Below, in pieces: positions 1-64,000 of a stretch of DNA of 64,000 nt (the first letter of the stretch is position 1; the number at the start of each line of letters is the position of its first letter). Below the pieces are notes generated by a model. That model saw only the letters and a list, made by a program, of their open reading frames with translations. It did not search any database and was not told the origin of the DNA. The DNA is from Pseudomonas beijingensis (GTDB lineage Bacteria > Pseudomonadota > Gammaproteobacteria > Pseudomonadales > Pseudomonadaceae), in assembly GCF_030687295.1 (NCBI RefSeq), contig NZ_CP117425.1, forward strand, positions 2,112,001 to 2,176,000, given 5' to 3'. A program made the position numbers and the translations under genes.

Positions 1-689
1 CCTTCGAGCCGGAGCGCGCCACGTCCCTGGAACTGGGCATGAAAACGCGCTTCTGGGACGAGCGCGCATTGCTCGACCTCGCCGTCTACCAGACCGACGT
101 CGACAACTACCAAGCGCTCACCTACAGCCCGCCGACATCGCTGTTCGCACCACCGCTGCGGGACAACCTGATCAACGTCGGCAAAGTCCGCCTACGGGGC
201 ATCGAACTCGATTCCGCCTGGCAACTCACCCCCCGACTCACCGGACGCCTGGGCCTGGCCTGGAGCGATGCGCGCTACCGCAGCTTCCCCAACGCCCCGT
301 GCCCACCGGCCTCGGGCCAGTGGACCTGCGACCTCAGCGGCGAGCGCCTCTACAACGCGCCGGAATGGAACCTCAGCAGCGGCCTCGACCATACCCACCC
401 GCTGCCCTACGGATTGGAAGCCTACAGCGGCATCGACTACAGCTTCCGCACCGGCTACTCCGGCACCCTCGAAGGCGGTGAAGGCAGCTACCAACCCAGC
501 TACGGCCTCACCAACCTGCGCCTGGGCCTGCGCAGCCAGGACCGCGCCTGGGAAGTGGAAGGCTGGGTGCGCAACGTCTTCGACCGTCAGTACATCACCG
601 CCGTGTATTCACTGCTCGGCTCCGGCGACTACGGCGTCATGACCGGCAGCGAACGAACCGTCGGCACCACCGTCAGGCTTCGCTATTGA
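1..689 (+). CDS. TonB-dependent outer-membrane receptor, C-terminal part (5' truncated by window)
   Basis: The reading frame is open from the first bases of the window, so only the last ~228 residues are seen. They are the end of a TonB-dependent receptor beta-barrel: alternating amphipathic strands, the phrase LELGMKTRFWDER typical of late barrel strands, a NVFDRQY motif near the end, and a final aromatic residue (RLRY) as expected for BamA-assembled barrels. Such receptors take up siderophores or other scarce ligands using TonB energy; the ligand cannot be told from this part. The 3' end overlaps the convergent diguanylate cyclase gene by 17 bp. Confidence 0.88.
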   Translation, partial: FEPERATSLELGMKTRFWDERALLDLAVYQTDVDNYQALTYSPPTSLFAPPLRDNLINVGKVRLRGIELDSAWQLTPRLTGRLGLAWSDARYRSFPNAPCPPASGQWTCDLSGERLYNAPEWNLSSGLDHTHPLPYGLEAYSGIDYSFRTGYSGTLEGGEGSYQPSYGLTNLRLGLRSQDRAWEVEGWVRNVFDRQYITAVYSLLGSGDYGVMTGSERTVGTTVRLRY

Positions 690-1632
690 GGGAAATAAAC
701 CGCGTCGGACAAAACGCCAAACGGTTACCGCCGGCCTTTTTCGACAGATACATGGCCTGATCCGCCTTGCTGATCAGCCCATCGACCTCATGCCCATGCT
801 CAGGATAAAACGCCACCCCGATACTCGCGGCAATCTCCACCGTCTGCGCACCAATCAAAATCGGCGCATTCGCCGCCGCCAGCATCCGCTTGAGCAACGG
901 CTCGCTGTCCTCCACCGCCTGCAACCCCACCAGCCCCGCGACAAACTCATCACCCCCCAGCCGCGCCAACGTATCGCCCTCACGCAACGTCGCATTGATC
1001 CGCGCCGCGACAATCTGCAACACCCGATCCCCCCAGTCATGGCCATAACTGTCGTTCAGCGCCTTGAACCCATCCAGGTCAATAAACGCGATCGCCACCT
1101 TCTGCTGATGAATACGCGCCTTGCCCAACGCCTGACGCATCCGCTCGGCCAACAACAACCGATTGGGCAACTGCGTAAGCGCGTCATACCGGGCATCACG
1201 CTCCAGCAACTGCAGCCGCTGCTTCATCTGCGTCATGTCGCCGAGCAGCGCCACATAGTGCTGAACATTGCCGTGCCGGTCATGCACCGCACTGACGCTG
1301 ATCCGCGACGTCATCTCCCGACCATCCTTGTGGCTGCTTTGGATTTCGCCGGACCAATGCCCGTGAAAATCCAGCGCATTCTTCATCGGCGCATAAAACG
1401 CTGTGAGCCGACGGACCATGCGATGGGCGTTCAGCTCGCGGCCCTCTATCTCTTCCTGCCCGTAACCGGTGAGCCGGGTGAAGGCCTCGTTCACGGCGAT
1501 GACCCGGCCGAAGGGGTCGACCAGGATGATGCCTTCGCGGGCGTGGCTGAATACGGTGGCGGCCAGTTCTGGGCAGACGGTATTGAGGCGACGGTCCAGT
1601 GTGGCTTCGTCACGGGTGGTCGGCCATGCCAT
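673..1632 (-). CDS. PAS-GGDEF diguanylate cyclase
   Basis: Predicted cyclic-di-GMP synthase. From the chosen start (MAWPTTRDE) it has an N-terminal PAS domain (EGIILVDPFGRVIAVNEAF, then LLGDMTQ) followed by a GGDEF domain with the catalytic signature RLGGDEFV intact and the upstream DALTQLPNR and FIDLDGFK motifs conserved. No EAL domain. No good ribosome-binding site precedes this start. A protein-like stretch in another frame (from 1763, MNLRTVIRSYCLNSKLATHT) runs up to this point, so the true N-terminus may lie upstream and be separated by a one-base frameshift. The 3' end overlaps the receptor gene on the other strand. Confidence 0.85.
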   Translation of the reverse strand: MAWPTTRDEATLDRRLNTVCPELAATVFSHAREGIILVDPFGRVIAVNEAFTRLTGYGQEEIEGRELNAHRMVRRLTAFYAPMKNALDFHGHWSGEIQSSHKDGREMTSRISVSAVHDRHGNVQHYVALLGDMTQMKQRLQLLERDARYDALTQLPNRLLLAERMRQALGKARIHQQKVAIAFIDLDGFKALNDSYGHDWGDRVLQIVAARINATLREGDTLARLGGDEFVAGLVGLQAVEDSEPLLKRMLAAANAPILIGAQTVEIAASIGVAFYPEHGHEVDGLISKADQAMYLSKKAGGNRLAFCPTRFISLNSEA

Positions 1633-1917
1633 GTATTGGAATCGAAGCCTTGTTGGGCCAAGTAGCCGGCCAGGGAGGACAGCGCCTTGTGCAGGCGGGT
1701 CAGGGTATGTGTGGCGAGCTTGGAGTTGAGGCAATAGCTCCGGATGACGGTGCGTAGGTTCATGGGGGGTACACGGTGCTCGGTTGTAGCGGTAGGGGGT
1801 GAGTGAAGGGGGCATTATCGAGGGGAGGGATGGGTGGGGGCGTTTGCTGGAGCGGATGGGGGCTTTGCGGGAAGGGATTGAGTCGAAAGATTTCTGTGAG
1901 GGTTTTGTTCCAAGGCG

Positions 1918-1951
1918 CGCGCAGCGATCAAGATTAGGGGTTCGCTGCGCG
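1918..1951. terminator. Hairpin between the diguanylate cyclase and GIY-YIG genes
   Basis: Perfect 10-bp inverted repeat (CGCGCAGCGA / TCGCTGCGCG) with a 14-base loop, just beyond the stop codon of the minus-strand gene ending at 1962. There is no strong U-tract, so it is either a weak terminator or another kind of palindrome. Confidence 0.4.
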
Positions 1952-1961
1952 GGACGTTTCG

Positions 1962-2459
1962 TTAGTCCAATTCAACAATGCCATTTTTGGGAACGTTCAC
2001 GAACGGCAACGCACTGCATTGTTGATGATGGGCTTCAAGGGCCAGCGCCTCGTACCAATGCAGATAGCCATTCAACATGTGTTTTGGGATGTTTGGGCTG
2101 CGCAGCGGAAAGAACGCGACGGACAGCTGTTCTTCCTTTTTTTCATGCCAGCGCCAGCCAGCCGAATGGCCACGAGCCCGGGCCCCCCAAAGACCTGCGG
2201 ACCAGGCAAATTGCCCCATACGAAACTTGAAGCAGCTCGTTTGCCCGATGTACTGGACGGTTGGATTGTCAGGAGAGGCCTTCCCGGTCGCTCTCCAAGC
2301 AATGCAGTAGACACCCTTCGCAGCAGCCATCTGCGCGAGAACGGGGTCCACATTGGCGGATTTTTTGCCGACCCCGGGCCAGAAGCAATTGCTGATTTCT
2401 GCCCAGGGGTACCAGCCAGCGCCATGCGCCTCAAGATCAAACAGCTCGGGAGCTTTCAT
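1962..2459 (-). CDS. Small GIY-YIG-like protein
   Basis: 165 residues from an ATG preceded by AAGGA at suitable spacing. A longer reading frame to 2606 exists but its extra part is not protein-like. Residues 50-52 (VYC) and 70-74 (YIGQT), followed by an arginine at about 80, fit the GIY...YIG core of that nuclease superfamily in spacing. The rest (WYPWAEISNCFWPGVG, WYEALALEAHHQ) is not recognised. Function is unknown; a nuclease role in DNA processing or defence is possible but the catalytic Glu was not identified with confidence. It diverges from the gene at 2645, with a shared ~185-bp promoter region. Confidence 0.6.
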   Translation of the reverse strand: MKAPELFDLEAHGAGWYPWAEISNCFWPGVGKKSANVDPVLAQMAAAKGVYCIAWRATGKASPDNPTVQYIGQTSCFKFRMGQFAWSAGLWGARARGHSAGWRWHEKKEEQLSVAFFPLRSPNIPKHMLNGYLHWYEALALEAHHQQCSALPFVNVPKNGIVELD

Positions 2460-2644
2460 TGTGGCTCGTCCTTGATCGATCAAATTGAAGTGAAGGCAGG
2501 ATACCGAGATTGATGTCTTAATGACATTATCGGGCCAAGGTATTGGTTTTGGCTTCGGTTGCGAATCAGGCCGGCATCGGAGAGTTCGCTGCACGAAAGG
2601 GATCAATTAACATGGCGGCCTAATTCAATGCGTGGTCTCCGCTC

Positions 2645-3325
2645 ATGCAGTCTCTCGAAAAAACGCTGCTTTCTTACGCCACACAGCACCTGCCGTCACT
2701 TCCCCAAATCTACACTTGGAAGTTTGATACCGCGCTCGTCCACCACTCGTTTGAATGGGAGATTGGTGGCTCGAACTGGTATGAAAAGACACACGCGCTG
2801 AAGCGACATGCCTCGCGGAAATGGGGTTCGTCGCCCGAACAACGGATGGCACTTGCGGACTACGCGGTGCGCGTCTGGGGAGGTGTCAAAAGAAATGCAC
2901 CTGCAACGATGCAAGGCTATGTTCAGACCGTGTCACAGGGGCAAGTGCCGTCAAATCACAAAGGAATCGCCTCATGGTCGAAGGTGGCGGCATTCTCGAA
3001 TCCAAACGAGCATGCCATCTTCGATGCGCGGGTTTCATTTTCCCTGAACGTCCTGCAACTGATTCACGGTGATGAGCAACGCATGTGGTTTCCGCACTTG
3101 GCAGGTCGAAACACGCAGCTCAACGCATGTTGGCCGCGCTTGAAGACCCTGGCGCGGCAACAGAGCTGGCTTCGAATTGCGACGACCGATGTCTACCCAA
3201 CCTACATCGGGTTGTTGGTGAATGTCTCCCGAAAACTCAATGTCGAGATAGGTGACGTGGAGATGCTGCTCTTTTCAAAGGCGGAAGACTTTGCATTGGC
3301 GTTTAACGAAGCCTATCCAGCCTAG
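2645..3325 (+). CDS. Unknown protein, possibly OGG-fold glycosylase-like
   Basis: 226 residues without signal peptide or membrane segment. The segment at about 109-135 (ASWSKVAAFSNPNEHAIFD) resembles a motif I associate with proteins labelled 8-oxoguanine DNA glycosylase OGG-fold, with a Lys at 113 and an Asp at 127. This is a memory-based resemblance, not a search result. The start lacks a clear ribosome-binding site. It stands alone between the divergent GIY-YIG-like gene and a REP pair. Base composition is less GC-rich than the core genes, fitting accessory DNA. Confidence 0.55.
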   Translation: MQSLEKTLLSYATQHLPSLPQIYTWKFDTALVHHSFEWEIGGSNWYEKTHALKRHASRKWGSSPEQRMALADYAVRVWGGVKRNAPATMQGYVQTVSQGQVPSNHKGIASWSKVAAFSNPNEHAIFDARVSFSLNVLQLIHGDEQRMWFPHLAGRNTQLNACWPRLKTLARQQSWLRIATTDVYPTYIGLLVNVSRKLNVEIGDVEMLLFSKAEDFALAFNEAYPA

Positions 3326-3387
3326 TTACCGACGAAAGGGGACAGATCTATTTCATCTGTTGAAATCATCCGTCTCCTTTGCTGAAG

Positions 3388-3490
3388 CCCAGCGGGAGCA
3401 AGCTCCCTCGCCATAGGGTAGCTGGATGTCCATCGAGTTCCAGGCGCAACATCCCCTTGTAGGAGCGAGCTTGCTCGCGATAGCGGTGCG
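3388..3490. repeat. REP pair
   Basis: Two palindromic repeats of different subtypes: GGGAGCAAGCTCCCTCGCC near 3394 and GAGCGAGCTTGCTCGCGA near 3463, in the 235-bp gap between convergent genes. No coding sequence is seen in the gap. Confidence 0.8.
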
Positions 3491-3560
3491 TCAGTCAGCG
3501 AGCGTGAAAACGGCGCCGGCTTCTTAGGACAAAACCCGCCCCGCACAACTTAGATCCATT

Positions 3561-3842
3561 TCAATGGCTAATCGGGTCACCCACCGTCAACACAACCCGG
3601 CCAAACCTGGCGTTCTCATTTAGCGGCGTAATTGCTAATAGCTGATCGAGGCGAATCTCCTGGCGGCCATCTGTAGTTTCGACTTCGAGAAACTCTTCCC
3701 GCGTGGAAGCGGTCCGCGTGGTGATCGCCTGGGCTGTCAGTCGTTGGCCGTCAGTCAGTTCGATGTCCAGCGTGTAGCCGCACAGGCAAGCGATTTCCAG
3801 ATAGTCATGCAGGTCGCAGTGCAACGGTTTATAGGTATCCAT
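3561..3842 (-). CDS. rof: Rho-binding antiterminator family protein
   Basis: 93 residues matching the Rof/YaeO family in length and pattern: an N-terminal YKPLHCDLHDYLEIACL, then an Sm-like beta barrel with IELTDGQRLTAQA and EIRLDQLLAITPL. Known Rof binds Rho and inhibits termination; whether this one does is inferred. It begins one base after the stop of the DUF2024 gene, so the two are translationally linked, possibly in one transcript with the upstream aldolase and DapA-like genes. Confidence 0.82.
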   Translation of the reverse strand: MDTYKPLHCDLHDYLEIACLCGYTLDIELTDGQRLTAQAITTRTASTREEFLEVETTDGRQEIRLDQLLAITPLNENARFGRVVLTVGDPISH

Positions 3843-3843
3843 T

Positions 3844-4104
3844 TCAAACCTCGCAGCCTTGCAGTTTCAGGATGAAAAAACCTTGCCGGGCGATGGCCTC
3901 GACTACCTTGGGGTTGCTTGGCTCGACGTGGCAGAAACGGCAGTCGTTCAAGGTGATGTCCTGGTCTTCGATGCCCTGTTCGGCCAGGAAACGTCGCGCG
4001 CAGGCTTGGGCGAATTCCTGGTCGTTGCGGTCGATCAGCACGTCGAAGTGCAAGTATCGTCCGTCTTGGGTGCGTACGTGCGTGTCATAGACTTTGATGG
4101 TCAT
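3844..4104 (-). CDS. DUF2024 family protein
   Basis: 86 residues. The pattern VYDTHVRTQDGRYLHFDVL, a central CRFCH and the ending GFFILKLQGCEV fit the DUF2024 family, small soluble proteins of unknown function. Two cysteines in CRFCH and a C-terminal Cys could bind metal or form disulfides. It lies 78 bp after the DapA-like gene and one base before rof, all on the minus strand. Confidence 0.8.
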   Translation of the reverse strand: MTIKVYDTHVRTQDGRYLHFDVLIDRNDQEFAQACARRFLAEQGIEDQDITLNDCRFCHVEPSNPKVVEAIARQGFFILKLQGCEV

Positions 4105-4182
4105 TGAAGTCTCTCGTTCAAAGGCGACCGAACAGGTGTGTGTTTTCAGACGCCACCTGCCGAGTCGCCAGGGCCGGAAGGA

Positions 4183-5070
4183 TCAGAGCAGTTCGTTCAA
4201 CATGGCGTGCAATCGGCTATTGCCCGCATCGTCGAGCGGGAAGACCGGCAAGCGTGGGTCGCCGACTTCCAGGCCGAGGGTGCGCAAACCGGCCTTGATG
4301 GTGGCGGGCAAGCCTCCCTTGAGGATGAAATCCAGCAGCGGCAATTGACGATAGAACAACGCCCGCGCCTGGCTCAGGTCGTTGGCCAATACCGCTGCGT
4401 ACAGGTCGAGGTTAAGCTGCGGGATGAGGTTCGGCGCTGCCGTGCACCAGCCCTTAGCCCCAGCGGCGAAGGCTTCCAGCGCCAGCGGGTTGCAGCCGTT
4501 GTAGAACGGCACCTGGCCTTCGCCCAACAGTTGCAGCTTGTGCATGCGCTGGATGTCGCCGGTACTTTCTTTGACCATGGTGACGTTATCCACTGCGTTG
4601 AAAATCCGCAGGATCAGCTCCACGGACATGTCGATGCCGCTGGTGGCCGGGTTGTTGTAAAGCATGATGGGCAGGTCGATGCTGGCGCCGATGGTCTGGT
4701 AATGCCTGAGGATTTCCGCCTCGCTCAGTTTCCAGTAAGAGGCCGGCAACACCATCACCACATCGGCGCCATGGGCCTGGGCAAAACGTGCGCGGCGGAC
4801 CGCTTTGGCGGTGGTCAGGTCAGACACGCTGACCACGGTCGGCACCCGGCCGGCGACGCGGGCAATGCTGAACTCGCTGACCTGGTCCCACTCCGCATCG
4901 CTCAGGTAGGCGCCTTCGCCGGTGCTGCCCAAGGGCGCGATGGCATGGACGCCGCTGTCGATCAGGCGGTCGATGGATTGGCCCAGTGCGTCCAGGTCCA
5001 AGTTCTGGCCGTCGGCGGAGAAGGGCGTGATGGTGTATCCGATGATGCCGTGGATGTTGGGGGTAGACAT
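4183..5070 (-). CDS. Dihydrodipicolinate synthase family (DapA-like) lyase/aldolase
   Basis: 295 residues with the class I (Schiff-base) aldolase features of the DHDPS/NAL superfamily: substrate loop GSTGEG at 48-53, proton-shuttle Tyr138 in LYNNPA, and Schiff-base Lys167 in MVKES. Its partner is a class II aldolase and the locus has its own XRE-cupin regulator rather than lysine-biosynthesis neighbours. A catabolic 2-keto acid or sugar-acid lyase/dehydratase is therefore more likely than housekeeping DapA. The substrate is unknown. It lies 19 bp downstream of the aldolase gene. Confidence 0.85.
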   Translation of the reverse strand: MSTPNIHGIIGYTITPFSADGQNLDLDALGQSIDRLIDSGVHAIAPLGSTGEGAYLSDAEWDQVSEFSIARVAGRVPTVVSVSDLTTAKAVRRARFAQAHGADVVMVLPASYWKLSEAEILRHYQTIGASIDLPIMLYNNPATSGIDMSVELILRIFNAVDNVTMVKESTGDIQRMHKLQLLGEGQVPFYNGCNPLALEAFAAGAKGWCTAAPNLIPQLNLDLYAAVLANDLSQARALFYRQLPLLDFILKGGLPATIKAGLRTLGLEVGDPRLPVFPLDDAGNSRLHAMLNELL

Positions 5071-5089
5071 GGCTTCGCTCCTAATGGAT

Positions 5090-5872
5090 TCAGTTCAGGC
5101 AATCGGCGTGTTGGCGCAGGTTCTGCCGGGCGTAGTAGTTGAAGGCGGCGGCGTGACGCTTGGGGCGGGCGATCCAGTCGTGGGCTTCGCGACCCAGGTG
5201 CGGCAGGATCGGTTTCACCTCGCCGGCGGCCATGGCCAGCAGTTGCAGCTTCGCGGCGCGTTCGATCAGTTGGGCGATGTTGCAGGCTTCTTCCACGGTC
5301 TCGCCGGTCGACAACTGGCCATGGTGCGAAAGCAGGATGGCGCGCTTGTCACCCAGGGCGCCGGCGATCAATTCGCCTTCCTCATTGCCCACGGGCACGC
5401 CCGGCCAGCCCTCCAGGAACGCGCAGTCCTCGTAGAGCGGGCAGAGGTCCATGTGGGAAATCTGCAGCGGCACTTCCAGCATCGACAGCGCGGCGATGTG
5501 GGTAGGGTGGGTGTGGATGATGCAATTCACATCCGGCCGGGCGCGGTAGACCCAGGTGTGAAAGCGGTTGGCCGGGTTGGGGATGCCGTGGCCCTCCAGC
5601 ACCTCCAGGTCCTCGTTGATCAACAGCAGATTGCCGGCGGTGATCTCGTCGAAGCCCAAGCCCAGTTGCTGGGTGTAGTAAGTGCCGGGTTGCGGTCCGC
5701 GCGCGGTAATCTGCCCGGCCAGGCCGGAGTCGTGGCCGTTTTCGAACAGGATTCGGCAGGTCAGGGCCAGCTTTTGTCGTACAGTCCACGTATTATCCGG
5801 CAGGGTTTTCTGCATCTGGTTAACAGCGTGTTGGACCAGCTGGTCCTTGGGTGTCGCCAGGGTCTTGCTCAT
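5090..5872 (-). CDS. Class II aldolase/adducin family protein
   Basis: 260 residues of the fuculose-phosphate aldolase/adducin fold. The metal-binding motif HTHP is at 120-123 (His120 and His122) and a second histidine pair is in LSHHGQLSTG at 183-184, consistent with a Zn-dependent aldolase or decarboxylase. It is the first gene of a minus-strand operon followed by the DapA-like lyase, and diverges from the XRE-cupin regulator at 6023. The substrate cannot be inferred. Confidence 0.86.
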   Translation of the reverse strand: MSKTLATPKDQLVQHAVNQMQKTLPDNTWTVRQKLALTCRILFENGHDSGLAGQITARGPQPGTYYTQQLGLGFDEITAGNLLLINEDLEVLEGHGIPNPANRFHTWVYRARPDVNCIIHTHPTHIAALSMLEVPLQISHMDLCPLYEDCAFLEGWPGVPVGNEEGELIAGALGDKRAILLSHHGQLSTGETVEEACNIAQLIERAAKLQLLAMAAGEVKPILPHLGREAHDWIARPKRHAAAFNYYARQNLRQHADCLN

Positions 5873-5942
5873 GTCAGTTCTCCTGATTCGTTCTTTGACC
5901 GTTCTTGATCCGCGTCATGGAAGCTGTGGGATGGAGGTGCTA

Positions 5943-5978
5943 ATGACACTAAATAGACTATATGACACAAAGTGTCAT
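5943..5978. promoter_or_regulatory. Palindromic operator between aldolase operon and regulator
   Basis: ATGACAC-AAA-GTGTCAT at 5962-5978 is a perfect 7-bp palindrome with a 3-base spacer. A further ATGACAC half-site lies 19 bp upstream at 5943. The position between divergent promoters suggests binding by the adjacent XRE-cupin protein, controlling itself and the aldolase operon. Confidence 0.6.
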
Positions 5979-6022
5979 TTGCAATCGCAGATTGTCCGTT
6001 TCCCTGGAAATGTTGGTTACCT

Positions 6023-6589
6023 ATGTCCATTCGCTTGAAATTGCTCAGGAAAAAACTCGGGGTGACACTGGATGTCCTGGCCGAGAAAACCGGGATGACC
6101 AAGAGCTACCTGTCCAAGGTGGAGCGGGGCTTGAGCTCGCCCTCCATCGCCACGGCGCTCAAGCTCGCCAAGGCGCTGAACGTGAAAGTCGAGGAATTGT
6201 TTTCCGAAGAAAACGTCGCCCTCGACAGCTACAGCCTGGTGCGCAGCGAAGACCGTCAATCGCTGGCGGCGAGCAGTGGTAGCTCCGAATACGCGGTCCT
6301 CGCCCACCAGGTGTCCGAGCGCAGCCTGCTGCCCTTCATCCTCTATCCGGCGAGCGAATTCACCGCTCACCACGCGTTCAAGGAACACACCGGGGAGGAG
6401 TTCCTGTTCGTGCACGAAGGCCAGGTGGAAGTGGACTTCATGAATGAACGCGTGCTGCTGAACCGTGGCGATGCCTTGCACTTCAATGCGCAGAAGCCCC
6501 ATCGCCTGCGGTCGGTGGGCGAGGTCCAGGCGCAGTTGTTGGTGGTGGTGCACAGCGATGAAGCGTCGGAGAAGGGCGAGGGCGCTTAG
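6023..6589 (+). CDS. XRE-family transcriptional regulator with C-terminal cupin
   Basis: 188 residues from the ATG giving MSIRLKLLRKKLG, where the helix-turn-helix domain naturally begins; an upstream in-frame start at 5972 lies inside the operator. Residues ~2-57 form the XRE HTH (GMTKSYLSKVERGLSSPS) and residues ~105-180 a cupin (EHTGEEFLFVHEGQVEV, then LNRGDALHFNA). Proteins of this build usually sense a small molecule and control an adjacent catabolic operon, here the divergent aldolase and DapA-like genes. Confidence 0.85.
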   Translation: MSIRLKLLRKKLGVTLDVLAEKTGMTKSYLSKVERGLSSPSIATALKLAKALNVKVEELFSEENVALDSYSLVRSEDRQSLAASSGSSEYAVLAHQVSERSLLPFILYPASEFTAHHAFKEHTGEEFLFVHEGQVEVDFMNERVLLNRGDALHFNAQKPHRLRSVGEVQAQLLVVVHSDEASEKGEGA

Positions 6590-6620
6590 CACCACCTTGC
6601 TCACTGGGTAAAATCAACCC

Positions 6621-6665
6621 CCCGTGGCGAGGGAGCTTGCTCCCGCTGGGCTGCGCAGCAGCCCT
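6621..6665. repeat. REP element
   Basis: GGCGAGGGAGCTTGCTCCCG followed by a second small palindrome (CTGGGCTGCGCAGCAGCCC), in the 220-bp gap before the next gene. Nothing else is seen in that gap. Confidence 0.75.
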
Positions 6666-6810
6666 TATTCGAAAGTCCCCACCCAAACAAACCCCGGCTT
6701 CTCCCCTCCGGCTAAATTTAGGAGGGAGGGGTTACGACGCTGGATAAAACTCAAGTTGCTCGGTCGACCGTCGATAGGTTGCGCAGCAATCTCATACGAA
6801 GGACCGGAAC

Positions 6811-7296
6811 ATGTACTACCCACGCGAAGCCGAAAAAGATCACCTGTATACCCGAATCATCCTGCTTACCGTAGCGTGCTGTGTGCTCCTGTTCCTCGCG
6901 TCCCTGGCAAAACATTCAGGGATGATCTACGGAGCGATTCAATGGAGTGCCGTCGAGGTGAAAGGCACCGTGACGCAACTTGAAAGCATTCCAATGAACG
7001 AAAACGGCATGATCATTCACTACCGATACACCGACGGTGATCAGCGAGTCCACGAAGACGAATACCCAGACCAACGCTATATCGAACACACCCAGTACGA
7101 GGCAGGTGGCGAAGTTCCGCTGCTGTACTCACGCTGGTTTCCCGAAGTCAGCAGCATCGCCACCGAACTGCATACGTATCGCTCCGGCTTTTTCATCATG
7201 GCTGGCGGGGTGTTGCTGACGTTGGTGTTCCTGTGGATCTCCTTCATGACGTTCGGTCGCATTTACCGCATGAAGGAAGAAGACCGTTTCTACTAA
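6811..7296 (+). CDS. DUF3592-like membrane protein
   Basis: 161 residues with two predicted membrane helices (about 15-33 and 128-147) enclosing a beta-rich domain of ~90 residues (VKGTVTQLES, IHYRYTDGDQ, EVPLLYSRWFPE). This architecture and the V-G-x-V start of the middle domain are those of DUF3592 proteins, whose function is unknown. Single gene, followed by a hairpin at 7303-7333 (GGCAGGCTAG / CTAGCCT-CTGCC) that lacks a U-tract. Confidence 0.7.
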   Translation: MYYPREAEKDHLYTRIILLTVACCVLLFLASLAKHSGMIYGAIQWSAVEVKGTVTQLESIPMNENGMIIHYRYTDGDQRVHEDEYPDQRYIEHTQYEAGGEVPLLYSRWFPEVSSIATELHTYRSGFFIMAGGVLLTLVFLWISFMTFGRIYRMKEEDRFY

Positions 7297-7411
7297 AAGG
7301 CTGGCAGGCTAGGTTCTCAGCTAGCCTACTGCCCACCTCACTTCGTAGGGAACGGGGGCAAACTTCCCCAGTTTCCCTTTCTTTTTTCTCCTTAGGGATT
7401 AGGAGCTATTG

Positions 7412-8017
7412 ATGACCGATGTCTCAACACTCAAGCAGTACTCACTAAAAAGCTGGGCCGCGATCGTGGCGATTGTTGGCTTACTGGCTGGGTTTCCCAG
7501 CATTTCATCCTGGCTGGCCGAAATGAGGGCCGACTACTACAAAAGCCATTTCATTGGCCGCTGGACCGAGGAGTTCAGCTATCCCAATGCCGAAGGTGTT
7601 CAGTTCGAGTTCAAGGGCATGATCGAATACTTCGCCAACAACCATTACAACGTCAGCGGCGTGGTCGCGCTGGTTGGAACAGAGCCTTCGAAACCTTACA
7701 GGCTCGAATACAGCGTCAATGGCGCCGGGACCTGGAGCGCAGATAGCGAAAACCTGTCGTTCACGCTGCAGCAGATGAAGACGTTGCCCAAGAATTACAC
7801 GGTAGACGGCAAAGACATTTCGCCTTTGACGGTGGCGCAGTTCATCCGGCCCAGCATGCCCAACCTCAGTGATATCTACCCCGAAGGTGGATCGGGACAG
7901 GCGCGCATCAGAGAGATTGCGAAGAACAAGATTGTCTTGGAGCAAATGGACTTGCAGGGCAGGCCCTTCATCGTGACGACCCATCGTCAGATAGCTGAGC
8001 CGTCCAAGGAACCTTGA
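7412..8017 (+). CDS. Hypothetical protein with one N-terminal membrane segment
   Basis: 201 residues. The ATG at 7412 is preferred over TTG at 7409 because AGGAG lies six bases before it. One hydrophobic helix at about 15-36 (AAIVAIVGLLAGF) is followed by an extracytoplasmic-type domain with several aromatic residues; no cysteine pair or known motif was recognised. Codon use is slightly less GC-rich than the core genes. The function is unknown. Confidence 0.65.
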   Translation: MTDVSTLKQYSLKSWAAIVAIVGLLAGFPSISSWLAEMRADYYKSHFIGRWTEEFSYPNAEGVQFEFKGMIEYFANNHYNVSGVVALVGTEPSKPYRLEYSVNGAGTWSADSENLSFTLQQMKTLPKNYTVDGKDISPLTVAQFIRPSMPNLSDIYPEGGSGQARIREIAKNKIVLEQMDLQGRPFIVTTHRQIAEPSKEP

Positions 8018-8100
8018 TTCGAGGCCCGGGTATCCGGCTGAAATGGATAACGTAAGCCGGGTCTGTCAGGCATCGAGCGACCTCTGCCCGTAAGCCACAG

Positions 8101-8398
8101 CGCCTTGCGCCTTTGCCTACAACTACGCCAGAATCCGCCGGCTTGTTCGCCTGGGGTTGCGTCGGTAGTTTGAGTCCTGTCACTGCTCATCAGTGATCGG
8201 GTTTAGTCGCCCAGGGTGAAACAGGTTGTGCAAGGCGTCATCCAGTCAGGATTCCCATCCTGCACTTGATGGTGGCTGTGCGCAGGGCGTCCTCGGACGC
8301 GCCGGTTTCTTGTTTCCCCGGTCGACTAACCTGCGTACAGCTGCCTCCCATCGTTTAGTCGCGAGCGGGTGATGGCTCCAACTACAGGAAGCAAGACG
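8101..8398 (+). ncRNA. Candidate structured leader RNA, copy A (upstream of DUF6124 gene)
   Basis: About 300 nt repeated almost unchanged at 10436-10735. It contains a hairpin (CACTG-CTCAT-CAGTG, about 8181-8195), box 1 GGGTTTAGTCGCCC (8199-8212), a stem-loop at 8287-8300, box 2 GGTCGACTAACC (8320-8331) and box 3 CGTTTAGTCGCG (8352-8363). Box 2 can pair with box 1 (9 bp, one bulge, then 2 bp) or with box 3 (7 bp), but not both, as in attenuators and riboswitches. The ribosome-binding site (AGGA, 8386) lies 23 nt after box 3. That this region is transcribed is an inference. Confidence 0.5.
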
Positions 8399-8752
8399 AT
8401 GGCAAAAGATACGCCGAATCCTCCTGAAACGAATGAACACGTCTCCCGTGCTCAGTCTGCCCGCAACAAGAAAATCGATGACGCTGCTACGCGAGCGTTG
8501 GATTACTACCTGAAGCCTAAGAGCGAAACGTCTGATAAGTCGGACTCCATTTTTCGGATTGATCCGGGTGTGGATTCTGAGTGTTTGCTTGCGAATCTCA
8601 GTGAGAATTTGGCTTCGGCGAATGCCATGATCAGTGATTTGGCGTTTGATCTGGATGGGTCGAGGCGGCGGGTTGCGATGGGGATTTTGCAGGTGATTGA
8701 GGTGAGTGAGCTGTTGGCGAATCGGGCTTTGGATATTGTTGAGGTGAGGTAG
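8399..8752 (+). CDS. DUF6124-type small protein, copy A
   Basis: 117 residues: a Pro/charged N-terminus (NPPETNEHVSRAQSARNKK), DDAATRALDYYL, then a helical C-terminal half (LLANLSENLASANAMISDLA, then MGILQVIEVSELLANRALD). It matches a family common and multicopy in Pseudomonas, which I recall as DUF6124 (relative of DUF3077); no function is known. AGGA precedes the ATG by 9 bases. The second half is nearly identical in DNA to copy B (10736-11095), and from about 8580 the sequence is visibly less GC-rich. A terminator follows. Confidence 0.75.
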   Translation: MAKDTPNPPETNEHVSRAQSARNKKIDDAATRALDYYLKPKSETSDKSDSIFRIDPGVDSECLLANLSENLASANAMISDLAFDLDGSRRRVAMGILQVIEVSELLANRALDIVEVR

Positions 8753-8775
8753 CGACTCAGTTACAGCGGTGTAAG

Positions 8776-8805
8776 AAAAAGGTCTTGTCTAACAAGGCCT
8801 TTTTC
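8776..8805. terminator. Bidirectional terminator
   Basis: AAAAAGGTCTTG - TCTAA - CAAGGCCTTTTT, a 12-bp stem with one G-U pair and A/T tracts on both sides. It serves the DUF6124 gene on the plus strand and the immunity gene on the minus strand. Confidence 0.8.
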
Positions 8806-8822
8806 AAAAATGCCCGCGTTCG

Positions 8823-9053
8823 TCATTCGAGGCAGACGATTTGAATGATGCGGTTATCACCATGAATGGTTGTGTGAGTCCACTCTTCTATGGTTTTTAT
8901 CTGCTGTGGTGACAGGTCGTAGACAAAGCAAAAATCTTCAGGCTTTGTCCAACCCATAAGTGCGGCCAATGGGTCCATGTATACGCTTGGGACTTCCACG
9001 GTCTGTATTAGCTCTTCGGTAGTCTGGTCAAAAATTTCAACGACGGGCTTCAT
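8823..9053 (-). CDS. Candidate bacteriocin immunity protein (DUF7683-like)
   Basis: 76 residues (MKPVVEIFDQTTEELIQTVE... ending QIVCLE), acidic, no signal peptide. The ATG overlaps the stop codon of the bacteriocin gene (ATGA), the usual arrangement of a nuclease bacteriocin with its cognate immunity protein. The N-terminal pattern V.E.FD..T..L resembles DUF7683 proteins near Pseudomonas pyocins; this is from memory. By position it should bind and neutralise the rRNase domain encoded just upstream. An upstream in-frame extension to 9173 is a shadow of the bacteriocin gene. Confidence 0.7.
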   Translation of the reverse strand: MKPVVEIFDQTTEELIQTVEVPSVYMDPLAALMGWTKPEDFCFVYDLSPQQIKTIEEWTHTTIHGDNRIIQIVCLE

Positions 9054-10243
9054 TTTTCTACTTTCCTTGTCGGATCGGCGGGTTTGGTTTGTTCCCCAGT
9101 TATTGGATCGAACTCGCCAAGGTGTTGACCTTGTTTTGTGTATAGCTCTACAGCGCCATGCTGTGAGTCCCATTCATAAATCTTGCCTTTACGATCCTTC
9201 CATCTCCGCCGTTTAACACCGCCGCCACGTACAAACGTTTTGGATGGAGCAATCTTAGCTTCTGGAAATGCTGGAAGCAGCGACGGGGGCTTGTAGTACT
9301 TATGATCCCCGGGAACACTCAAAATCACATAAACCGGCCGAATCCCCGAGTCCGCCGGGAACACCAGAATGAAATCCTTGTACTCCGGCGGATAGATTGG
9401 GTCGACGATGATGCTGTCGGCCACCGGCGTCGGCGGATAGATCCAAATAGGCGGCGCCTGGGGCGCCGATTCCAGCGCAGGAATGCCGAGGGTGTCAGCC
9501 GGATTGGTAGCCGGCGTCCAGATCAGTTCGATGCCATCCCCCAGGTCGGCAATGAACTGATCGGCTCGCGACGTGAACTGAACAACATCAACCATCTCCC
9601 AATCGGGATGCTGACCGGTATAGAAGCCATACCCCTTGAGACTGCCGTTGGCCTGCTGCTCGACGCTCAAGCGCATGCGGCTGCGGGCTTGCTTGAGGTC
9701 GCGTAACTGGTCTTCACTGTAAAGCGCGCTGTCGCCCAAATTGGACGGCCAGAGCAGGGCGACGATGCCGGTTAGCAGGGCAGCGCCGACGGTGCCGCCG
9801 GCAGCGGCAGCCGCGGAAGTTGCCGAACCGCCCAGCGCCAGCCGGCCCAAGTTAACCGGAACCGTGCCCGCACCAATCCGCTTGAGGGGGATGGCGCCGG
9901 ACGGGTCAGCGCTCCGACCGCCCAGCCACATGAGATCGCCGTACTGCTTGACCAGGTCCGCCGGGACGTAACCGTTGGGGTTGCTGTAATCGATGATGCC
10001 GTTGGGAAGTTTGCAGCTCTTGGCAAACACGCTTCCGGTTACGGTGGATAACGGCTTGTTAGCCACCGTGGCCCAACGCGCTTGTTCGTAGGCTGCTTGC
10101 CGGGCCAGCATGGCTTCATAAGCCTGCTGTAGCGCGTCGCGCTCGGCCAGTTCGCTGGCGCTCATGTCCCGATAAGTGAGGTGATGCCCGTCGCCGCCGG
10201 GCGGATTTCGGACCTGGGGAATGTCTTTTTTGCGTGTCGCCAC
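9050..10243 (-). CDS. S-type pyocin-like bacteriocin with colicin E3-type 16S rRNase domain
   Basis: 397 residues. The N-terminal ~110 residues are charged and helical (SASELAERDALQQAYEAMLA); a Gly/Ala-rich hydrophobic stretch lies at 134-166; the S-type pyocin translocation-like domain spans ~175-310; the cytotoxic domain is ~330-397. The last domain matches colicin E3: KIYEWDSQHG, GQHLGEFDP, and ADPTR near the end. Catalytic Asp359, His362 and Glu366 keep the E3 spacing (E3 Asp510, His513, Glu517), with Arg393 matching E3 Arg545. E3 cuts 16S rRNA at the decoding site. There is no obvious separate receptor-binding domain, so it is shorter than classical pyocins. The immunity gene follows with ATGA overlap. 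Confidence 0.88.
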   Translation of the reverse strand: MATRKKDIPQVRNPPGGDGHHLTYRDMSASELAERDALQQAYEAMLARQAAYEQARWATVANKPLSTVTGSVFAKSCKLPNGIIDYSNPNGYVPADLVKQYGDLMWLGGRSADPSGAIPLKRIGAGTVPVNLGRLALGGSATSAAAAAGGTVGAALLTGIVALLWPSNLGDSALYSEDQLRDLKQARSRMRLSVEQQANGSLKGYGFYTGQHPDWEMVDVVQFTSRADQFIADLGDGIELIWTPATNPADTLGIPALESAPQAPPIWIYPPTPVADSIIVDPIYPPEYKDFILVFPADSGIRPVYVILSVPGDHKYYKPPSLLPAFPEAKIAPSKTFVRGGGVKRRRWKDRKGKIYEWDSQHGAVELYTKQGQHLGEFDPITGEQTKPADPTRKVEK

Positions 10244-10330
10244 GTAGTGAATCTCGTCCGCTAAATGCAGCGCAGACGCTAACGCGGGAAGAGCGGGGCG
10301 CGATGTAGGAGGTTTCTTGAAGTGATCGTT

Positions 10331-10372
10331 CCGGTTTCCTCAATACAGGTAGGGCTGGCTATTGAGGACCGG
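10331..10372. repeat. Inverted repeat upstream of bacteriocin gene
   Basis: CCGGTTTCCTCAATA and TATTGAGGACCGG form a 13-15 bp imperfect palindrome with a 14-base loop, about 90 bp before the bacteriocin start. It could be an operator or a factor-independent terminator isolating the cassette. No LexA box was found by eye. Confidence 0.5.
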
Positions 10373-10435
10373 AGCAATCTGAAGCGTCAGATGGGGCTGT
10401 CAGTCACTGGGCAACCGCAACTCGCGAGCCGACGT

Positions 10436-10735
10436 CGCCTTGCGCCTTTGCCTACAACTACGCCAGAATCCGCCGGCTTGTTCGCCTTGGGCTGCGTCGG
10501 TAGTTTGGGACCTGTCACTGCTCATCAGTGATCGGGTTTAGTCGCCCGTCGTTGCTAAGTCGCTCAAGCGTCCATCAGTCAGGTATCCCCATCCCTGCAC
10601 TCGATGGTGGCTGTGCGCAGGGCGCCTCCGGGTGCGCCGATTTCTTAGCTCGTCGGTCGACTAACCTGCGTACAGCTGCCTCCCAATCGTTTAGTCGCGA
10701 GCGGGAAGTAGCCTCAACCAAAGAGAGCTAAGGCT
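10436..10735 (+). ncRNA. Candidate structured leader RNA, copy B (upstream of second DUF6124 gene)
   Basis: Second copy of the leader at 8101-8398. Boxes 1, 2 and 3 (10534-10547, 10655-10666, 10688-10699) are identical to copy A, while linkers differ by substitutions and indels. The small stem at 10622-10635 keeps its pairing although the sequence changed: a U-A pair in copy A (8290/8297) is C-G here (10625/10632), and one G-C became G-U. Conserved boxes, divergent linkers and a compensatory change favour a functional RNA fold. Confidence 0.5.
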
Positions 10736-11095
10736 ATGGTCAAAATTACACCGAATCCTCCAGTTACAGATGAACCCACATCCCGTGCCAAATCGGTTCG
10801 CAATAAAAAGCTCGACGACGCGGCCACCCGCGCGTTGGATTACTACCTGAAACCCAAGCCTAAGAGCGAAACGTCTGACAAGTCCGACTCCATTTTACGG
10901 ATTGATCCGGCTGTGGATTCTGAGTGTTTGCTGGCGAATCTCAGTGAGAATCTGGCTTCGGCCAATGCCATGATCAGTGATTTGGCGTTTGATCTGGATG
11001 GGTCGCGACGGCGTGTTGCGATGGGGATTTTACAGGTGATTGAGGTGAGTGAGCTGTTGGCGAATCGGGCTTTGGATATTGTTGAGGTGAGGTAG
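10736..11095 (+). CDS. DUF6124-type small protein, copy B
   Basis: 119 residues, differing from copy A mainly in the first 50 residues (VTDEPTSRAKSVRNKKLDD and an extra PK in the linker KPKPKSE). The C-terminal part is the same protein. Function is unknown. A leader-plus-gene unit duplicated around the bacteriocin cassette suggests a segmental duplication or an insertion between pre-existing copies. A strong intrinsic terminator follows. Confidence 0.75.
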   Translation: MVKITPNPPVTDEPTSRAKSVRNKKLDDAATRALDYYLKPKPKSETSDKSDSILRIDPAVDSECLLANLSENLASANAMISDLAFDLDGSRRRVAMGILQVIEVSELLANRALDIVEVR

Positions 11096-11126
11096 GGAAG
11101 CAGCGATACGTGCCGTCCGAACTGAG

Positions 11127-11154
11127 AAAGGTCTTGCTCAGCAAGACCTTTTTT
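11127..11154 (+). terminator. Intrinsic terminator after DUF6124 copy B
   Basis: AAAGGTCTTGC and GCAAGACCTTT form a perfect stem with a 2-4 base loop followed by TTT. Confidence 0.85.
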
Positions 11155-11178
11155 GTGTCCGAAGGAGACTTTTCGCTC

Positions 11179-11217
11179 CAGCGAACCCGAGCTTTACGCG
11201 GAGAGTTCGCTGTTTTT
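11179..11217 (+). terminator. Second hairpin with T-tract ahead of the defence genes
   Basis: CAGCGAAC and GTTCGCTG (8 bp, 18-base loop) are followed by TTTTT. It may back up the terminator at 11127 or insulate the downstream operon. Confidence 0.55.
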
Positions 11218-11338
11218 ACGCATGCGAGCCTTTTTTCTGTTAGCGGAAGTGCGGCAAGTTTTCGCAGAGCAAGGGTGGCGTTTTGCTGCTATACCTTGGT
11301 CGATCATATCGGTGCGGTGATAACAGGAGTCCAGTGCA

Positions 11339-12898
11339 ATGCACACCATAAGGAAAGTGGTAATTCAGAACTTCAAGAAATTCAAAACTCTCACGCTCGA
11401 TTTTGATTCTGAGAAGAATGTGCTGATTGGCAATAATGAGGTAGGAAAAAGTAGCATTTTGCTCGCTCTAGACCTCGCGCTCGGAGGGAGTCGCAACCGC
11501 ATTGAAACTCTGGGTGCAGAAACACTGCTCAACAAGGATTCTGTGAGCATCTTTCTTGCGGGGGAGAAGAGCTTCGCGAAACTACCTGAGCTGATAGTCG
11601 ACGTTTTTCTAGAGGAGGGGGATGACGAAAACCTCTATGGAACCAACAATGTTCACCAGCAAAAGACTGACGGTCTGCGCATGATCCTTGCGGTTATGGC
11701 CGAGTATGGCGAGGCGGTGCAAGCAATCTTGGCTGACGATAAACCGAACTTCCCATTCGAATATTACGCAGTGCGATTTGAAACGTTCGCCGGCAGACCC
11801 TACGCAGCATTCAACCGCCCCTTTAAGCACATGATGCTGGACGGTTCCCGTATCGATGGCGATTACGCATCTCGTGAATACACCCGAGCTGTGTACGCTT
11901 TCAACGCCCCCGTCGAAGACCGCTATAAACTTGAAAACCTGTATCGCCAAGGCAAGCATGCGTTTACGGGGCAGCATCTAGCAGGCCTCAACGCAGACCT
12001 TCCCGCGTATCAGTTTGACGTGCGTACTAGTGTCCGGTCGAATCTGGAAACCGACCTAATCATCACAGAAGACAATATTCCGCTTGAGCACCACGGGAAA
12101 GGAAGACAGTGCTTCATTAAAACCGAATTTGCGTTGAGCAAGCACAAGCAAGGTGGCTTAGATGTAATGCTCTTGGAGGAGCCTGAAAACCATCTCAGCC
12201 ATTCCTCTATGAAAGCACTCGTCGCAAAGCTGGAGGAGAACAAGAGCACACAGCTTTTCATCGCAACGCACAGCAGTCATATTTGTTCAAGGCTTGATCT
12301 TCGGCATGCCCTTTTGATCGGCCCGAATGCTGCTGGCTCACTTAAGGCTCTATCAGCCGAGACCGCAGAATTCTTCATGAAGGCCCCGGACAATAATGTT
12401 TTGGAGTTTGCGCTTTCGAAGAAGGTGATCTTGGTTGAAGGTGATGCCGAATTCATCCTTGTGGAGGATTTCTATAAGCAATGTACAAACGGGCGTCTAC
12501 CGCAGGCAGATGACGTCCATATAATCTCAATCGGCGGCACCAGCTTCAAAAGGTACATGGAGCTAGCCAACCTACTTGGAATTCGGGTAGCAGCCATACG
12601 GGACAATGACAAGAATTATCAGAAAAACTGCGTAGAAAACTACATTGACTTCACTTCGGATAATGCCAAAGTCTTTGCCGATAGAGACGATGACCGTTCA
12701 ACCTTCGAAATAGGCTTGCATAACGACAACCTGGAAACCTGCAAGACCGTCTTCGGGCCAGGCCGAAAAACCCTTTCACCTTTGGAGTACATGCTAGCCA
12801 ACAAAGCAGAAGCTGCGTTTGAGTTGCTTAAGGGAAAACCCGGTGAACTCACCGTTCCAGCCTACATCGTGGAGGCAATCAAATGGATAAACGAGTGA
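11339..12898 (+). CDS. OLD-family ATP-dependent endonuclease (GajA-like)
   Basis: 519 residues. The N-terminal SMC/ABC-type ATPase has Walker A GNNEVGKSS (31-39), a degenerate signature region (~250-258), Walker B VMLLEEPENHLS (276-287) and the switch histidine in ATHSSH (309-314). The C-terminal Toprim domain has VILVEGDAE (363-371, Glu367) and RDND (421-424), as in class 2 OLD nucleases such as GajA of the Gabija anti-phage system. AGGAG lies eight bases before the ATG. The next gene, a UvrD-like helicase, overlaps by 16 bases, the Gabija arrangement. Base composition is clearly AT-richer than the core genes, suggesting horizontal acquisition. Confidence 0.85.
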   Translation: MHTIRKVVIQNFKKFKTLTLDFDSEKNVLIGNNEVGKSSILLALDLALGGSRNRIETLGAETLLNKDSVSIFLAGEKSFAKLPELIVDVFLEEGDDENLYGTNNVHQQKTDGLRMILAVMAEYGEAVQAILADDKPNFPFEYYAVRFETFAGRPYAAFNRPFKHMMLDGSRIDGDYASREYTRAVYAFNAPVEDRYKLENLYRQGKHAFTGQHLAGLNADLPAYQFDVRTSVRSNLETDLIITEDNIPLEHHGKGRQCFIKTEFALSKHKQGGLDVMLLEEPENHLSHSSMKALVAKLEENKSTQLFIATHSSHICSRLDLRHALLIGPNAAGSLKALSAETAEFFMKAPDNNVLEFALSKKVILVEGDAEFILVEDFYKQCTNGRLPQADDVHIISIGGTSFKRYMELANLLGIRVAAIRDNDKNYQKNCVENYIDFTSDNAKVFADRDDDRSTFEIGLHNDNLETCKTVFGPGRKTLSPLEYMLANKAEAAFELLKGKPGELTVPAYIVEAIKWINE

Positions 12899-13917
12899 TC
12901 TTCGCTGTAGCAGGATCAGGCAAGACAACCCTGCTGGTGAACCGCCTGAGCCTGGAAAAGCGCGCGCTGATTGTCACCTATACGGAAAACAACTACCGCC
13001 ACTTGCGTGATAGCATCATTAAACGGTTCGGTCATGTCCCCAAAAATATAAACGTCCTTAGCTATTTCACATTCCTCCATAGCTTTTGCTATCGGCCCTT
13101 GCTGCAGATGCGCTTGGAAACTAGAGGGATTAGCTTCCGAATGCCGCACCCTCGAACATTGAAAATCAAACGCGATGATATGGCTTACTACACTAATAAA
13201 AGTGGAAATCTATATCACAACCGCTTAGCAAAACTTGTTGAGATCGAAGGGGCAATTCCTGACGTGATAGCGCGAATAGAGCGCTTTTATGATGAGTTTT
13301 ATGTCGACGAAGTCCAAGACCTAGCGGGCCATGACTTCAATCTGATGATGGCATTAGCGAAAGCTAAGATTGAAATTATGTTTGTAGGCGACTTCTACCA
13401 GCACACCTTCGACACTAGCCGTGATGGGAACGTGAATAGCTCTCTACACGTTGACATCGGCAAGTACGAAAAACATTTTCAAAAGGCGGGTATCACCGTC
13501 GACAAGGAGACATTGAGTCGGAGCTGGAGATGTGGTGTGACTGTGTGCGATTTTATTCGCGCACATTTGCAGATTGATATACAGTCACAACATACCTATG
13601 AAACCGAAATCATACCTCTGACCAATCAAGCGGATGCTAACACCGTGCATGCGGACGCTAGCGTTGTAAAGTTGTTCTATAAAGAGCATTACAAGTACGG
13701 GTGTGTGTCTAACAACTGGGGCGCCTGTAAGGGGCTAGATAACTATAACGATGTGTGCGTTGTACTGGGTAATAGTCATTGGAAGATCTATGAAAATTCC
13801 TCGCTTGATGCACTCCCCCCACAGACAAAAAACAAACTATATGTAGCATTTTCACGGGCGCGTGGGAGGCTGTATCTAGTGCCTGAAAAGTTGTTCAAAA
13901 CGTTCAAGGCTGTTTAA
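12883..13917 (+). CDS. Compact UvrD-like SF1 helicase (GajB-like)
   Basis: 344 residues holding all core SF1A motifs: Walker A AGSGKTT (10-16), motif II VDEVQD (141-146), motif III VGDFYQ (168-173), an arginine motif SRSWRCG (~212-218), motif V-like ACKGLDNYNDVCVV (281-294) and motif VI VAFSRARGRL (321-330). GajB helicases are near 490 residues, so the accessory 1B/2B domains seem reduced or missing. It starts inside the end of the OLD gene, so the pair is translated together. It probably acts with the nuclease in phage defence; this is an inference from family and context. Confidence 0.82.
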   Translation: MDKRVIFAVAGSGKTTLLVNRLSLEKRALIVTYTENNYRHLRDSIIKRFGHVPKNINVLSYFTFLHSFCYRPLLQMRLETRGISFRMPHPRTLKIKRDDMAYYTNKSGNLYHNRLAKLVEIEGAIPDVIARIERFYDEFYVDEVQDLAGHDFNLMMALAKAKIEIMFVGDFYQHTFDTSRDGNVNSSLHVDIGKYEKHFQKAGITVDKETLSRSWRCGVTVCDFIRAHLQIDIQSQHTYETEIIPLTNQADANTVHADASVVKLFYKEHYKYGCVSNNWGACKGLDNYNDVCVVLGNSHWKIYENSSLDALPPQTKNKLYVAFSRARGRLYLVPEKLFKTFKAV

Positions 13918-14394
13918 GTTGGGTCGTGAGCCCTCAGGTGCAAAAAAAAACTGAAGGCGCAGGGTTTATCTCTTTGGCGGAAAACCAGTCTGTTTTCATT
14001 CTAGTTGTTAACGGGCTATTAGCTTTGTTGTTGAGGTTGTATTTGAGTGTGGAGTTGAATTTCTGAGTAGTGATTGAGGATAAAGCTGCATAGTTGCTAA
14101 CTTGTTGTCTTGTCTCATCTGATTATGAATGGCTCAGATATTGAACGCCGCGGTGTATGGTGTGCGGCGGTTGTCGTACTGCTATTTATTATAACATTTG
14201 CAAATTCAATTATTTGCGATCAAGTTGCTTTGTTGGTTGATACGATTATCACGGGTTGGAGCCGCCCCAGAGCTGGTTCTGAGCTGGATCCGCGATCGAG
14301 CACTTGTGTTTTTTGACTGACCTAAGCAATCATACACAGCTCAAAATGGCTTAAGCTCGGCAGAGCTAGCCGTGGTCCTATAAGGTGGAAGGTT
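13918..14394. other. AT-rich spacer between the helicase and nuclease genes
   Basis: About 480 bp with many T-runs and no convincing gene. A 68-codon frame from TTG 14110 (or ATG 14125) has a hydrophobic stretch but no ribosome-binding site. The spacer probably holds the terminator of the helicase operon and the promoter of the next gene. Confidence 0.5.
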
Positions 14395-15156
14395 ATGATA
14401 TTTAGCCCGTTCAATGCAGAAGACCTGGCAGCTGCCGCGGTAGATGCCCTGAAAGTGCGGGGAGACGCACGTGCGATTGCCGTAGTTGTGGCGGGTGATT
14501 GCAAAGTTGATTTGTCAGGCTCGGATTTTGGGATTAACTATTGGCAGTTTTTTATTTCTCTACCCGTACAACTTTTCTATGCAATGTCAGACGACGAGCG
14601 TAAGGCAACAGAAGCTTCTATAGCTGAGGTGATTACTCCTTTCTACTCCACAACACCGAGTGACTCTTCTGATGGAGTAATTATTGCCCCAAGAGTAGGG
14701 GAGGCGGTACATGGGTGGCGTGAAGAGGCTATGCGTTACGTGAAGGGGGATGGGGTAACAAACCAAGGTAGGGTGCGTAGCGATAATATTGCCTCGCAGC
14801 AACACCAGGGGCTACTTTTTCGGTCACAAGCAGAAGTCACGCTTTTCAAGGCCCTAACTAAAGCTCGGCTTCCGGTAGCACCTCTTCCAGTATTTGTTAG
14901 GATTGGAAATACTTACAATCGACTTGAACCTGATTTTGTAGTGGTTTATAAAGGGCTAACCTTTGTTGTTGAGGTTGATGGAGACACTTACCACACTGAG
15001 CTACCTGCAGAGGCGGATAAGCGTTTAGTTCCGTTGACATATGAGGGCGTGGAAGTAAGGCGAATTAGGGCAGCAGAGCTAGGCTCGGATGCTCAGGCGG
15101 ATTCAGTCGTAAAGGAACTGATCGATTTTATGGCTCGGCGTAAGGCATCCCGCTGA
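14395..15156 (+). CDS. DUF559/Vsr-like PD-(D/E)XK nuclease-fold protein
   Basis: 253 residues. The N-terminal ~130 residues are unrecognised. The C-terminal part fits the DUF559 nuclease fold: Glu147 in RSQAE, EPDFVV at 178-183 (Asp180), and VVEVDGDTYH at 191-200 (Glu193, Asp195, His200), followed by DKRLVPLTYEGVEVRRI, the usual D-x-x-R...L...G..V.R pattern. A ribosome-binding site (AAGGTGG) precedes the ATG. It lies in the same AT-rich block as the OLD/helicase pair and may be another defence nuclease, but the 480-bp gap argues for separate transcription. Confidence 0.72.
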   Translation: MIFSPFNAEDLAAAAVDALKVRGDARAIAVVVAGDCKVDLSGSDFGINYWQFFISLPVQLFYAMSDDERKATEASIAEVITPFYSTTPSDSSDGVIIAPRVGEAVHGWREEAMRYVKGDGVTNQGRVRSDNIASQQHQGLLFRSQAEVTLFKALTKARLPVAPLPVFVRIGNTYNRLEPDFVVVYKGLTFVVEVDGDTYHTELPAEADKRLVPLTYEGVEVRRIRAAELGSDAQADSVVKELIDFMARRKASR

Positions 15157-15324
15157 GTAGGTCTACGCTAAAGAGTTTTATCGACTGAAAAGGGGCGGGG
15201 CTATTTTTTTGCTGACAATAAAACTGTTCCCTTTTTTTCTTTTTTAAACAGTTATTACCTTTCTATTAGAGAATGGATGACCAGCCTCCATAGACTCTAA
15301 CCGCTGGATTCACTGCTCGCCCAC

Positions 15325-15654
15325 TCATCGAATATCCCTCAAGTAGTCTCTGAGTACAGTGAGTGGCTTATCAAGCTGGGTCATCATTTGCGCCGCGCTA
15401 AAGGCCAAAGCCAGACGATATAGCTCCCGCCCCAACACCGTGTCCACCCCGCCAACCGCCCCCAACGCCAAATCCAAACACCGACCAATCTCCCCCTGAA
15501 TCCCAGCCACATCCCCCCGCCGCACCAACAACCCAAAAACCTCCCGATCACAACCCCCCATCAACGGGTCATCCCGCAGAATCGGGCTGTGACCTTCCGT
15601 CTCATAAGCCAGCTTGAGCGAGTAGAGAGCAACCGATTCCAGCAGCAATTCCAT
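15325..15654 (-). CDS. Hypothetical helical protein
   Basis: 109 residues, mainly helical, with no membrane segment or known motif (MELLLESVALYSLKLAYE..., ELYRLALAFSAAQMMTQ). AAGGAT precedes the ATG at good spacing, which supports it being translated. Not recognised. The gap between the DUF559 gene and this one (15157-15324) holds T-rich sequence without a gene. Confidence 0.55.
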   Translation of the reverse strand: MELLLESVALYSLKLAYETEGHSPILRDDPLMGGCDREVFGLLVRRGDVAGIQGEIGRCLDLALGAVGGVDTVLGRELYRLALAFSAAQMMTQLDKPLTVLRDYLRDIR

Positions 15655-15762
15655 GGGGTGAAATCCTTAGTGACTAGGTGAGGAGGGTGGAGTTGGGTTG
15701 ATGGTTTATGCCTTGGCCGTGGCAACTCGGAGTATGGGCGGGGGTGATGGCTTTTTTGTGAG

Positions 15763-15890
15763 CGCTTTGCGCTCAAGCGGGAGCAAGCTCCCTCGCCACG
15801 GGTTCTTACTGGCCACAGATTCTTCCTTGCCACAGGTTTGGTATTTGGGGCCGCTTCACGGCCCAGCGGGGATAAATCCCCTCGCCACAA
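15763..15890. repeat. REP elements, two subtypes
   Basis: GGGAGCAAGCTCCCTCGCC (from 15779) and a variant, GGGGATAAATCCCCTCGCC with a preceding GCCGCTTCACGGC hairpin (15850-15890). They fill the gap between the hypothetical gene and tRNA-Leu. Confidence 0.75.
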
Positions 15891-15972
15891 AGGGGACCCC
15901 TCACCACAAAAGGGGATCGGGGATTGGTTGGAATCTGCGTTAGCCGCAGAAAACCACTTTCCTACAGACGAA

Positions 15973-16001
15973 AAAAAAGACCTTGAATTTCAAGGTCTTT
16001 C
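15973..16001 (-). terminator. Terminator of tRNA-Leu
   Basis: AAAGACCTTGAA and TTCAAGGTCTTT form a 12-bp stem with a minimal loop. In the minus direction it is followed by a run of T, so it ends the tRNA transcript. Confidence 0.88.
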
Positions 16002-16008
16002 TTTAAGA

Positions 16009-16093
16009 TGGTGCCCCGAGGGAGACTCGAACTCCCACTCCTTTCGAAAACGGATTTTGAATCCGCCGCGTCTACCAATTCCGCCATCAGGGC
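16009..16093 (-). tRNA. tRNA-Leu (anticodon CAA)
   Basis: 85 nt on the minus strand, beginning GCCCTGATGGCGGAATTGG and ending GGGGCACCA with CCA encoded. The anticodon arm GGATT-CAA-AATCC, a long variable arm (TTTTCGAAAGGAGT) and the T-arm GTTCGAGTC identify a class II leucine tRNA. Confidence 0.95.
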
Positions 16094-16201
16094 TCAATGG
16101 CGGCGAAGTATAGAGAGGTGCCTACCGTTGGTCAATCACGTTTCATGGTGAATTTTTGATATTTCCGCTAGACTTTCCGGCCCTGCTAGACGAACCCCAT
16201 C

Positions 16202-18381
<2,180 letters not shown>

Positions 18382-18424
18382 GTTTTCCGATCCCTAGATT
18401 CAATACTTGCAACTGGAGTGCTAA

Positions 18425-18763
18425 ATGAGCTTTTTTATCTCTAATGCCATGGCTGACGCGGCTGCACCTGCTGCTGCCGGCCCTATGGGCGGTGGTTTCG
18501 AGTGGATTTTCCTGGTCGGCTTCCTGGTCATCTTCTACCTGATGATCTGGCGTCCACAGGCCAAGCGCGCCAAAGAGCAGAAGAACCTGCTGAGCAGCTT
18601 GCAGAAGGGCGATGAAGTGGTCACCACCGGCGGCATCGCTGGCAAGATCACCAAAGTGGCTGATGACTTCGTGGTACTGGAAGTGTCCGACACTGTTGAA
18701 ATGAAGTTCCAGAAGGGCGCTATCGCGGCCACGCTGCCAAAAGGCACGCTGAAAGCGATCTAA
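18425..18763 (+). CDS. yajC: Sec translocon accessory subunit YajC
   Basis: 112 residues with one membrane helix (WIFLVGFLVIFYLMIW) and the downstream conserved RPQAKRAKEQKNLLSSLQKGDEV, then GGIAGKITKV. YajC associates with SecDF-YidC at the inner membrane. It lies 43 bp after tgt and upstream of secD in the same direction. Confidence 0.96.
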   Translation: MSFFISNAMADAAAPAAAGPMGGGFEWIFLVGFLVIFYLMIWRPQAKRAKEQKNLLSSLQKGDEVVTTGGIAGKITKVADDFVVLEVSDTVEMKFQKGAIAATLPKGTLKAI

Positions 18764-18783
18764 GTAACAACTTCTATTCAATC

Positions 18784-18810
18784 GACGGGGCGCGCAAGGC
18801 GCCCCGCGTC
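18784..18810 (+). promoter_or_regulatory. GC-rich hairpin between yajC and secD
   Basis: GGGGCGC-GCAAG-GCGCCCC, extended by GAC/GTC, ends about 16 bases before the secD ATG. There is no T-tract, so it is more likely to affect mRNA processing or secD translation than to terminate. Confidence 0.5.
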
Positions 18811-18826
18811 ATAAGCGGGCGGCGTG

Positions 18827-20695
18827 ATGCTGAACAAATACCCTCTGTGGAAATATGTACTGATCCTGGCGGTGCTGGCGGTCGGTCTGATTTATTCCGC
18901 TCCCAATCTATACCCGGATGACCCGGCCATTCAGGTCAGTGGCGCAAGCACTGCGCTGCAGGTCACCCAGGCCGATCTGGACCGTGCGAGCGCTGCGCTC
19001 AAGGCGTCCAACATCGAAGTCAAGGCTGCGACCGTTGCCGAAGGTGGCAAGGGCGGTCTGTTGCGCCTGGTCAAGGCGGAAGACCAACTGCCAGCCAAGG
19101 ACGTGGTGCGCAAGGCGTTGGGCGACGATTACGTCGTAGCCCTGAACCTGGCCCAGACCACTCCGCAATGGCTGCGCAAGCTTGGCGCGCACCCGATGAA
19201 GCTGGGCCTGGACTTGTCCGGCGGTGTGCACTTCCTGCTGGAAGTGGACATGGAAAAAGCCCTCGACGCGCGGATGAAAGTCTACGAAGGCGACGTCAAG
19301 AGCCTGCTGCGTAAAGAGCGTCTGCGTTATCGCAGCCTGCCGCCACTCGACGGTGCCATTCAGCTGGGCTTCAGCGATGAAGATGCCCGCGAGCAGGCCC
19401 GTGCGCTGATCCGCAAGAACTTCAATGATTTCGACATTGTGCCGGCCGACCTCAATGGTCAGGCGGTGCTGCGTCTGGCGATGACCCCGGCCAAGCTGGC
19501 GGAAATCCGCGAATACTCCATCAAGCAGAACTTGACCACGGTGCGTAACCGCGTCAACGAGCTGGGTGTGGCCGAGCCGATCGTGCAGCGCCAGGGCGCC
19601 AACCGCATCGTGGTTGAGTTGCCAGGCGTGCAGGACACTGCCGAAGCCAAGCGTATCCTCGGCAAGACCGCCAACCTGGAGTTCCGCCTGGCCGCTGAGC
19701 CGGGGGCTTCCAGGGCCACTTCCGAGAGCTTCGAGTTCCGTGAGGGCGGTCGTCCGGCGGCGCAGATCGAGCGTGGCCTGATCATCACCGGTGACCAGGT
19801 GACCGACGCCCAGGCGGGCTTCGACGAGCAGGGTCGTCCGCAGGTGAACATTCGCCTGGACGGCCATGGCGGCGAACTGATGAGCCGCGCCACGCGCAGC
19901 AACGTTGGTCGCAGCATGGCGGTGATCTTCATCGAGCAGAAGCCGACCACCACTTACACCAAGCAAGTGGTCAATGGCGTCGAGAAAGACGTACCGGTAC
20001 AGACCTTCAAGGAAGAGAAGAAGATCATCAGCCTGGCGACCATCCAGTCGCCGCTGGGCAGCCAGTTCCGCATCACCGGCCTCAACGGCCAGGGTGAGTC
20101 CTCGGAACTGGCCCTGCTGCTGCGTGCCGGTGGCCTGGCCGCGCCAATGTACTTCGCTGAAGAGCGCACCATTGGCCCGAGCCTGGGTGCCGACAACATC
20201 ACCAAGGGTATCGATGCTTCGCTGTGGGGCATGCTGTTCGTGTCGCTGTTCATCATCGCCATCTACCGCTTCTTCGGCCTGATCGCCACGGTTGCGCTGG
20301 CGGTGAACATGGTGCTGCTGCTGGCCCTGATGTCCTTGCTGGGCGCCACGCTGACCCTGCCGGGTATCGCCGGTATCGTGTTGACCATGGGTATGGCGGT
20401 GGACGCCAACGTGCTGATCTTCTCGCGGATACGTGAAGAGATCGCAGCGGGCATGTCGATCCAGCGGGCAATCAACGAAGGCTTCGGCCGGGCATTTACT
20501 GCGATTATCGACTCCAACCTGACCACGTTGCTGGTGGGCGGGATTCTCTTTGCCATGGGCACCGGCCCGGTGAAGGGCTTCGCAGTGACCATGTCCCTCG
20601 GGATCTTTACCTCGATGTTCACAGCCATCATGGTGACCCGCGCAATGGTCAACCTGATCTTTGGCGGTCGTGACTTCAAGAAGTTGTGGATTTAA
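18827..20695 (+). CDS. secD: Protein translocase subunit SecD
   Basis: 622 residues from ATG (MLNKYPLWKYVLILAVLAVG); a GTG lies one codon upstream. It has one N-terminal membrane helix, a large periplasmic P1 domain with the GLDLSGGVHFLLEVD motif (~128-142), and five C-terminal helices with the RND-type segment GMAVDANVLIFSRIREE. SecDF uses proton motive force to aid late export and membrane-protein insertion. The ribosome-binding site is weak. Confidence 0.96.
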   Translation: MLNKYPLWKYVLILAVLAVGLIYSAPNLYPDDPAIQVSGASTALQVTQADLDRASAALKASNIEVKAATVAEGGKGGLLRLVKAEDQLPAKDVVRKALGDDYVVALNLAQTTPQWLRKLGAHPMKLGLDLSGGVHFLLEVDMEKALDARMKVYEGDVKSLLRKERLRYRSLPPLDGAIQLGFSDEDAREQARALIRKNFNDFDIVPADLNGQAVLRLAMTPAKLAEIREYSIKQNLTTVRNRVNELGVAEPIVQRQGANRIVVELPGVQDTAEAKRILGKTANLEFRLAAEPGASRATSESFEFREGGRPAAQIERGLIITGDQVTDAQAGFDEQGRPQVNIRLDGHGGELMSRATRSNVGRSMAVIFIEQKPTTTYTKQVVNGVEKDVPVQTFKEEKKIISLATIQSPLGSQFRITGLNGQGESSELALLLRAGGLAAPMYFAEERTIGPSLGADNITKGIDASLWGMLFVSLFIIAIYRFFGLIATVALAVNMVLLLALMSLLGATLTLPGIAGIVLTMGMAVDANVLIFSRIREEIAAGMSIQRAINEGFGRAFTAIIDSNLTTLLVGGILFAMGTGPVKGFAVTMSLGIFTSMFTAIMVTRAMVNLIFGGRDFKKLWI

Positions 20696-20704
20696 GGGGC
20701 TGCC

Positions 20705-21619
20705 ATGTTACGTACAATCAACTTCATGGGCGTTCGCAATATTGCGTTCGGCCTCACCTTGTTCCTTACAGTCCTGGCGTTGTTCAGCTGGGCCACCAAG
20801 GGCCTGAACTATGGCCTGGACTTCACCGGCGGTACGCTCATCGAGCTGACCTACGAGCGTCCGGCTGACGTCACCAAGGTGCGTGAGCAACTGGCGTCCT
20901 CCGGCTACAGCGATGCCATCGTGCAGAGCTTTGGCGCAACGACTGATCTGTTGGTGCGTATGCCAGGTGAAGACCCGCAATTGGGTCACCAGGTAGCCGA
21001 AGCCTTGCAGAAGGCCGGTGGCGACAACCCGGCCCAGGTCAAGCGCGTCGAGTTCGTTGGCCCGCAGGTGGGTGAAGAGCTGCGCGACCAGGGCGGCCTC
21101 GGCATGCTGCTGGCGCTGGGCGGCGTGATGCTCTACCTGGCGTTCCGCTTCCAGTGGAAGTTCGCGGTGGGCGCGATTGTCTCGCTGATCCACGACGTGA
21201 TCGTGACCGTGGGCATCCTGTCGTTCTTCCAGATCACCTTCGACTTGACGGTGCTGGCGGCAGTGCTGGCGATCATCGGTTACTCGCTCAACGACACCAT
21301 CGTGGTGTTCGACCGGGTGCGTGAAAACTTCCGTGTGCTGCGCAAGGCCTCCTTGGTCGAGAACATCAACATCTCGACCACCCAGACCCTGCTGCGGACC
21401 ATGGCGACGTCGATCTCCACCTTGCTGGCGATTGCCGCGCTGCTGTTCTTCGGCGGCGACAACCTGTTCGGTTTCTCCATCGCACTGTTCATTGGTGTGA
21501 TGGCGGGTACTTACTCGTCGATCTACATCGCCAACGTGGTGTTGATCTGGCTGAAGCTGAGCTCCGAGGATCTGATTCCTCCTGCGGCCACTGACACGGA
21601 AGTGGACGACCGCCCATAA
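20705..21619 (+). CDS. secF: Protein translocase subunit SecF
   Basis: 304 residues. One N-terminal helix, the periplasmic motif GLNYGLDFTGGTLIEL, then five helices with GYSLNDTIVVFDRVREN, the SecF counterpart of the SecD proton-path segment. It follows secD by 9 bp and forms the heterodimeric SecDF subcomplex. A strong terminator closes the operon. Confidence 0.96.
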   Translation: MLRTINFMGVRNIAFGLTLFLTVLALFSWATKGLNYGLDFTGGTLIELTYERPADVTKVREQLASSGYSDAIVQSFGATTDLLVRMPGEDPQLGHQVAEALQKAGGDNPAQVKRVEFVGPQVGEELRDQGGLGMLLALGGVMLYLAFRFQWKFAVGAIVSLIHDVIVTVGILSFFQITFDLTVLAAVLAIIGYSLNDTIVVFDRVRENFRVLRKASLVENINISTTQTLLRTMATSISTLLAIAALLFFGGDNLFGFSIALFIGVMAGTYSSIYIANVVLIWLKLSSEDLIPPAATDTEVDDRP

Positions 21620-21646
21620 GGCTCGGTTTCCCGTCCGTCACAGCAG

Positions 21647-21678
21647 AAAAGGCGCGAGTTGAACTCGCGCCTTTTTTT
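21647..21678 (+). terminator. Terminator after secF
   Basis: AAAAGGCGCGAGTT / AACTCGCGCC followed by TTTTTTT: a long GC-rich stem with a perfect T-tract. Confidence 0.92.
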
Positions 21679-21736
21679 GTGCTCCAAGGCTGGGAGAAGC
21701 GCGGATTAATCCGCTTGTGATGGTCAGGAGGTTCAA

Positions 21737-22285
21737 GTGAACAAATCGATGCTGGTTGGTGCGGTATTGGGTGCTGTCGGTGTAACAGCCGGTGGTGCGG
21801 TCGCCACCTACAGCTTGGTAAAAAGTGGCCCTGAGTATGCGCAAGTATTGGCCGTGGAGCCGGTCAAGACCCAAATCAAGACCCCGCGTGAAGTGTGCAA
21901 GGACGTCACCGTGACTCGGCAGAAGCCAGTCCAGGACCAGCACCAGATCGCTGGTACCGTGTTGGGCGCCGTAGCCGGTGGCCTGCTGGGTAACCAGATC
22001 GGCGGCGGCACCGGCAAGAAAATCGCTACCGTGGCGGGTGCGGCCGGTGGTGGTTATGCCGGTAACAAGATTCAGGAAGGCATGCAGGAACGCGACACCT
22101 ACACCACCACCCAGACTCGCTGCAACACGGTCAATGACATCAGCGACAAGGTGGTAGGCTACGACGTTCGCTACATGCTCGACGGCAAAGAAGGCAAAGT
22201 CCGCATGGACCGCGACCCGGGCAACCAGATCCCGGTGAGCAAGGAGGGTCAACTGATCCTGGGCCAGAACGAACCAGCTCAGTAA
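21737..22285 (+). CDS. Glycine-zipper 2TM domain outer-membrane-type protein
   Basis: 182 residues starting at GTG with a near-perfect AGGAGG five bases upstream. It has an N-terminal hydrophobic segment (MLVGAVLGAVGVTAGGAVATY) and a central glycine zipper (AGTVLGAVAGGLLGNQIGGG, then GAAGGGYAGNKIQ) typical of the Rickettsia 17-kDa surface antigen family, then a C-terminal domain with conserved Cys (TRCNTV) and YDVRYMLDGKEGKV. Probably envelope-associated; the exact function is unknown. Confidence 0.88.
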   Translation: MNKSMLVGAVLGAVGVTAGGAVATYSLVKSGPEYAQVLAVEPVKTQIKTPREVCKDVTVTRQKPVQDQHQIAGTVLGAVAGGLLGNQIGGGTGKKIATVAGAAGGGYAGNKIQEGMQERDTYTTTQTRCNTVNDISDKVVGYDVRYMLDGKEGKVRMDRDPGNQIPVSKEGQLILGQNEPAQ

Positions 22286-22297
22286 TCCAACCGCTAT

Positions 22298-22328
22298 GAA
22301 AAAAGCACCCTTTGGGGTGCTTTTTTTA
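22298..22328 (+). terminator. Terminator after glycine-zipper gene
   Basis: AAAAAAGCACCC-TTT-GGGGTGCTTTTTTT, a typical intrinsic terminator. Confidence 0.9.
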
Positions 22329-22406
22329 TGCCCGCATTTCATGGCCCGTCACCAATCCCCTGTGGGAGCTGCAGTGGACACAAATCTTGTGTCCGGCCCA
22401 AATTCC

Positions 22407-22702
22407 CTGTGGGAGCGAGCTTGCTCGCGATAGCGGTGGATCAGCTTGCATCCATGTCGAATGTGCCACCGCCATCGCGAGCAAGCTCGCTCCCACACTG
22501 GATCTCCAGCGGATACGAAACCTGTGCCCGGCCCAAATCCCTCTGTGGGAGCGAGCTTGCTCGCGATAGCGGTGGTTCAGCCTGCATCCATGCTCAGGTG
22601 TCATCCATTGTGGCGAGGGAGCTTGCTCCCGCTCGGTTGCGCAGCGACCGCAAGATCTTGGGTCTGCTGCGCAGCCCAGCGGGAGCAAGCTCCCTCGCCA
22701 CG
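22407..22702. repeat. Cluster of five REP elements
   Basis: Alternating orientation: GAGCGAGCTTGCTCGCGA near 22413, its inverse near 22475, again near 22550, then GGCGAGGGAGCTTGCTCCCG near 22612 and its inverse near 22679. They make two REP doublets plus a further unit of another subtype. No gene is seen between the two convergent terminators at 22298 and 22740. Confidence 0.85.
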
Positions 22703-22739
22703 GGGTGTTCATCTGAGCTGAGTGGTGTGGGGCAGGCAT

Positions 22740-22771
22740 AAAAAAAGCACCCCGAAGGGTGCTTTTTCTGT
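22740..22771 (-). terminator. Terminator of suhB
   Basis: AAAAAAAGCACCC-CGAA-GGGTGCTTTTT. In the minus direction it follows the suhB stop codon. Confidence 0.88.
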
Positions 22772-22782
22772 AGCCGAGCTGC

Positions 22783-23601
22783 TTAGCGCTTCAGCGAAGC
22801 CGGCAAATGCGGCTGGATGGCGGTGAGCACAGCCTTGAAGCATTTGGTGTTGCCAGCAACGATGTGACCTTTCTCAAGGAAATCGTGGCCGCCAGTGAAG
22901 TCACTCACCAAACCGCCGGCTTCCTGGATCAGCAGGGCGCCCGCAGCCATGTCCCACTCGGACAGGCCTGACTCCCAGAACGCATCGAAACGGCCAGCAG
23001 CCACATAAGCCAAATCCAGGCTCGCAGCACCGGCGCGGCGGATGCCGGCGGTCTGGCCGACCAGGGCGCGGAACATGCCCAGGTAGTTGTCCAGGTTGTC
23101 CATCTGGTCATCACGGAACGGGAAGCCGGTACCCAGCAGGGCGCCATCCAGGCTGGTGCGGCCGCTGACGCGCAGGCGACGACCGTTCAGTTGGGCGCCA
23201 CGGCCACGGCTGGCGGTGAATTCTTCCTGGCGAACCGGGTCCAGCACAACGGCGTGTTCCAGGCGGCCACGGTACTTGCAGGCGATGCTGACAGCGAAGT
23301 GAGGAATGCCGCGCAAGAAGTTGGTGGTGCCGTCCAGCGGATCGATGATCCACAGGTACTCTTCGCCTTCGATGCCGGTACCGGCGTGCATGCCAGTCTC
23401 TTCACCGAGGATGGAGTGGTTCGGGTAAGCCTTGCGCAGGGCGTCGACGATCTTTTGCTCGGCGGCGCGATCGACCTCGGACACGTAGTCCTTGGCGTCT
23501 TTTTCATCGACCTTGATGGTATCCAGGCGCTCGATGGAGCGGAAGATCAGTTCACTGGCGCTGCGGGCGGCGCGCAGCGCGATATTCAGCATGGGCTGCA
23601 T
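22783..23601 (-). CDS. suhB: Inositol-1-monophosphatase family protein
   Basis: 272 residues. Li+-sensitive phosphatase motifs are present: EVDRAAEQ, GEETG, WIIDPLDGTTNF (metal-binding Asp residues) and WDMAAGALLIQEAGG. SuhB hydrolyses inositol-1-phosphate and in E. coli also acts with Nus factors in rRNA antitermination. It is divergent from trmJ with a 144-bp intergenic region, the usual Pseudomonas arrangement. Confidence 0.95.
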   Translation of the reverse strand: MQPMLNIALRAARSASELIFRSIERLDTIKVDEKDAKDYVSEVDRAAEQKIVDALRKAYPNHSILGEETGMHAGTGIEGEEYLWIIDPLDGTTNFLRGIPHFAVSIACKYRGRLEHAVVLDPVRQEEFTASRGRGAQLNGRRLRVSGRTSLDGALLGTGFPFRDDQMDNLDNYLGMFRALVGQTAGIRRAGAASLDLAYVAAGRFDAFWESGLSEWDMAAGALLIQEAGGLVSDFTGGHDFLEKGHIVAGNTKCFKAVLTAIQPHLPASLKR

Positions 23602-23745
23602 GGATGTGTCACCTAAGGTTGTTAAAGAAAGCCGCGCATTCTATCAGAAAGTTTTCCGAGGAGAAGGTTGGTGTTCGCTTTCATAGCTTAACGGTAGGTG
23701 CTTATGTAAGATTTGCTCCCTTTATCGTGTTCGAGAGCGCCTCCC

Positions 23746-24516
23746 TTGTTGCAGAACATTCGTGTCGTCCTGGTCAATACCAGCCATCCGGGTAACATCG
23801 GCGGAGCTGCGCGGGCCATGAAGAACATGGGCCTGTCGCGCCTGGTGCTGGTCGAGCCGCGCTTGTTTCCCCATCACGAAGCCGACGCCCGGGCCTCCGG
23901 CGCCGGTGACATCCTCGCCAACGCCCAGGTCGTCGCCAGCCTCGAAGATGCCTTGGTGGGTTGCAACCTGGTGCTCGGCACCAGCGCCCGCGACCGCCGT
24001 ATCCCCTGGCCGCTGCTCGACCCCCGCGAATGCGGGACCAAAGTGGTCGAGGAGGCCGCGCAAGGCTTTGAAATCGCCCTGGTGTTCGGCCGTGAAGACT
24101 CCGGTCTGACCAACGACGAGCTGCAGCGATGTCACTTTCACGTGCATATCCCTTCCGACCCCGAGTTCAGTTCCTTGAACCTGGGGGCGGCGGTGCAGGT
24201 GTTGAGTTATGAAGTGCGCATGGCTTGGCTGGCGGCCGAAGGCAAGCCCAGCAAAGTCGAAAAAACCGAGGTCACGTCGCCGCGCAGTGAGACACTGGCG
24301 ACCATGGACGAGCTGGAACGATTCTTTGAACACCTGGAGCAGACCCTGGTGGACATCGAATTCCTCGACCCGGAAAAGCCGCGACACTTGATGGCGCGCC
24401 TGCGTCGGTTGTACGGACGAAGCTCGGTCAGCCGGGCGGAGATGAATATATTGCGCGGCATCCTCACGGAAACCCAGAAGGCGGCCCGTGGCGAGCTGAT
24501 TAAGCGGAAGAAATAA
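23746..24516 (+). CDS. trmJ: tRNA (cytidine/uridine-2'-O-)-methyltransferase TrmJ
   Basis: SpoU/SPOUT-family enzyme that 2'-O-methylates position 32 of tRNAs. The conserved core starts at once ([36 protein letters not shown]), and motifs [14 protein letters not shown] and [17 protein letters not shown] form the trefoil-knot SAM site. The start is uncertain: TTG at 23746 or 23749 fits relatives best, as no ATG is available and a frame from TTG 23713 adds unlike residues. cysE follows after one base. Confidence 0.93.
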
Positions 24517-24517
24517 A

Positions 24518-25294
24518 ATGTTCGAACGTTTGCGTGAAGATATCCAAAGTGTTTTCCATCGTGACCCGGCGGCGCGCAATGCCTTTGAAGTGCTGACCTG
24601 CTACCCGGGGATGCACGCCATCTGGATCCATCGCCTGTCCGGCGCCTTGTGGAACATGGGCTGGAAGTGGCTGGCGCGGCTGGTCTCGAACTTCGGCCGC
24701 TGGCTGACCGGGATCGAGATCCACCCGGGTGCCAAGGTCGGCCGTCGGTTCTTCATCGACCACGGTATGGGCATCGTCATCGGCGAAACCGCCGAGATCG
24801 GCGACGACGTGACCCTGTACCAGGGCGTGACCCTCGGCGGCACCAGCTGGAACAAAGGCAAGCGCCACCCAACCCTGGAAGACGGCGTGGTGGTCGGTGC
24901 CGGCGCCAAGGTGCTCGGGCCGTTCACGGTGGGGGCGGGGGCGAAAGTCGGCTCCAACGCCGTGGTGACCAAGGCCGTGCCGCCGGGCGCGACCGTGGTG
25001 GGTATTCCAGGCCGGATCATCGTCAAATCCGACGAGGAGCAGGATGCCCGTCGCAAGGCCATGGCCGAGAAGATCGGCTTCGACGCCTACGGTGTTGGCG
25101 AGGACATGCCCGACCCGGTCGCCCGCGCCATCAACCAGTTGCTCGATCACCTGCAGGCCGTCGATGGGCGCCTGGAGGGGATGTGCGGCGCCCTGAAGGA
25201 CCTGGGCAGTAATTACTGTGCCAAGGACCTGCCTGAGCTGCGCGAGGAAGATTTCGCGTGTGTGAAGGATAAGGATGAGACTCAGGCCAGCTGA
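24518..25294 (+). CDS. cysE: Serine O-acetyltransferase
   Basis: 258 residues. N-terminal helical domain ([21 protein letters not shown]) followed by a left-handed beta-helix with hexapeptide repeats ([39 protein letters not shown]). It makes O-acetylserine for cysteine synthesis. The upstream position to iscR links cysteine supply to Fe-S assembly, as is usual in pseudomonads. It begins one base after trmJ. Confidence 0.95.
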
Positions 25295-25307
25295 AACCCT
25301 GCTGGCC

Positions 25308-25404
25308 CCATCGCGAGCAAGCTCGCTCCCACAGGGGATTTGCAGTGGTCACAAATTCGAAGGCCGCCGCAGATCCAATGTGGGAGCGAGCTTGCTCGCG
25401 ATGA
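25308..25404. repeat. REP doublet
   Basis: Inverse and direct copies of GAGCGAGCTTGCTCGCGA at about 25313 and 25384, in the cysE-iscR gap. Confidence 0.82.
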
Positions 25405-25497
25405 ACGATAACGCGGTATCACTGGTCGCCACTGGCCAGCCTTTGCTATCATGCGCGCGCTCTTTCGCGGGTAAACCTGAGTAAAGCACTAGGTCTT

Positions 25498-25530
25498 ATA
25501 CTTGACTTAAATACTCGGGAATTGCATACT
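25498..25530 (+). promoter_or_regulatory. iscR promoter with IscR type 1 site
   Basis: A -35-like TTGACT at 25502-25507 and a -10-like CATACT at 25525-25530, 17 bp apart. Across the -35 runs a sequence (25498-25522) starting ATACTTGACT and ending TACTCGGGAAT, very like the known E. coli iscR site bound by [2Fe-2S]-IscR. Autorepression is therefore expected. Confidence 0.75.
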
Positions 25531-25562
25531 CGCCCCCATTCCGAACTCCGTGGTAATTGTCC

Positions 25563-26054
25563 ATGCGACTGACTACAAAAGGCCGATACGCCGTGACCGC
25601 AATGCTGGATCTGGCATTGCATGCGCAGCACGGGCCGGTGTCCCTGGCCGATATCTCCGAGCGCCAGGGCATTTCCCTGTCTTACCTTGAACAGCTGTTC
25701 GCCAAGCTGCGCCGCAGCAACCTGGTTTCCAGCGTTCGCGGCCCCGGTGGCGGCTACCAGCTGTCGCGCGACATGCAGGGCATCCAGGTCGCCCAGGTGA
25801 TCGATGCGGTGAACGAATCGGTCGATGCGACCAAATGCCAGGGCCTTGGCGACTGCCATGGCGGCGATACTTGCCTGACCCACCACTTGTGGTGCGACCT
25901 CAGCCTGCAGATTCACGAATTTCTAAGCGGTATCAGCTTGGCTGACCTTGTAACTCGCCGTGAGGTGCAAGAAGTAGCCCAGCGTCAGGACCAGCGCCGT
26001 TGCAATGGCAAGACGCTGCACCTGGACAAGATTGAAGCGTCCGCCGTCGAATGA
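25563..26054 (+). CDS. iscR: Fe-S cluster assembly transcriptional regulator IscR
   Basis: 163 residues from ATG ([20 protein letters not shown]), an Rrf2-family winged helix. The three cluster cysteines lie in the run [13 protein letters not shown]. Holo-IscR represses its own operon when Fe-S clusters are sufficient. It heads iscRSUA-hscBA-fdx-iscX. A TTG two codons upstream (25557) is less likely. Confidence 0.96.
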
Positions 26055-26104
26055 CTGCCGCAGAGCACGCGGAACGCCAGCCAGCCTGATTTAGGAGAAA
26101 GTCC

Positions 26105-27319
26105 ATGAAATTGCCGATTTACCTTGATTACTCTGCGACCACCCCGGTTGATCCGCGTGTTGCGCAAAAAATGAGTGAATGCCTGCTGGTCGACGGAAAC
26201 TTCGGTAACCCGGCGTCCCGTTCCCACGTGTTCGGCTGGAAGGCCGAAGAGTCGGTCGAAAACGCCCGTCGCCAGGTCGCCGACCTGGTCAACGCCGACC
26301 CGCGTGAAATCGTCTGGACCTCCGGTGCCACCGAATCCGACAACCTGGCAATCAAGGGTGTCGCGCATTTCTACCACACCAAGGGCAAGCACCTGATCAC
26401 CTCCAAGATCGAGCACAAGGCTGTCCTGGACACCATGCGCCAACTGGAGCGTGAAGGCTTCGAAGTCACCTACATCGAGCCAGGTGAAGACGGCATCATC
26501 ACCCCAGCCATGGTCGAAGCCGCATTGCGCGACGACACCATTCTGGTTTCGATCATGCACGTGAACAACGAAATCGGCACCGTCAACGACATCGCGGCCA
26601 TCGGCGAGCTGACCCGTTCCAAGGGCGTCCTGTTCCACGTCGACGGCGCGCAGTCCACTGGCAAGGTCGACATCGACCTGTCCAAGCTGAAAGTCGACCT
26701 GATGTCGTTCTCCGCTCACAAGACCTACGGCCCTAAAGGCATCGGCGCCCTGTACGTCAGCCGCAAGCCGCGTGTTCGCCTCGAAGCGACCATGCACGGC
26801 GGCGGTCACGAGCGTGGCATGCGTTCCGGTACCCTGGCGACCCACCAGATCGTCGGCATGGGCGAAGCCTTCCGTGTTGCCAAAGAAGACATGGCGGCCG
26901 AGAACGTCCGCATCAAGGCCCTGAGCGACCGCTTCTTCAAGCAGGTCGAGCACCTCGAAGAACTCTACGTCAACGGCAGCATGACCGCCCGCGTACCGCA
27001 CAACCTGAACCTGAGCTTCAACTACGTTGAAGGCGAGTCGCTGATCATGGCGCTCAAGGATCTGGCCGTGTCGTCCGGTTCGGCGTGCACCTCGGCGTCC
27101 CTGGAGCCTTCGTACGTACTGCGCGCCCTGGGCCGCAACGACGAACTGGCCCACAGTTCCATTCGCTTTACCTTCGGCCGTTTCACCACCGAAGAAGAAA
27201 TCGATTACGCCGCGCAGAAAGTCTGCGAGGCCGTTACCAAGCTGCGCGCTCTGTCGCCGCTGTGGGACATGTACAAAGACGGCGTCGACATTTCGAAAAT
27301 CGAGTGGGCGGCGCACTGA
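26105..27319 (+). CDS. iscS: Cysteine desulfurase IscS
   Basis: 404 residues, same length as E. coli IscS. PLP-binding lysine in [12 protein letters not shown] and catalytic cysteine in the flexible loop [15 protein letters not shown]. It supplies persulfide sulfur to IscU and other acceptors. AGGAGAAAG precedes the ATG. Confidence 0.97.
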
Positions 27320-27362
27320 AGAAGTCGCCACCAGAGCGACTCACTGATGAGGATTGAAGCAA

Positions 27363-27749
27363 ATGGCATATAGCGAAAAGGTCATCGACCACTACGAGAA
27401 CCCGCGCAACGTCGGCAAGATGGACGCGCAGGATCCTGATGTCGGCACTGGCATGGTCGGCGCTCCGGCGTGCGGCGACGTCATGCGCCTGCAGATCAAG
27501 GTCAACGAGCAGGGCATCATCGAAGATGCCAAGTTCAAGACCTACGGCTGCGGTTCGGCCATTGCGTCCAGCTCCCTGGCCACCGAGTGGATGAAGGGCA
27601 AGACCCTTGATGAAGCCGAAACCATCAAGAACACCCAGCTGGCCGAAGAGCTGGCCCTGCCGCCAGTGAAGATCCACTGCTCGGTACTCGCCGAAGACGC
27701 CATCAAGGCCGCCGTTCGCGATTACAAGCAGAAGAAAGGCTTGATCTGA
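27363..27749 (+). CDS. iscU: Fe-S cluster scaffold IscU
   Basis: 128 residues. The three ligand cysteines are present in [19 protein letters not shown] and [10 protein letters not shown], together with the LPPVK chaperone-recognition motif for HscA. The ATG at 27363 is preferred to an upstream TTG at 27354 by length and by AGGA spacing. Confidence 0.97.
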
Positions 27750-27774
27750 TCCGCGTTACGGTAAGGAGTTTTCC

Positions 27775-28098
27775 ATGGCTATCCAGATGACAGAAGCGGC
27801 AGCTAAGCATATTCAGCGCTCCCTCGCGGGGCGCGGCAAGGGCGAGGGTATCCGCCTGGGTGTTCGCACCACGGGCTGCTCTGGTCTTGCCTATGTGCTG
27901 GAATTCGTCGACGAAGTGGGCGAAGACGATCAGGTATTCGAAAGTCATGGTCAGAAAGTGATCATCGACCCGAAAAGCCTGACGTACCTGGACGGCACCG
28001 AACTGGATTTCGTCAAGGAAGGGTTGAACGAAGGCTTCAAGTTCAACAATCCCAACGTGCGCGGTGAATGTGGCTGCGGCGAAAGCTTCAACATCTGA
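27775..28098 (+). CDS. iscA: Iron-sulfur cluster assembly protein IscA
   Basis: 107 residues, A-type carrier with the three conserved cysteines in TTGCSGLAY and the C-terminal GECGCGES. It transfers clusters to apo-targets. TAAGGAG lies at good spacing before the ATG. Confidence 0.96.
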
Positions 28099-28106
28099 GG
28101 CAGCTT

Positions 28107-28628
28107 GTGGGTACTCCTTGTCATTTTGCGTTGTTCCAGTTGCAGCCTGCTTTCCAGCTGGACCTCGATCAGTTGTCCGCGCGTTATCTGGAACTGGCCC
28201 GTGGCGTCCACCCCGACCGCTTTGCCGATGCCTCCGAGGCGGAGCAGCGGCGGGCGCTCGAGCAGTCGGCGAACCTCAACGAGGCTTACCAGACGCTCAA
28301 GCACCCGGCCAAGCGCGCACGTTACCTGCTCGCCATCAGCGGCCATGAGTTGCCGCTGGAGGTCACGGTCCACGATCCCGAGTTCCTTTTGCAGCAGATG
28401 CAGTGGCGCGAAGAGCTCGAGGACCTGCAGGACAGCGCCGACCTGGCCGGTGTCGCGGCATTCAAGCGGCGCTTGAAAGACGCCCAGCAAACACTGAACG
28501 ACAGCTTCGCAGCCTGCTGGAACGATGCCGCGCAACGCGAACAGGCCGAGCGCCTGATGCGGCGCATGCAGTTCCTCGACAAGCTCACCTACGAAGTGCG
28601 CCAGTTAGAAGAGCGCCTCGACGATTAA
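28107..28628 (+). CDS. hscB: Co-chaperone HscB
   Basis: 173 residues from GTG ([16 protein letters not shown]), preceded by GAGG. The J-domain has the HPD motif (GVHPDRF) and the C-terminal helical bundle (QRREQAERL-like region) binds IscU. It delivers IscU to HscA and stimulates its ATPase. The frame is open further upstream to 28068, but the extra residues are a shadow of iscA. Confidence 0.95.
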
Positions 28629-28678
28629 CCCAGTGCCGCTCCGGTCGCACGCCTGATTACAGATAAGTCCTGATTACG

Positions 28679-30541
28679 ATGGCCCTACTGCAGATCGCCG
28701 AACCCGGCCAAAGTCCACAACCACACCAGCGTCGCCTGGCTGTGGGGATCGACTTGGGTACCACCAATTCCCTGGTCGCTGCCTTGCGCAGCGGTCTTTC
28801 CGAACCGCTGGCCGACGAGCAGGGGCAGGTGATCCTGCCGTCCGCCGTGCGTTATCACGCCGACCGCGTTGAAGTGGGCGAGTCGGCCAAGCTGGCCGCC
28901 GCCACCGACCCTTTCAACACCATTGTCTCGGTCAAGCGCTTGATGGGTCGTGGTCTGTCCGACGTCAAGCAATTGGGCGACCAGCTGCCGTACCGCTTCG
29001 TCGGTGGCGAATCCCATATGCCGTTCATCGAAACCGTGCAGGGCCCGAAAAGCCCGGTCGAGGTTTCCGCCGACATCCTCAAGGTCCTGCGCCAGCGCGC
29101 CGAAGCGGCGTTGGGCGGTGAACTGGTGGGTGCGGTCATTACCGTGCCGGCCTATTTCGACGACGCCCAGCGCCAAGCCACCAAGGACGCTGCCAAGCTG
29201 GCTGGCCTGAACGTGCTGCGCCTGCTCAACGAGCCAACGGCCGCTGCCGTGGCGTATGGCCTGGACCAACATGCCGAAGGCCTGGTCGCGATCTACGACC
29301 TGGGCGGCGGCACGTTCGATATTTCAATCCTGCGCCTGACCGGCGGTGTCTTCGAAGTCCTGGCCACCGGTGGCGACAGCGCCCTGGGCGGTGACGACTT
29401 CGACCACGCCATCGCTGGCTGGATCATCGAGCAAGCGGGTCTTTCCGCCGACCTCGACCCGGGTGCGCAACGCCATCTGCTGCAAACCGCCTGCGCTGCC
29501 AAGGAAGCCTTGACTGACGCTGCTACGGTTGAAGTTGCTTATGGCGACTGGAAAGCCTCCCTGACCCGCGAAGCCTTCGATGCCTTGATCGAACCCATGG
29601 TCGCCCGCAGCCTCAAGGCTTGCCGCCGCGCGGTGCGCGATTCCGGCGTAGAGCTGGAAGACGTCAAGGCCGTGGTCATGGTCGGCGGTTCGACCCGCGT
29701 GCCTCGGGTTCGCGAAGCCGTTGCCGAGGCCTTTGGACGCCAGCCGCTGACTGAAATCGACCCGGACCAAGTGGTCGCCATTGGCGCCGCGATCCAGGCC
29801 GATACCTTGGCCGGCAATAAGCGCGACGGCGGCGAATTGCTGCTGCTCGACGTGATTCCGTTGTCCCTGGGGTTGGAAACCATGGGCGGCCTGATGGAGA
29901 AGGTGATTCCACGTAATACCACCATCCCGGTTGCCCGCGCCCAGGACTTCACCACTTATAAAGACGGCCAGTCGGCCATGATGGTCCACGTGCTGCAAGG
30001 CGAGCGTGAACTGATCAGCGACTGCCGTTCCCTGGCCCGCTTCGAATTGCGCGGCATCCCGGCCATGGTCGCCGGTGCGGCGAAGATCCGCGTGACCTTT
30101 CAGGTTGATGCCGATGGCTTGCTCAACGTCTCCGCCCGCGAACTGGCTTCGGGCGTGGAGGCGAGCATCCAGGTCAAGCCGTCCTACGGCCTGACCGACG
30201 GTGAAATCGCCAAGATGCTCAAGGATTCCTTCCAGCACGCCAGCGACGACAAGGTCGCGCGGGTGTTGCGCGAGCAGCAGGTCGACGCTCAGCGCCTGAT
30301 CGAAGCCGTGCAAGGTGCCCTTGAAGCCGACGGCGACCGGTTGCTCGACGCTGAAGAGCGCATGGTCATCGAGCTGCAGATGCAGGAATTGTCCGAATTG
30401 ATCAAAGGCACCGATGGCTATGCCATCGAGCAGCAGACCAAACGTCTGTCGCAGGTCACCGACGCCTTTGCTGCCCGCCGCCTGGACTCGACGGTGAAAG
30501 CCGCCCTGGCGGGGCGCAACCTGAATGAAATCGAGGAATAA
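28679..30541 (+). CDS. hscA: Fe-S biogenesis chaperone HscA
   Basis: 620 residues, specialised Hsp70. ATPase motifs [24 protein letters not shown] and [13 protein letters not shown] are intact, followed by the substrate-binding domain. It drives cluster release from IscU with HscB. fdx starts 3 bp after its stop. Confidence 0.97.
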
Positions 30542-30544
30542 CTG

Positions 30545-30886
30545 ATGCCGCAGGTGATTTTTCTGCCCCACGAGAAGTTCTGTCCGGAGGGCATGGTCGT
30601 GGAGGCTGAGCCCGGGATTTCCATTCTCGAGCTGGCCCATGAGCACCATATCGAGATGGAAAGTGCCTGTGGCGGCGTCTGCGCCTGCACGACGTGCCAT
30701 TGCATCATTCGTGAGGGTTTCGATTCGCTGGAAGAAGCGGACGATCTGGAGGAAGATTTCCTCGATCGGGCCTGGGGTCTGGAAGCGCAATCGCGCCTGG
30801 GCTGCCAAGCCATCGTCGGCACCGAAGACCTGACCGTCGAAATTCCGAAATATTCGCTTAACCATGCGGCCGAAGCGCCGCACTGA
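30545..30886 (+). CDS. fdx: ISC-type [2Fe-2S] ferredoxin
   Basis: 113 residues. The cluster cysteines lie in ACGGVCACTTCHC and in RLGCQAI, the adrenodoxin-like C-x5-C-x2-C...C pattern. It provides electrons in Fe-S cluster assembly. It is coupled to hscA and followed by iscX. Confidence 0.96.
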   Translation: MPQVIFLPHEKFCPEGMVVEAEPGISILELAHEHHIEMESACGGVCACTTCHCIIREGFDSLEEADDLEEDFLDRAWGLEAQSRLGCQAIVGTEDLTVEIPKYSLNHAAEAPH

Positions 30887-30899
30887 TGGTGACACTGTC

Positions 30900-31100
30900 A
30901 TGAGCTATGGTTGGAATGATGTACAACGCATCGCAGAAGAACTGGCCGAAGCCAAGCCGGACGTGAATCCGTTGACTGTGAATTTTGTCGATTTGCAGCG
31001 CTGGATCATGGAGCTACCCGATTTCGACAATACCTCTGGCCGTTGTGGCGAGAAGGTCTTGGAAGCGGTCCAGACGCTCTGGATCGAAGAAATCGACTGA
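30900..31100 (+). CDS. iscX: Fe-S assembly protein IscX
   Basis: 66 residues, acidic, starting MSYGWNDVQRIAEELAE and ending LWIEEID, typical of IscX (YfhJ), an IscS-binding modulator. The ATG at 30900 is chosen; the frame extends upstream into fdx. Last gene of the isc operon. Confidence 0.95.
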   Translation: MSYGWNDVQRIAEELAEAKPDVNPLTVNFVDLQRWIMELPDFDNTSGRCGEKVLEAVQTLWIEEID

Positions 31101-31129
31101 TCGACCTGGCAGGTTAGGCAATACCCCTG

Positions 31130-31158
31130 AACCCGCGTATAATTCGCGGGTTTAATTT
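31130..31158 (+). promoter_or_regulatory. Hairpin with embedded -10 box between iscX and ndk
   Basis: AACCCGCG-TATAATT-CGCGGGTT followed by TAATTTTT looks like an intrinsic terminator for the isc operon. Its loop is exactly TATAAT, a perfect -10 element, so the same DNA may be the ndk promoter. The -35 region is weak. Confidence 0.6.
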
Positions 31159-31188
31159 TTCGCAAATTACCGTTTCTGGAGTTACACC

Positions 31189-31614
31189 ATGGCTGTTCAA
31201 CGTACTTTCTCCATCATCAAGCCTGACGCCGTTGCTAAAAACGTGATCGGCAAGATCGTTACCCGCTTCGAAGACGCTGGCCTGCGCGTTGTAGCTTCGA
31301 AAATGAAGCAACTGTCCAAAGCCGAAGCCGAAGGCTTCTACGCTGAGCACAGCGAGCGCGGTTTCTTCGGTGAGCTGGTTGCCTTCATGACTTCCGGTCC
31401 GGTTGTCGTTCAGGTGCTGGAAGGCGAAAACGCCATCGCTCGCAACCGTGAGCTGATGGGCGCTACCAACCCTAAAGAAGCCGCCGCTGGCACCATCCGT
31501 GCTGACTTCGCCGAGTCGATCGACGCCAACGCCGTTCACGGTTCGGACTCCGAAGCCGCTGCCGCTCGCGAAATCGCTTACTTTTTCTCCGCTACTGAAG
31601 TAACCACTCGCTAA
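31189..31614 (+). CDS. ndk: Nucleoside diphosphate kinase
   Basis: 141 residues. The active-site histidine is in NAVHGSDS, with [11 protein letters not shown] at the start. It balances NTP pools by gamma-phosphate transfer through phospho-His. AT-biased, highly optimal codons suggest strong expression. First gene of a long gene run with rlmN and beyond. Confidence 0.97.
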
Positions 31615-31642
31615 GCCCAGGCTTTTGAGTGAAGGTGAATCC

Positions 31643-32791
31643 ATGACTACATCGAACGGCAAAACCAACCTGTTGGGCCTGACCCAGCCGGAAATGGAGA
31701 AATTCTTCGACTCGATCGGGGAGAAGCGTTTCCGTGCCGGCCAGGTGATGAAATGGATTCACCACTTTGGCGTCGACGACTTTGACGCCATGACGAATGT
31801 CAGCAAGGCCTTGCGCGAAAAGCTCAAGGCAGTTGCTGAAATTCGCGGTCCGGAAGTGGTCAGCGAGGACATCTCCAGCGACGGCACCCGCAAGTGGGTG
31901 GTGCGCGTGGCGTCCGGCAGCTGCGTCGAGACCGTCTACATTCCCCAGGGCAAGCGCGGCACCTTGTGCGTTTCGTCCCAGGCAGGCTGTGCCCTGGATT
32001 GCAGTTTCTGCTCCACCGGCAAGCAAGGCTTCAATAGCAACCTCACCGCCGCCGAAGTGATCGGCCAGGTGTGGATTGCCAACAAATCCTTTGGTAGCGT
32101 CCCGGCGACCGTCGACCGTGCCATCACCAACGTGGTGATGATGGGCATGGGTGAGCCGCTGCTGAACTTTGACAACGTCGTTTCCGCCATGCACCTGATG
32201 ATGGATGACCTGGGCTACGGCATCTCCAAGCGCCGCGTGACCCTGTCCACCTCCGGCGTGGTGCCGATGATCGATGAGCTGGCCAAGCACATCGACGTCT
32301 CCCTGGCGTTGTCGCTGCACGCACCCAATGACGCATTGCGTAACCAATTGGTGCCGATCAACAAGAAATATCCGCTTAAGATGCTGCTCGAGTCGTGCCA
32401 GCGCTACATGTCGTCCCTGGGCGAAAAACGCGTGCTGACCATCGAGTACACGCTGCTCAAGGATGTGAACGACAAGGTCGAGCACGCGGTCGAGATGATC
32501 GAGCTGCTCAAGAACATCCCGTGCAAGATCAACCTGATCCCGTTCAACCCGTTCCCGCATTCCGGTTACGAGCGTCCGAGCAACAATGCGATTCGTCGTT
32601 TCCAGGATCAGCTTCACCACGCTGGCTTCAACGTCACCGTGCGCACCACCCGCGGCGAAGACATCGACGCCGCCTGTGGCCAATTGGTAGGACAGGTGCT
32701 GGATCGCACCCGTCGCAGCGAACGCTACATTGCCGTGCGTGAGTTGAACGCCGCGGACGATGCGGTGCAGAACGCTGCGAACAGTCACTAA
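31643..32791 (+). CDS. rlmN: Dual-specificity rRNA/tRNA methyltransferase RlmN
   Basis: 382 residues, radical SAM enzyme forming m2A2503 in 23S rRNA and m2A37 in tRNAs. The cluster motif C-x3-C-x2-C is seen in [11 protein letters not shown], with the methyl-carrying cysteine region DAACGQL near the C-terminus. The ATG at 31643 (GAAGGTGA upstream) is preferred over TTG 31625. Confidence 0.96.
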
Positions 32792-32803
32792 GAGAGGAAC
32801 TCT

Positions 32804-33562
32804 ATGTCCCTGCGCTTCGCGCTCGTTTTGCTGTTGGCCGGCCTTTGTTCCGGTTGTGTCCTGTCGGGTGACTACAACCCGATGAAGACCAGCAAAGGGC
32901 GCGACGAGGCACGTGTGGCCTATGTGCAACTGGGCATCGGCTACCTGCAGCAGGGCATGACCGAACGGGCCAAGGTGCCGCTCAAGAAAGCCCTGGAACT
33001 GGACGACTCCGACCCGGATGCCAACGCGGCCCTGGCCCTGGTGTTCCAGGCCGAGATGGAGCCGGAGCTGGCCGACCAGCATTTTCGCAAGGCGCTGTCT
33101 GGCCGGCCCCAGGACGCACGGATCCTGAACAACTACGGCAGCTTTCTTTTCGAGCAGAAACGCTACAAGGAAGCCTACGAGCGCTTCGAGCAGGCTGCCG
33201 CCGATACCCTTTACCCTGAGCGTTCGCGGGTTTTCGAGAACCTCGGCATGACGGCCGCGCAGTTGGGCCAACGTGACCTGGCCCGCCAGCAGCTGGAAAA
33301 GGCGCTGCGGCTCAACCGCCAGCAACCGCGGGCGTTGCTGGAAATGGCTGAGTTGTCCTACGAAGACAGGCATTATGTGCCCGCGCGTGACTACTACGAG
33401 CGTTTTAGCCTGCTGAGCGAGCAAAATGCACGTAGTCTATTGCTCGGCGTTCGGCTGGCACATGTGTTTGAAGATCGCGACAAGGCTGCAAGCTACGGCC
33501 TGCAACTCAAAAGACTCTATCCCGGTACGCCGGAATATCAGCAATACCTGTCGGAGCAATGA
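32804..33562 (+). CDS. pilF: Type IV pilus assembly lipoprotein PilF (pilotin)
   Basis: 252 residues with a lipoprotein signal (LLLAGLCSGC, lipobox LCSGC) and TPR repeats (AYVQLGIGYLQQGM onward). PilF localises the PilQ secretin to the outer membrane. It sits between rlmN and rodZ as in other pseudomonads. Its stop overlaps the rodZ start. Confidence 0.94.
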   Translation: MSLRFALVLLLAGLCSGCVLSGDYNPMKTSKGRDEARVAYVQLGIGYLQQGMTERAKVPLKKALELDDSDPDANAALALVFQAEMEPELADQHFRKALSGRPQDARILNNYGSFLFEQKRYKEAYERFEQAAADTLYPERSRVFENLGMTAAQLGQRDLARQQLEKALRLNRQQPRALLEMAELSYEDRHYVPARDYYERFSLLSEQNARSLLLGVRLAHVFEDRDKAASYGLQLKRLYPGTPEYQQYLSEQ

Positions 33563-34596
33563 TGAAAGCGGCGCATCCCGAAGTTGTAGCAGCGACTCGC
33601 GTAAATCCCGGTGAGACCCTGCGTCAAGCCCGCGAAAGCAATGGTTGGTCGCTGGCCGAAGTGGCCCTCAAGCTCAATCTTACCGTGGCTTCCCTGGGCA
33701 ATCTGGAAGCGGGCGCGTTCGACAAGCTGCCTGGGCACACCTTCGCCCGGGGCTATATCCGCGCCTATGCCAAGTTGCTTGGCAAGGACCAGACCCTGCT
33801 GGTCCAGCAATTCGATCAATACACCGGTTCCGATGCCCAGGGCAGCAGCGTGCACAGCCTGGGGCGCATCGAGGAGCCGGTTCGCGTTTCCCACACCATT
33901 TTGCGAATCGTCAGCCTGTTGCTGCTGATCGCGGTGATTGGTGGCGGTTTTGTCTGGTGGCAGGACCAGACGTCCTTGCGCAACAAGGAACCAGTCGCCA
34001 TGAGCCCTGAACACGTTGAGGTCGAGGGCGCCGACGGCACCACCCAGATCCATCCGCTGGACGAGCCGGAAGACCAGGCCGTCGTCGAAGGCCAGGCTGA
34101 AGGCGAAACCGCTCTGGCGTTGCCACAAAGCCCGGACGCCGCCGATGCCCAGGCGGGTGCCGAGCCGGCTGTTCCAGCACCGGCCACGCCGACGGCACCG
34201 GCTGCCCCGAACACCGGCAGCGCACCGATTGCTACCGCACCAGCCACGCCGAGCACGCCAGCACCGACCGTGACTGCGCCTGCGACCCACGCCGCACCTA
34301 CCACTCCAGTCGCCCCGGCAGCTCCAGCAGCCCCGACCCCGGCGCCCGTCGCGGGTGAAGGCCAGGTGCAGATCCAGTTTGTCGCCGACTGCTGGACGCA
34401 GATCACCGACGGCAACGGCAAGGTGCTGTTCAGCGGCCTCAAGCGCAAGGGCGACAGCACGGCCGTCAACGGCAAGCCGCCATTTGCCGTACGCCTGGGT
34501 TATGCCCGTGGCGCGCAGGTCAGCTACAACGGCCAGCCGGTCGACATCGCTCCGTTCACCAGTGGCGAGACCGCTCGCCTGAAGTTGGGTCAATAA
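33559..34596 (+). CDS. rodZ: Cytoskeleton protein RodZ
   Basis: 345 residues: N-terminal helix-turn-helix (ETLRQARESNGWSLAEVALK), one membrane helix at about 113-133 (ILRIVSLLLLIAVIGGGFVWW), a long Pro/Ala/Thr linker, and a C-terminal periplasmic DUF4115 domain (QIQFVADCWTQITDGNGK). It couples MreB to cell-wall synthesis. The low-complexity linker is the variable part. Starts ATG-ATG overlapping pilF. Confidence 0.94.
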   Translation: MMKAAHPEVVAATRVNPGETLRQARESNGWSLAEVALKLNLTVASLGNLEAGAFDKLPGHTFARGYIRAYAKLLGKDQTLLVQQFDQYTGSDAQGSSVHSLGRIEEPVRVSHTILRIVSLLLLIAVIGGGFVWWQDQTSLRNKEPVAMSPEHVEVEGADGTTQIHPLDEPEDQAVVEGQAEGETALALPQSPDAADAQAGAEPAVPAPATPTAPAAPNTGSAPIATAPATPSTPAPTVTAPATHAAPTTPVAPAAPAAPTPAPVAGEGQVQIQFVADCWTQITDGNGKVLFSGLKRKGDSTAVNGKPPFAVRLGYARGAQVSYNGQPVDIAPFTSGETARLKLGQ

Positions 34597-34599
34597 GTC

Positions 34600-35709
34600 A
34601 TGCACGGCGAATCTCCAATCAAGCGTCGCGAATCCCGAAAGATCTGGGTCGGTAACGTGCCCGTGGGCGGCGATGCGCCTATCGCTGTGCAGAGCATGAC
34701 CAACAGCGACACCAATGACGTGGCCGCCACGGTCGCGCAGATCAACCGCCTGGAAGCCGCCGGTGTCGACATCGTGCGGGTATCGGTGCCGGACATGGAC
34801 GCCGCCGAGGCGTTCGGCAAGATCAAGCAACTGGTCAAGGTGCCCTTGGTCGCCGATATCCACTTCGACTACCGCATCGCCCTGCGCGTGGCCGAGTTGG
34901 GTGTGGATTGCCTGCGCATCAACCCGGGCAACATCGGTCGCGAAGACCGTGTGCGCGCCGTGGTGGATGCCGCCCGCGACCGGGGCATTCCGATCCGCAT
35001 CGGCGTGAACGCCGGTTCCCTGGAAAAAGACCTGCAAAAGAAATACGGCGAACCGACCCCCGCGGCGCTGGTGGAGTCGGCCCTGCGCCACGTCGAGCAC
35101 CTGGAACGCCTGAATTTCCAGGACTTCAAGGTCAGCGTGAAGGCCTCCGACGTGTTCATGGCCGTCGAAGCCTACCGCCTGCTGGCCAAGGAAATCGTCC
35201 AGCCGTTGCACCTGGGCATCACCGAAGCCGGTGGGTTGCGTTCGGGCACGGTGAAATCCGCCGTCGGCCTCGGTATGCTGCTCGCCGAAGGGATTGGCGA
35301 TACCATCCGCATCTCGTTGGCGGCTGACCCGGTCGAGGAAGTGAAAGTCGGCTATGACATTCTCAAGTCCCTGCACCTGCGTTCCCGTGGCATCAACTTC
35401 ATCGCCTGCCCGAGCTGCTCGCGGCAGAACTTCGATGTGGTCAAGACCATGAACGAACTGGAAGGGCGCCTCGAAGACCTGCTGGTGCCGCTGGATGTCG
35501 CGGTGATCGGTTGCGTGGTCAACGGGCCGGGCGAAGCCAAGGAGGCCCATATCGGCCTGACTGGCGGTACACCGAACCTGATTTACATCGACGGCAAGCC
35601 GTCGCAGAAACTGACGAATGACAATCTGGTGGATGAGCTGGAACGGCTGATTCGCCAGAAAGCGGCCGAAAAGGTCGAAGCCGACGCAGCGGTCATCGCG
35701 CGCGGTTAA
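34600..35709 (+). CDS. ispG: 4-hydroxy-3-methylbut-2-enyl diphosphate synthase
   Basis: 369 residues. The [4Fe-4S] ligands lie in [10 protein letters not shown] and GCVVNGPGE. It catalyses the penultimate MEP-pathway step to isoprenoids. Starts 3 bp after rodZ; the IscS-type machinery nearby supplies its cluster in the general sense only. Confidence 0.97.
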
Positions 35710-35731
35710 GTCGAAAGATTAAGGAATACAC

Positions 35732-37021
35732 GTGAGCAAGTCTCTGCAAGCCATTCGTGGCATGAACGACATCCTGCCCGAGCAGACGCCCCTGTGGCGC
35801 TATTTCGAGGGCACCGTGGCGCGCCTGCTGGATAACTACGGTTACCGGCAGATCCGCATGCCGATCGTCGAGTTCACCGAGCTGTTCAAGCGCTCCATCG
35901 GTGAAGTGACCGACATCGTCGAAAAAGAGATGTACACCTTCGACGACCGCAACGGCGACTCCCTGACCCTGCGCCCCGAAGGCACGGCGGCCTGCGTGCG
36001 TGCGGTGCTCGAACACGGCATCACCGGCGGCGGCCAGGTGCAGAAACTCTGGTACATCGGCCCGATGTTCCGTCACGAGCGCCCGCAGAAAGGCCGTTAT
36101 CGCCAGTTTCACCAGATTGGCCTGGAAGTGTTCAACCTCGACGGCCCGGACATCGACGCCGAGCTGATCGTCATGACCTGGCGCCTGTGGGGCGAGCTGG
36201 GGCTGCGTGATGCGGTCAAGCTCGAGCTCAACAGCCTGGGCACCAGCGAGTCCCGTGGCCGCTACCGTGAAGCGTTGGTGGAGTTTCTTTCCGCCCACCT
36301 GGACAAGCTCGACGAAGACAGCCAGCGCCGTCTGAAGACCAACCCACTGCGCGTGCTCGATACCAAGAATGCCGAGACCCAAGCGGTCCTGGTCGACGCG
36401 CCGAAAATGGCCGACTACCTCGACGACGAATCCCGTGCGCATTTCGAAGGGCTGAAAGCCCGCCTGGACGCTGTTGGCATCCCTTACGTGATCAACCCCA
36501 AGTTGGTTCGCGGCCTGGATTACTACAGCAAGACCGTCTTCGAGTGGGTCACCGACAAGCTCGGCGCCCAGGGCACCGTCTGTGCCGGTGGCCGCTACGA
36601 CGGGCTGGTGGAGCAGATGGGCGGCAAGCCGACCCCGGGCGTGGGCTTTGCCATGGGCATCGAGCGCCTGGTGCTGATGCTCGAAGCCTTGGACAAGGTG
36701 CCGGAAGAGTTGTCCCGTCAGGTCGACGTCTACCTGTGCGCCTTTGGCGAGGCCGCCGAACTGGCCGCCTTGTCGTTGAGCGAGCGGATCCGCGACCAGT
36801 TGCCCAACCTGCGCCTGCAGATCAACGCCGGCGCCGGCAGCTTCAAGAGCCAATTCAAGAAAGCCGACAAGAGCGGTGCGCTGTACGCATTGATCCTCGG
36901 TGACGACGAACTGGCCCAACAAGTGGTAGGTTTCAAACCCCTGCGTGGCCAGGGCGAACAACAAAGCATTGCCTGGGATGCGCTTGCTGCACACCTGGCC
37001 ACCTGCGTCGTGCAGGGTTGA
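35732..37021 (+). CDS. hisS: Histidyl-tRNA synthetase
   Basis: 429 residues from GTG (AAGGA upstream). Class II motifs: [30 protein letters not shown], and the His-specific [12 protein letters not shown] and [14 protein letters not shown]. It charges tRNA-His. Confidence 0.97.
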
Positions 37022-37061
37022 AGCTGTCAAACAGCCGATTTAGCGATTAAGGAGTATTGGG

Positions 37062-37703
37062 GTGTCGAGTACCGAAGATGAACAGCTGGCGGATTTGAAG
37101 GACTGGTGGACGCGCAACGGCAAGCCGCTGGTCACTGGCGGCCTGTTGGCGCTGGTCATCGTGTTCGGCTGGCAGGCCTACCAGAAATACCAGAGCAACC
37201 AGTCGCAAGGCGCCTCGGTGCTCTACCAGCAACTGCTGGAAACCACCCTGACCCCGGACGGCAAGCCTGACGCGGCCCGCGTGGCGGACCTGGCCGGCAA
37301 GCTGGACAAGGAATTCGGCGGTACCGCCTACGCTCAGTACGGTCGCCTGTTCGTGGCCAAGGTCGCGGTGGACAGCGGCAAGCTGGACGACGCGGCCACC
37401 GAGCTCAAGGGTATCGTAGACAAACCGGCCAACCCGACCCTGGGCGAAGTGGCGCGTCAGCGCCTGGCACAGGTGCTGGCGGCACAGAACAAGGCCGAAG
37501 ACGCGTTGAAGCTGCTCGACGGTGATGCCGACAAGGCATTCCTGGCGACCCGCGAAGAACTCAAGGGCGACCTGCTGGTACAGCTGGGCCGTGCCGATGA
37601 GGCCCATGCGGCCTACCAAAAAGCCAAGGCTGCGCTGTCGGATGAAGCCGCAGTCGGTGGCCTGCAAATCAAGCTGGACGACCTGGCCAAAGGGGATGCG
37701 TGA
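37062..37703 (+). CDS. YfgM-like tetratricopeptide membrane protein
   Basis: 213 residues from GTG (AAGGAG upstream). A single N-terminal helix (VTGGLLALVIVFGWQAY) and a periplasmic TPR-like domain. YfgM (PpiD partner) is an ancillary SecYEG chaperone in E. coli, encoded between hisS and bamB as here. The stop lies next to the bamB start. Confidence 0.9.
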   Translation: MSSTEDEQLADLKDWWTRNGKPLVTGGLLALVIVFGWQAYQKYQSNQSQGASVLYQQLLETTLTPDGKPDAARVADLAGKLDKEFGGTAYAQYGRLFVAKVAVDSGKLDDAATELKGIVDKPANPTLGEVARQRLAQVLAAQNKAEDALKLLDGDADKAFLATREELKGDLLVQLGRADEAHAAYQKAKAALSDEAAVGGLQIKLDDLAKGDA

Positions 37704-37704
37704 C

Positions 37705-38847
37705 GTGATCCGTTGGAAACATGCAGCATTGCTGGCCCTGGCCATTCTGGCCGCGGGTTGCAGCAGCAACAGCAAGAAAGAACTGCCGCCAGCCGAACTG
37801 ACCGACTTCAAAGAAGAAGTCGTGTTGCAGAAGCAGTGGAGCCGTTCCATCGGCGATGGCCAGGGTGAAACCTACAACATGCTGGTGCCGGCCATCGATG
37901 GCGACACCATCTATGCTGGCGACGTCACCGGTGTGGTGATGGCGATGGACCGCACCAACGGCGACGTCAAATGGGAAAAGGATCTTGAACTGCCTGTTTC
38001 CGGCGCCGTTGGCGTGGGTTACGGCCTGGTCATGATCGGCACGCTCAAGGGCGAGATCGTCGCCCTGGACGCGAGCAGCGGTGAAGAAAAATGGCGCGCC
38101 CGCGTGACCAGCGAAGTGCTCGCACCGCCAGCCACCAACGGTGACGTGGTGGTCGTCCAGACCCAGGACGACCGCCTGATCGGCCTGGATGCTGCTACCG
38201 GCAACCAGCGCTGGTTGTACGACAGCACCCCGGCGGTACTGACTTTGCGCGGTACCAGCGCACCGATCGTCACCAACCGCCTGGCGGTGGCTGGCTTGTC
38301 GACCGGTAAAGTGGTGGCCCTGGATATTTCCAACGGCGTGCCGGTGTGGGAACAGCGCGTAGCGATCCCGCAAGGTCGTTCGGAACTGGAGCGTGTGGTC
38401 GACATCGACGGCGGCTTGCTGCTGTCCGGCGGTACGCTGTACGTCGCCAGCTACCAGGGCCGCGTGGCGGCACTGGACCTGGAAAGCGGTCGTCCGCTGT
38501 GGCAGCGCGATGCGTCCAGCTACGCCGGTGTCGCCCAGGGCTTTGGCAGCGTCTACGTGAGCCTGTCCTCGGGCACCGTCGAAGGCGTTGACGAGCGTTC
38601 CACCACCGCTTTGTGGAGCAACGACTCCCTGGCCCGCCGTCAACTGTCGGCTCCGGAAGTGTTCTCCAGCTACATCGCAGTGGGTGACCTGGAAGGTTAC
38701 CTGCACCTGCTCAGCCAGGTGGACGGTCGTTTCGTCGGCCGTGAGCGCATCGACAGCGACGGCCTGCGTGCCCGTCCGCTGGTGGCGGGCAACATGATTT
38801 ATGTGTATGGCAACAGCGGCAAACTGGAAGCCCTGACCATCAAGTAA
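37705..38847 (+). CDS. bamB: Outer-membrane assembly lipoprotein BamB
   Basis: 380 residues from GTG (AAGGGG at proper spacing); ATG at 37696 would be too near the ribosome-binding site. Lipoprotein signal with lipobox ILAAGCSS, then an eight-bladed PQQ-type beta-propeller (GVVMAMDRTNGDVKWEKD, ALDASSGEEKWRARV repeats). It supports BamA in barrel assembly. Confidence 0.95.
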   Translation: MIRWKHAALLALAILAAGCSSNSKKELPPAELTDFKEEVVLQKQWSRSIGDGQGETYNMLVPAIDGDTIYAGDVTGVVMAMDRTNGDVKWEKDLELPVSGAVGVGYGLVMIGTLKGEIVALDASSGEEKWRARVTSEVLAPPATNGDVVVVQTQDDRLIGLDAATGNQRWLYDSTPAVLTLRGTSAPIVTNRLAVAGLSTGKVVALDISNGVPVWEQRVAIPQGRSELERVVDIDGGLLLSGGTLYVASYQGRVAALDLESGRPLWQRDASSYAGVAQGFGSVYVSLSSGTVEGVDERSTTALWSNDSLARRQLSAPEVFSSYIAVGDLEGYLHLLSQVDGRFVGRERIDSDGLRARPLVAGNMIYVYGNSGKLEALTIK

Positions 38848-38883
38848 GACTATGCTTGGGTTAATTCCCAAGCGGCTTCATTC

Positions 38884-38974
38884 ATGTGGGAGCGGGCTTG
38901 CTCGCGAAAGCGGTGGATCAGTCGACATTCATGTCAGTGGACTACCGCTATCGCGAGCAAGCTCGCTCCTACAG
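38884..38974. repeat. REP doublet
   Basis: GAGCGGGCTTGCTCGCGA (38890) and the inverse with TCGCGAGCAAGCTCGCTC (38951) between bamB and der. Confidence 0.82.
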
Positions 38975-39047
38975 AATGGCCCCCGAGCACCAGCCGCTGC
39001 CTCGCAGCGGCTTTTGTATTTTCTGAAATAACGAAGTGGAGAGCCGC

Positions 39048-40520
39048 ATGGTTCCCGTAATCGCCCTGGTGGGCCGACCGAACGTCGGCAAGTCCACCTT
39101 GTTCAACCGCCTGACCAGGACTCGCGACGCCATTGTCGGCGACTTGTCCGGTCTGACCCGTGATCGCCAATACGGTGAGGCCAAGTGGCAAGGGCGTACC
39201 TATATTCTGGTCGACACCGGCGGCATCTCCGGTGATGAACACGGCATGGACGAAAAAATGGCCGAGCAGTCGCTGCTCGCCATTGAAGAAGCCGATGTGG
39301 TGCTGTTCCTGGTAGACGCCAAGGCCGGTTTCACCGCCGCCGACCAGATGATCGCCGAGCATTTGCGCAAACGTAACAAGCGTTCCTACGTGGTCGCCAA
39401 CAAGGTCGACAACATCGACCCGGACATGGCCCGCGCCGAGTTCGCACCGTTGGGCATGGGCCAGGCGATCCCGATCGCCGGCGCCCACGGGCGTGGCATC
39501 ACCCAGATGCTGGAAATCGCCCTGGAGAGTTTCCCCAAGGACGACGAAGAAGAACCGGAAGAGGGCGAGGAAGAGATCGTTGCCGAAGGCGAGGAAGCCA
39601 AGCGCATTCCGGGCCCGAGCGAAAAAGACGGGATCAAGATCGCGATCATCGGCCGCCCCAACGTGGGCAAGTCGACGCTGGTCAACCGCATGCTCGGTGA
39701 AGACCGGGTCATCGTCTACGACCAGCCCGGCACCACCCGTGACAGCATCTACATTCCCTTCGAACGTAACGAAGAGAAGTACACGCTGATCGACACCGCC
39801 GGTGTGCGCAAGCGCGGCAAGATCCACGAAGAAGTTGAAAAGTTCTCCGTGGTCAAGACCCTGCAGGCGATCAAAGACGCCAACGTGGTGATCTTCGTGA
39901 TGGACGCCCGCGAAGGCGTGGTCGATCACGACCTGAACCTGCTGGGCTTTGCCCTGGAAGCCGGTCGTGCGTTGGTCATCGCGATCAACAAGTGGGACGG
40001 CATGACGCCGAGCGAGCGGGATTTCGTCAAGGTCGAATTGCAGCGCCGGCTGTTCTTCGTCGACTTCGCCGACATCCACTTCATCTCGGCCCTGCACGGC
40101 ACGGGCGTGGGCAACCTCTACGCTTCGGTGCAGAACTCGTTCAAGTCGGCTGTCACCCGCTGGCCGACCAACCGCCTGACCCAGATCCTCGAAGATGCGG
40201 TAGGCGAGCACGCGCCACCGATGGTCAACAACCGTCGGATCAAGCTGCGTTACGCCCACTTGGGCGGTGCCAACCCGCCGATTATCGTGATCCACGGTAA
40301 CCAGATCGAGAAAGTGCCCAAGTCGTATGTTCGCTACCTGGAGAACACCTACCGTCGCGTCCTGAAGCTGGTCGGCACGCCGATCCGCATCGAGTTCAAG
40401 GGCGGCGAGAACCCGTACGAAGGCAACAAGAACACGCTCACCGACCGCCAGGTCAACAAGAAGCGCCGCTTGATGTCGCACCACAAGAAGGCTGACAAGA
40501 AGCGCCGCGACAAGCGCTGA
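39048..40520 (+). CDS. der: Ribosome-assembly GTPase Der
   Basis: 490 residues with two tandem GTPase domains: GRPNVGKST twice, DTGG/DTAG switch motifs, NKVD and NKWD, and a C-terminal KH-like domain. The linker has a very acidic insert ([12 protein letters not shown]). It acts in 50S maturation. The start at 39048 (GGAGAG upstream) is preferred to GTG 39036. Confidence 0.97.
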
Positions 40521-40551
40521 TCTAGTCTGGATCTGAAAGTTGGGATGTTGA

Positions 40552-40580
40552 TCTGTGGGAGCAAGCCTTGCTCCCACAGG
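40552..40580. repeat. REP-like palindrome
   Basis: CTGTGGGAGCAAG-CC-TTGCTCCCACAG is a perfect 13-bp inverted repeat just after der. Confidence 0.7.
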
Positions 40581-40593
40581 CATGAGTATTCAG

Positions 40594-40631
40594 CATGAAA
40601 AAGGGTGCCCTGTGTGGCACCCTTTTTCATG
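40594..40631. terminator. Strong bidirectional-type terminator after der
   Basis: CATGAAAAAGGGTGCC and GGCACCCTTTTTCATG form a perfect 16-bp inverted repeat around a 6-base loop. The T-run inside the stem gives terminator character in both directions. Confidence 0.85.
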
Positions 40632-40701
40632 CCCGGCGATTGGGCTATCCTCGAGCTCTCCCGCGCCGCGCCTGAGCCGGGTGCAGACCCAGGGAACCCC
40701 G

Positions 40702-41850
40702 ATGATCACCAGCAAGTTGCCGAACGTCGGCATCACGATTTTCACCCAGATGTCCCAGCTCGCCGCGCAGACGGGCGCGTTGAACCTGTCCCAGGGCTTT
40801 CCCGATTTCGATGGCCCGCAAGCCCTGCGCGATGCGGTCGGCCGGCACATTGCCCAAGGTCATAACCAGTACTCACCGATGACCGGCCTGCCGGCGCTGC
40901 GCCAGCAGATCGCGGTGAAGATCGCCCGCAGTTATGGCGTCAACGTCGATGCCGATCAGGAAGTCACCGTGACCCCAGGCGCAACCCAGGGGATTTTCTG
41001 TGCCATCGCGGCGGTGGTCCACAGCGGCGATGAAGTGATCGTCTTCGACCCAAGCTACGACAGCTACGAGCCTTCCGTGCTATTGGCTGGTGGGCGTTGC
41101 GTGCACGTGCCATTGGGCCTGGATGACTTCGCCATCGATTTCGAGAAGCTCGGCGAAGCCCTGAGCCCGCGCACACGCATGATCATCCTCAACTCGCCGC
41201 ACAACCCCAGCGGCGCTCTGATCAGCCGCGCCGAACTGGATCAATTGGCGGCGCTGATTCGCGACCGGGACATCTACCTGGTCAGCGATGAGGTCTACGA
41301 ACACCTGGTGTTCGACGGCGTCGCCCATGCCAGTGTCCTGGCCCATGAAGAGCTGTACCGCCGTGCTTTCGTGGTCAGTTCGTTCGGCAAGACCTACCAC
41401 GTCACCGGCTGGAAAACCGGCTACGTGGTGGCGCCAGCGGCCCTGACGGCGGAACTGCGCAAGGTGCACCAGTACGTCAGCTTCTGTGGCGTAACGCCGT
41501 TGCAGTACGCCTTGGCCGACTACATGGCTGAGCATCCGGAACACGTCGATGAACTGCCGGACTTCTACCAGGCCAAGCGCGACCTGTTCTGCGATCTGCT
41601 GGCCCCGTCACGGTTCAGCTTCAAGCGGGTGACCGGCACTTATTTCCAGTTGGTGGATTATTCGCAGATTCGCCCGGACCTGAATGACGTCGACATGGCG
41701 GTGTGGGTGACCCGCGAGCATGGCGTGGCGACGATTCCGATCTCGGTGTTCTACCAGGACCCACCCCAAGGCCAGCGCCTGGTGCGCCTATGCTTTGCCA
41801 AACGCGAGGAGACGCTGCGCGAAGCGGCGGAAAAACTATGCGTGATTTGA
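40702..41850 (+). CDS. Methionine/aromatic aminotransferase (MtnE/YbdL-like)
   Basis: 382 residues, class I/II PLP enzyme. PLP lysine 230 lies in SSFGKTYHVTGWKTGY, with NSPHNPSGA and SDEVYE. It resembles YbdL, which transaminates methionine and other amino acids to keto acids. The overlap with a downstream omega-amidase gene supports a glutamine-transaminase role: with glutamine as donor, the product alpha-ketoglutaramate is then hydrolysed. Substrate preference is inferred. Confidence 0.88.
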   Translation: MITSKLPNVGITIFTQMSQLAAQTGALNLSQGFPDFDGPQALRDAVGRHIAQGHNQYSPMTGLPALRQQIAVKIARSYGVNVDADQEVTVTPGATQGIFCAIAAVVHSGDEVIVFDPSYDSYEPSVLLAGGRCVHVPLGLDDFAIDFEKLGEALSPRTRMIILNSPHNPSGALISRAELDQLAALIRDRDIYLVSDEVYEHLVFDGVAHASVLAHEELYRRAFVVSSFGKTYHVTGWKTGYVVAPAALTAELRKVHQYVSFCGVTPLQYALADYMAEHPEHVDELPDFYQAKRDLFCDLLAPSRFSFKRVTGTYFQLVDYSQIRPDLNDVDMAVWVTREHGVATIPISVFYQDPPQGQRLVRLCFAKREETLREAAEKLCVI

Positions 41851-42632
41851 GCGCGTTGCCGGACCTCGACATTGCCCTGGTCCAGACCACCCTGGCCTGG
41901 CACGACCGCGAGGCCAACCTGGAGCATTTCGAAGCGCTGCTGGAGCAGGCGCGCGGGGCTGACCTGATCATCCTTCCGGAAATGTTCACCACGGGTTTTT
42001 CCATGGAGTCCGAGACCCTGGCGGAGCCGGAACACGGGCCCACCCGTCGTTGGCTCACGGAGCAGGCGGCGAAGTTGGACGCGGTCATCACCGGCAGTGT
42101 GATCGTCCAGGCCGCTGACGGCAGCCACCGCAATCGCCTGCTGTGGGCGCGGCCGGACGGTGAAGTGCTGCATTACGACAAGCGTCATCTGTTCCGCATG
42201 GCGGGGGAGCACAACCACTACACGCCGGGCGAGCGACAGGTGCTGTTCGAACTCAAGGGCTGGCGGATTCGCCCGCTGATTTGCTACGACCTGCGCTTTC
42301 CAGTCTGGAGTCGCGACGCCGAGGACACCGACCTGCTGCTGTACACCGCCAACTGGCCCGGAGCGCGGCGTATGCACTGGAACCGGCTGCTGCCGGCCCG
42401 GGCCATCGAGAACCTGTGCTACGTGGCGGCGGTCAACCGCGTCGGCACCGACGGCAAGGGTTTTGCCTACACCGGTGACAGTCAGGTGCTGGACTTCCAG
42501 GGCGAAACCTTGCTCAGCGCTGGCGAGGCCGATGGCGTGTTCACGGTAAGTTTGAGCGCGATGGACCTGGCGGCCTATCGCACGCGGTTTCCGGCGAACC
42601 TGGATGCCGATCGCTTCGAATTCACGAATTGA
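41838..42632 (+). CDS. Omega-amidase-like nitrilase-family amidohydrolase (YafV-like)
   Basis: 264 residues. The nitrilase triad is visible as Glu48 (LPEMF), Lys115 (DKRHLF) and Cys149 (LICYDLRFPVW). It starts inside the aminotransferase gene (13-bp overlap), implying joint action in keto-acid amide disposal and methionine salvage. The activity is family-based. Confidence 0.87.
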   Translation: MRDLSALPDLDIALVQTTLAWHDREANLEHFEALLEQARGADLIILPEMFTTGFSMESETLAEPEHGPTRRWLTEQAAKLDAVITGSVIVQAADGSHRNRLLWARPDGEVLHYDKRHLFRMAGEHNHYTPGERQVLFELKGWRIRPLICYDLRFPVWSRDAEDTDLLLYTANWPGARRMHWNRLLPARAIENLCYVAAVNRVGTDGKGFAYTGDSQVLDFQGETLLSAGEADGVFTVSLSAMDLAAYRTRFPANLDADRFEFTN

Positions 42633-42695
42633 AACGATTCAGCCTCAAGGAATGGTGTTACGTGCCGATAACTGGTCAGCCAAGGAGGAGTCCCT

Positions 42696-43115
42696 ATGAC
42701 CAGCATCAGCGCAACCACCGTAAACCCTTATCCATTGTCGGCTCCTAAAGTCTCCATCCGCGGGGCTGAAGAAGAGAAAGCGGTCAGTCCAGTGGCATCG
42801 ACTGATAGCAGCGAAGACAAAGACAAGAAATTGAAAGTCGACACCAGCGGCGCGAATATCGCAGGTGCGGGCGGCAGCAGCGGCAGCGGCGATGTCATCG
42901 AACAACTGAAGAAGCAGATCGAACAGACCGAGAAGTTGCTGGCCGAACAGCAAGCCCAGCTGGCTCGGGTGCAAAAAAGCCGGGCTGATGAGGAGCAGAA
43001 AGCCCAGGAAACCATGGCGATTCAGACCCAGATCATGGCGACCCAAGCGACTTTGCAGACCTTGCAGGCCGCGCTGTTGCAGGCGATGACCGTTTCGATC
43101 GATACCCATGCCTGA
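42696..43115 (+). CDS. FlxA-like coiled-coil protein
   Basis: 139 residues with AAGGAGGAG before the ATG. The N-terminal half is Ser/Asp/Gly-rich and probably disordered, followed by a long coiled coil (DVIEQLKKQIEQTEKLLAEQ onwards, about residues 66-125). It fits FlxA-like small proteins; the role is unknown. Confidence 0.7.
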   Translation: MTSISATTVNPYPLSAPKVSIRGAEEEKAVSPVASTDSSEDKDKKLKVDTSGANIAGAGGSSGSGDVIEQLKKQIEQTEKLLAEQQAQLARVQKSRADEEQKAQETMAIQTQIMATQATLQTLQAALLQAMTVSIDTHA

Positions 43116-43139
43116 CATTTGGGGTGTCTGACAGGCCGC

Positions 43140-43236
43140 CATCGCGAGCAAGCTCGCTCCCACAGGGGGGCTGAGGCGGGCACAGGTTTTCGGCCCCACT
43201 GAAGATCCCGTGGGGGAGCGAGCTTGCTCGCGATAA
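43140..43236. repeat. REP doublet
   Basis: Inverse copy near 43144 and direct GAGCGAGCTTGCTCGCGA near 43216. Confidence 0.82.
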
Positions 43237-43272
43237 GGCCCTGACAGTCACCACAAAACCACCCGCCAAACA

Positions 43273-43309
43273 AAAAGGCCCCAGGGTTCACACCCCGGGG
43301 CCTTTCGCA
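43273..43309. terminator. Bidirectional terminator between flxA-like gene and leuA
   Basis: AAAAAGGCCCC...GGGGCCTTT hairpin with A and T tracts on both sides, serving both convergent genes. Confidence 0.85.
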
Positions 43310-43322
43310 TTTCATTGGTGGA

Positions 43323-45002
43323 TCAGGCCGCCTTGGCCTCCGGCTGGCTCAGCGACCGGTTCAGCGCACTGAACAGTGCCTTGAAGCTGGCCGTGGTGAT
43401 GTTCTCATCGATGCCCACGCCATGCACCGCACGCTCGCCGTTGACTCGCAATTCGATGTACGCCGCCGCCTTGGCATTGGTGCCGGCGCCGATGGCGTGT
43501 TCGTTGTAGTCCATGATCTCCACCGGAATCGGCAGGCCGGCCACCAGCGCTTCCAGGGCGCCGTTGCCTCTGCCACGCCAGTGCAGGTTGGTCTCGCCCT
43601 GGCCCTTGCTCGCCACTTCCACTTCCACGGCGCTGTTGCCGTTTTCCTCTTGCAGGCGATGGCTGACCAGCGCGTACGGGGTGTTGGCTTGCAGGTATTC
43701 ACGCTGCAGCAGGGCGTGGATCTGCTGGGCGGTCATTTCCAGGCCCAGGCGATCGGTTTCGCGCTGTACCACCTGGCTGAACTCGATCTGCATGCGACGC
43801 GGCAGGCTGATGCCGTATTCCTGTTCCAGCAGGTAGGCGATACCGCCCTTGCCCGACTGGCTGTTGACGCGAATCACCGCCTCGTAGCTGCGACCGATGT
43901 CGGCCGGGTCGATCGGCAGGTACGGCACTTCCCACAGGGTGTCCGATTTCTGCTGGGCGAAGCCCTTGCGGATGGCATCCTGGTGCGAACCGGAGAACGC
44001 GGTGTGAACCAGGTCGCCGACGTATGGGTGACGCGGGTGCACCGGGATCTGGTTGCATTCCTCGACCACTTTGCGCACGCCGTCGATATCGGAGAAGTCC
44101 AGCTCAGGGTTGATGCCCTGGGTGTAGAGGTTCAGCGCCACGGTCACCAGGTCGACGTTACCGGTGCGTTCGCCGTTGCCGAACAGGCAGCCTTCGACAC
44201 GGTCGGCGCCGGCCATCAGGCCCAGCTCGGTGGCGGCCACGCCGGTGCCACGGTCGTTGTGGGTGTGCAGGCTGATGAGCACGCTGTCACGACGGGTGAT
44301 GTTGCGGTGGAACCACTCGATCTGGTCGGCGTAGATGTTCGGGGTGGCGACTTCCACGGTGGCGGGCAGGTTGAGGATCACCTTGCGCTCCGGGGTCGGG
44401 TTCCACACTTCGATCACCGCGTCGCAGACTTCCTTGGCAAACTCCAGCTCAGTGGCGCTGAAGGTTTCTGGCGAGTACTCGAACTGCCATTGGGTTTCCG
44501 GCTGCTGCGCGGCGTATTTGACGAACAGCTTGGCCGCGTTCACCGCGATTTCCTTCACGCCTTCCTTGTCCTGGTTGAACACGATGCGACGGAACGACGG
44601 GCAGGTGGCGTTGTACAGGTGGACGATGGCTTTCTTCGCACCCCGCAGGGATTCGAACGTACGGGCGATCAGGTCTTCACGGGCCTGGGTCAGCACCTGG
44701 ATGGTGGTGTCGTCCGGGATGTGGCCTTCTTCGATGAGGGTGCGCACGAAGTCGAAGTCGGTCTGGGACGCGGCCGGGAACGAGGCTTCGATTTCCTTCA
44801 CGCCCACCGCGACCAGGGTTTTCCAGAAACGCAGCTTCTTGACCGCGTCCATCGGCTCGATCAGCGACTGGTTGCCGTCGCGCAGGTCGGAGCTGCACCA
44901 GATCGGCGCGGCGGTGATGGTCTTCGACGGCCAGGTGCGATCCGGCAGGTTGATGGTCGGGAAGGCGCGGTATTTGGAAGACGGGTCTTTGAGCATGCTC
45001 AT
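43323..45002 (-). CDS. leuA: 2-isopropylmalate synthase
   Basis: 559 residues, the long LeuA subclass of pseudomonads. Motifs: [15 protein letters not shown] (substrate/metal), [11 protein letters not shown] (metal His residues) and a C-terminal LeuA allosteric dimer domain. It condenses acetyl-CoA with 2-oxoisovalerate, the first step of leucine synthesis. A candidate leader peptide lies ~90 bp upstream. Confidence 0.96.
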
Positions 45003-45090
45003 GGGAAATCCTTATTGTCGTGGCCGGAAAAAGGCGGCCTGCCGGTGGTTCTAATGGGGTGGCTTCAGAGCCGGGACGAGGTGCCGCGAT

Positions 45091-45168
45091 TCAGCCCGGC
45101 AGTCGTGCGCTGACAAGGCACAGGCTGCGGTGCTGGCGAAGCTGGATGAGGGTGTGAGAGGTTTTCAT
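45091..45168 (-). CDS. Candidate leader peptide of leuA
   Basis: 25-codon frame MKTSHTLIQLRQHRS then LCLVSARLPG, with five leucine codons, ending 88 bp before the leuA ATG. After it, CTGCCGG can pair with either a downstream CCCGGC or a later CCGGCAG adjoining GCCGCCTTTTT, an attenuator-like arrangement. Leucine codons are not in a tight run, so leucine-sensing is unproven. Confidence 0.45.
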   Translation of the reverse strand: MKTSHTLIQLRQHRSLCLVSARLPG

Positions 45169-45344
45169 GCTTCAACCCTAACCGCGTGAGGGACGGATCG
45201 CAAGCAGTCGGAAAAAATTGAGAGAAGTTCTGTTTTTGGAAGGGTTTGCGAGATTTAATCGCGTGTTCTTGGGGGATTTGTAGTTTTATTGCGTCGATGT
45301 TTGGAGCTTGGCAATTCATGGAGTTGCGGTGCTGTGGCTGCCGT

Positions 45345-45430
45345 CATCGCGAGCAAGCTCGCTCCCACAGGTACAGCGGCGTTTTTGAGAACGCCGAAAT
45401 ACCCATGTGGGAGCGAGCTTGCTCGCGAAG
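45345..45430. repeat. REP doublet
   Basis: Inverse (45349) and direct GAGCGAGCTTGCTCGCGA (45411) copies in the gap upstream of leuA and downstream of the M23 peptidase gene. Confidence 0.82.
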
Positions 45431-45454
45431 AGGCCGTTGGCTTCACCACAAGGC

Positions 45455-46276
45455 TTAGGGCTGAAACGCCCCGATAAAAATCGCCGGATCCACCCGCGCA
45501 TCGTTCAGGCTGATGTTCCAGTGCATGTGCGGCCCGGTCGCGCGGCCCGTGGCGCCGACCTTGCCCACCACCGTGCCTCGGGCCAACTGCTGGCCGATCT
45601 TCACGTCGATCTTCGACATGTGGCAGAACATGCTGATGAACCCCTGGCCATGGTCGACGAACACCGTATTGCCGTTGAAGAAGTAATTGCCGGTGAGGAT
45701 CACCTTGCCGGCGGCCGGGGTCTTGATCGGCGTGCCGGCGGGCACGGCGAAGTCCAGGCCGGCGTGGGGGTTGCGCTCTTCGCCGTTGAAGAAACGGCGC
45801 ACGCCGAACTTGCTCGACAGCGGGCCGTTGACCGGTTTGTCCAGCAACAGGTTGCTGGGGATGTTCGGGCTGAAGCTGCGGTAGGCCTTCAGTTGCACCG
45901 CCAGCTCGGCGTCGATGCGCTTGAGGTCCGCCGGGTTCGGATTGACCTGGCGTTTGTTCTTCAGGGTAATGTGTTGCTCGGGGTACTTCTTGTAGCCGAC
46001 CACGAACGGCTGGGTGCTGCCGCCGCTGCTGATCTGCTGGGTGCCGGGCTGGACCGTCAGCGGGATGCCGACAATCGCCAGCCAGTTTTGCTGTTCCTTG
46101 ACCACCAGCACCGGCTTGCCCTGGTAAGTGGCTTTCGGTGCCTGGGCCGCGCTGCCCAAGTCCACCACCGCCACGCCGCCGGGCACCGGTTTGTTCAACA
46201 GGCGGGTGATGTAGCTGTCGGCGTGGGCATTGAAGGTCAGGCACAGCAAGAACAAGGGGGCGAGATATCGCGGCAT
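45455..46276 (-). CDS. M23 (LytM-type) peptidase
   Basis: 273 residues with a Sec signal peptide (cleavage near FNAHA, residue 19). The LytM domain carries the metal site HAGLDF and the HxH motif in GPHMHW, so it should be an active zinc endopeptidase acting on periplasmic peptidoglycan, unlike degenerate EnvC-type family members. Three bases separate it from the upstream xseA, suggesting one transcript. Confidence 0.9.
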   Translation of the reverse strand: MPRYLAPLFLLCLTFNAHADSYITRLLNKPVPGGVAVVDLGSAAQAPKATYQGKPVLVVKEQQNWLAIVGIPLTVQPGTQQISSGGSTQPFVVGYKKYPEQHITLKNKRQVNPNPADLKRIDAELAVQLKAYRSFSPNIPSNLLLDKPVNGPLSSKFGVRRFFNGEERNPHAGLDFAVPAGTPIKTPAAGKVILTGNYFFNGNTVFVDHGQGFISMFCHMSKIDVKIGQQLARGTVVGKVGATGRATGPHMHWNISLNDARVDPAIFIGAFQP

Positions 46277-46279
46277 GAA

Positions 46280-47659
46280 TCAATCCAGTAAAGAAAGGGT
46301 GACCGGCGTCAGGTGATTGTCTTCGACCCGCACCAGCAGTTCGCCTTCGCCAAGCTTGGCGGTCAGGCGCTGGCCGGTCTGGGTTTGCCCGGCGCTGCGG
46401 ATCGCCTGGCCGCGTTCGTCGAGCAAAATGCTGTAGCCGCGGCCGAGGGTCGCCAGGGGGCTGACGATGTGCAGCGTCTGCATCTGGTTGTGCAATTGCA
46501 CGCGTCGTGCCTTGAGCCCTTCGCGCATGGCCCGGGGGAGGCGTTCGGCCAGGCTGTTCAGGCGCTGGCGCAACATGGCCAGCTGTCGGCCCGGGTGTTG
46601 CCCGGCCAGGCGGGTTTCCAGGCGGATCAGTCGTTCGCGGCGGGTGTTGAGGCTGCGCTCGAAGGCCCGGCGCATGCGCATGTCCAGGTCGTCGAGGCGT
46701 TGGGCTTGCTGGCGCAGGCGTTCGCCGGGATGACGCAGGCGTCGGGTGAGGCCTTCGAGGCGCAATTGATCGCGCATCAACCGGTCACGCATGCGCATCA
46801 CCAGTCGGCGATGCAGGCTTTCGACCCGACGCACCAGGTCGCCGGCATCCGGCGCCAGCAGTTCGGCTGCGGCGGAGGGAGTCGGGGCGCGGACGTCGGC
46901 GACGAAATCGCTGATGGACACGTCGGTTTCATGGCCCACGGCGCTGACGATCGGCGTGACACAGGCGTCCACCGCCCGGGCCACGGCTTCTTCGTTGAAG
47001 CACCACAAGTCTTCCAGCGAACCGCCGCCCCGGGCCAGGATCAGCGCATCGAAACCCCGGGCATCGGCCAGTTTCAGGGCGCGGACGATTTGCGCGGTGG
47101 CTTCGCGGCCTTGCACGGCGGTGGGAATCAACGTCAGGGAAATTTGCGGCGCCCGGCGGCGAAACACGCTGATGATGTCGCGGATCACCGCCCCCGTGGG
47201 CGAGCTGATGATGCCGATGCGTTGCGGATGGGCCGGCAACGGCACCTTGCGCTCGGCACTGAACAGGCCTTCGGCGCTGAGTTTCTCCTTCAGGGCATCG
47301 AAGGCCAGGCGCAGGGCGCCATCGCCGGCCGGCTCGACGGTGTCGAGGATGAGTTGATAATCGCCACGACCTTCGAACAGCGAGACCTTGCCGCGCACCT
47401 TCACCGCCAGCCCGTCCTTCAAGGCTTGGCGCACCCTCGCGGCGTTCTGCCGGAACAGCGCGCAACGCACCTGGGCGCCGCTGTCCTTGAGGGTGAAATA
47501 CACATGGCCGGAGGCCGGACGGGCGAGGTTGGAGATCTCACCCTCGACCCAGATGTTGCTGAACACGTCTTCGAGCAACACCCGCGCACGGCCGTTGAGC
47601 TGGCTGACAGTCAGGACTTCGCGGTCCAGGCCCAGTCGGGCAAAGGGATCTTTAATCAT
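46280..47659 (-). CDS. xseA: Exodeoxyribonuclease VII large subunit
   Basis: 459 residues from MIKDPFARLGLDREVLTVSQ; in-frame upstream codons to 47809 cross REP sequence and are not coding. N-terminal OB-fold (EGEISNLARPASGHVYFTLK), then the catalytic domain with GIISSPTGAVIRD, LARGGGSLEDLWCFNEE and VGHETDVSISDFVAD, and a long C-terminal coiled coil. It degrades single-stranded DNA with XseB. Confidence 0.95.
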   Translation of the reverse strand: MIKDPFARLGLDREVLTVSQLNGRARVLLEDVFSNIWVEGEISNLARPASGHVYFTLKDSGAQVRCALFRQNAARVRQALKDGLAVKVRGKVSLFEGRGDYQLILDTVEPAGDGALRLAFDALKEKLSAEGLFSAERKVPLPAHPQRIGIISSPTGAVIRDIISVFRRRAPQISLTLIPTAVQGREATAQIVRALKLADARGFDALILARGGGSLEDLWCFNEEAVARAVDACVTPIVSAVGHETDVSISDFVADVRAPTPSAAAELLAPDAGDLVRRVESLHRRLVMRMRDRLMRDQLRLEGLTRRLRHPGERLRQQAQRLDDLDMRMRRAFERSLNTRRERLIRLETRLAGQHPGRQLAMLRQRLNSLAERLPRAMREGLKARRVQLHNQMQTLHIVSPLATLGRGYSILLDERGQAIRSAGQTQTGQRLTAKLGEGELLVRVEDNHLTPVTLSLLD

Positions 47660-47718
47660 GGGCGGCATGATAAGGGGATTCGCCAATGGTGTGCAGACAA
47701 TTAGACCGGGTTGTCTGC

Positions 47719-47800
47719 ATCGCGAGCAAGCTCGCTCCCTCAGTTGATCTTCGGTGCGACATAGATCCAGTGTGTGGGAGCGAGCTTGCTCGCGATAGCG
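47719..47800. repeat. REP doublet
   Basis: Inverse copy near 47720 and direct GAGCGAGCTTGCTCGCGA near 47779, between divergent xseA and the TSUP gene. Confidence 0.8.
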
Positions 47801-47880
47801 ATAGGCCAATCACCACAAATGCTGGATATGCCCCGACACATCTGGCTAAAGTCCCGCTCTCCTCATCAAGGAAGTGCCGG

Positions 47881-48648
47881 ATGAATCTTCTGTCATGGCT
47901 AGGCCAATGGGCATTCGCGCCAACGCAATGGCTGGTGATCGGCCTGGCCATCTCCGTTGCCTACATCGTGTTCGGCATCGCCGGGTTCGGCACGGCGCTG
48001 GTGGCCGCGCCCATCCTGCTGCTGTTCATGCCACTGTCGAAGATCATTCCGCTGCTGGTCCTGCTCGATTTTGTCGCGGCCCTCGGCAACCTGCTGCCAT
48101 CGCGTCGGGACGTGTCCCGGCCGGAGCTGCTGCGGCTGTTGCCGTGCATGGCACTGGGCTGCACCCTCGGGGTGATTTTCCTGCTCAACCTCAAGTCCGA
48201 CCTGTTGTTGCTGTTGATGGGGCTGTTCATCAGCAGCTATGCCATCTATAGCCTGTTGATAAAGACCCGGCCGACGCAGTTGTCTTCGCGGTGGGCATTT
48301 CCGATGGGCACGGTGGGCGGGATGTTCGGGGCGTTGTTTGGCAGTGGCGGCTTTTTATATGCCATCTACCTGAACAGCCGCCTGCCCAAGGACCCGGCCC
48401 GGGCCACGCAAAGTGCCTTGATCAGTTGCAGCACCGTGGTGCGCTTAAGCCTGTTTATCGTCGCCGGCGTGTATGCCGAGCTACCCTTGCTGGTATTGGC
48501 GCTATGTTTGTTGCCGGCCATGGCGCTGGGGTTGTGGGCAGGGCGTCGCTTGACCATGAAGATGTCGCGAGAGGCGTTCGTGCGATTGGTGACCTGGCTA
48601 GTGCTCGCCAGCGGCATTGCCTTGATCGGACGTTACCTGAGTGCTTGA
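47881..48648 (+). CDS. TSUP-family membrane permease
   Basis: 255 residues from ATG with AAGGAAG upstream. About eight hydrophobic helices, with the family repeats GIAGFGTALVAAPILLLF and GTVGGMFGALFGSGG. TSUP (TauE/SafE) proteins export or import sulfonates and related anions; the substrate is unknown. Confidence 0.88.
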   Translation: MNLLSWLGQWAFAPTQWLVIGLAISVAYIVFGIAGFGTALVAAPILLLFMPLSKIIPLLVLLDFVAALGNLLPSRRDVSRPELLRLLPCMALGCTLGVIFLLNLKSDLLLLLMGLFISSYAIYSLLIKTRPTQLSSRWAFPMGTVGGMFGALFGSGGFLYAIYLNSRLPKDPARATQSALISCSTVVRLSLFIVAGVYAELPLLVLALCLLPAMALGLWAGRRLTMKMSREAFVRLVTWLVLASGIALIGRYLSA

Positions 48649-48718
48649 CCTGGCCCCGCCAGGGATTAAGCTGCCGGCCTTTGATCAGACCCTGCCAGGG
48701 AAACAGCCAGGCCTCGCC

Positions 48719-49267
48719 ATGAATTCGCAAAGCATCATCGTCCCGAAAATTTCCACCCTGCCGGTCCACGAGCCTCGGGCCCGGGCGATCGTGCGCTGGC
48801 TGGTACGCAAGAATATCGTCGAAGAACAACTGACCACCTGTGGACGTACCGGCAATCGCATGGCCCACGCCATCGCCCCGGGAGCCCGCGACGTGGTCAT
48901 GCACCCCGAAGCCTTGCCGTTCGGCGAATCGATCAATGGCCTGGAGATCATCACCAAGCGTTGCATCTATACACCGGCCAAGGGCTTTCTCGAAGAAGCC
49001 GGTTGCGCCGAGTGTCGCCGGGAGGTGGGCGAGGCGTTGTTCGAAAGCCTGGAAGACTGGATGCCTGCGCGCACCGACAACTTCACCTGTCCCGAATGCG
49101 GTCATGAAGATGACATCAATGGTTTTCTGTTCCTGCAGCCGTGTGGGTTCTCGAACCTGGGGTTCATCTTCAATAACTGGCTGGAGGCGGGGTTCAAGCA
49201 GGACTTCCTCGATGAATTCGCCGATTGGCTGGATCAGCCGGTGAGTTGGGTGAAGGTGGAGTTGTAA
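48719..49267 (+). CDS. Conserved protein with paired-cysteine (Zn-ribbon-like) motifs
   Basis: 182 residues. Four cysteines in two CxxC pairs, CAEC at 96-99 and CPEC at 124-127, suggest a zinc ribbon. The rest (RARAIVRWLVRKNIVEEQL, then FIFNNWLEAGFKQDF) is conserved in pseudomonads as I remember it, sometimes labelled a sugar ABC transporter ATPase, which the sequence does not support: there is no Walker motif. The function is unknown. Confidence 0.7.
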   Translation: MNSQSIIVPKISTLPVHEPRARAIVRWLVRKNIVEEQLTTCGRTGNRMAHAIAPGARDVVMHPEALPFGESINGLEIITKRCIYTPAKGFLEEAGCAECRREVGEALFESLEDWMPARTDNFTCPECGHEDDINGFLFLQPCGFSNLGFIFNNWLEAGFKQDFLDEFADWLDQPVSWVKVEL

Positions 49268-49283
49268 AGGCACTGATGAGCCA

Positions 49284-49377
49284 ATGTGGGAGCGAGCTTG
49301 CTCGCGATGGCGGCGACACATTCAATATTGTTGCTGGCTGATCCACCGCTATCGCGAGCAAGCTCGCTCCCACAGGG
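49284..49377. repeat. REP doublet
   Basis: Direct (49290) and inverse (49350) copies of the GAGCGAGCTTGCTCGCGA type. Confidence 0.82.
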
Positions 49378-49433
49378 GAATGTGTTGGCTGTGGGGCAGG
49401 GTTTTAGCCCGTCAATCACCCCGCCAATAATAG

Positions 49434-50981
<1,548 letters not shown>

Positions 50982-51005
50982 GGCCTCCAGCAAAACGTTA
51001 ATCAC

Positions 51006-51027
51006 CGGGGCTGTTCATTCAGCCCCG
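51006..51027 (+). promoter_or_regulatory. Hairpin between guaB and guaA
   Basis: CGGGGCTG-TTCATT-CAGCCCCG, a strong stem without a T-tract; possibly an mRNA stabiliser or partial terminator that tunes guaA expression. Confidence 0.55.
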
Positions 51028-51060
51028 AGTTGTTTCTGATTCACTACATGAGAATGAGTC

Positions 51061-52638
51061 ATGGCCCTCGACATTCACGCTCACCGCATCCTGATCCTCG
51101 ACTTCGGTTCCCAGTACACCCAACTGATCGCCCGCCGCGTGCGTGAGATCGGCGTGTACTGCGAACTGCATCCGTTCGACATGGATGACGAAGCGATTCG
51201 CGAATTCGCGCCTAAAGGCGTCATCCTCGCCGGCGGCCCCGAGTCCGTGCACGAAGCCAACAGCCCGCGCTGCCCGCAAGCGGTGTTCGACCTGGGCGTG
51301 CCGGTCTTCGGTATCTGCTACGGCATGCAGACCATGGCTGAACAACTGGGCGGCAAGGTCGAAGGTTCGGACCTGCGTGAGTTCGGTTACGCCCGCGTTG
51401 ACGTGGTTGGCAAGAGCCGCCTGCTGGACGGCATCGAAGATCATATCGACGCCGACGGCCTGTTCGGCCTGGACGTGTGGATGAGCCACGGTGACAAGGT
51501 CACCAAGATGCCGGAAGACTTCCACATCCTGGCCAGCACCCCGAGCTGCCCGATCGCCGGCATGTTCAACGATGACCGCCGTTACTACGGCGTGCAGTTC
51601 CACCCGGAAGTGACCCACACCAAGCAGGGCGGCCGCATCCTGTCGCGCTTCATCCTCGACATCTGCGAGTGTGAAGCCCTATGGACCCCGTCGAAGATCG
51701 CGGAAGACGCCATCGCCCAGGTCCGCGCCCAGGTCGGCACCGATAACGTGCTGCTGGGCCTGTCCGGCGGCGTGGACTCTTCGGTGGTTGCCGCATTGCT
51801 GCACAAAGCCATCGGCGACCAACTGACCTGCGTCTTCGTCGACAACGGCCTGTTGCGTCTGCACGAAGGCGAGCAAGTGATGGCCATGTTCGCCGAGAAC
51901 ATGGGCGTCAAGGTGATCCGCGCCAACGCCGAAGAGCAGTTCCTGAACAACCTGGCCGGCGAGTCCGACCCGGAGAAGAAACGCAAGATCATCGGCCGCA
52001 CCTTCATCGACGTGTTCGATGCCGAATCCTGCAAGCTGGACAACATCAAGTACCTGGCCCAGGGCACCATCTACCCCGACGTGATCGAGTCGGCCGGCGC
52101 CAAGAGCGGCAAGGCCCACGTGATCAAGTCCCACCACAACGTCGGTGGCCTGCCGGAAGAGATGAACCTCAAGCTGGTCGAACCGCTGCGCGAACTGTTC
52201 AAGGACGAAGTGCGTCGTCTCGGCCTGGAACTGGGCCTGCCGTACGACATGGTCTACCGCCACCCATTCCCGGGCCCGGGCCTGGGCGTGCGGATCCTCG
52301 GTGAAGTGAAGAAGGAATACGCCGACCTGCTGCGTCGCGCCGACCATATCTTCATCGAAGAACTGCGCAAGGCCGACTGGTACCACAAGGTCAGCCAGGC
52401 CTTCGTGGTGTTCCAGCCGGTGAAATCGGTGGGCGTGGTTGGTGATGGCCGTCGCTACGCCTGGGTCGTGGCCCTGCGCGCCGTGGAAACCATCGACTTC
52501 ATGACCGCTCGCTGGGCGCACCTGCCGTACGAGCTGCTGGAGACCGTTTCCGGGCGGATCATCAATGAAATCGAAGGTATTTCTCGCGTGACGTATGACG
52601 TGTCGAGCAAGCCGCCGGCGACGATTGAGTGGGAGTGA
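51061..52638 (+). CDS. guaA: GMP synthase (glutamine-hydrolysing)
   Basis: 525 residues. Class I amidotransferase domain with nucleophile Cys in GICYGMQ and FHPEV, an ATP-pyrophosphatase domain with [10 protein letters not shown], and the C-terminal dimer domain ending [20 protein letters not shown]. It converts XMP to GMP. Its 3' end is followed by a terminator and accessory genes instead of another purine gene. Confidence 0.97.
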
Positions 52639-52672
52639 GCCTGCGCCTGCTAAGGGGCCTATGCTGACTAAC

Positions 52673-52703
52673 AAAAAAGCCCGCTAAGTTGCGGGCTTTT
52701 TGC
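52673..52703 (+). terminator. Terminator after guaA
   Basis: AAAAAAGCCCGC-TAAGTT-GCGGGCTTTTT, a standard intrinsic terminator. Confidence 0.9.
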
Positions 52704-52882
52704 ATTTGTCGTTGAATGGATCGACGCATAACCGCTAACCGCTGGAGATGCTTTTTCTGTCAGCAATGACTGATGCCAATCGGCAGGCGGCGTACGGCGC
52801 TGTCGAAGGCTCGGTGTATCTTGCCTCTCAGTGTGATATCGTGTGAGCAGAAAATGATCAAGCCGTTTGGGGTACTCAAGCC

Positions 52883-53053
52883 ATGAACCACAAGCTGAAC
52901 ACCTATGGCGTATCCATAGTAGAGAGGCCTAAAGTTAAAGCCATCAAGAAGCTGGACTTGGGTGGCGACTTGGGTAAGCAGATCGTTTATTCAGAAACCA
53001 AGCTCGTTCTCAGAACTCACAAGAAGACTTTTCAGAAGTTGGCTGACATGTAA
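52883..53053 (+). CDS. Antitoxin of Doc-type toxin-antitoxin pair
   Basis: 56 residues, basic (MNHKLNTYGVSIVERPKVKA, then HKKTFQKLADM). It stands directly before the Doc gene and shares one base with it (TAATG), the normal Phd-Doc order. No known motif is certain; the role is assigned by position and size. Confidence 0.7.
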   Translation: MNHKLNTYGVSIVERPKVKAIKKLDLGGDLGKQIVYSETKLVLRTHKKTFQKLADM

Positions 53054-53451
53054 TGGAATTGATCTTCTTTCCATTTGAACGTGTCATTGAGATAAACACT
53101 CAGATCTTGACTACCGAGCCCGGCATGAAGGGGCCAGTAAATATTCCTATCTTGCAAGGCGCGCTGGCCCGAATCGACAATGCGATCGCCTATAATGGCC
53201 TCGATGATGTATTTGAAATTGCCGCCAAGTACACTGCCAGTATCGCGCAAGGCCATGCACTGCCTGATGCTAACAAGCGCACCGGGCTTGCAGTCGGCTT
53301 GGAGTACCTTTCGCTCAATGATTATGAAATTACTCTAGATAATGATCTGATAGCGGATGCCGTTAGGGATTTGGTTACCGGCGATATCAACGAGCATGAT
53401 TTCGCTGATATTCTTTACTCCTGCTTCATCGCTTCTAAAAATCAGGCTTAG
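53053..53451 (+). CDS. Doc-family toxin (death-on-curing)
   Basis: 132 residues, Fic/Doc fold. The active-site loop GHALPDANKRTG (His68 to Arg76) matches the Doc form H-x3-D-x-N-K-R. Known Doc phosphorylates elongation factor EF-Tu to stop translation. Stability or persistence is the likely role; the activity here is inferred. Confidence 0.85.
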   Translation: MELIFFPFERVIEINTQILTTEPGMKGPVNIPILQGALARIDNAIAYNGLDDVFEIAAKYTASIAQGHALPDANKRTGLAVGLEYLSLNDYEITLDNDLIADAVRDLVTGDINEHDFADILYSCFIASKNQA

Positions 53452-54399
53452 CCTTAGGAAGGCCTTATATGGTCTTTCGTCGTCTATTGATAACTGGGCG
53501 GGAATGAGTCAAGCGTAAATATCGGTGGCGCTGACGGCCGCGCTATTGGCTCCGGCGCCAGCTCTGAACAAAGCCTTGTGGATAACTTCCATGGGGCTTT
53601 TTTCATTTTTGAGGGTCAATTCCAGGCTTCATCTGAGAGGGAAATATCAGCTTGCTGACGTCGGTGCACAAGGCGAGTGCATCTATCTGGCATTTGGCCG
53701 GCGTGCTGGCCTGGCTGCAGACCAAGGGCAACTATTCGCTTATCAAAGGACGTGTTGGATGTGGCCCAGGTGGCGTTGCAGGTCAACGTTGCGAAAGAAG
53801 GCCTGCGGTTACCTGGCATGGCTTCCAAAGAGTTGGGCGCTTTGGTTGGGAAACAGCATGTTCAGCCTCTTCATCAGTTTGACGAGCCGGTTGTCAGGAG
53901 TAATCGTTTTTGTGCGCGGCTCCTATTATCTAATCGTTTTTTACAACCTTAACCGTTTGCTGACAAGATCAGGTGCACGACATCATTTCTGGATTGCCCG
54001 TGCTGCAGCAGGTAGGGGTGTGGGCTGAAATCGTTGATGCCGTCTCGCGGGCGTTTGAGGAGGACGGTGGAGCGGGTGCTGCTGTGATTGATCGATATCG
54101 CCCGGGAAAGCCTATCGACCGCTGAAGTTCCTTCATGCAGCTTCCCCGTCACCTTCCGCTACGATTGCCGCCTCAGCGCGACTGATTTGGTCGGGCTGAC
54201 CGACGTTGTTACCTGGTATGGCTTCCGAAGAGTTGGAAGCTTTGGTTGGGTGACAGTGTTGGGGAGTCGCTGAAGTGGGATTTCCATGACATGGGAGCGA
54301 ATAGACCCCAGCACTGACCTGCGCCCGCTAGCATGCCGCACTAGGTTCGGACGACCATAGGAAAGGGTTTTAGCCAACGTCAAAAGACTGGTTTAGGCA
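53452..54399. other. Decayed/non-coding region
   Basis: About 950 bp with only short frames. One ends at 53652 (protein-like phrase SEQSLVDNFHGAFFIFEG). Another runs 53964-54125 (LPVLQQVGVWAEIVDAVSRA, then RYRPGKPIDR stop). A ~50-bp imperfect direct repeat (53809-53858 and 54208-54257, sharing GGTTTGGTTGGG-type sequence within GTTACCTGG...) is present. This looks like remnants of one or more lost genes. Confidence 0.5.
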
Positions 54400-56472
54400 T
54401 TAGAGAAACTGCGACCGAATCAAATCCGTATCGAACGGCGTTATCCCTTGATCAGGCGCAAATACCGTCTGTGCCTGTTGCGGCGAAGCCACCCGTTCTC
54501 CTCGTGCGCGTGCATGTAAATCGAACAGCGTCTCCAAATTCGGACGGGGTGTGTGCACCAAGGCCCGCAGCATCAACGATACCCCACTCAGGTTGTTTTG
54601 AACGTTGTTCCACCGCGGCGATGACGTGAGCCCCAGATCGGCCCAAATCACGCGTCGCTCCTGCAAGTCCATCACGAATGGCAGACAGATCTCGGTGTCG
54701 GATGCGATATCGAGACGGTCGATCACGGATCGCGGTTCGAATACTTCACCCGATGCCACGTCGGCACGGGCCATCCAGCCAGCGAAGCACTCGGGAAGAT
54801 CGCAGTACGGTTGCTCGGTGTATGAGTTGATCGACGTGACGACGTAGCGGATACCCTTCTCGACGAGGGCATCAAGGTCGAGGTCGATGAACTCCGAAGC
54901 CCCGTGGGGCGCGTCGACGATATCGCCGCTGTGGTAGCCCCCGAACCCCTTCAGGTTGTAGTACGCGACAGTTTGCGTGAACACGAAATTGGCGTCGAAA
55001 AATGCGGCAGACAAGTCGATGTCCGTGCGTTCACTGCCGTTCTTCCACCACAGGAACAGGCGAATGAAACGCGTGTCAGGCATAGGCAACCGGCTGCCTC
55101 GCACCAGCGTACGCAGCGACTTCGATGCGGCACGTTGTGCCATCGGCACCCTATATTCGCGCAGGGCAGGGTCGATGAAACAGCGGCCTAGCGGCGGTAG
55201 TGACGCAAAACGCGTTATGAGAGCGTCCTGGCATATTCGGGCTGTGCGCGCCAACACCTCGGGTGTGAGAGGTTCACGTCGATCCTCAATGCCGTAGACT
55301 TTGGCCAATGCCCCTTTCGGCGTGAAGGCCCGCAGGGGCAGGGGGCGCGGGGCTCGTACTTGGGCCAGCACTTGCAGCAGGATGGGGGTGGACACTTGTA
55401 TCGCGACGGCTTCAAACGCGTCGAGTACAGCGTCTGCTTCGCTCGCGCGGCGCAAGGTCACATCCAGCCGTCGTGCGAATTCACCGGGACGCTCCTGCAA
55501 TAAGGGCGTGAGCGCGGCGATCTGACGTTGGGCAAGCATTGTTTCGACACGTGATCCAAACGAGGCCTGCGGGTCTTTGCGGCGCGCTGCCGTGATGGCG
55601 ACGAGTGCTCGTGGATACTTGTCGGCGTACTCCCCCGGATGCAGTACTTCGGCCAGGCGTTTCCAGCGTTCGGTATGACGCATCACATCCTCCGCTGCGT
55701 TGGGTGCGCGATCAAGTAGGCGCAACAGCAGACGGCGCGTCGCGCGCTTCATCGCTGTGAAACGTGTCGAAGCTGTCGTCAGTGACACGTCGCCTCCATT
55801 CAGCGCGACCGCCAGTCGCAGCACGTCTGTCGCCGTTTCGACGTTTCGCTCCAGGAATGCGTCCAGCCGCGCATCGCTGGCTACATGCAGGAGCAGTGCG
55901 CCGCCAACCAATGCACGAGTCTCCCGGAACGGTACGGCTTCAGGCAACAGGCGAAACACATCGCTTTTGTACGTTCGGATAAACCAGACGACATCGGCAG
56001 TTTCCTCTTCGGCGAGCGAGGTACGCGATGAAACCAGCGGCTCGAGCAGTGACTCGAACTCGGTGACGCTGCCCGGTTCGATAACTCGGGATATGAAATT
56101 TCCTTCAAGCATTGCGGGTCGAGCGTGTTCGCTTGGTGGCAAACGCCAAAGCGTGAGGTAGTGCATGACGGCGGTAATGTATAACTCCGCCTCTGAGGCC
56201 TTCAGAACTTGTTCCGGGAAGGCAGGATAAAGCGGCCGGTGGTGCACATGAGCGCCGGTCTGCCGCCGAAGCACTCCGACAACGTCGCGCAGCCAGTGCG
56301 TGAGTTCTGCTGCCGAGAGCATGCCGAGTCGCTCGATCAGTGGCTCCGATAGCACGCATCGGAACGCCGCGACCTCCTGGACAGCCGACGCGACCTGAGC
56401 GCGCGTAGCACCGCCGGTGCCCATAGGGACGTGAACCTTGGTACGGCGACGCAGGAACAGCTCCTGATTCAT
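54400..56472 (-). CDS. Large protein with TerD-like C-terminal domain
   Basis: 690 residues from ATG (MNQELFLRRRTKVHVPMGTG) with AGGGAGA upstream. The long middle part (~60-460) is helical and unrecognised. Roughly the last 220 residues contain a TerD-type beta-sandwich pattern: WWKNGSERTDIDLSAAFFD, then HSGDIVDAPHGASEFIDLDL and VVTSINSYTEQPY. Such domains occur in tellurite/stress proteins and MXAN_6230-type proteins. It has no partner genes here. Codon flavour differs slightly from the flanks, suggesting transfer. The function is unknown. Confidence 0.62.
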   Translation of the reverse strand: MNQELFLRRRTKVHVPMGTGGATRAQVASAVQEVAAFRCVLSEPLIERLGMLSAAELTHWLRDVVGVLRRQTGAHVHHRPLYPAFPEQVLKASEAELYITAVMHYLTLWRLPPSEHARPAMLEGNFISRVIEPGSVTEFESLLEPLVSSRTSLAEEETADVVWFIRTYKSDVFRLLPEAVPFRETRALVGGALLLHVASDARLDAFLERNVETATDVLRLAVALNGGDVSLTTASTRFTAMKRATRRLLLRLLDRAPNAAEDVMRHTERWKRLAEVLHPGEYADKYPRALVAITAARRKDPQASFGSRVETMLAQRQIAALTPLLQERPGEFARRLDVTLRRASEADAVLDAFEAVAIQVSTPILLQVLAQVRAPRPLPLRAFTPKGALAKVYGIEDRREPLTPEVLARTARICQDALITRFASLPPLGRCFIDPALREYRVPMAQRAASKSLRTLVRGSRLPMPDTRFIRLFLWWKNGSERTDIDLSAAFFDANFVFTQTVAYYNLKGFGGYHSGDIVDAPHGASEFIDLDLDALVEKGIRYVVTSINSYTEQPYCDLPECFAGWMARADVASGEVFEPRSVIDRLDIASDTEICLPFVMDLQERRVIWADLGLTSSPRWNNVQNNLSGVSLMLRALVHTPRPNLETLFDLHARARGERVASPQQAQTVFAPDQGITPFDTDLIRSQFL

Positions 56473-56759
56473 GCTTGATGTTCTCCCTTGGCCGCCGTGG
56501 TGAGTGAGCTGCAGCGTCACGTCTGCAGTCGATGTAAAAACGCCTGCAAGAAGCAGGCGCGGTGTGGAGAGCGGAACCCCTAGATCATCAGAGGTTAGAA
56601 GGAAGGTGTTCCATAGCCACGCAGGCATTGTACGGATGGTGGGTTCTGCTTGTCATGTAAACACATATCTTGAAACCTGCTCGATTCTCGGCTGGCAATT
56701 TTTGTCGTGACGTGCCAATTACACAATGCGTGACCCCGTATCCACACGGCGTTTTGTCT

Positions 56760-57469
56760 TCACCGCCGCGCCACATCCGAAAAATAAAACTTATCCAGGG
56801 TATGCCGCGATTCGGTGTACTCGAACTGTCGGCCGTCCTGAAGAAAGGTCTGGTTACTCACCACGATCACATGGCTCTGGCCTTCAAGGTCCAGGTGTTG
56901 CTGGTCGTCCTTGGCGCAGCGGACCGCTTCGATGGTGCGCTGGGCGTAGGCGATCTGCAACTGCAGGGTCTGCTCGATAAAGGCGTAGATCGACTGCACA
57001 GCGATGTCGCGGGTCAGGCCGGGGATCACGTCGCTGACGAAGTGGTTGATGTCCAGGATCACGCGTTTGCCATCGATTCGCCGGACTCGTTTGATGCGGG
57101 TGACCTGGCTGCCTGCCGGCGGGTGCCTTGATGTGTTCAAGCAAGGCACCTTCCAACGGCAACTGGCTGAACTCGACCACTTCGGTACTGACATCGTTGC
57201 CCAGGCGCGGGTAGGTCTCCTGGAAGCTGACGATGCCGCCGAGCTGGAATTCGATGGGTTGGGTGGACAGTACGAAGGTGCCCTTGCCGTGGATCTTCTG
57301 GGCGAAGCCGCGCTCCTGAAGTTGTTCGATGGCCTTGCGCACCGTGCCACGGCTGGCCTGATAGCTGTCCATCAGTTCGGTTTTCGGAGGGCAGGCGGGC
57401 GCCTCGCTCGAGGCGTTCGGTGGTAATGCTGGTCAGCAGATCGTTGTAGATCTGGTTGTATTTACTCAT
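56760..57469 (-). pseudogene. treR: Trehalose operon repressor treR, double frameshift
   Basis: GntR-family repressor split over three frames. Frame 1 (57469 down to ~57385): MSKYNQIYNDLLTSITTERL, HTH start. Frame 2 (~57380-57116): MDSYQASRGTVRKAIEQLQE, HTH end and linker. Frame 3 (~57115-56760): GSQVTRIKRVRRIDGK to DVARR stop, the ligand domain. Break 1 is an extra base in the TTTT run at 57381-57384; break 2 is a 4-bp tandem duplication within 57109-57117 (CTGCCTGCC). Each repair restores a continuous TreR-like protein. Unless these are assembly errors, no functional repressor is made. The gap 56473-56759 holds no other gene. Confidence 0.85.
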
Positions 57470-57612
57470 GGAGAGGGCTCTGTACCGCGCTGTTCACCGG
57501 GGCGGAACCTTACGGGCCAAATGGGGGATTTGTCCATTCGGCTGTCATTATTCGCCGACAGGAGCGTAGGACGTTTCCGCGATTTTCGGGGGCTCATCAT
57601 AAACAAAAACAC

Positions 57613-57656
57613 AACTCGTCTGTACGAGTTGTTGATTTAACTCGTACAGACGAGTA
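57613..57656. promoter_or_regulatory. Twin TreR-type operators before treP
   Basis: Two palindromes, ACTCGTctgtACGAGT (57614-57629) and ACTCGTacagACGAGT (57640-57655), centres 26 bp apart. Each is the reverse complement of the other, making one large inverted repeat between divergent treR and treP. Confidence 0.75.
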
Positions 57657-57714
57657 CTTTCTCTTCCACGTGCTGTCGACTCTCAATAACAAGAATGACG
57701 CGGAAGAAAAAAGC

Positions 57715-59157
57715 ATGAGCCACGATTACCCCAAAATCGCCAGTGAGCTGCTGCAAAGCTTGGGTGGCGTCGAGAATATCGAGCAGGCGGCCCATTGCGT
57801 GACGCGCCTGCGCTTGTCCCTCAAGGACGCGGCCCGGGTGGACAGTGCCACGCTGAACCAGGTCGACCTGGTCAAGGGCTCGTTTTTTACCGGTGGCCTG
57901 TTCCAGGTGGTCATTGGCCCGGGCGAGGTGGAAAAGGTCTACGCCGCCCTGCGCGAACTGACCGGCCTGGCCGCCGCGACCATTGCCGACGTCAAGCGCC
58001 AGGGCGCACAGAAGGGCAACGGCATGCAGCGCCTGGTGCGGGTGCTGTCCGATGTGTTCATGCCCATCCTGCCCGCCCTGGTGATCGCCGGCCTGCTGAT
58101 GGGCGTCAACAACCTGCTGGGCGCCAAGGGCATGTTCATTGCCGGGCAGACGTTGCTCGATGCCTATCCGAACCTGGACGGCGTCTGGAGCCTGATCAAC
58201 CTGATGGCCAATACCTCCTTCGTCTTCCTCCCGGCCCTGGTGGGCTGGTCGGCGGCCAAGCGTTTCGGCGGCAGTGAGATCCTCGGCATCGTGCTGGGCC
58301 TGATGCTCGTCCACCCGGACCTGCTCAACGCCTGGAACTACGGCAAGGCCGTGGCGGGGTTGGAAGGCCAGAGCCTGCCGTACTTCGACATCTTCGGCTG
58401 GTTCCGGATCGAGAAAGTCGGCTACCAGGGGCAGATCCTGCCGATCCTGCTGGCGGCCTATGTCATGAGTGTGATCGAGCGATGGTTGCGGGCCAGGGTG
58501 CCCAACGCGATCCAACTGCTGGTGATCCCCATCACCACCATCGTGATCACCGGGGTACTGGCCCTCGCCATCATCGGTCCGGTCACCCGGCACCTGGGCA
58601 TTCTGATCACTGAAGGCATGGTGGCGCTGTTCGACCTGGCGCCGGTGATTGGCGGGGCGATTTTCGGCCTGCTCTATGCACCGCTGGTGGTGACCGGCAT
58701 GCACCACATGTTCCTGGCGGTGGACCTGCAGTTGATCTCGACCCAGGGCGGCACGTTCATCTGGCCGATGATCGTCATGTCCAACCTGGCCCAGGGCAGT
58801 GCGGCGCTGGCGGTGTTCTACATGACCCGCAATGCGCGGGACAAGAGCATGGCGTCCACCTCGGCGATTTCCGCCTATTTCGGGATCACGGAGCCGGCGA
58901 TGTTCGGCGTCAACCTGCGCTACAAGTTCCCCTTCTATTGCGCCCTGGCCGGCTCGGCCCTGGGTTGTATTTTCCTGTCGTTGAACAAGATCAAGGCCTC
59001 GGCGATTGGCGTCGGGGGGCTGCCGGGTTTCATTTCGATCGTGCCTGACTACATACCGATGTTCGTGGTCGGCATGGTCATCGCCATGAGCGTGCCCTTT
59101 GCCCTGACCTGTGCATTGAGCATGAAGATCGTTCGGCCGGGGTATCGGGTGGCCTGA
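57715..59157 (+). CDS. treP: PTS trehalose-specific EIIBC
   Basis: 480 residues. Starts MSHDYPKIASELLQSLGG with GGAAGAAA upstream. The EIIB domain has phospho-Cys28 (AAHCVTRLRL); then ten hydrophobic helices of EIIC follow, with conserved ITEPAMFGVNLR. It imports trehalose as trehalose-6-phosphate. No EIIA domain: that comes from the fusion protein at 62313. Confidence 0.94.
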   Translation: MSHDYPKIASELLQSLGGVENIEQAAHCVTRLRLSLKDAARVDSATLNQVDLVKGSFFTGGLFQVVIGPGEVEKVYAALRELTGLAAATIADVKRQGAQKGNGMQRLVRVLSDVFMPILPALVIAGLLMGVNNLLGAKGMFIAGQTLLDAYPNLDGVWSLINLMANTSFVFLPALVGWSAAKRFGGSEILGIVLGLMLVHPDLLNAWNYGKAVAGLEGQSLPYFDIFGWFRIEKVGYQGQILPILLAAYVMSVIERWLRARVPNAIQLLVIPITTIVITGVLALAIIGPVTRHLGILITEGMVALFDLAPVIGGAIFGLLYAPLVVTGMHHMFLAVDLQLISTQGGTFIWPMIVMSNLAQGSAALAVFYMTRNARDKSMASTSAISAYFGITEPAMFGVNLRYKFPFYCALAGSALGCIFLSLNKIKASAIGVGGLPGFISIVPDYIPMFVVGMVIAMSVPFALTCALSMKIVRPGYRVA

Positions 59158-59161
59158 GCCC

Positions 59162-59190
59162 TGTGGGAGCCGGGCTTGCCCGCGATGAGG
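59162..59190. repeat. Short REP-like palindrome
   Basis: TGTGGGAGCCGGGCTTGCCC then GCGATGAGGC, between treP and treC; a variant of the common REP type. Confidence 0.6.
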
Positions 59191-59228
59191 CCTGTAAGGC
59201 CGGTACAAACAGACTGAAGGAAACGCAC

Positions 59229-60875
59229 ATGCAAGACTGGCAACGCTCGGTGATCTACCAGATCTATCCCAAGAGTTTCTACAGCCATGGCGGCCAGGCC
59301 ACCGGTGATTTGCTGGGGGTGGTGGACAAGCTCGACTACTTGCACTGGCTGGGTGTGGACTACCTGTGGCTGACGCCGTTCCTGCGTTCGCCGCAGCGGG
59401 ACAATGGCTACGACATCAGCGACTACTACGCCATCGATCCCAGCTACGGCACCATGGCCGACTGCGAATTGTTGATCGCCGAGGCGCGCAAGCGCGGTAT
59501 CAAGCTGATGCTCGACATCGTGGTCAATCACACCTCCATCGAGCATCCCTGGTTCCAGGCCGCCCGCAGCAGCCTCGACAACCCGTACCGCGATTTCTAT
59601 ATCTGGCGGGACCAGCCGAACACCTGGGAGTCCAAGTTCGGCGGCTCGGCCTGGGAGTACGAAGCGCAGACCGGCCAGTATTACCTGCACCTGTTCGACC
59701 ATACCCAGGCCGACCTGAACTGGGACAACCCCCAGGTGCGCGCCGAAGTGTTCAAGATGATGCGTTTCTGGCGGGACAAGGGGGTAGGGGGCTTTCGTCT
59801 CGATGTGATCAACCTGATCTCCAAGCCAGCCGACTTCCCTGACGACCACACCGATGGCCGGCGCTTCTACACCGACGGCCCCAACGTGCACCGCTACCTG
59901 CAGGAAATGCATCGGGAAGTCTTCGAGGGTTTCGACCTGATCAACGTCGGTGAGATGTCGTCCACCAGCCTTGAGCACTGTGTTCGTTACTCCTGTCTGG
60001 CTTCGCGCGAACTGTCGATGACCTTCAATTTCCATCACTTGAAGGTGGATTACCCGAACCTGCAAAAGTGGGTGCGGGCCGACTTCGATTTTCTCGAGCT
60101 CAAACGCATCCTGTCCGACTGGCAGGTCGGCATGCAGGCCGGTGACGGTTGGAATGCGCTGTTCTGGTGTAACCATGACCAGCCGCGGGTGGTGTCGCGG
60201 TTTGGTGATGACGGTGAATACCGCGTGCCTTCGGCGAAGATGCTCGCCACGGCGTTGCACTTTCTCCAAGGCACGCCGTTCGTGTACCAGGGCGAGGAAT
60301 TGGGCATGACCAATCCGGGCTTCGAGCACATCGAGCAATACCGCGATGTGGAAACCCTGAACATCTATCGCCTCAAGCGCAACGCCGGCGTATCCGAAGC
60401 CGAGGCCATGGCACCGATCATGCAGAAGTCCCGTGACAACGGGCGCACGCCGATGCAATGGAATGCTGGGCCGAACGCGGGTTTCAGCAGGGTCGAGCCC
60501 TGGATTGGCGTGCCGGCCAACGCCGCTTTCATCAATGTCGAGCAACAACAAGAAGACGCGACCTCGGTGTTGCATTACTACCGTGAGCTGATCGCCCTGC
60601 GTCGCAGCGAAGCCTTGATCCAGGACGGCGTCTACCGCCTGCTGCTGCCTGAGCATCCGCACGTGTGGGCGTACCTGCGCGAAGGGCAGGGGGAGCGTCT
60701 GCTGGTCGTCAGCCATTTTTATGGGGGCGACTGCGAGGTGGAACTGCCCGAAGGGATTCTCACCCATGACACGAAACAACGCTGGGTGATCGGCAACTAC
60801 GAGGCCGGCGAACACCGATACCGACGGCTGCGTCTGCGGCCCTACGAGTCGTTCGTGCTGCACTTGAGCGACTGA
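59229..60875 (+). CDS. treC: Trehalose-6-phosphate hydrolase
   Basis: 548 residues, GH13 alpha-amylase family, start MQDWQRSVIYQIYPKSFYS with AAGGAA upstream. Catalytic residues are in FRLDVINL (Asp), NVGEMSS (Glu) and WCNHDQPR (Asp). It splits trehalose-6-phosphate into glucose and glucose-6-phosphate. The frame is open upstream only across the REP. Confidence 0.93.
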   Translation: MQDWQRSVIYQIYPKSFYSHGGQATGDLLGVVDKLDYLHWLGVDYLWLTPFLRSPQRDNGYDISDYYAIDPSYGTMADCELLIAEARKRGIKLMLDIVVNHTSIEHPWFQAARSSLDNPYRDFYIWRDQPNTWESKFGGSAWEYEAQTGQYYLHLFDHTQADLNWDNPQVRAEVFKMMRFWRDKGVGGFRLDVINLISKPADFPDDHTDGRRFYTDGPNVHRYLQEMHREVFEGFDLINVGEMSSTSLEHCVRYSCLASRELSMTFNFHHLKVDYPNLQKWVRADFDFLELKRILSDWQVGMQAGDGWNALFWCNHDQPRVVSRFGDDGEYRVPSAKMLATALHFLQGTPFVYQGEELGMTNPGFEHIEQYRDVETLNIYRLKRNAGVSEAEAMAPIMQKSRDNGRTPMQWNAGPNAGFSRVEPWIGVPANAAFINVEQQQEDATSVLHYYRELIALRRSEALIQDGVYRLLLPEHPHVWAYLREGQGERLLVVSHFYGGDCEVELPEGILTHDTKQRWVIGNYEAGEHRYRRLRLRPYESFVLHLSD

Positions 60876-60999
60876 ATAAAAAACTTCCCCTGACCCAGGC
60901 TCTGCCTGACAGCGAACACGTTGCGCCAGACGCATCGTGGGCCCTTTGTCGTCAACCAAACGGCAAATAGGGGGAAGTCATGGAGCAAAAAAACAATAA

Positions 61000-62241
<1,242 letters not shown>

Positions 62242-62312
62242 CCCGTGTAGCGCGGGTCGCTGATCGCTGCGTGCCCGCGATGCGAAAAGAATAGACAGCA
62301 GCAGGTGAAGTC

Positions 62313-64000
62313 ATGAACACAACGCAACCTTTGCAATTGCTCGCACCGCTGTCCGGGGTCCTGATGCCTTTGGACAGTGTGCCGGATCCAGTCTTCTCCA
62401 GCCGTGTGGTGGGGGATGGCATCTGCATCGATCCGACCTCGCAGACCCTTTGCGCGCCGCTGTCCGGCGTCATCGGCACACTTCAGGACAGCGCCCATGC
62501 GGTGAGTATCACCGCTGACAACGGTGTCCAGGTACTGATGCACATCGGCCTGGACACGGTCAACCTGGCGGGTAAGGGCTTCACCTCGCGGGTGGCAATG
62601 GGGCAACGGGTCGAGGCCGGCCAGCCGCTGATCGATTTCGATGCCGACTACATCGCCTTGCATGCGCGCAGTCTGTTGACGCTGATGCTGGTGGTCAGCG
62701 GCGAACCCTTCCGCCTACTTGTGGACGAGGCGACTTGCGTCGAAAGCGGCACGCCGTTGTTGCAGGTACGCTCAGGTGAGCAAGGGGCGGTTGATGAGGC
62801 GCAGCAGGGCTCGGTGCTGTTTTCCCGGCCGCTGATCGTGCCCAATGAAAGCGGCCTGCATGCCCGTCCTGCCGCGGTGCTCGCCCAAGCGGCCAAGGGG
62901 TTCGAGGCCACTATTCAACTGCATAAACAGCAAGCCAGCGCCAACGCCAAGTCCCTGGTGGCGATCATGGCGTTGCAGACGGCCAAGGGTGACCGCGTGC
63001 AGATCAGTGCCGTCGGCCCCCAGGCCGGGCAGGCCATCGAGGCGTTGGAACAGTTGCTGCTGTCGGGATGCGGCGAAACGGTGCAAGCGCCGCTGGCGTT
63101 GGAGCCGACCATGACCGTCGAACCGTCGCTGCCCAGCCGGCTGCGGGGCGTCTGCGCGTCGTCCGGTTCGGCGTTTGGCGAAGTGGTCCAGATCGCCTCC
63201 CAGGTGTGGGACATCGACGAGGCGGGCGGCGGCATCGAGGCTGAGCAGGCGGCCCTGGATCAAGCATTGGAGCAGGCGACGCAAGCCTTGAAGGCTTTGC
63301 AGGACGAGGCGGCGGGCAGCGTCCAGGCGCAGATTTTTCGGGCCCATCAAGAGTTGTTGGAAGACCCCACCTTGCTGGAGCAGGCCCAAGCCTTGATCGC
63401 CGAGGGCAAGAGCGCGGCATTCGCCTGGAAAACCGCCACCGAGGCGAGCGCCGCGCTGTTCCAGCAATCGGGCAGCGCTTTGCTGGCCGAGCGCGCAACG
63501 GACCTGGCCGATGTCGGGCAACGGGTGCTCAAGCTGATCCTGGGGGTGCAGGACAACGCCTGGAACCTGCCTGAACAGGCGATCCTGGTGGCCGAGCAAC
63601 TGACGCCGTCCCAGACCGCCAGCCTCGACACCTCACGCATCGCCGGTTTCGTCACCGTGGGCGGCGGCGCTACCAGCCATGTCGCGATCCTGGCCCGTGC
63701 GCTGGGCCTGCCCTCGTTGTGTGGCGTGGCGCAATCCGTGCTGGCCCTGGATAACGGCACCCGGGTGTTGCTGGACGCCGACGGCGGCGAATTGCACGTC
63801 AATCCGGAGCAGGTCCTGATCGAGCAACGTCAGGCCGCGGGTGACCGGCAGCGCCAGCGACATCAGCGTGACCTGGAACAGTCGGCCCTGGCGGCTCGGA
63901 CCCTTGACGGCCATCGCGTCGAAGTCAGTGCCAATGTTGGGTCGCTGCGGGACGTGGAGCAGGCCATGGCCCTGGGAGGCGAAGGCGTGGGACTGTTGCG
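62313..64000 (+). CDS. PTS multiphosphoryl protein EIIA(Glc-like)-HPr-EI, 3' truncated by window
   Basis: At least 562 residues, open at the window end. Three phosphotransfer domains in order: EIIA (phospho-His77 in LMHIGLDTV), HPr (His183 in ESGLHARPA) and EI (His456 in GGATSHVAILARAL), then the start of the PEP-binding barrel (GGEGVGLLR). It passes phosphate from PEP to TreP. Fused PTS proteins are usual in pseudomonads. Confidence 0.93.
   Translation, partial: MNTTQPLQLLAPLSGVLMPLDSVPDPVFSSRVVGDGICIDPTSQTLCAPLSGVIGTLQDSAHAVSITADNGVQVLMHIGLDTVNLAGKGFTSRVAMGQRVEAGQPLIDFDADYIALHARSLLTLMLVVSGEPFRLLVDEATCVESGTPLLQVRSGEQGAVDEAQQGSVLFSRPLIVPNESGLHARPAAVLAQAAKGFEATIQLHKQQASANAKSLVAIMALQTAKGDRVQISAVGPQAGQAIEALEQLLLSGCGETVQAPLALEPTMTVEPSLPSRLRGVCASSGSAFGEVVQIASQVWDIDEAGGGIEAEQAALDQALEQATQALKALQDEAAGSVQAQIFRAHQELLEDPTLLEQAQALIAEGKSAAFAWKTATEASAALFQQSGSALLAERATDLADVGQRVLKLILGVQDNAWNLPEQAILVAEQLTPSQTASLDTSRIAGFVTVGGGATSHVAILARALGLPSLCGVAQSVLALDNGTRVLLDADGGELHVNPEQVLIEQRQAAGDRQRQRHQRDLEQSALAARTLDGHRVEVSANVGSLRDVEQAMALGGEGVGLL

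Follow-up and report, generated by a model that had tools for sequence, protein, structure and literature searches.

Two leaders of DUF6124 genes in Pseudomonas beijingensis are C4 antisense RNA modules of the phage P1/P7 type

Introduction

C4 is known as an immunity RNA of phages. The record of phage P1 annotates two pairs of sites: a1 and b1 ahead of c4, a2 and b2 in the interval from c4 to the gene icd. The passages on P1 in PMC5320573 and PMC8198154 present pairing of C4 with a2 and b2 as the basis for a block of the ribosome-binding site. In Salmonella Gifsy-1, according to sections of PMC4825925, IsrK (RF01394) is a short leader RNA which activates translation in trans; segments of the IsrK/orf45-anrP leader pair alternatively with a downstream segment, the control is one of translation, and a processed RNA is located downstream of IsrK. 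The latter traits resemble those seen or predicted in the leaders described below. Satellite phage P4 (seqA - CI RNA - seqC), as described in part of the same source, likewise has an antisense RNA which is released from the leader in which it lies and pairs with one upstream and one downstream site. We set P4 apart on this description, as CI acts on transcription termination whereas in our case the second site is a Shine-Dalgarno region. Similarly, a section of PMC5320573 reports 21 chromosomal sequences with a C4-like core in a single genome of Acinetobacter baumannii, the Group 1 sRNAs; read coverage suggests GGW processing in most of the 15 full-length ones. Their targets are left open in that section, whereas here the paired sites reside in the same leader and a target gene can be named.

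C4 in Pseudomonadales is not new. A passage of PMC5320573 ascribes the prediction to Weinberg 2010, a table of which (PMC2864571) lists C4 and c4-a1b1, and parts of PMC12189769 and PMC4603805 list C4 in Xylella and Burkholderia. The RNA family is already known. Its tie to the protein families DUF6124 and DUF3077 was not found in the literature searched, which did not extend to the Weinberg supplement and most subscription papers; an earlier notice is possible. Within this literature DUF6124/DUF3077 surfaced solely in a passage about a mutation (part of PMC9630843).

Results

The window, i.e. the whole stretch of 64,000 nucleotides from P. beijingensis that was analysed, contains two similar leaders, copy A (8101-8398) and copy B (near 10436-10735), each in front of a DUF6124 gene. 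The initial annotation had described three boxes which are identical in both copies and separated by varying linkers, and put the leader forward as a candidate for a new class of cis-regulatory RNA operating by the logic of attenuators and riboswitches. All three were confirmed at the positions given: in copies A and B, respectively, box 1 spans 8199-8212 and 10534-10547, box 2 spans 8320-8331 and 10655-10666, and box 3 spans 8352-8363 and 10688-10699. Identity of the boxes is by itself weak evidence, since 250 of 311 aligned columns (80%) are identical between the two leaders.

An Rfam search of the window matched C4 antisense RNA, RF01695, to both leaders with 76.2 bits in copy A and 70.7 bits in copy B (cut-off 45). 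RF03163 (c4-a1b1) matched weakly at the expected place upstream in both, i.e. at 8165-8217 in copy A (20.9 bits, E 0.0046) and at 10500-10552 in copy B (31.4 bits, E 3e-6), each below the cut-off of 46.7. RF01394 (isrK) was far under its cut-off of 50 bits: copy B reached 16, and for copy A no match was listed up to E 1; unlike IsrK, the window copies also lack a T run before C4. Both leaders are complete C4 antisense modules of the phage P1/P7 type. The proposed new class is not supported: Rfam already contains the central RF01695, over cut-off, and the upstream RF03163, below cut-off. The components are listed in Table 1.

Table 1. Components of the two C4-DUF6124 modules in the window (positions are those of the window)
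Feature	Copy	Position	Strand	Remarks
Upstream element, putative promoter	A	8103..8177	+	75 nt
Promoter hexamers	A	8143-8148, 8166-8171	+	-35-like TTGTTC, 17 nt, -10-like TAGTTT; chosen by eye
5' hairpin of leader, c4-a1b1 type	A	8179..8197	+	within weak RF03163 match
a1 target site, core of box 1	A	8203..8209	+	TTAGTCG, exact a' complement
b1 target site	A	8217..8225	+	pairs with b', -8.6 kcal/mol
C4 antisense RNA	A	8265..8351	+	RF01695 match
b' loop of C4	A	8306..8317	+	P3 loop TTTCTTGTTTCC
a' of C4, core of box 2	A	8323..8329	+	CGACTAA, single-stranded in C4 fold
a2 target site, core of box 3	A	8355..8361	+	TTAGTCG, exact a' complement
b2 target site on Shine-Dalgarno region	A	8387..8396	+	GGAAGCAAGA with b', -13.5 kcal/mol
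DUF6124 gene	A	8399..8752	+	117 aa; PF19619 E 9.6e-28
Terminator-like hairpin 3' of gene	A	8778..8804	+	by eye, AAAGGTCTTG...CAAGGCCTTTTT; absent from terminator scan
Upstream element, putative promoter	B	10438..10507	+	TTGTTC 10478-10483, TAGTTT 10501-10506; by eye
5' hairpin of leader	B	10514..10532	+	within RF03163 match, below cut-off
a1, core of box 1	B	10538..10544	+	inside RF03163 match
b1	B	10553..10559	+	pairs with b', -7.6 kcal/mol
C4 antisense RNA	B	10600..10686	+	RF01695 match
b' loop	B	10641..10652	+	TTTCTTAGCTCG
a', core of box 2	B	10658..10664	+	
a2, core of box 3	B	10691..10697	+	
b2 on Shine-Dalgarno region	B	10725..10732	+	GAGCTAAG with own b', -13.3 kcal/mol
DUF6124 gene	B	10736..11095	+	119 aa; PF19619 E 4.8e-26
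Terminator-like hairpin 3' of gene	B	11127..11154	+	by eye; absent from terminator scan

The three boxes find their place in the C4 architecture: box 1 is a1, box 2 is a' plus flank, and box 3 is a2. When the Rfam structure was mapped on copy A, box 2 comprised the end of P3, the single-stranded a' and the start of the 3' strand of helix P1. A 5-bp stem in which the initial annotation had noted a compensatory change (U-A at 8290/8297 versus C-G at 10625/10632) is C4 helix P2, and the change is real. Folded alone, the C4 segment of copy A (8270-8347) had -45.8 kcal/mol with a z of -5.7. Over 29 paralogues of this genome the three-helix fold P1/P2/P3 was paired in 95.7% of 783 cells with two-sided changes in 17 of 27 pairs. 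None of 500 shuffles reached either value, and versions slid by 1-3 columns gave at most 45.1% and 7 pairs. P3 was the weakest helix (86.2% of cells paired, two-sided changes in 1 of 5 pairs). In both window copies U-U takes the place of the closing pair of P1, a mismatch which counts against the C4 assignment. The best fold of the full leader was not the same in the two copies. In copy A it paired a1b1 with a'b' in place of the C4 fold (-96 kcal/mol, z -3.5); in copy B it was the C4 fold (-91.7 kcal/mol, z -3.7).

With phage P1/P7 C4 (RF01695 and RF03163) the leaders share the fold and the order a1 b1 - C4 - a2 b2 - start codon. The start codon follows the C4 match by 48 nt in P1 as well as in copy A and by 50 nt in copy B, and a similar 5' hairpin is situated ahead of a1. 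Where a1 could be recognised (126 loci), such a stem of at least 7 pairs was present in 102, compared to 81 of 630 shuffled stretches. Two differences stand out beside the low RF03163 scores in the window: the target is icd/ant in the phages and DUF6124 here, and here many copies reside on a bacterial chromosome. Further upstream, the element of copy B is 97% identical to that of copy A over 70 of its 75 bases. The copy A element matches the genome at 15 places, of which 13 coincide with C4 modules by position; one promoter-like copy (genome 21912-21960) stands beside an ORF without a C4 found nearby. In a promoter scan none passed at either leader. On the + strand of the leaders the sole hairpin in a terminator scan was at P2 (8286-8303 and 10621-10638).

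Between the two C4-DUF6124 modules an S-type pyocin-like gene with Pyocin_S and Cytotoxic domains is located on the minus strand (8823-10243), accompanied by a small DUF7683 gene which may provide immunity to it. Directly 3' of the copy B module is a Gabija-like defence pair of two genes (11339-13914), GajA (PDLC00102, E 1.6e-107) and GajB (PDLC00148, E 8.3e-50).

The pairing of the C4 segments with their presumed targets was analysed in the 29 C4 loci of this genome and in 129 loci from elsewhere. The latter are every over-cut-off C4 of 18 single-contig genomes picked for modest counts; two matches under cut-off are left out and C4-rich genomes are outside the set. The complementarity of box 2 to box 1 and to box 3, as claimed initially, is borne out: in the 29 loci it exceeded chance when own and swapped pairs were compared. 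A second pairing had been missed, that of the C4 loop b' with b2. The linkers do vary, as the initial annotation had it, yet they contain the b1, b' and b2 sites and these vary in a compensated way. Because b' and b2 were altered jointly between copies A and B, part of the supposed linker carries the clearest covariation. The b'/b2 duplexes of the window copies had -13.5 (A) and -13.3 kcal/mol (B) with their own partners, and -4.1 (b' of A with b2 of B) and -5.5 kcal/mol when crossed.

The same was observed over all loci. In the 29 loci own duplex energies of a' and b' with the upstream and downstream stretches surpassed those of swapped pairs, and none of 20000 permutations reached the observed mean. 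With a stricter ungapped score none of 5000 permutations did so in the 29 loci and none of 5000 in the 129 loci; by this score a control stretch 200-290 nt downstream was devoid of a pairing signal in both sets. Next, exact runs of at least 6 Watson-Crick pairs were counted, with swapped pairs as a control (8-11% positive). For a'-a2 such runs were present in 29/29 (swapped 9%) and 123/129 loci, for a'-a1 in 28/29 (swapped 11%) and 86/129 (absent in 1 and 43, respectively). For b'-b2 they were present in 23/29 and 103/129 (absent in 6 and 26), for b'-b1 in 23/29 and 59/129 (absent in 6 and 70). Among the 133 loci in which an ORF starts less than 62 nt from C4, a b'-b2 run of at least 7 pairs, with G-U allowed and between 18 nt after C4 and the start codon, was detected in 118. 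In 76 to 99 of these 118 it covered the positions -15 to -8 before the start codon.

When a' and b' were combined, 26 of 29 modules of this genome had their own leader as the single best target within it, as did 118 of 128 modules in their respective genomes. In this genome 16 variants of a' and 29 of b' exist, i.e. all 29 b' loops differ; the 129 loci have 53 and 114 variants. Judged by complementarity, most C4 modules carry a pairing code of their own. The sequences of the paired sites diverge, yet most loci preserve their complementarity, which points to selection. Covariation among homologous leaders was evident in the C4 fold over the 29 paralogues and in the a' and b' pairing over the 29 and 129 loci.

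On the single 6.45 Mb contig of the source genome at least 29 C4 matches were detected, all above cut-off, with 150 of 2202 first-look candidates scored. PF19619 (DUF6124) gave 24 matches, two of them adjoining, hence 23 loci, and PF11275 (DUF3077) gave one. When positions were compared by eye, 22 of the 29 C4 RNAs preceded a DUF6124 (21; 175-221 nt to the domain) or DUF3077 (one) match on the same strand; of these 22 matches one is partial (L020) and one split (L023). At five loci (L006, L007, L009, L011, L014) C4 is ahead of small proteins without a significant Pfam match, which join the main protein cluster at E 1e-3 and not at 1e-4. At L015 a short ORF follows C4, and at L001 no ORF was found. 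Two DUF6124 loci of this genome are without C4, which counts against the mechanism proposed below.

Pseudomonas genomes commonly carry many C4 modules, most often over the DUF6124/DUF3077 families. C4 was detected in at least 138 of 149 genomes of the genus (137 over cut-off), with a median of at least 13 matches per genome; 91 genomes had at least 10 and 34 at least 27. Among 228 other genomes drawn from the class at least 11 had C4. All these counts are lower bounds because no more than 27 candidates per genome were scored in the genus survey and no more than 18 in the class survey. In the 18 genomes, 81 of the 129 C4 RNAs were followed on the same strand, within 1 kb, by a DUF6124/DUF3077 match, and none had one on the upstream side or on the opposite strand. 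Conversely, C4 was upstream of 81 of 108 DUF6124/DUF3077 loci. Here matches were accepted to E 0.001, and 6 of 67 DUF6124 rows are below the curated cut-off. Taking all 158 C4 loci, an ORF of at least 30 codons started 34-66 nt after C4 in 144; 108 of these 144 downstream proteins formed one cluster at E 1e-5, and a second cluster had 13 members. In one genome (G104, 1541708-1542194) three tandem C4 RNAs were situated within 500 bases.

A search from the protein side gave a concordant result. C4 was just upstream in 78 of 79 genome loci, the exception being L260, and all 79 were from Pseudomonas; the loci are the closest 79 of 253 relatives, and the figure is therefore biased to near kin. In viral contigs (IMG/VR; best 80 of 122) a same-strand C4 was upstream in 77 of 80 loci. 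Of the exceptions, L290 and L323 have no or almost no upstream sequence, and at L346 the C4 is on the other strand. Many of the viral-contig loci are located at the end of their contig and might represent flanking host DNA. At L301 the C4-DUF6124 module has prophage tail genes on one side and the tail sheath gene on the other, a position at which added genes are common in such phages. At six viral-contig loci (L319, L333, L338, L343, L344, L345) the matched DUF6124 gene lies 500-600 nt after C4; at L344 a first DUF6124 gene (3522-3887) is interposed.

At 17 C4 loci outside the genus a'-a2 runs of at least 6 were present in 15 (swapped 10%) and b'-b2 runs in 14 (swapped 16%). Of the 16 proteins following these C4 RNAs 10 were scanned; the clear Pfam matches were Rha, Bro-N (two) and SymE. 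The SymE gene (L359; PF08845, E 7.4e-13) is preceded by C4 at 1501-1583 and is possibly a type I toxin controlled by C4. The layout is retained outside the genus with other targets; hence the module is of a general kind, and what is peculiar to the genus is the family of its targets.

The DUF6124 proteins of the window, 117 to 119 amino acids long, have a confident C-terminal helical hairpin, and the structure alignment comprised these two and 57 of 159 loci from the genome and viral-contig sets. No sequence relative of DUF6124 was found in the PDB, and a PADLOC search was without a match.

Discussion

The above data make it very probable that C4 blocks translation of the gene behind it, in a module a1b1 - C4 - a2b2 - DUF6124 gene in which DUF6124 has taken the place of icd/ant. 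A single transcript would start from a promoter near 8143-8171. Its C4 segment would fold into P1, P2 and P3 and be cut from the leader, probably by RNase P. By analogy to P1 the processed 5' end is predicted at G8271 in copy A; a GGT, discerned by eye, which corresponds to the RNase P processing motif GGW, is present at 8271 and at 10606. The freed C4 would then pair a' with a2 and b' with b2. Because the b2 site, to which b' is complementary, coincides with the Shine-Dalgarno region of the DUF6124 gene, translation would be blocked. The complementarity of a1b1 to the same a'b' suggests that it may compete with or relieve the block, either by mopping up C4 or by an IsrK-like action. Since modules vary in b' and b2, a given C4 is expected to recognise chiefly the mRNA of its own module. 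That the leader controls the DUF6124 genes, as proposed in the initial annotation, is likely, and a structured leader with three competing segments is supported. Counting against this mechanism, 48 of the 129 C4 RNAs in the 18 genomes lack a downstream DUF6124/DUF3077 match in Pfam.

Could the leader operate purely in cis, without a free C4? The nascent leader would then choose, like an attenuator, between a1b1:a'b' (on) and a'b':a2b2 or the C4 fold (off). The preference of the copy A leader for a1b1:a'b' and of copy B for C4 fits such a switch, and the Gifsy-1 IsrK leader takes two conformations on native gels, as a section of PMC4825925 describes. Against it, C4 alone is very stable (z -5.7) and its helices covary, as expected for an RNA which acts after excision; furthermore, among the 129 loci pairing with a1 was lost more often than with a2 (86 versus 123 retained). 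We regard a pure cis switch as rather unlikely. A new class of riboswitch or attenuator for DUF6124 genes, on the other hand, is hardly tenable. Three competing segments do exist; yet the element is already in Rfam as RF01695, and its order is that annotated in phage P1. The segments vary freely and stay complementary, with 16 variants of a' and 29 of b' in this genome, which is compatible with antisense recognition and not with a conserved ligand pocket. Further, neither copy has a T run after box 3, hence the helix of boxes 2 and 3 does not constitute an intrinsic terminator.

What the DUF6124 protein does is a separate question, and an answer in terms of a type I toxin-antitoxin-like pair, with DUF6124 as a growth inhibitor and C4 as RNA antitoxin, would be compatible with the translation block by C4. 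The layout is that of a small gene silenced by an antisense RNA that is complementary at its ribosome-binding site, a SymE toxin gene follows one of the C4 RNAs outside the genus, and P1 icd is annotated in the record as a cell-division inhibitor. However, DUF6124 has neither a PADLOC match nor a sequence relative in the PDB, its Pfam match is to DUF6124 alone, and a profile match to P1 Icd is lacking. A growth inhibitor is thus possible, if doubtful. In more general terms, the SymE target elsewhere and the silencing layout render a toxin-antitoxin-like or phage-related role of DUF6124 plausible. Alternatively, the modules might be decaying remnants of prophages without present function. C4 is a phage element, C4 and DUF6124 occur together in IMG/VR contigs, one copy sits amid tail genes, and some modules look broken, e.g. 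those with a partial match (L020), a split match (L023) or no ORF (L001). Yet the complementarity of the paired sites has been retained in most loci despite divergence, and decay is improbable.

The proposed translation block by C4 leads to a wider picture, which we present tentatively and consider unlikely as a whole. Pseudomonas chromosomes and prophages would exchange many privately coded C4 modules that silence small helical DUF6124/DUF3077 proteins, and chromosome-wide immunity groups, toxin-antitoxin-like or anti-phage, would have been derived from one phage RNA. If true, a module which arrives with a new code would be expressed until its own C4 accumulates; one whose code is already resident would be silenced immediately.

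In the 19 genomes examined closely, most C4 RNAs (22 of 29 here, 81 of 129 in the 18 others) precede genes of two families that are uncharacterised. This provides a first testable handle on the DUF6124/DUF3077 proteins, and it offers antisense switches that form a natural orthogonal set. It also suggests that the targets of chromosomal C4-like RNAs, e.g. those of Acinetobacter, may be sought in their own leaders.
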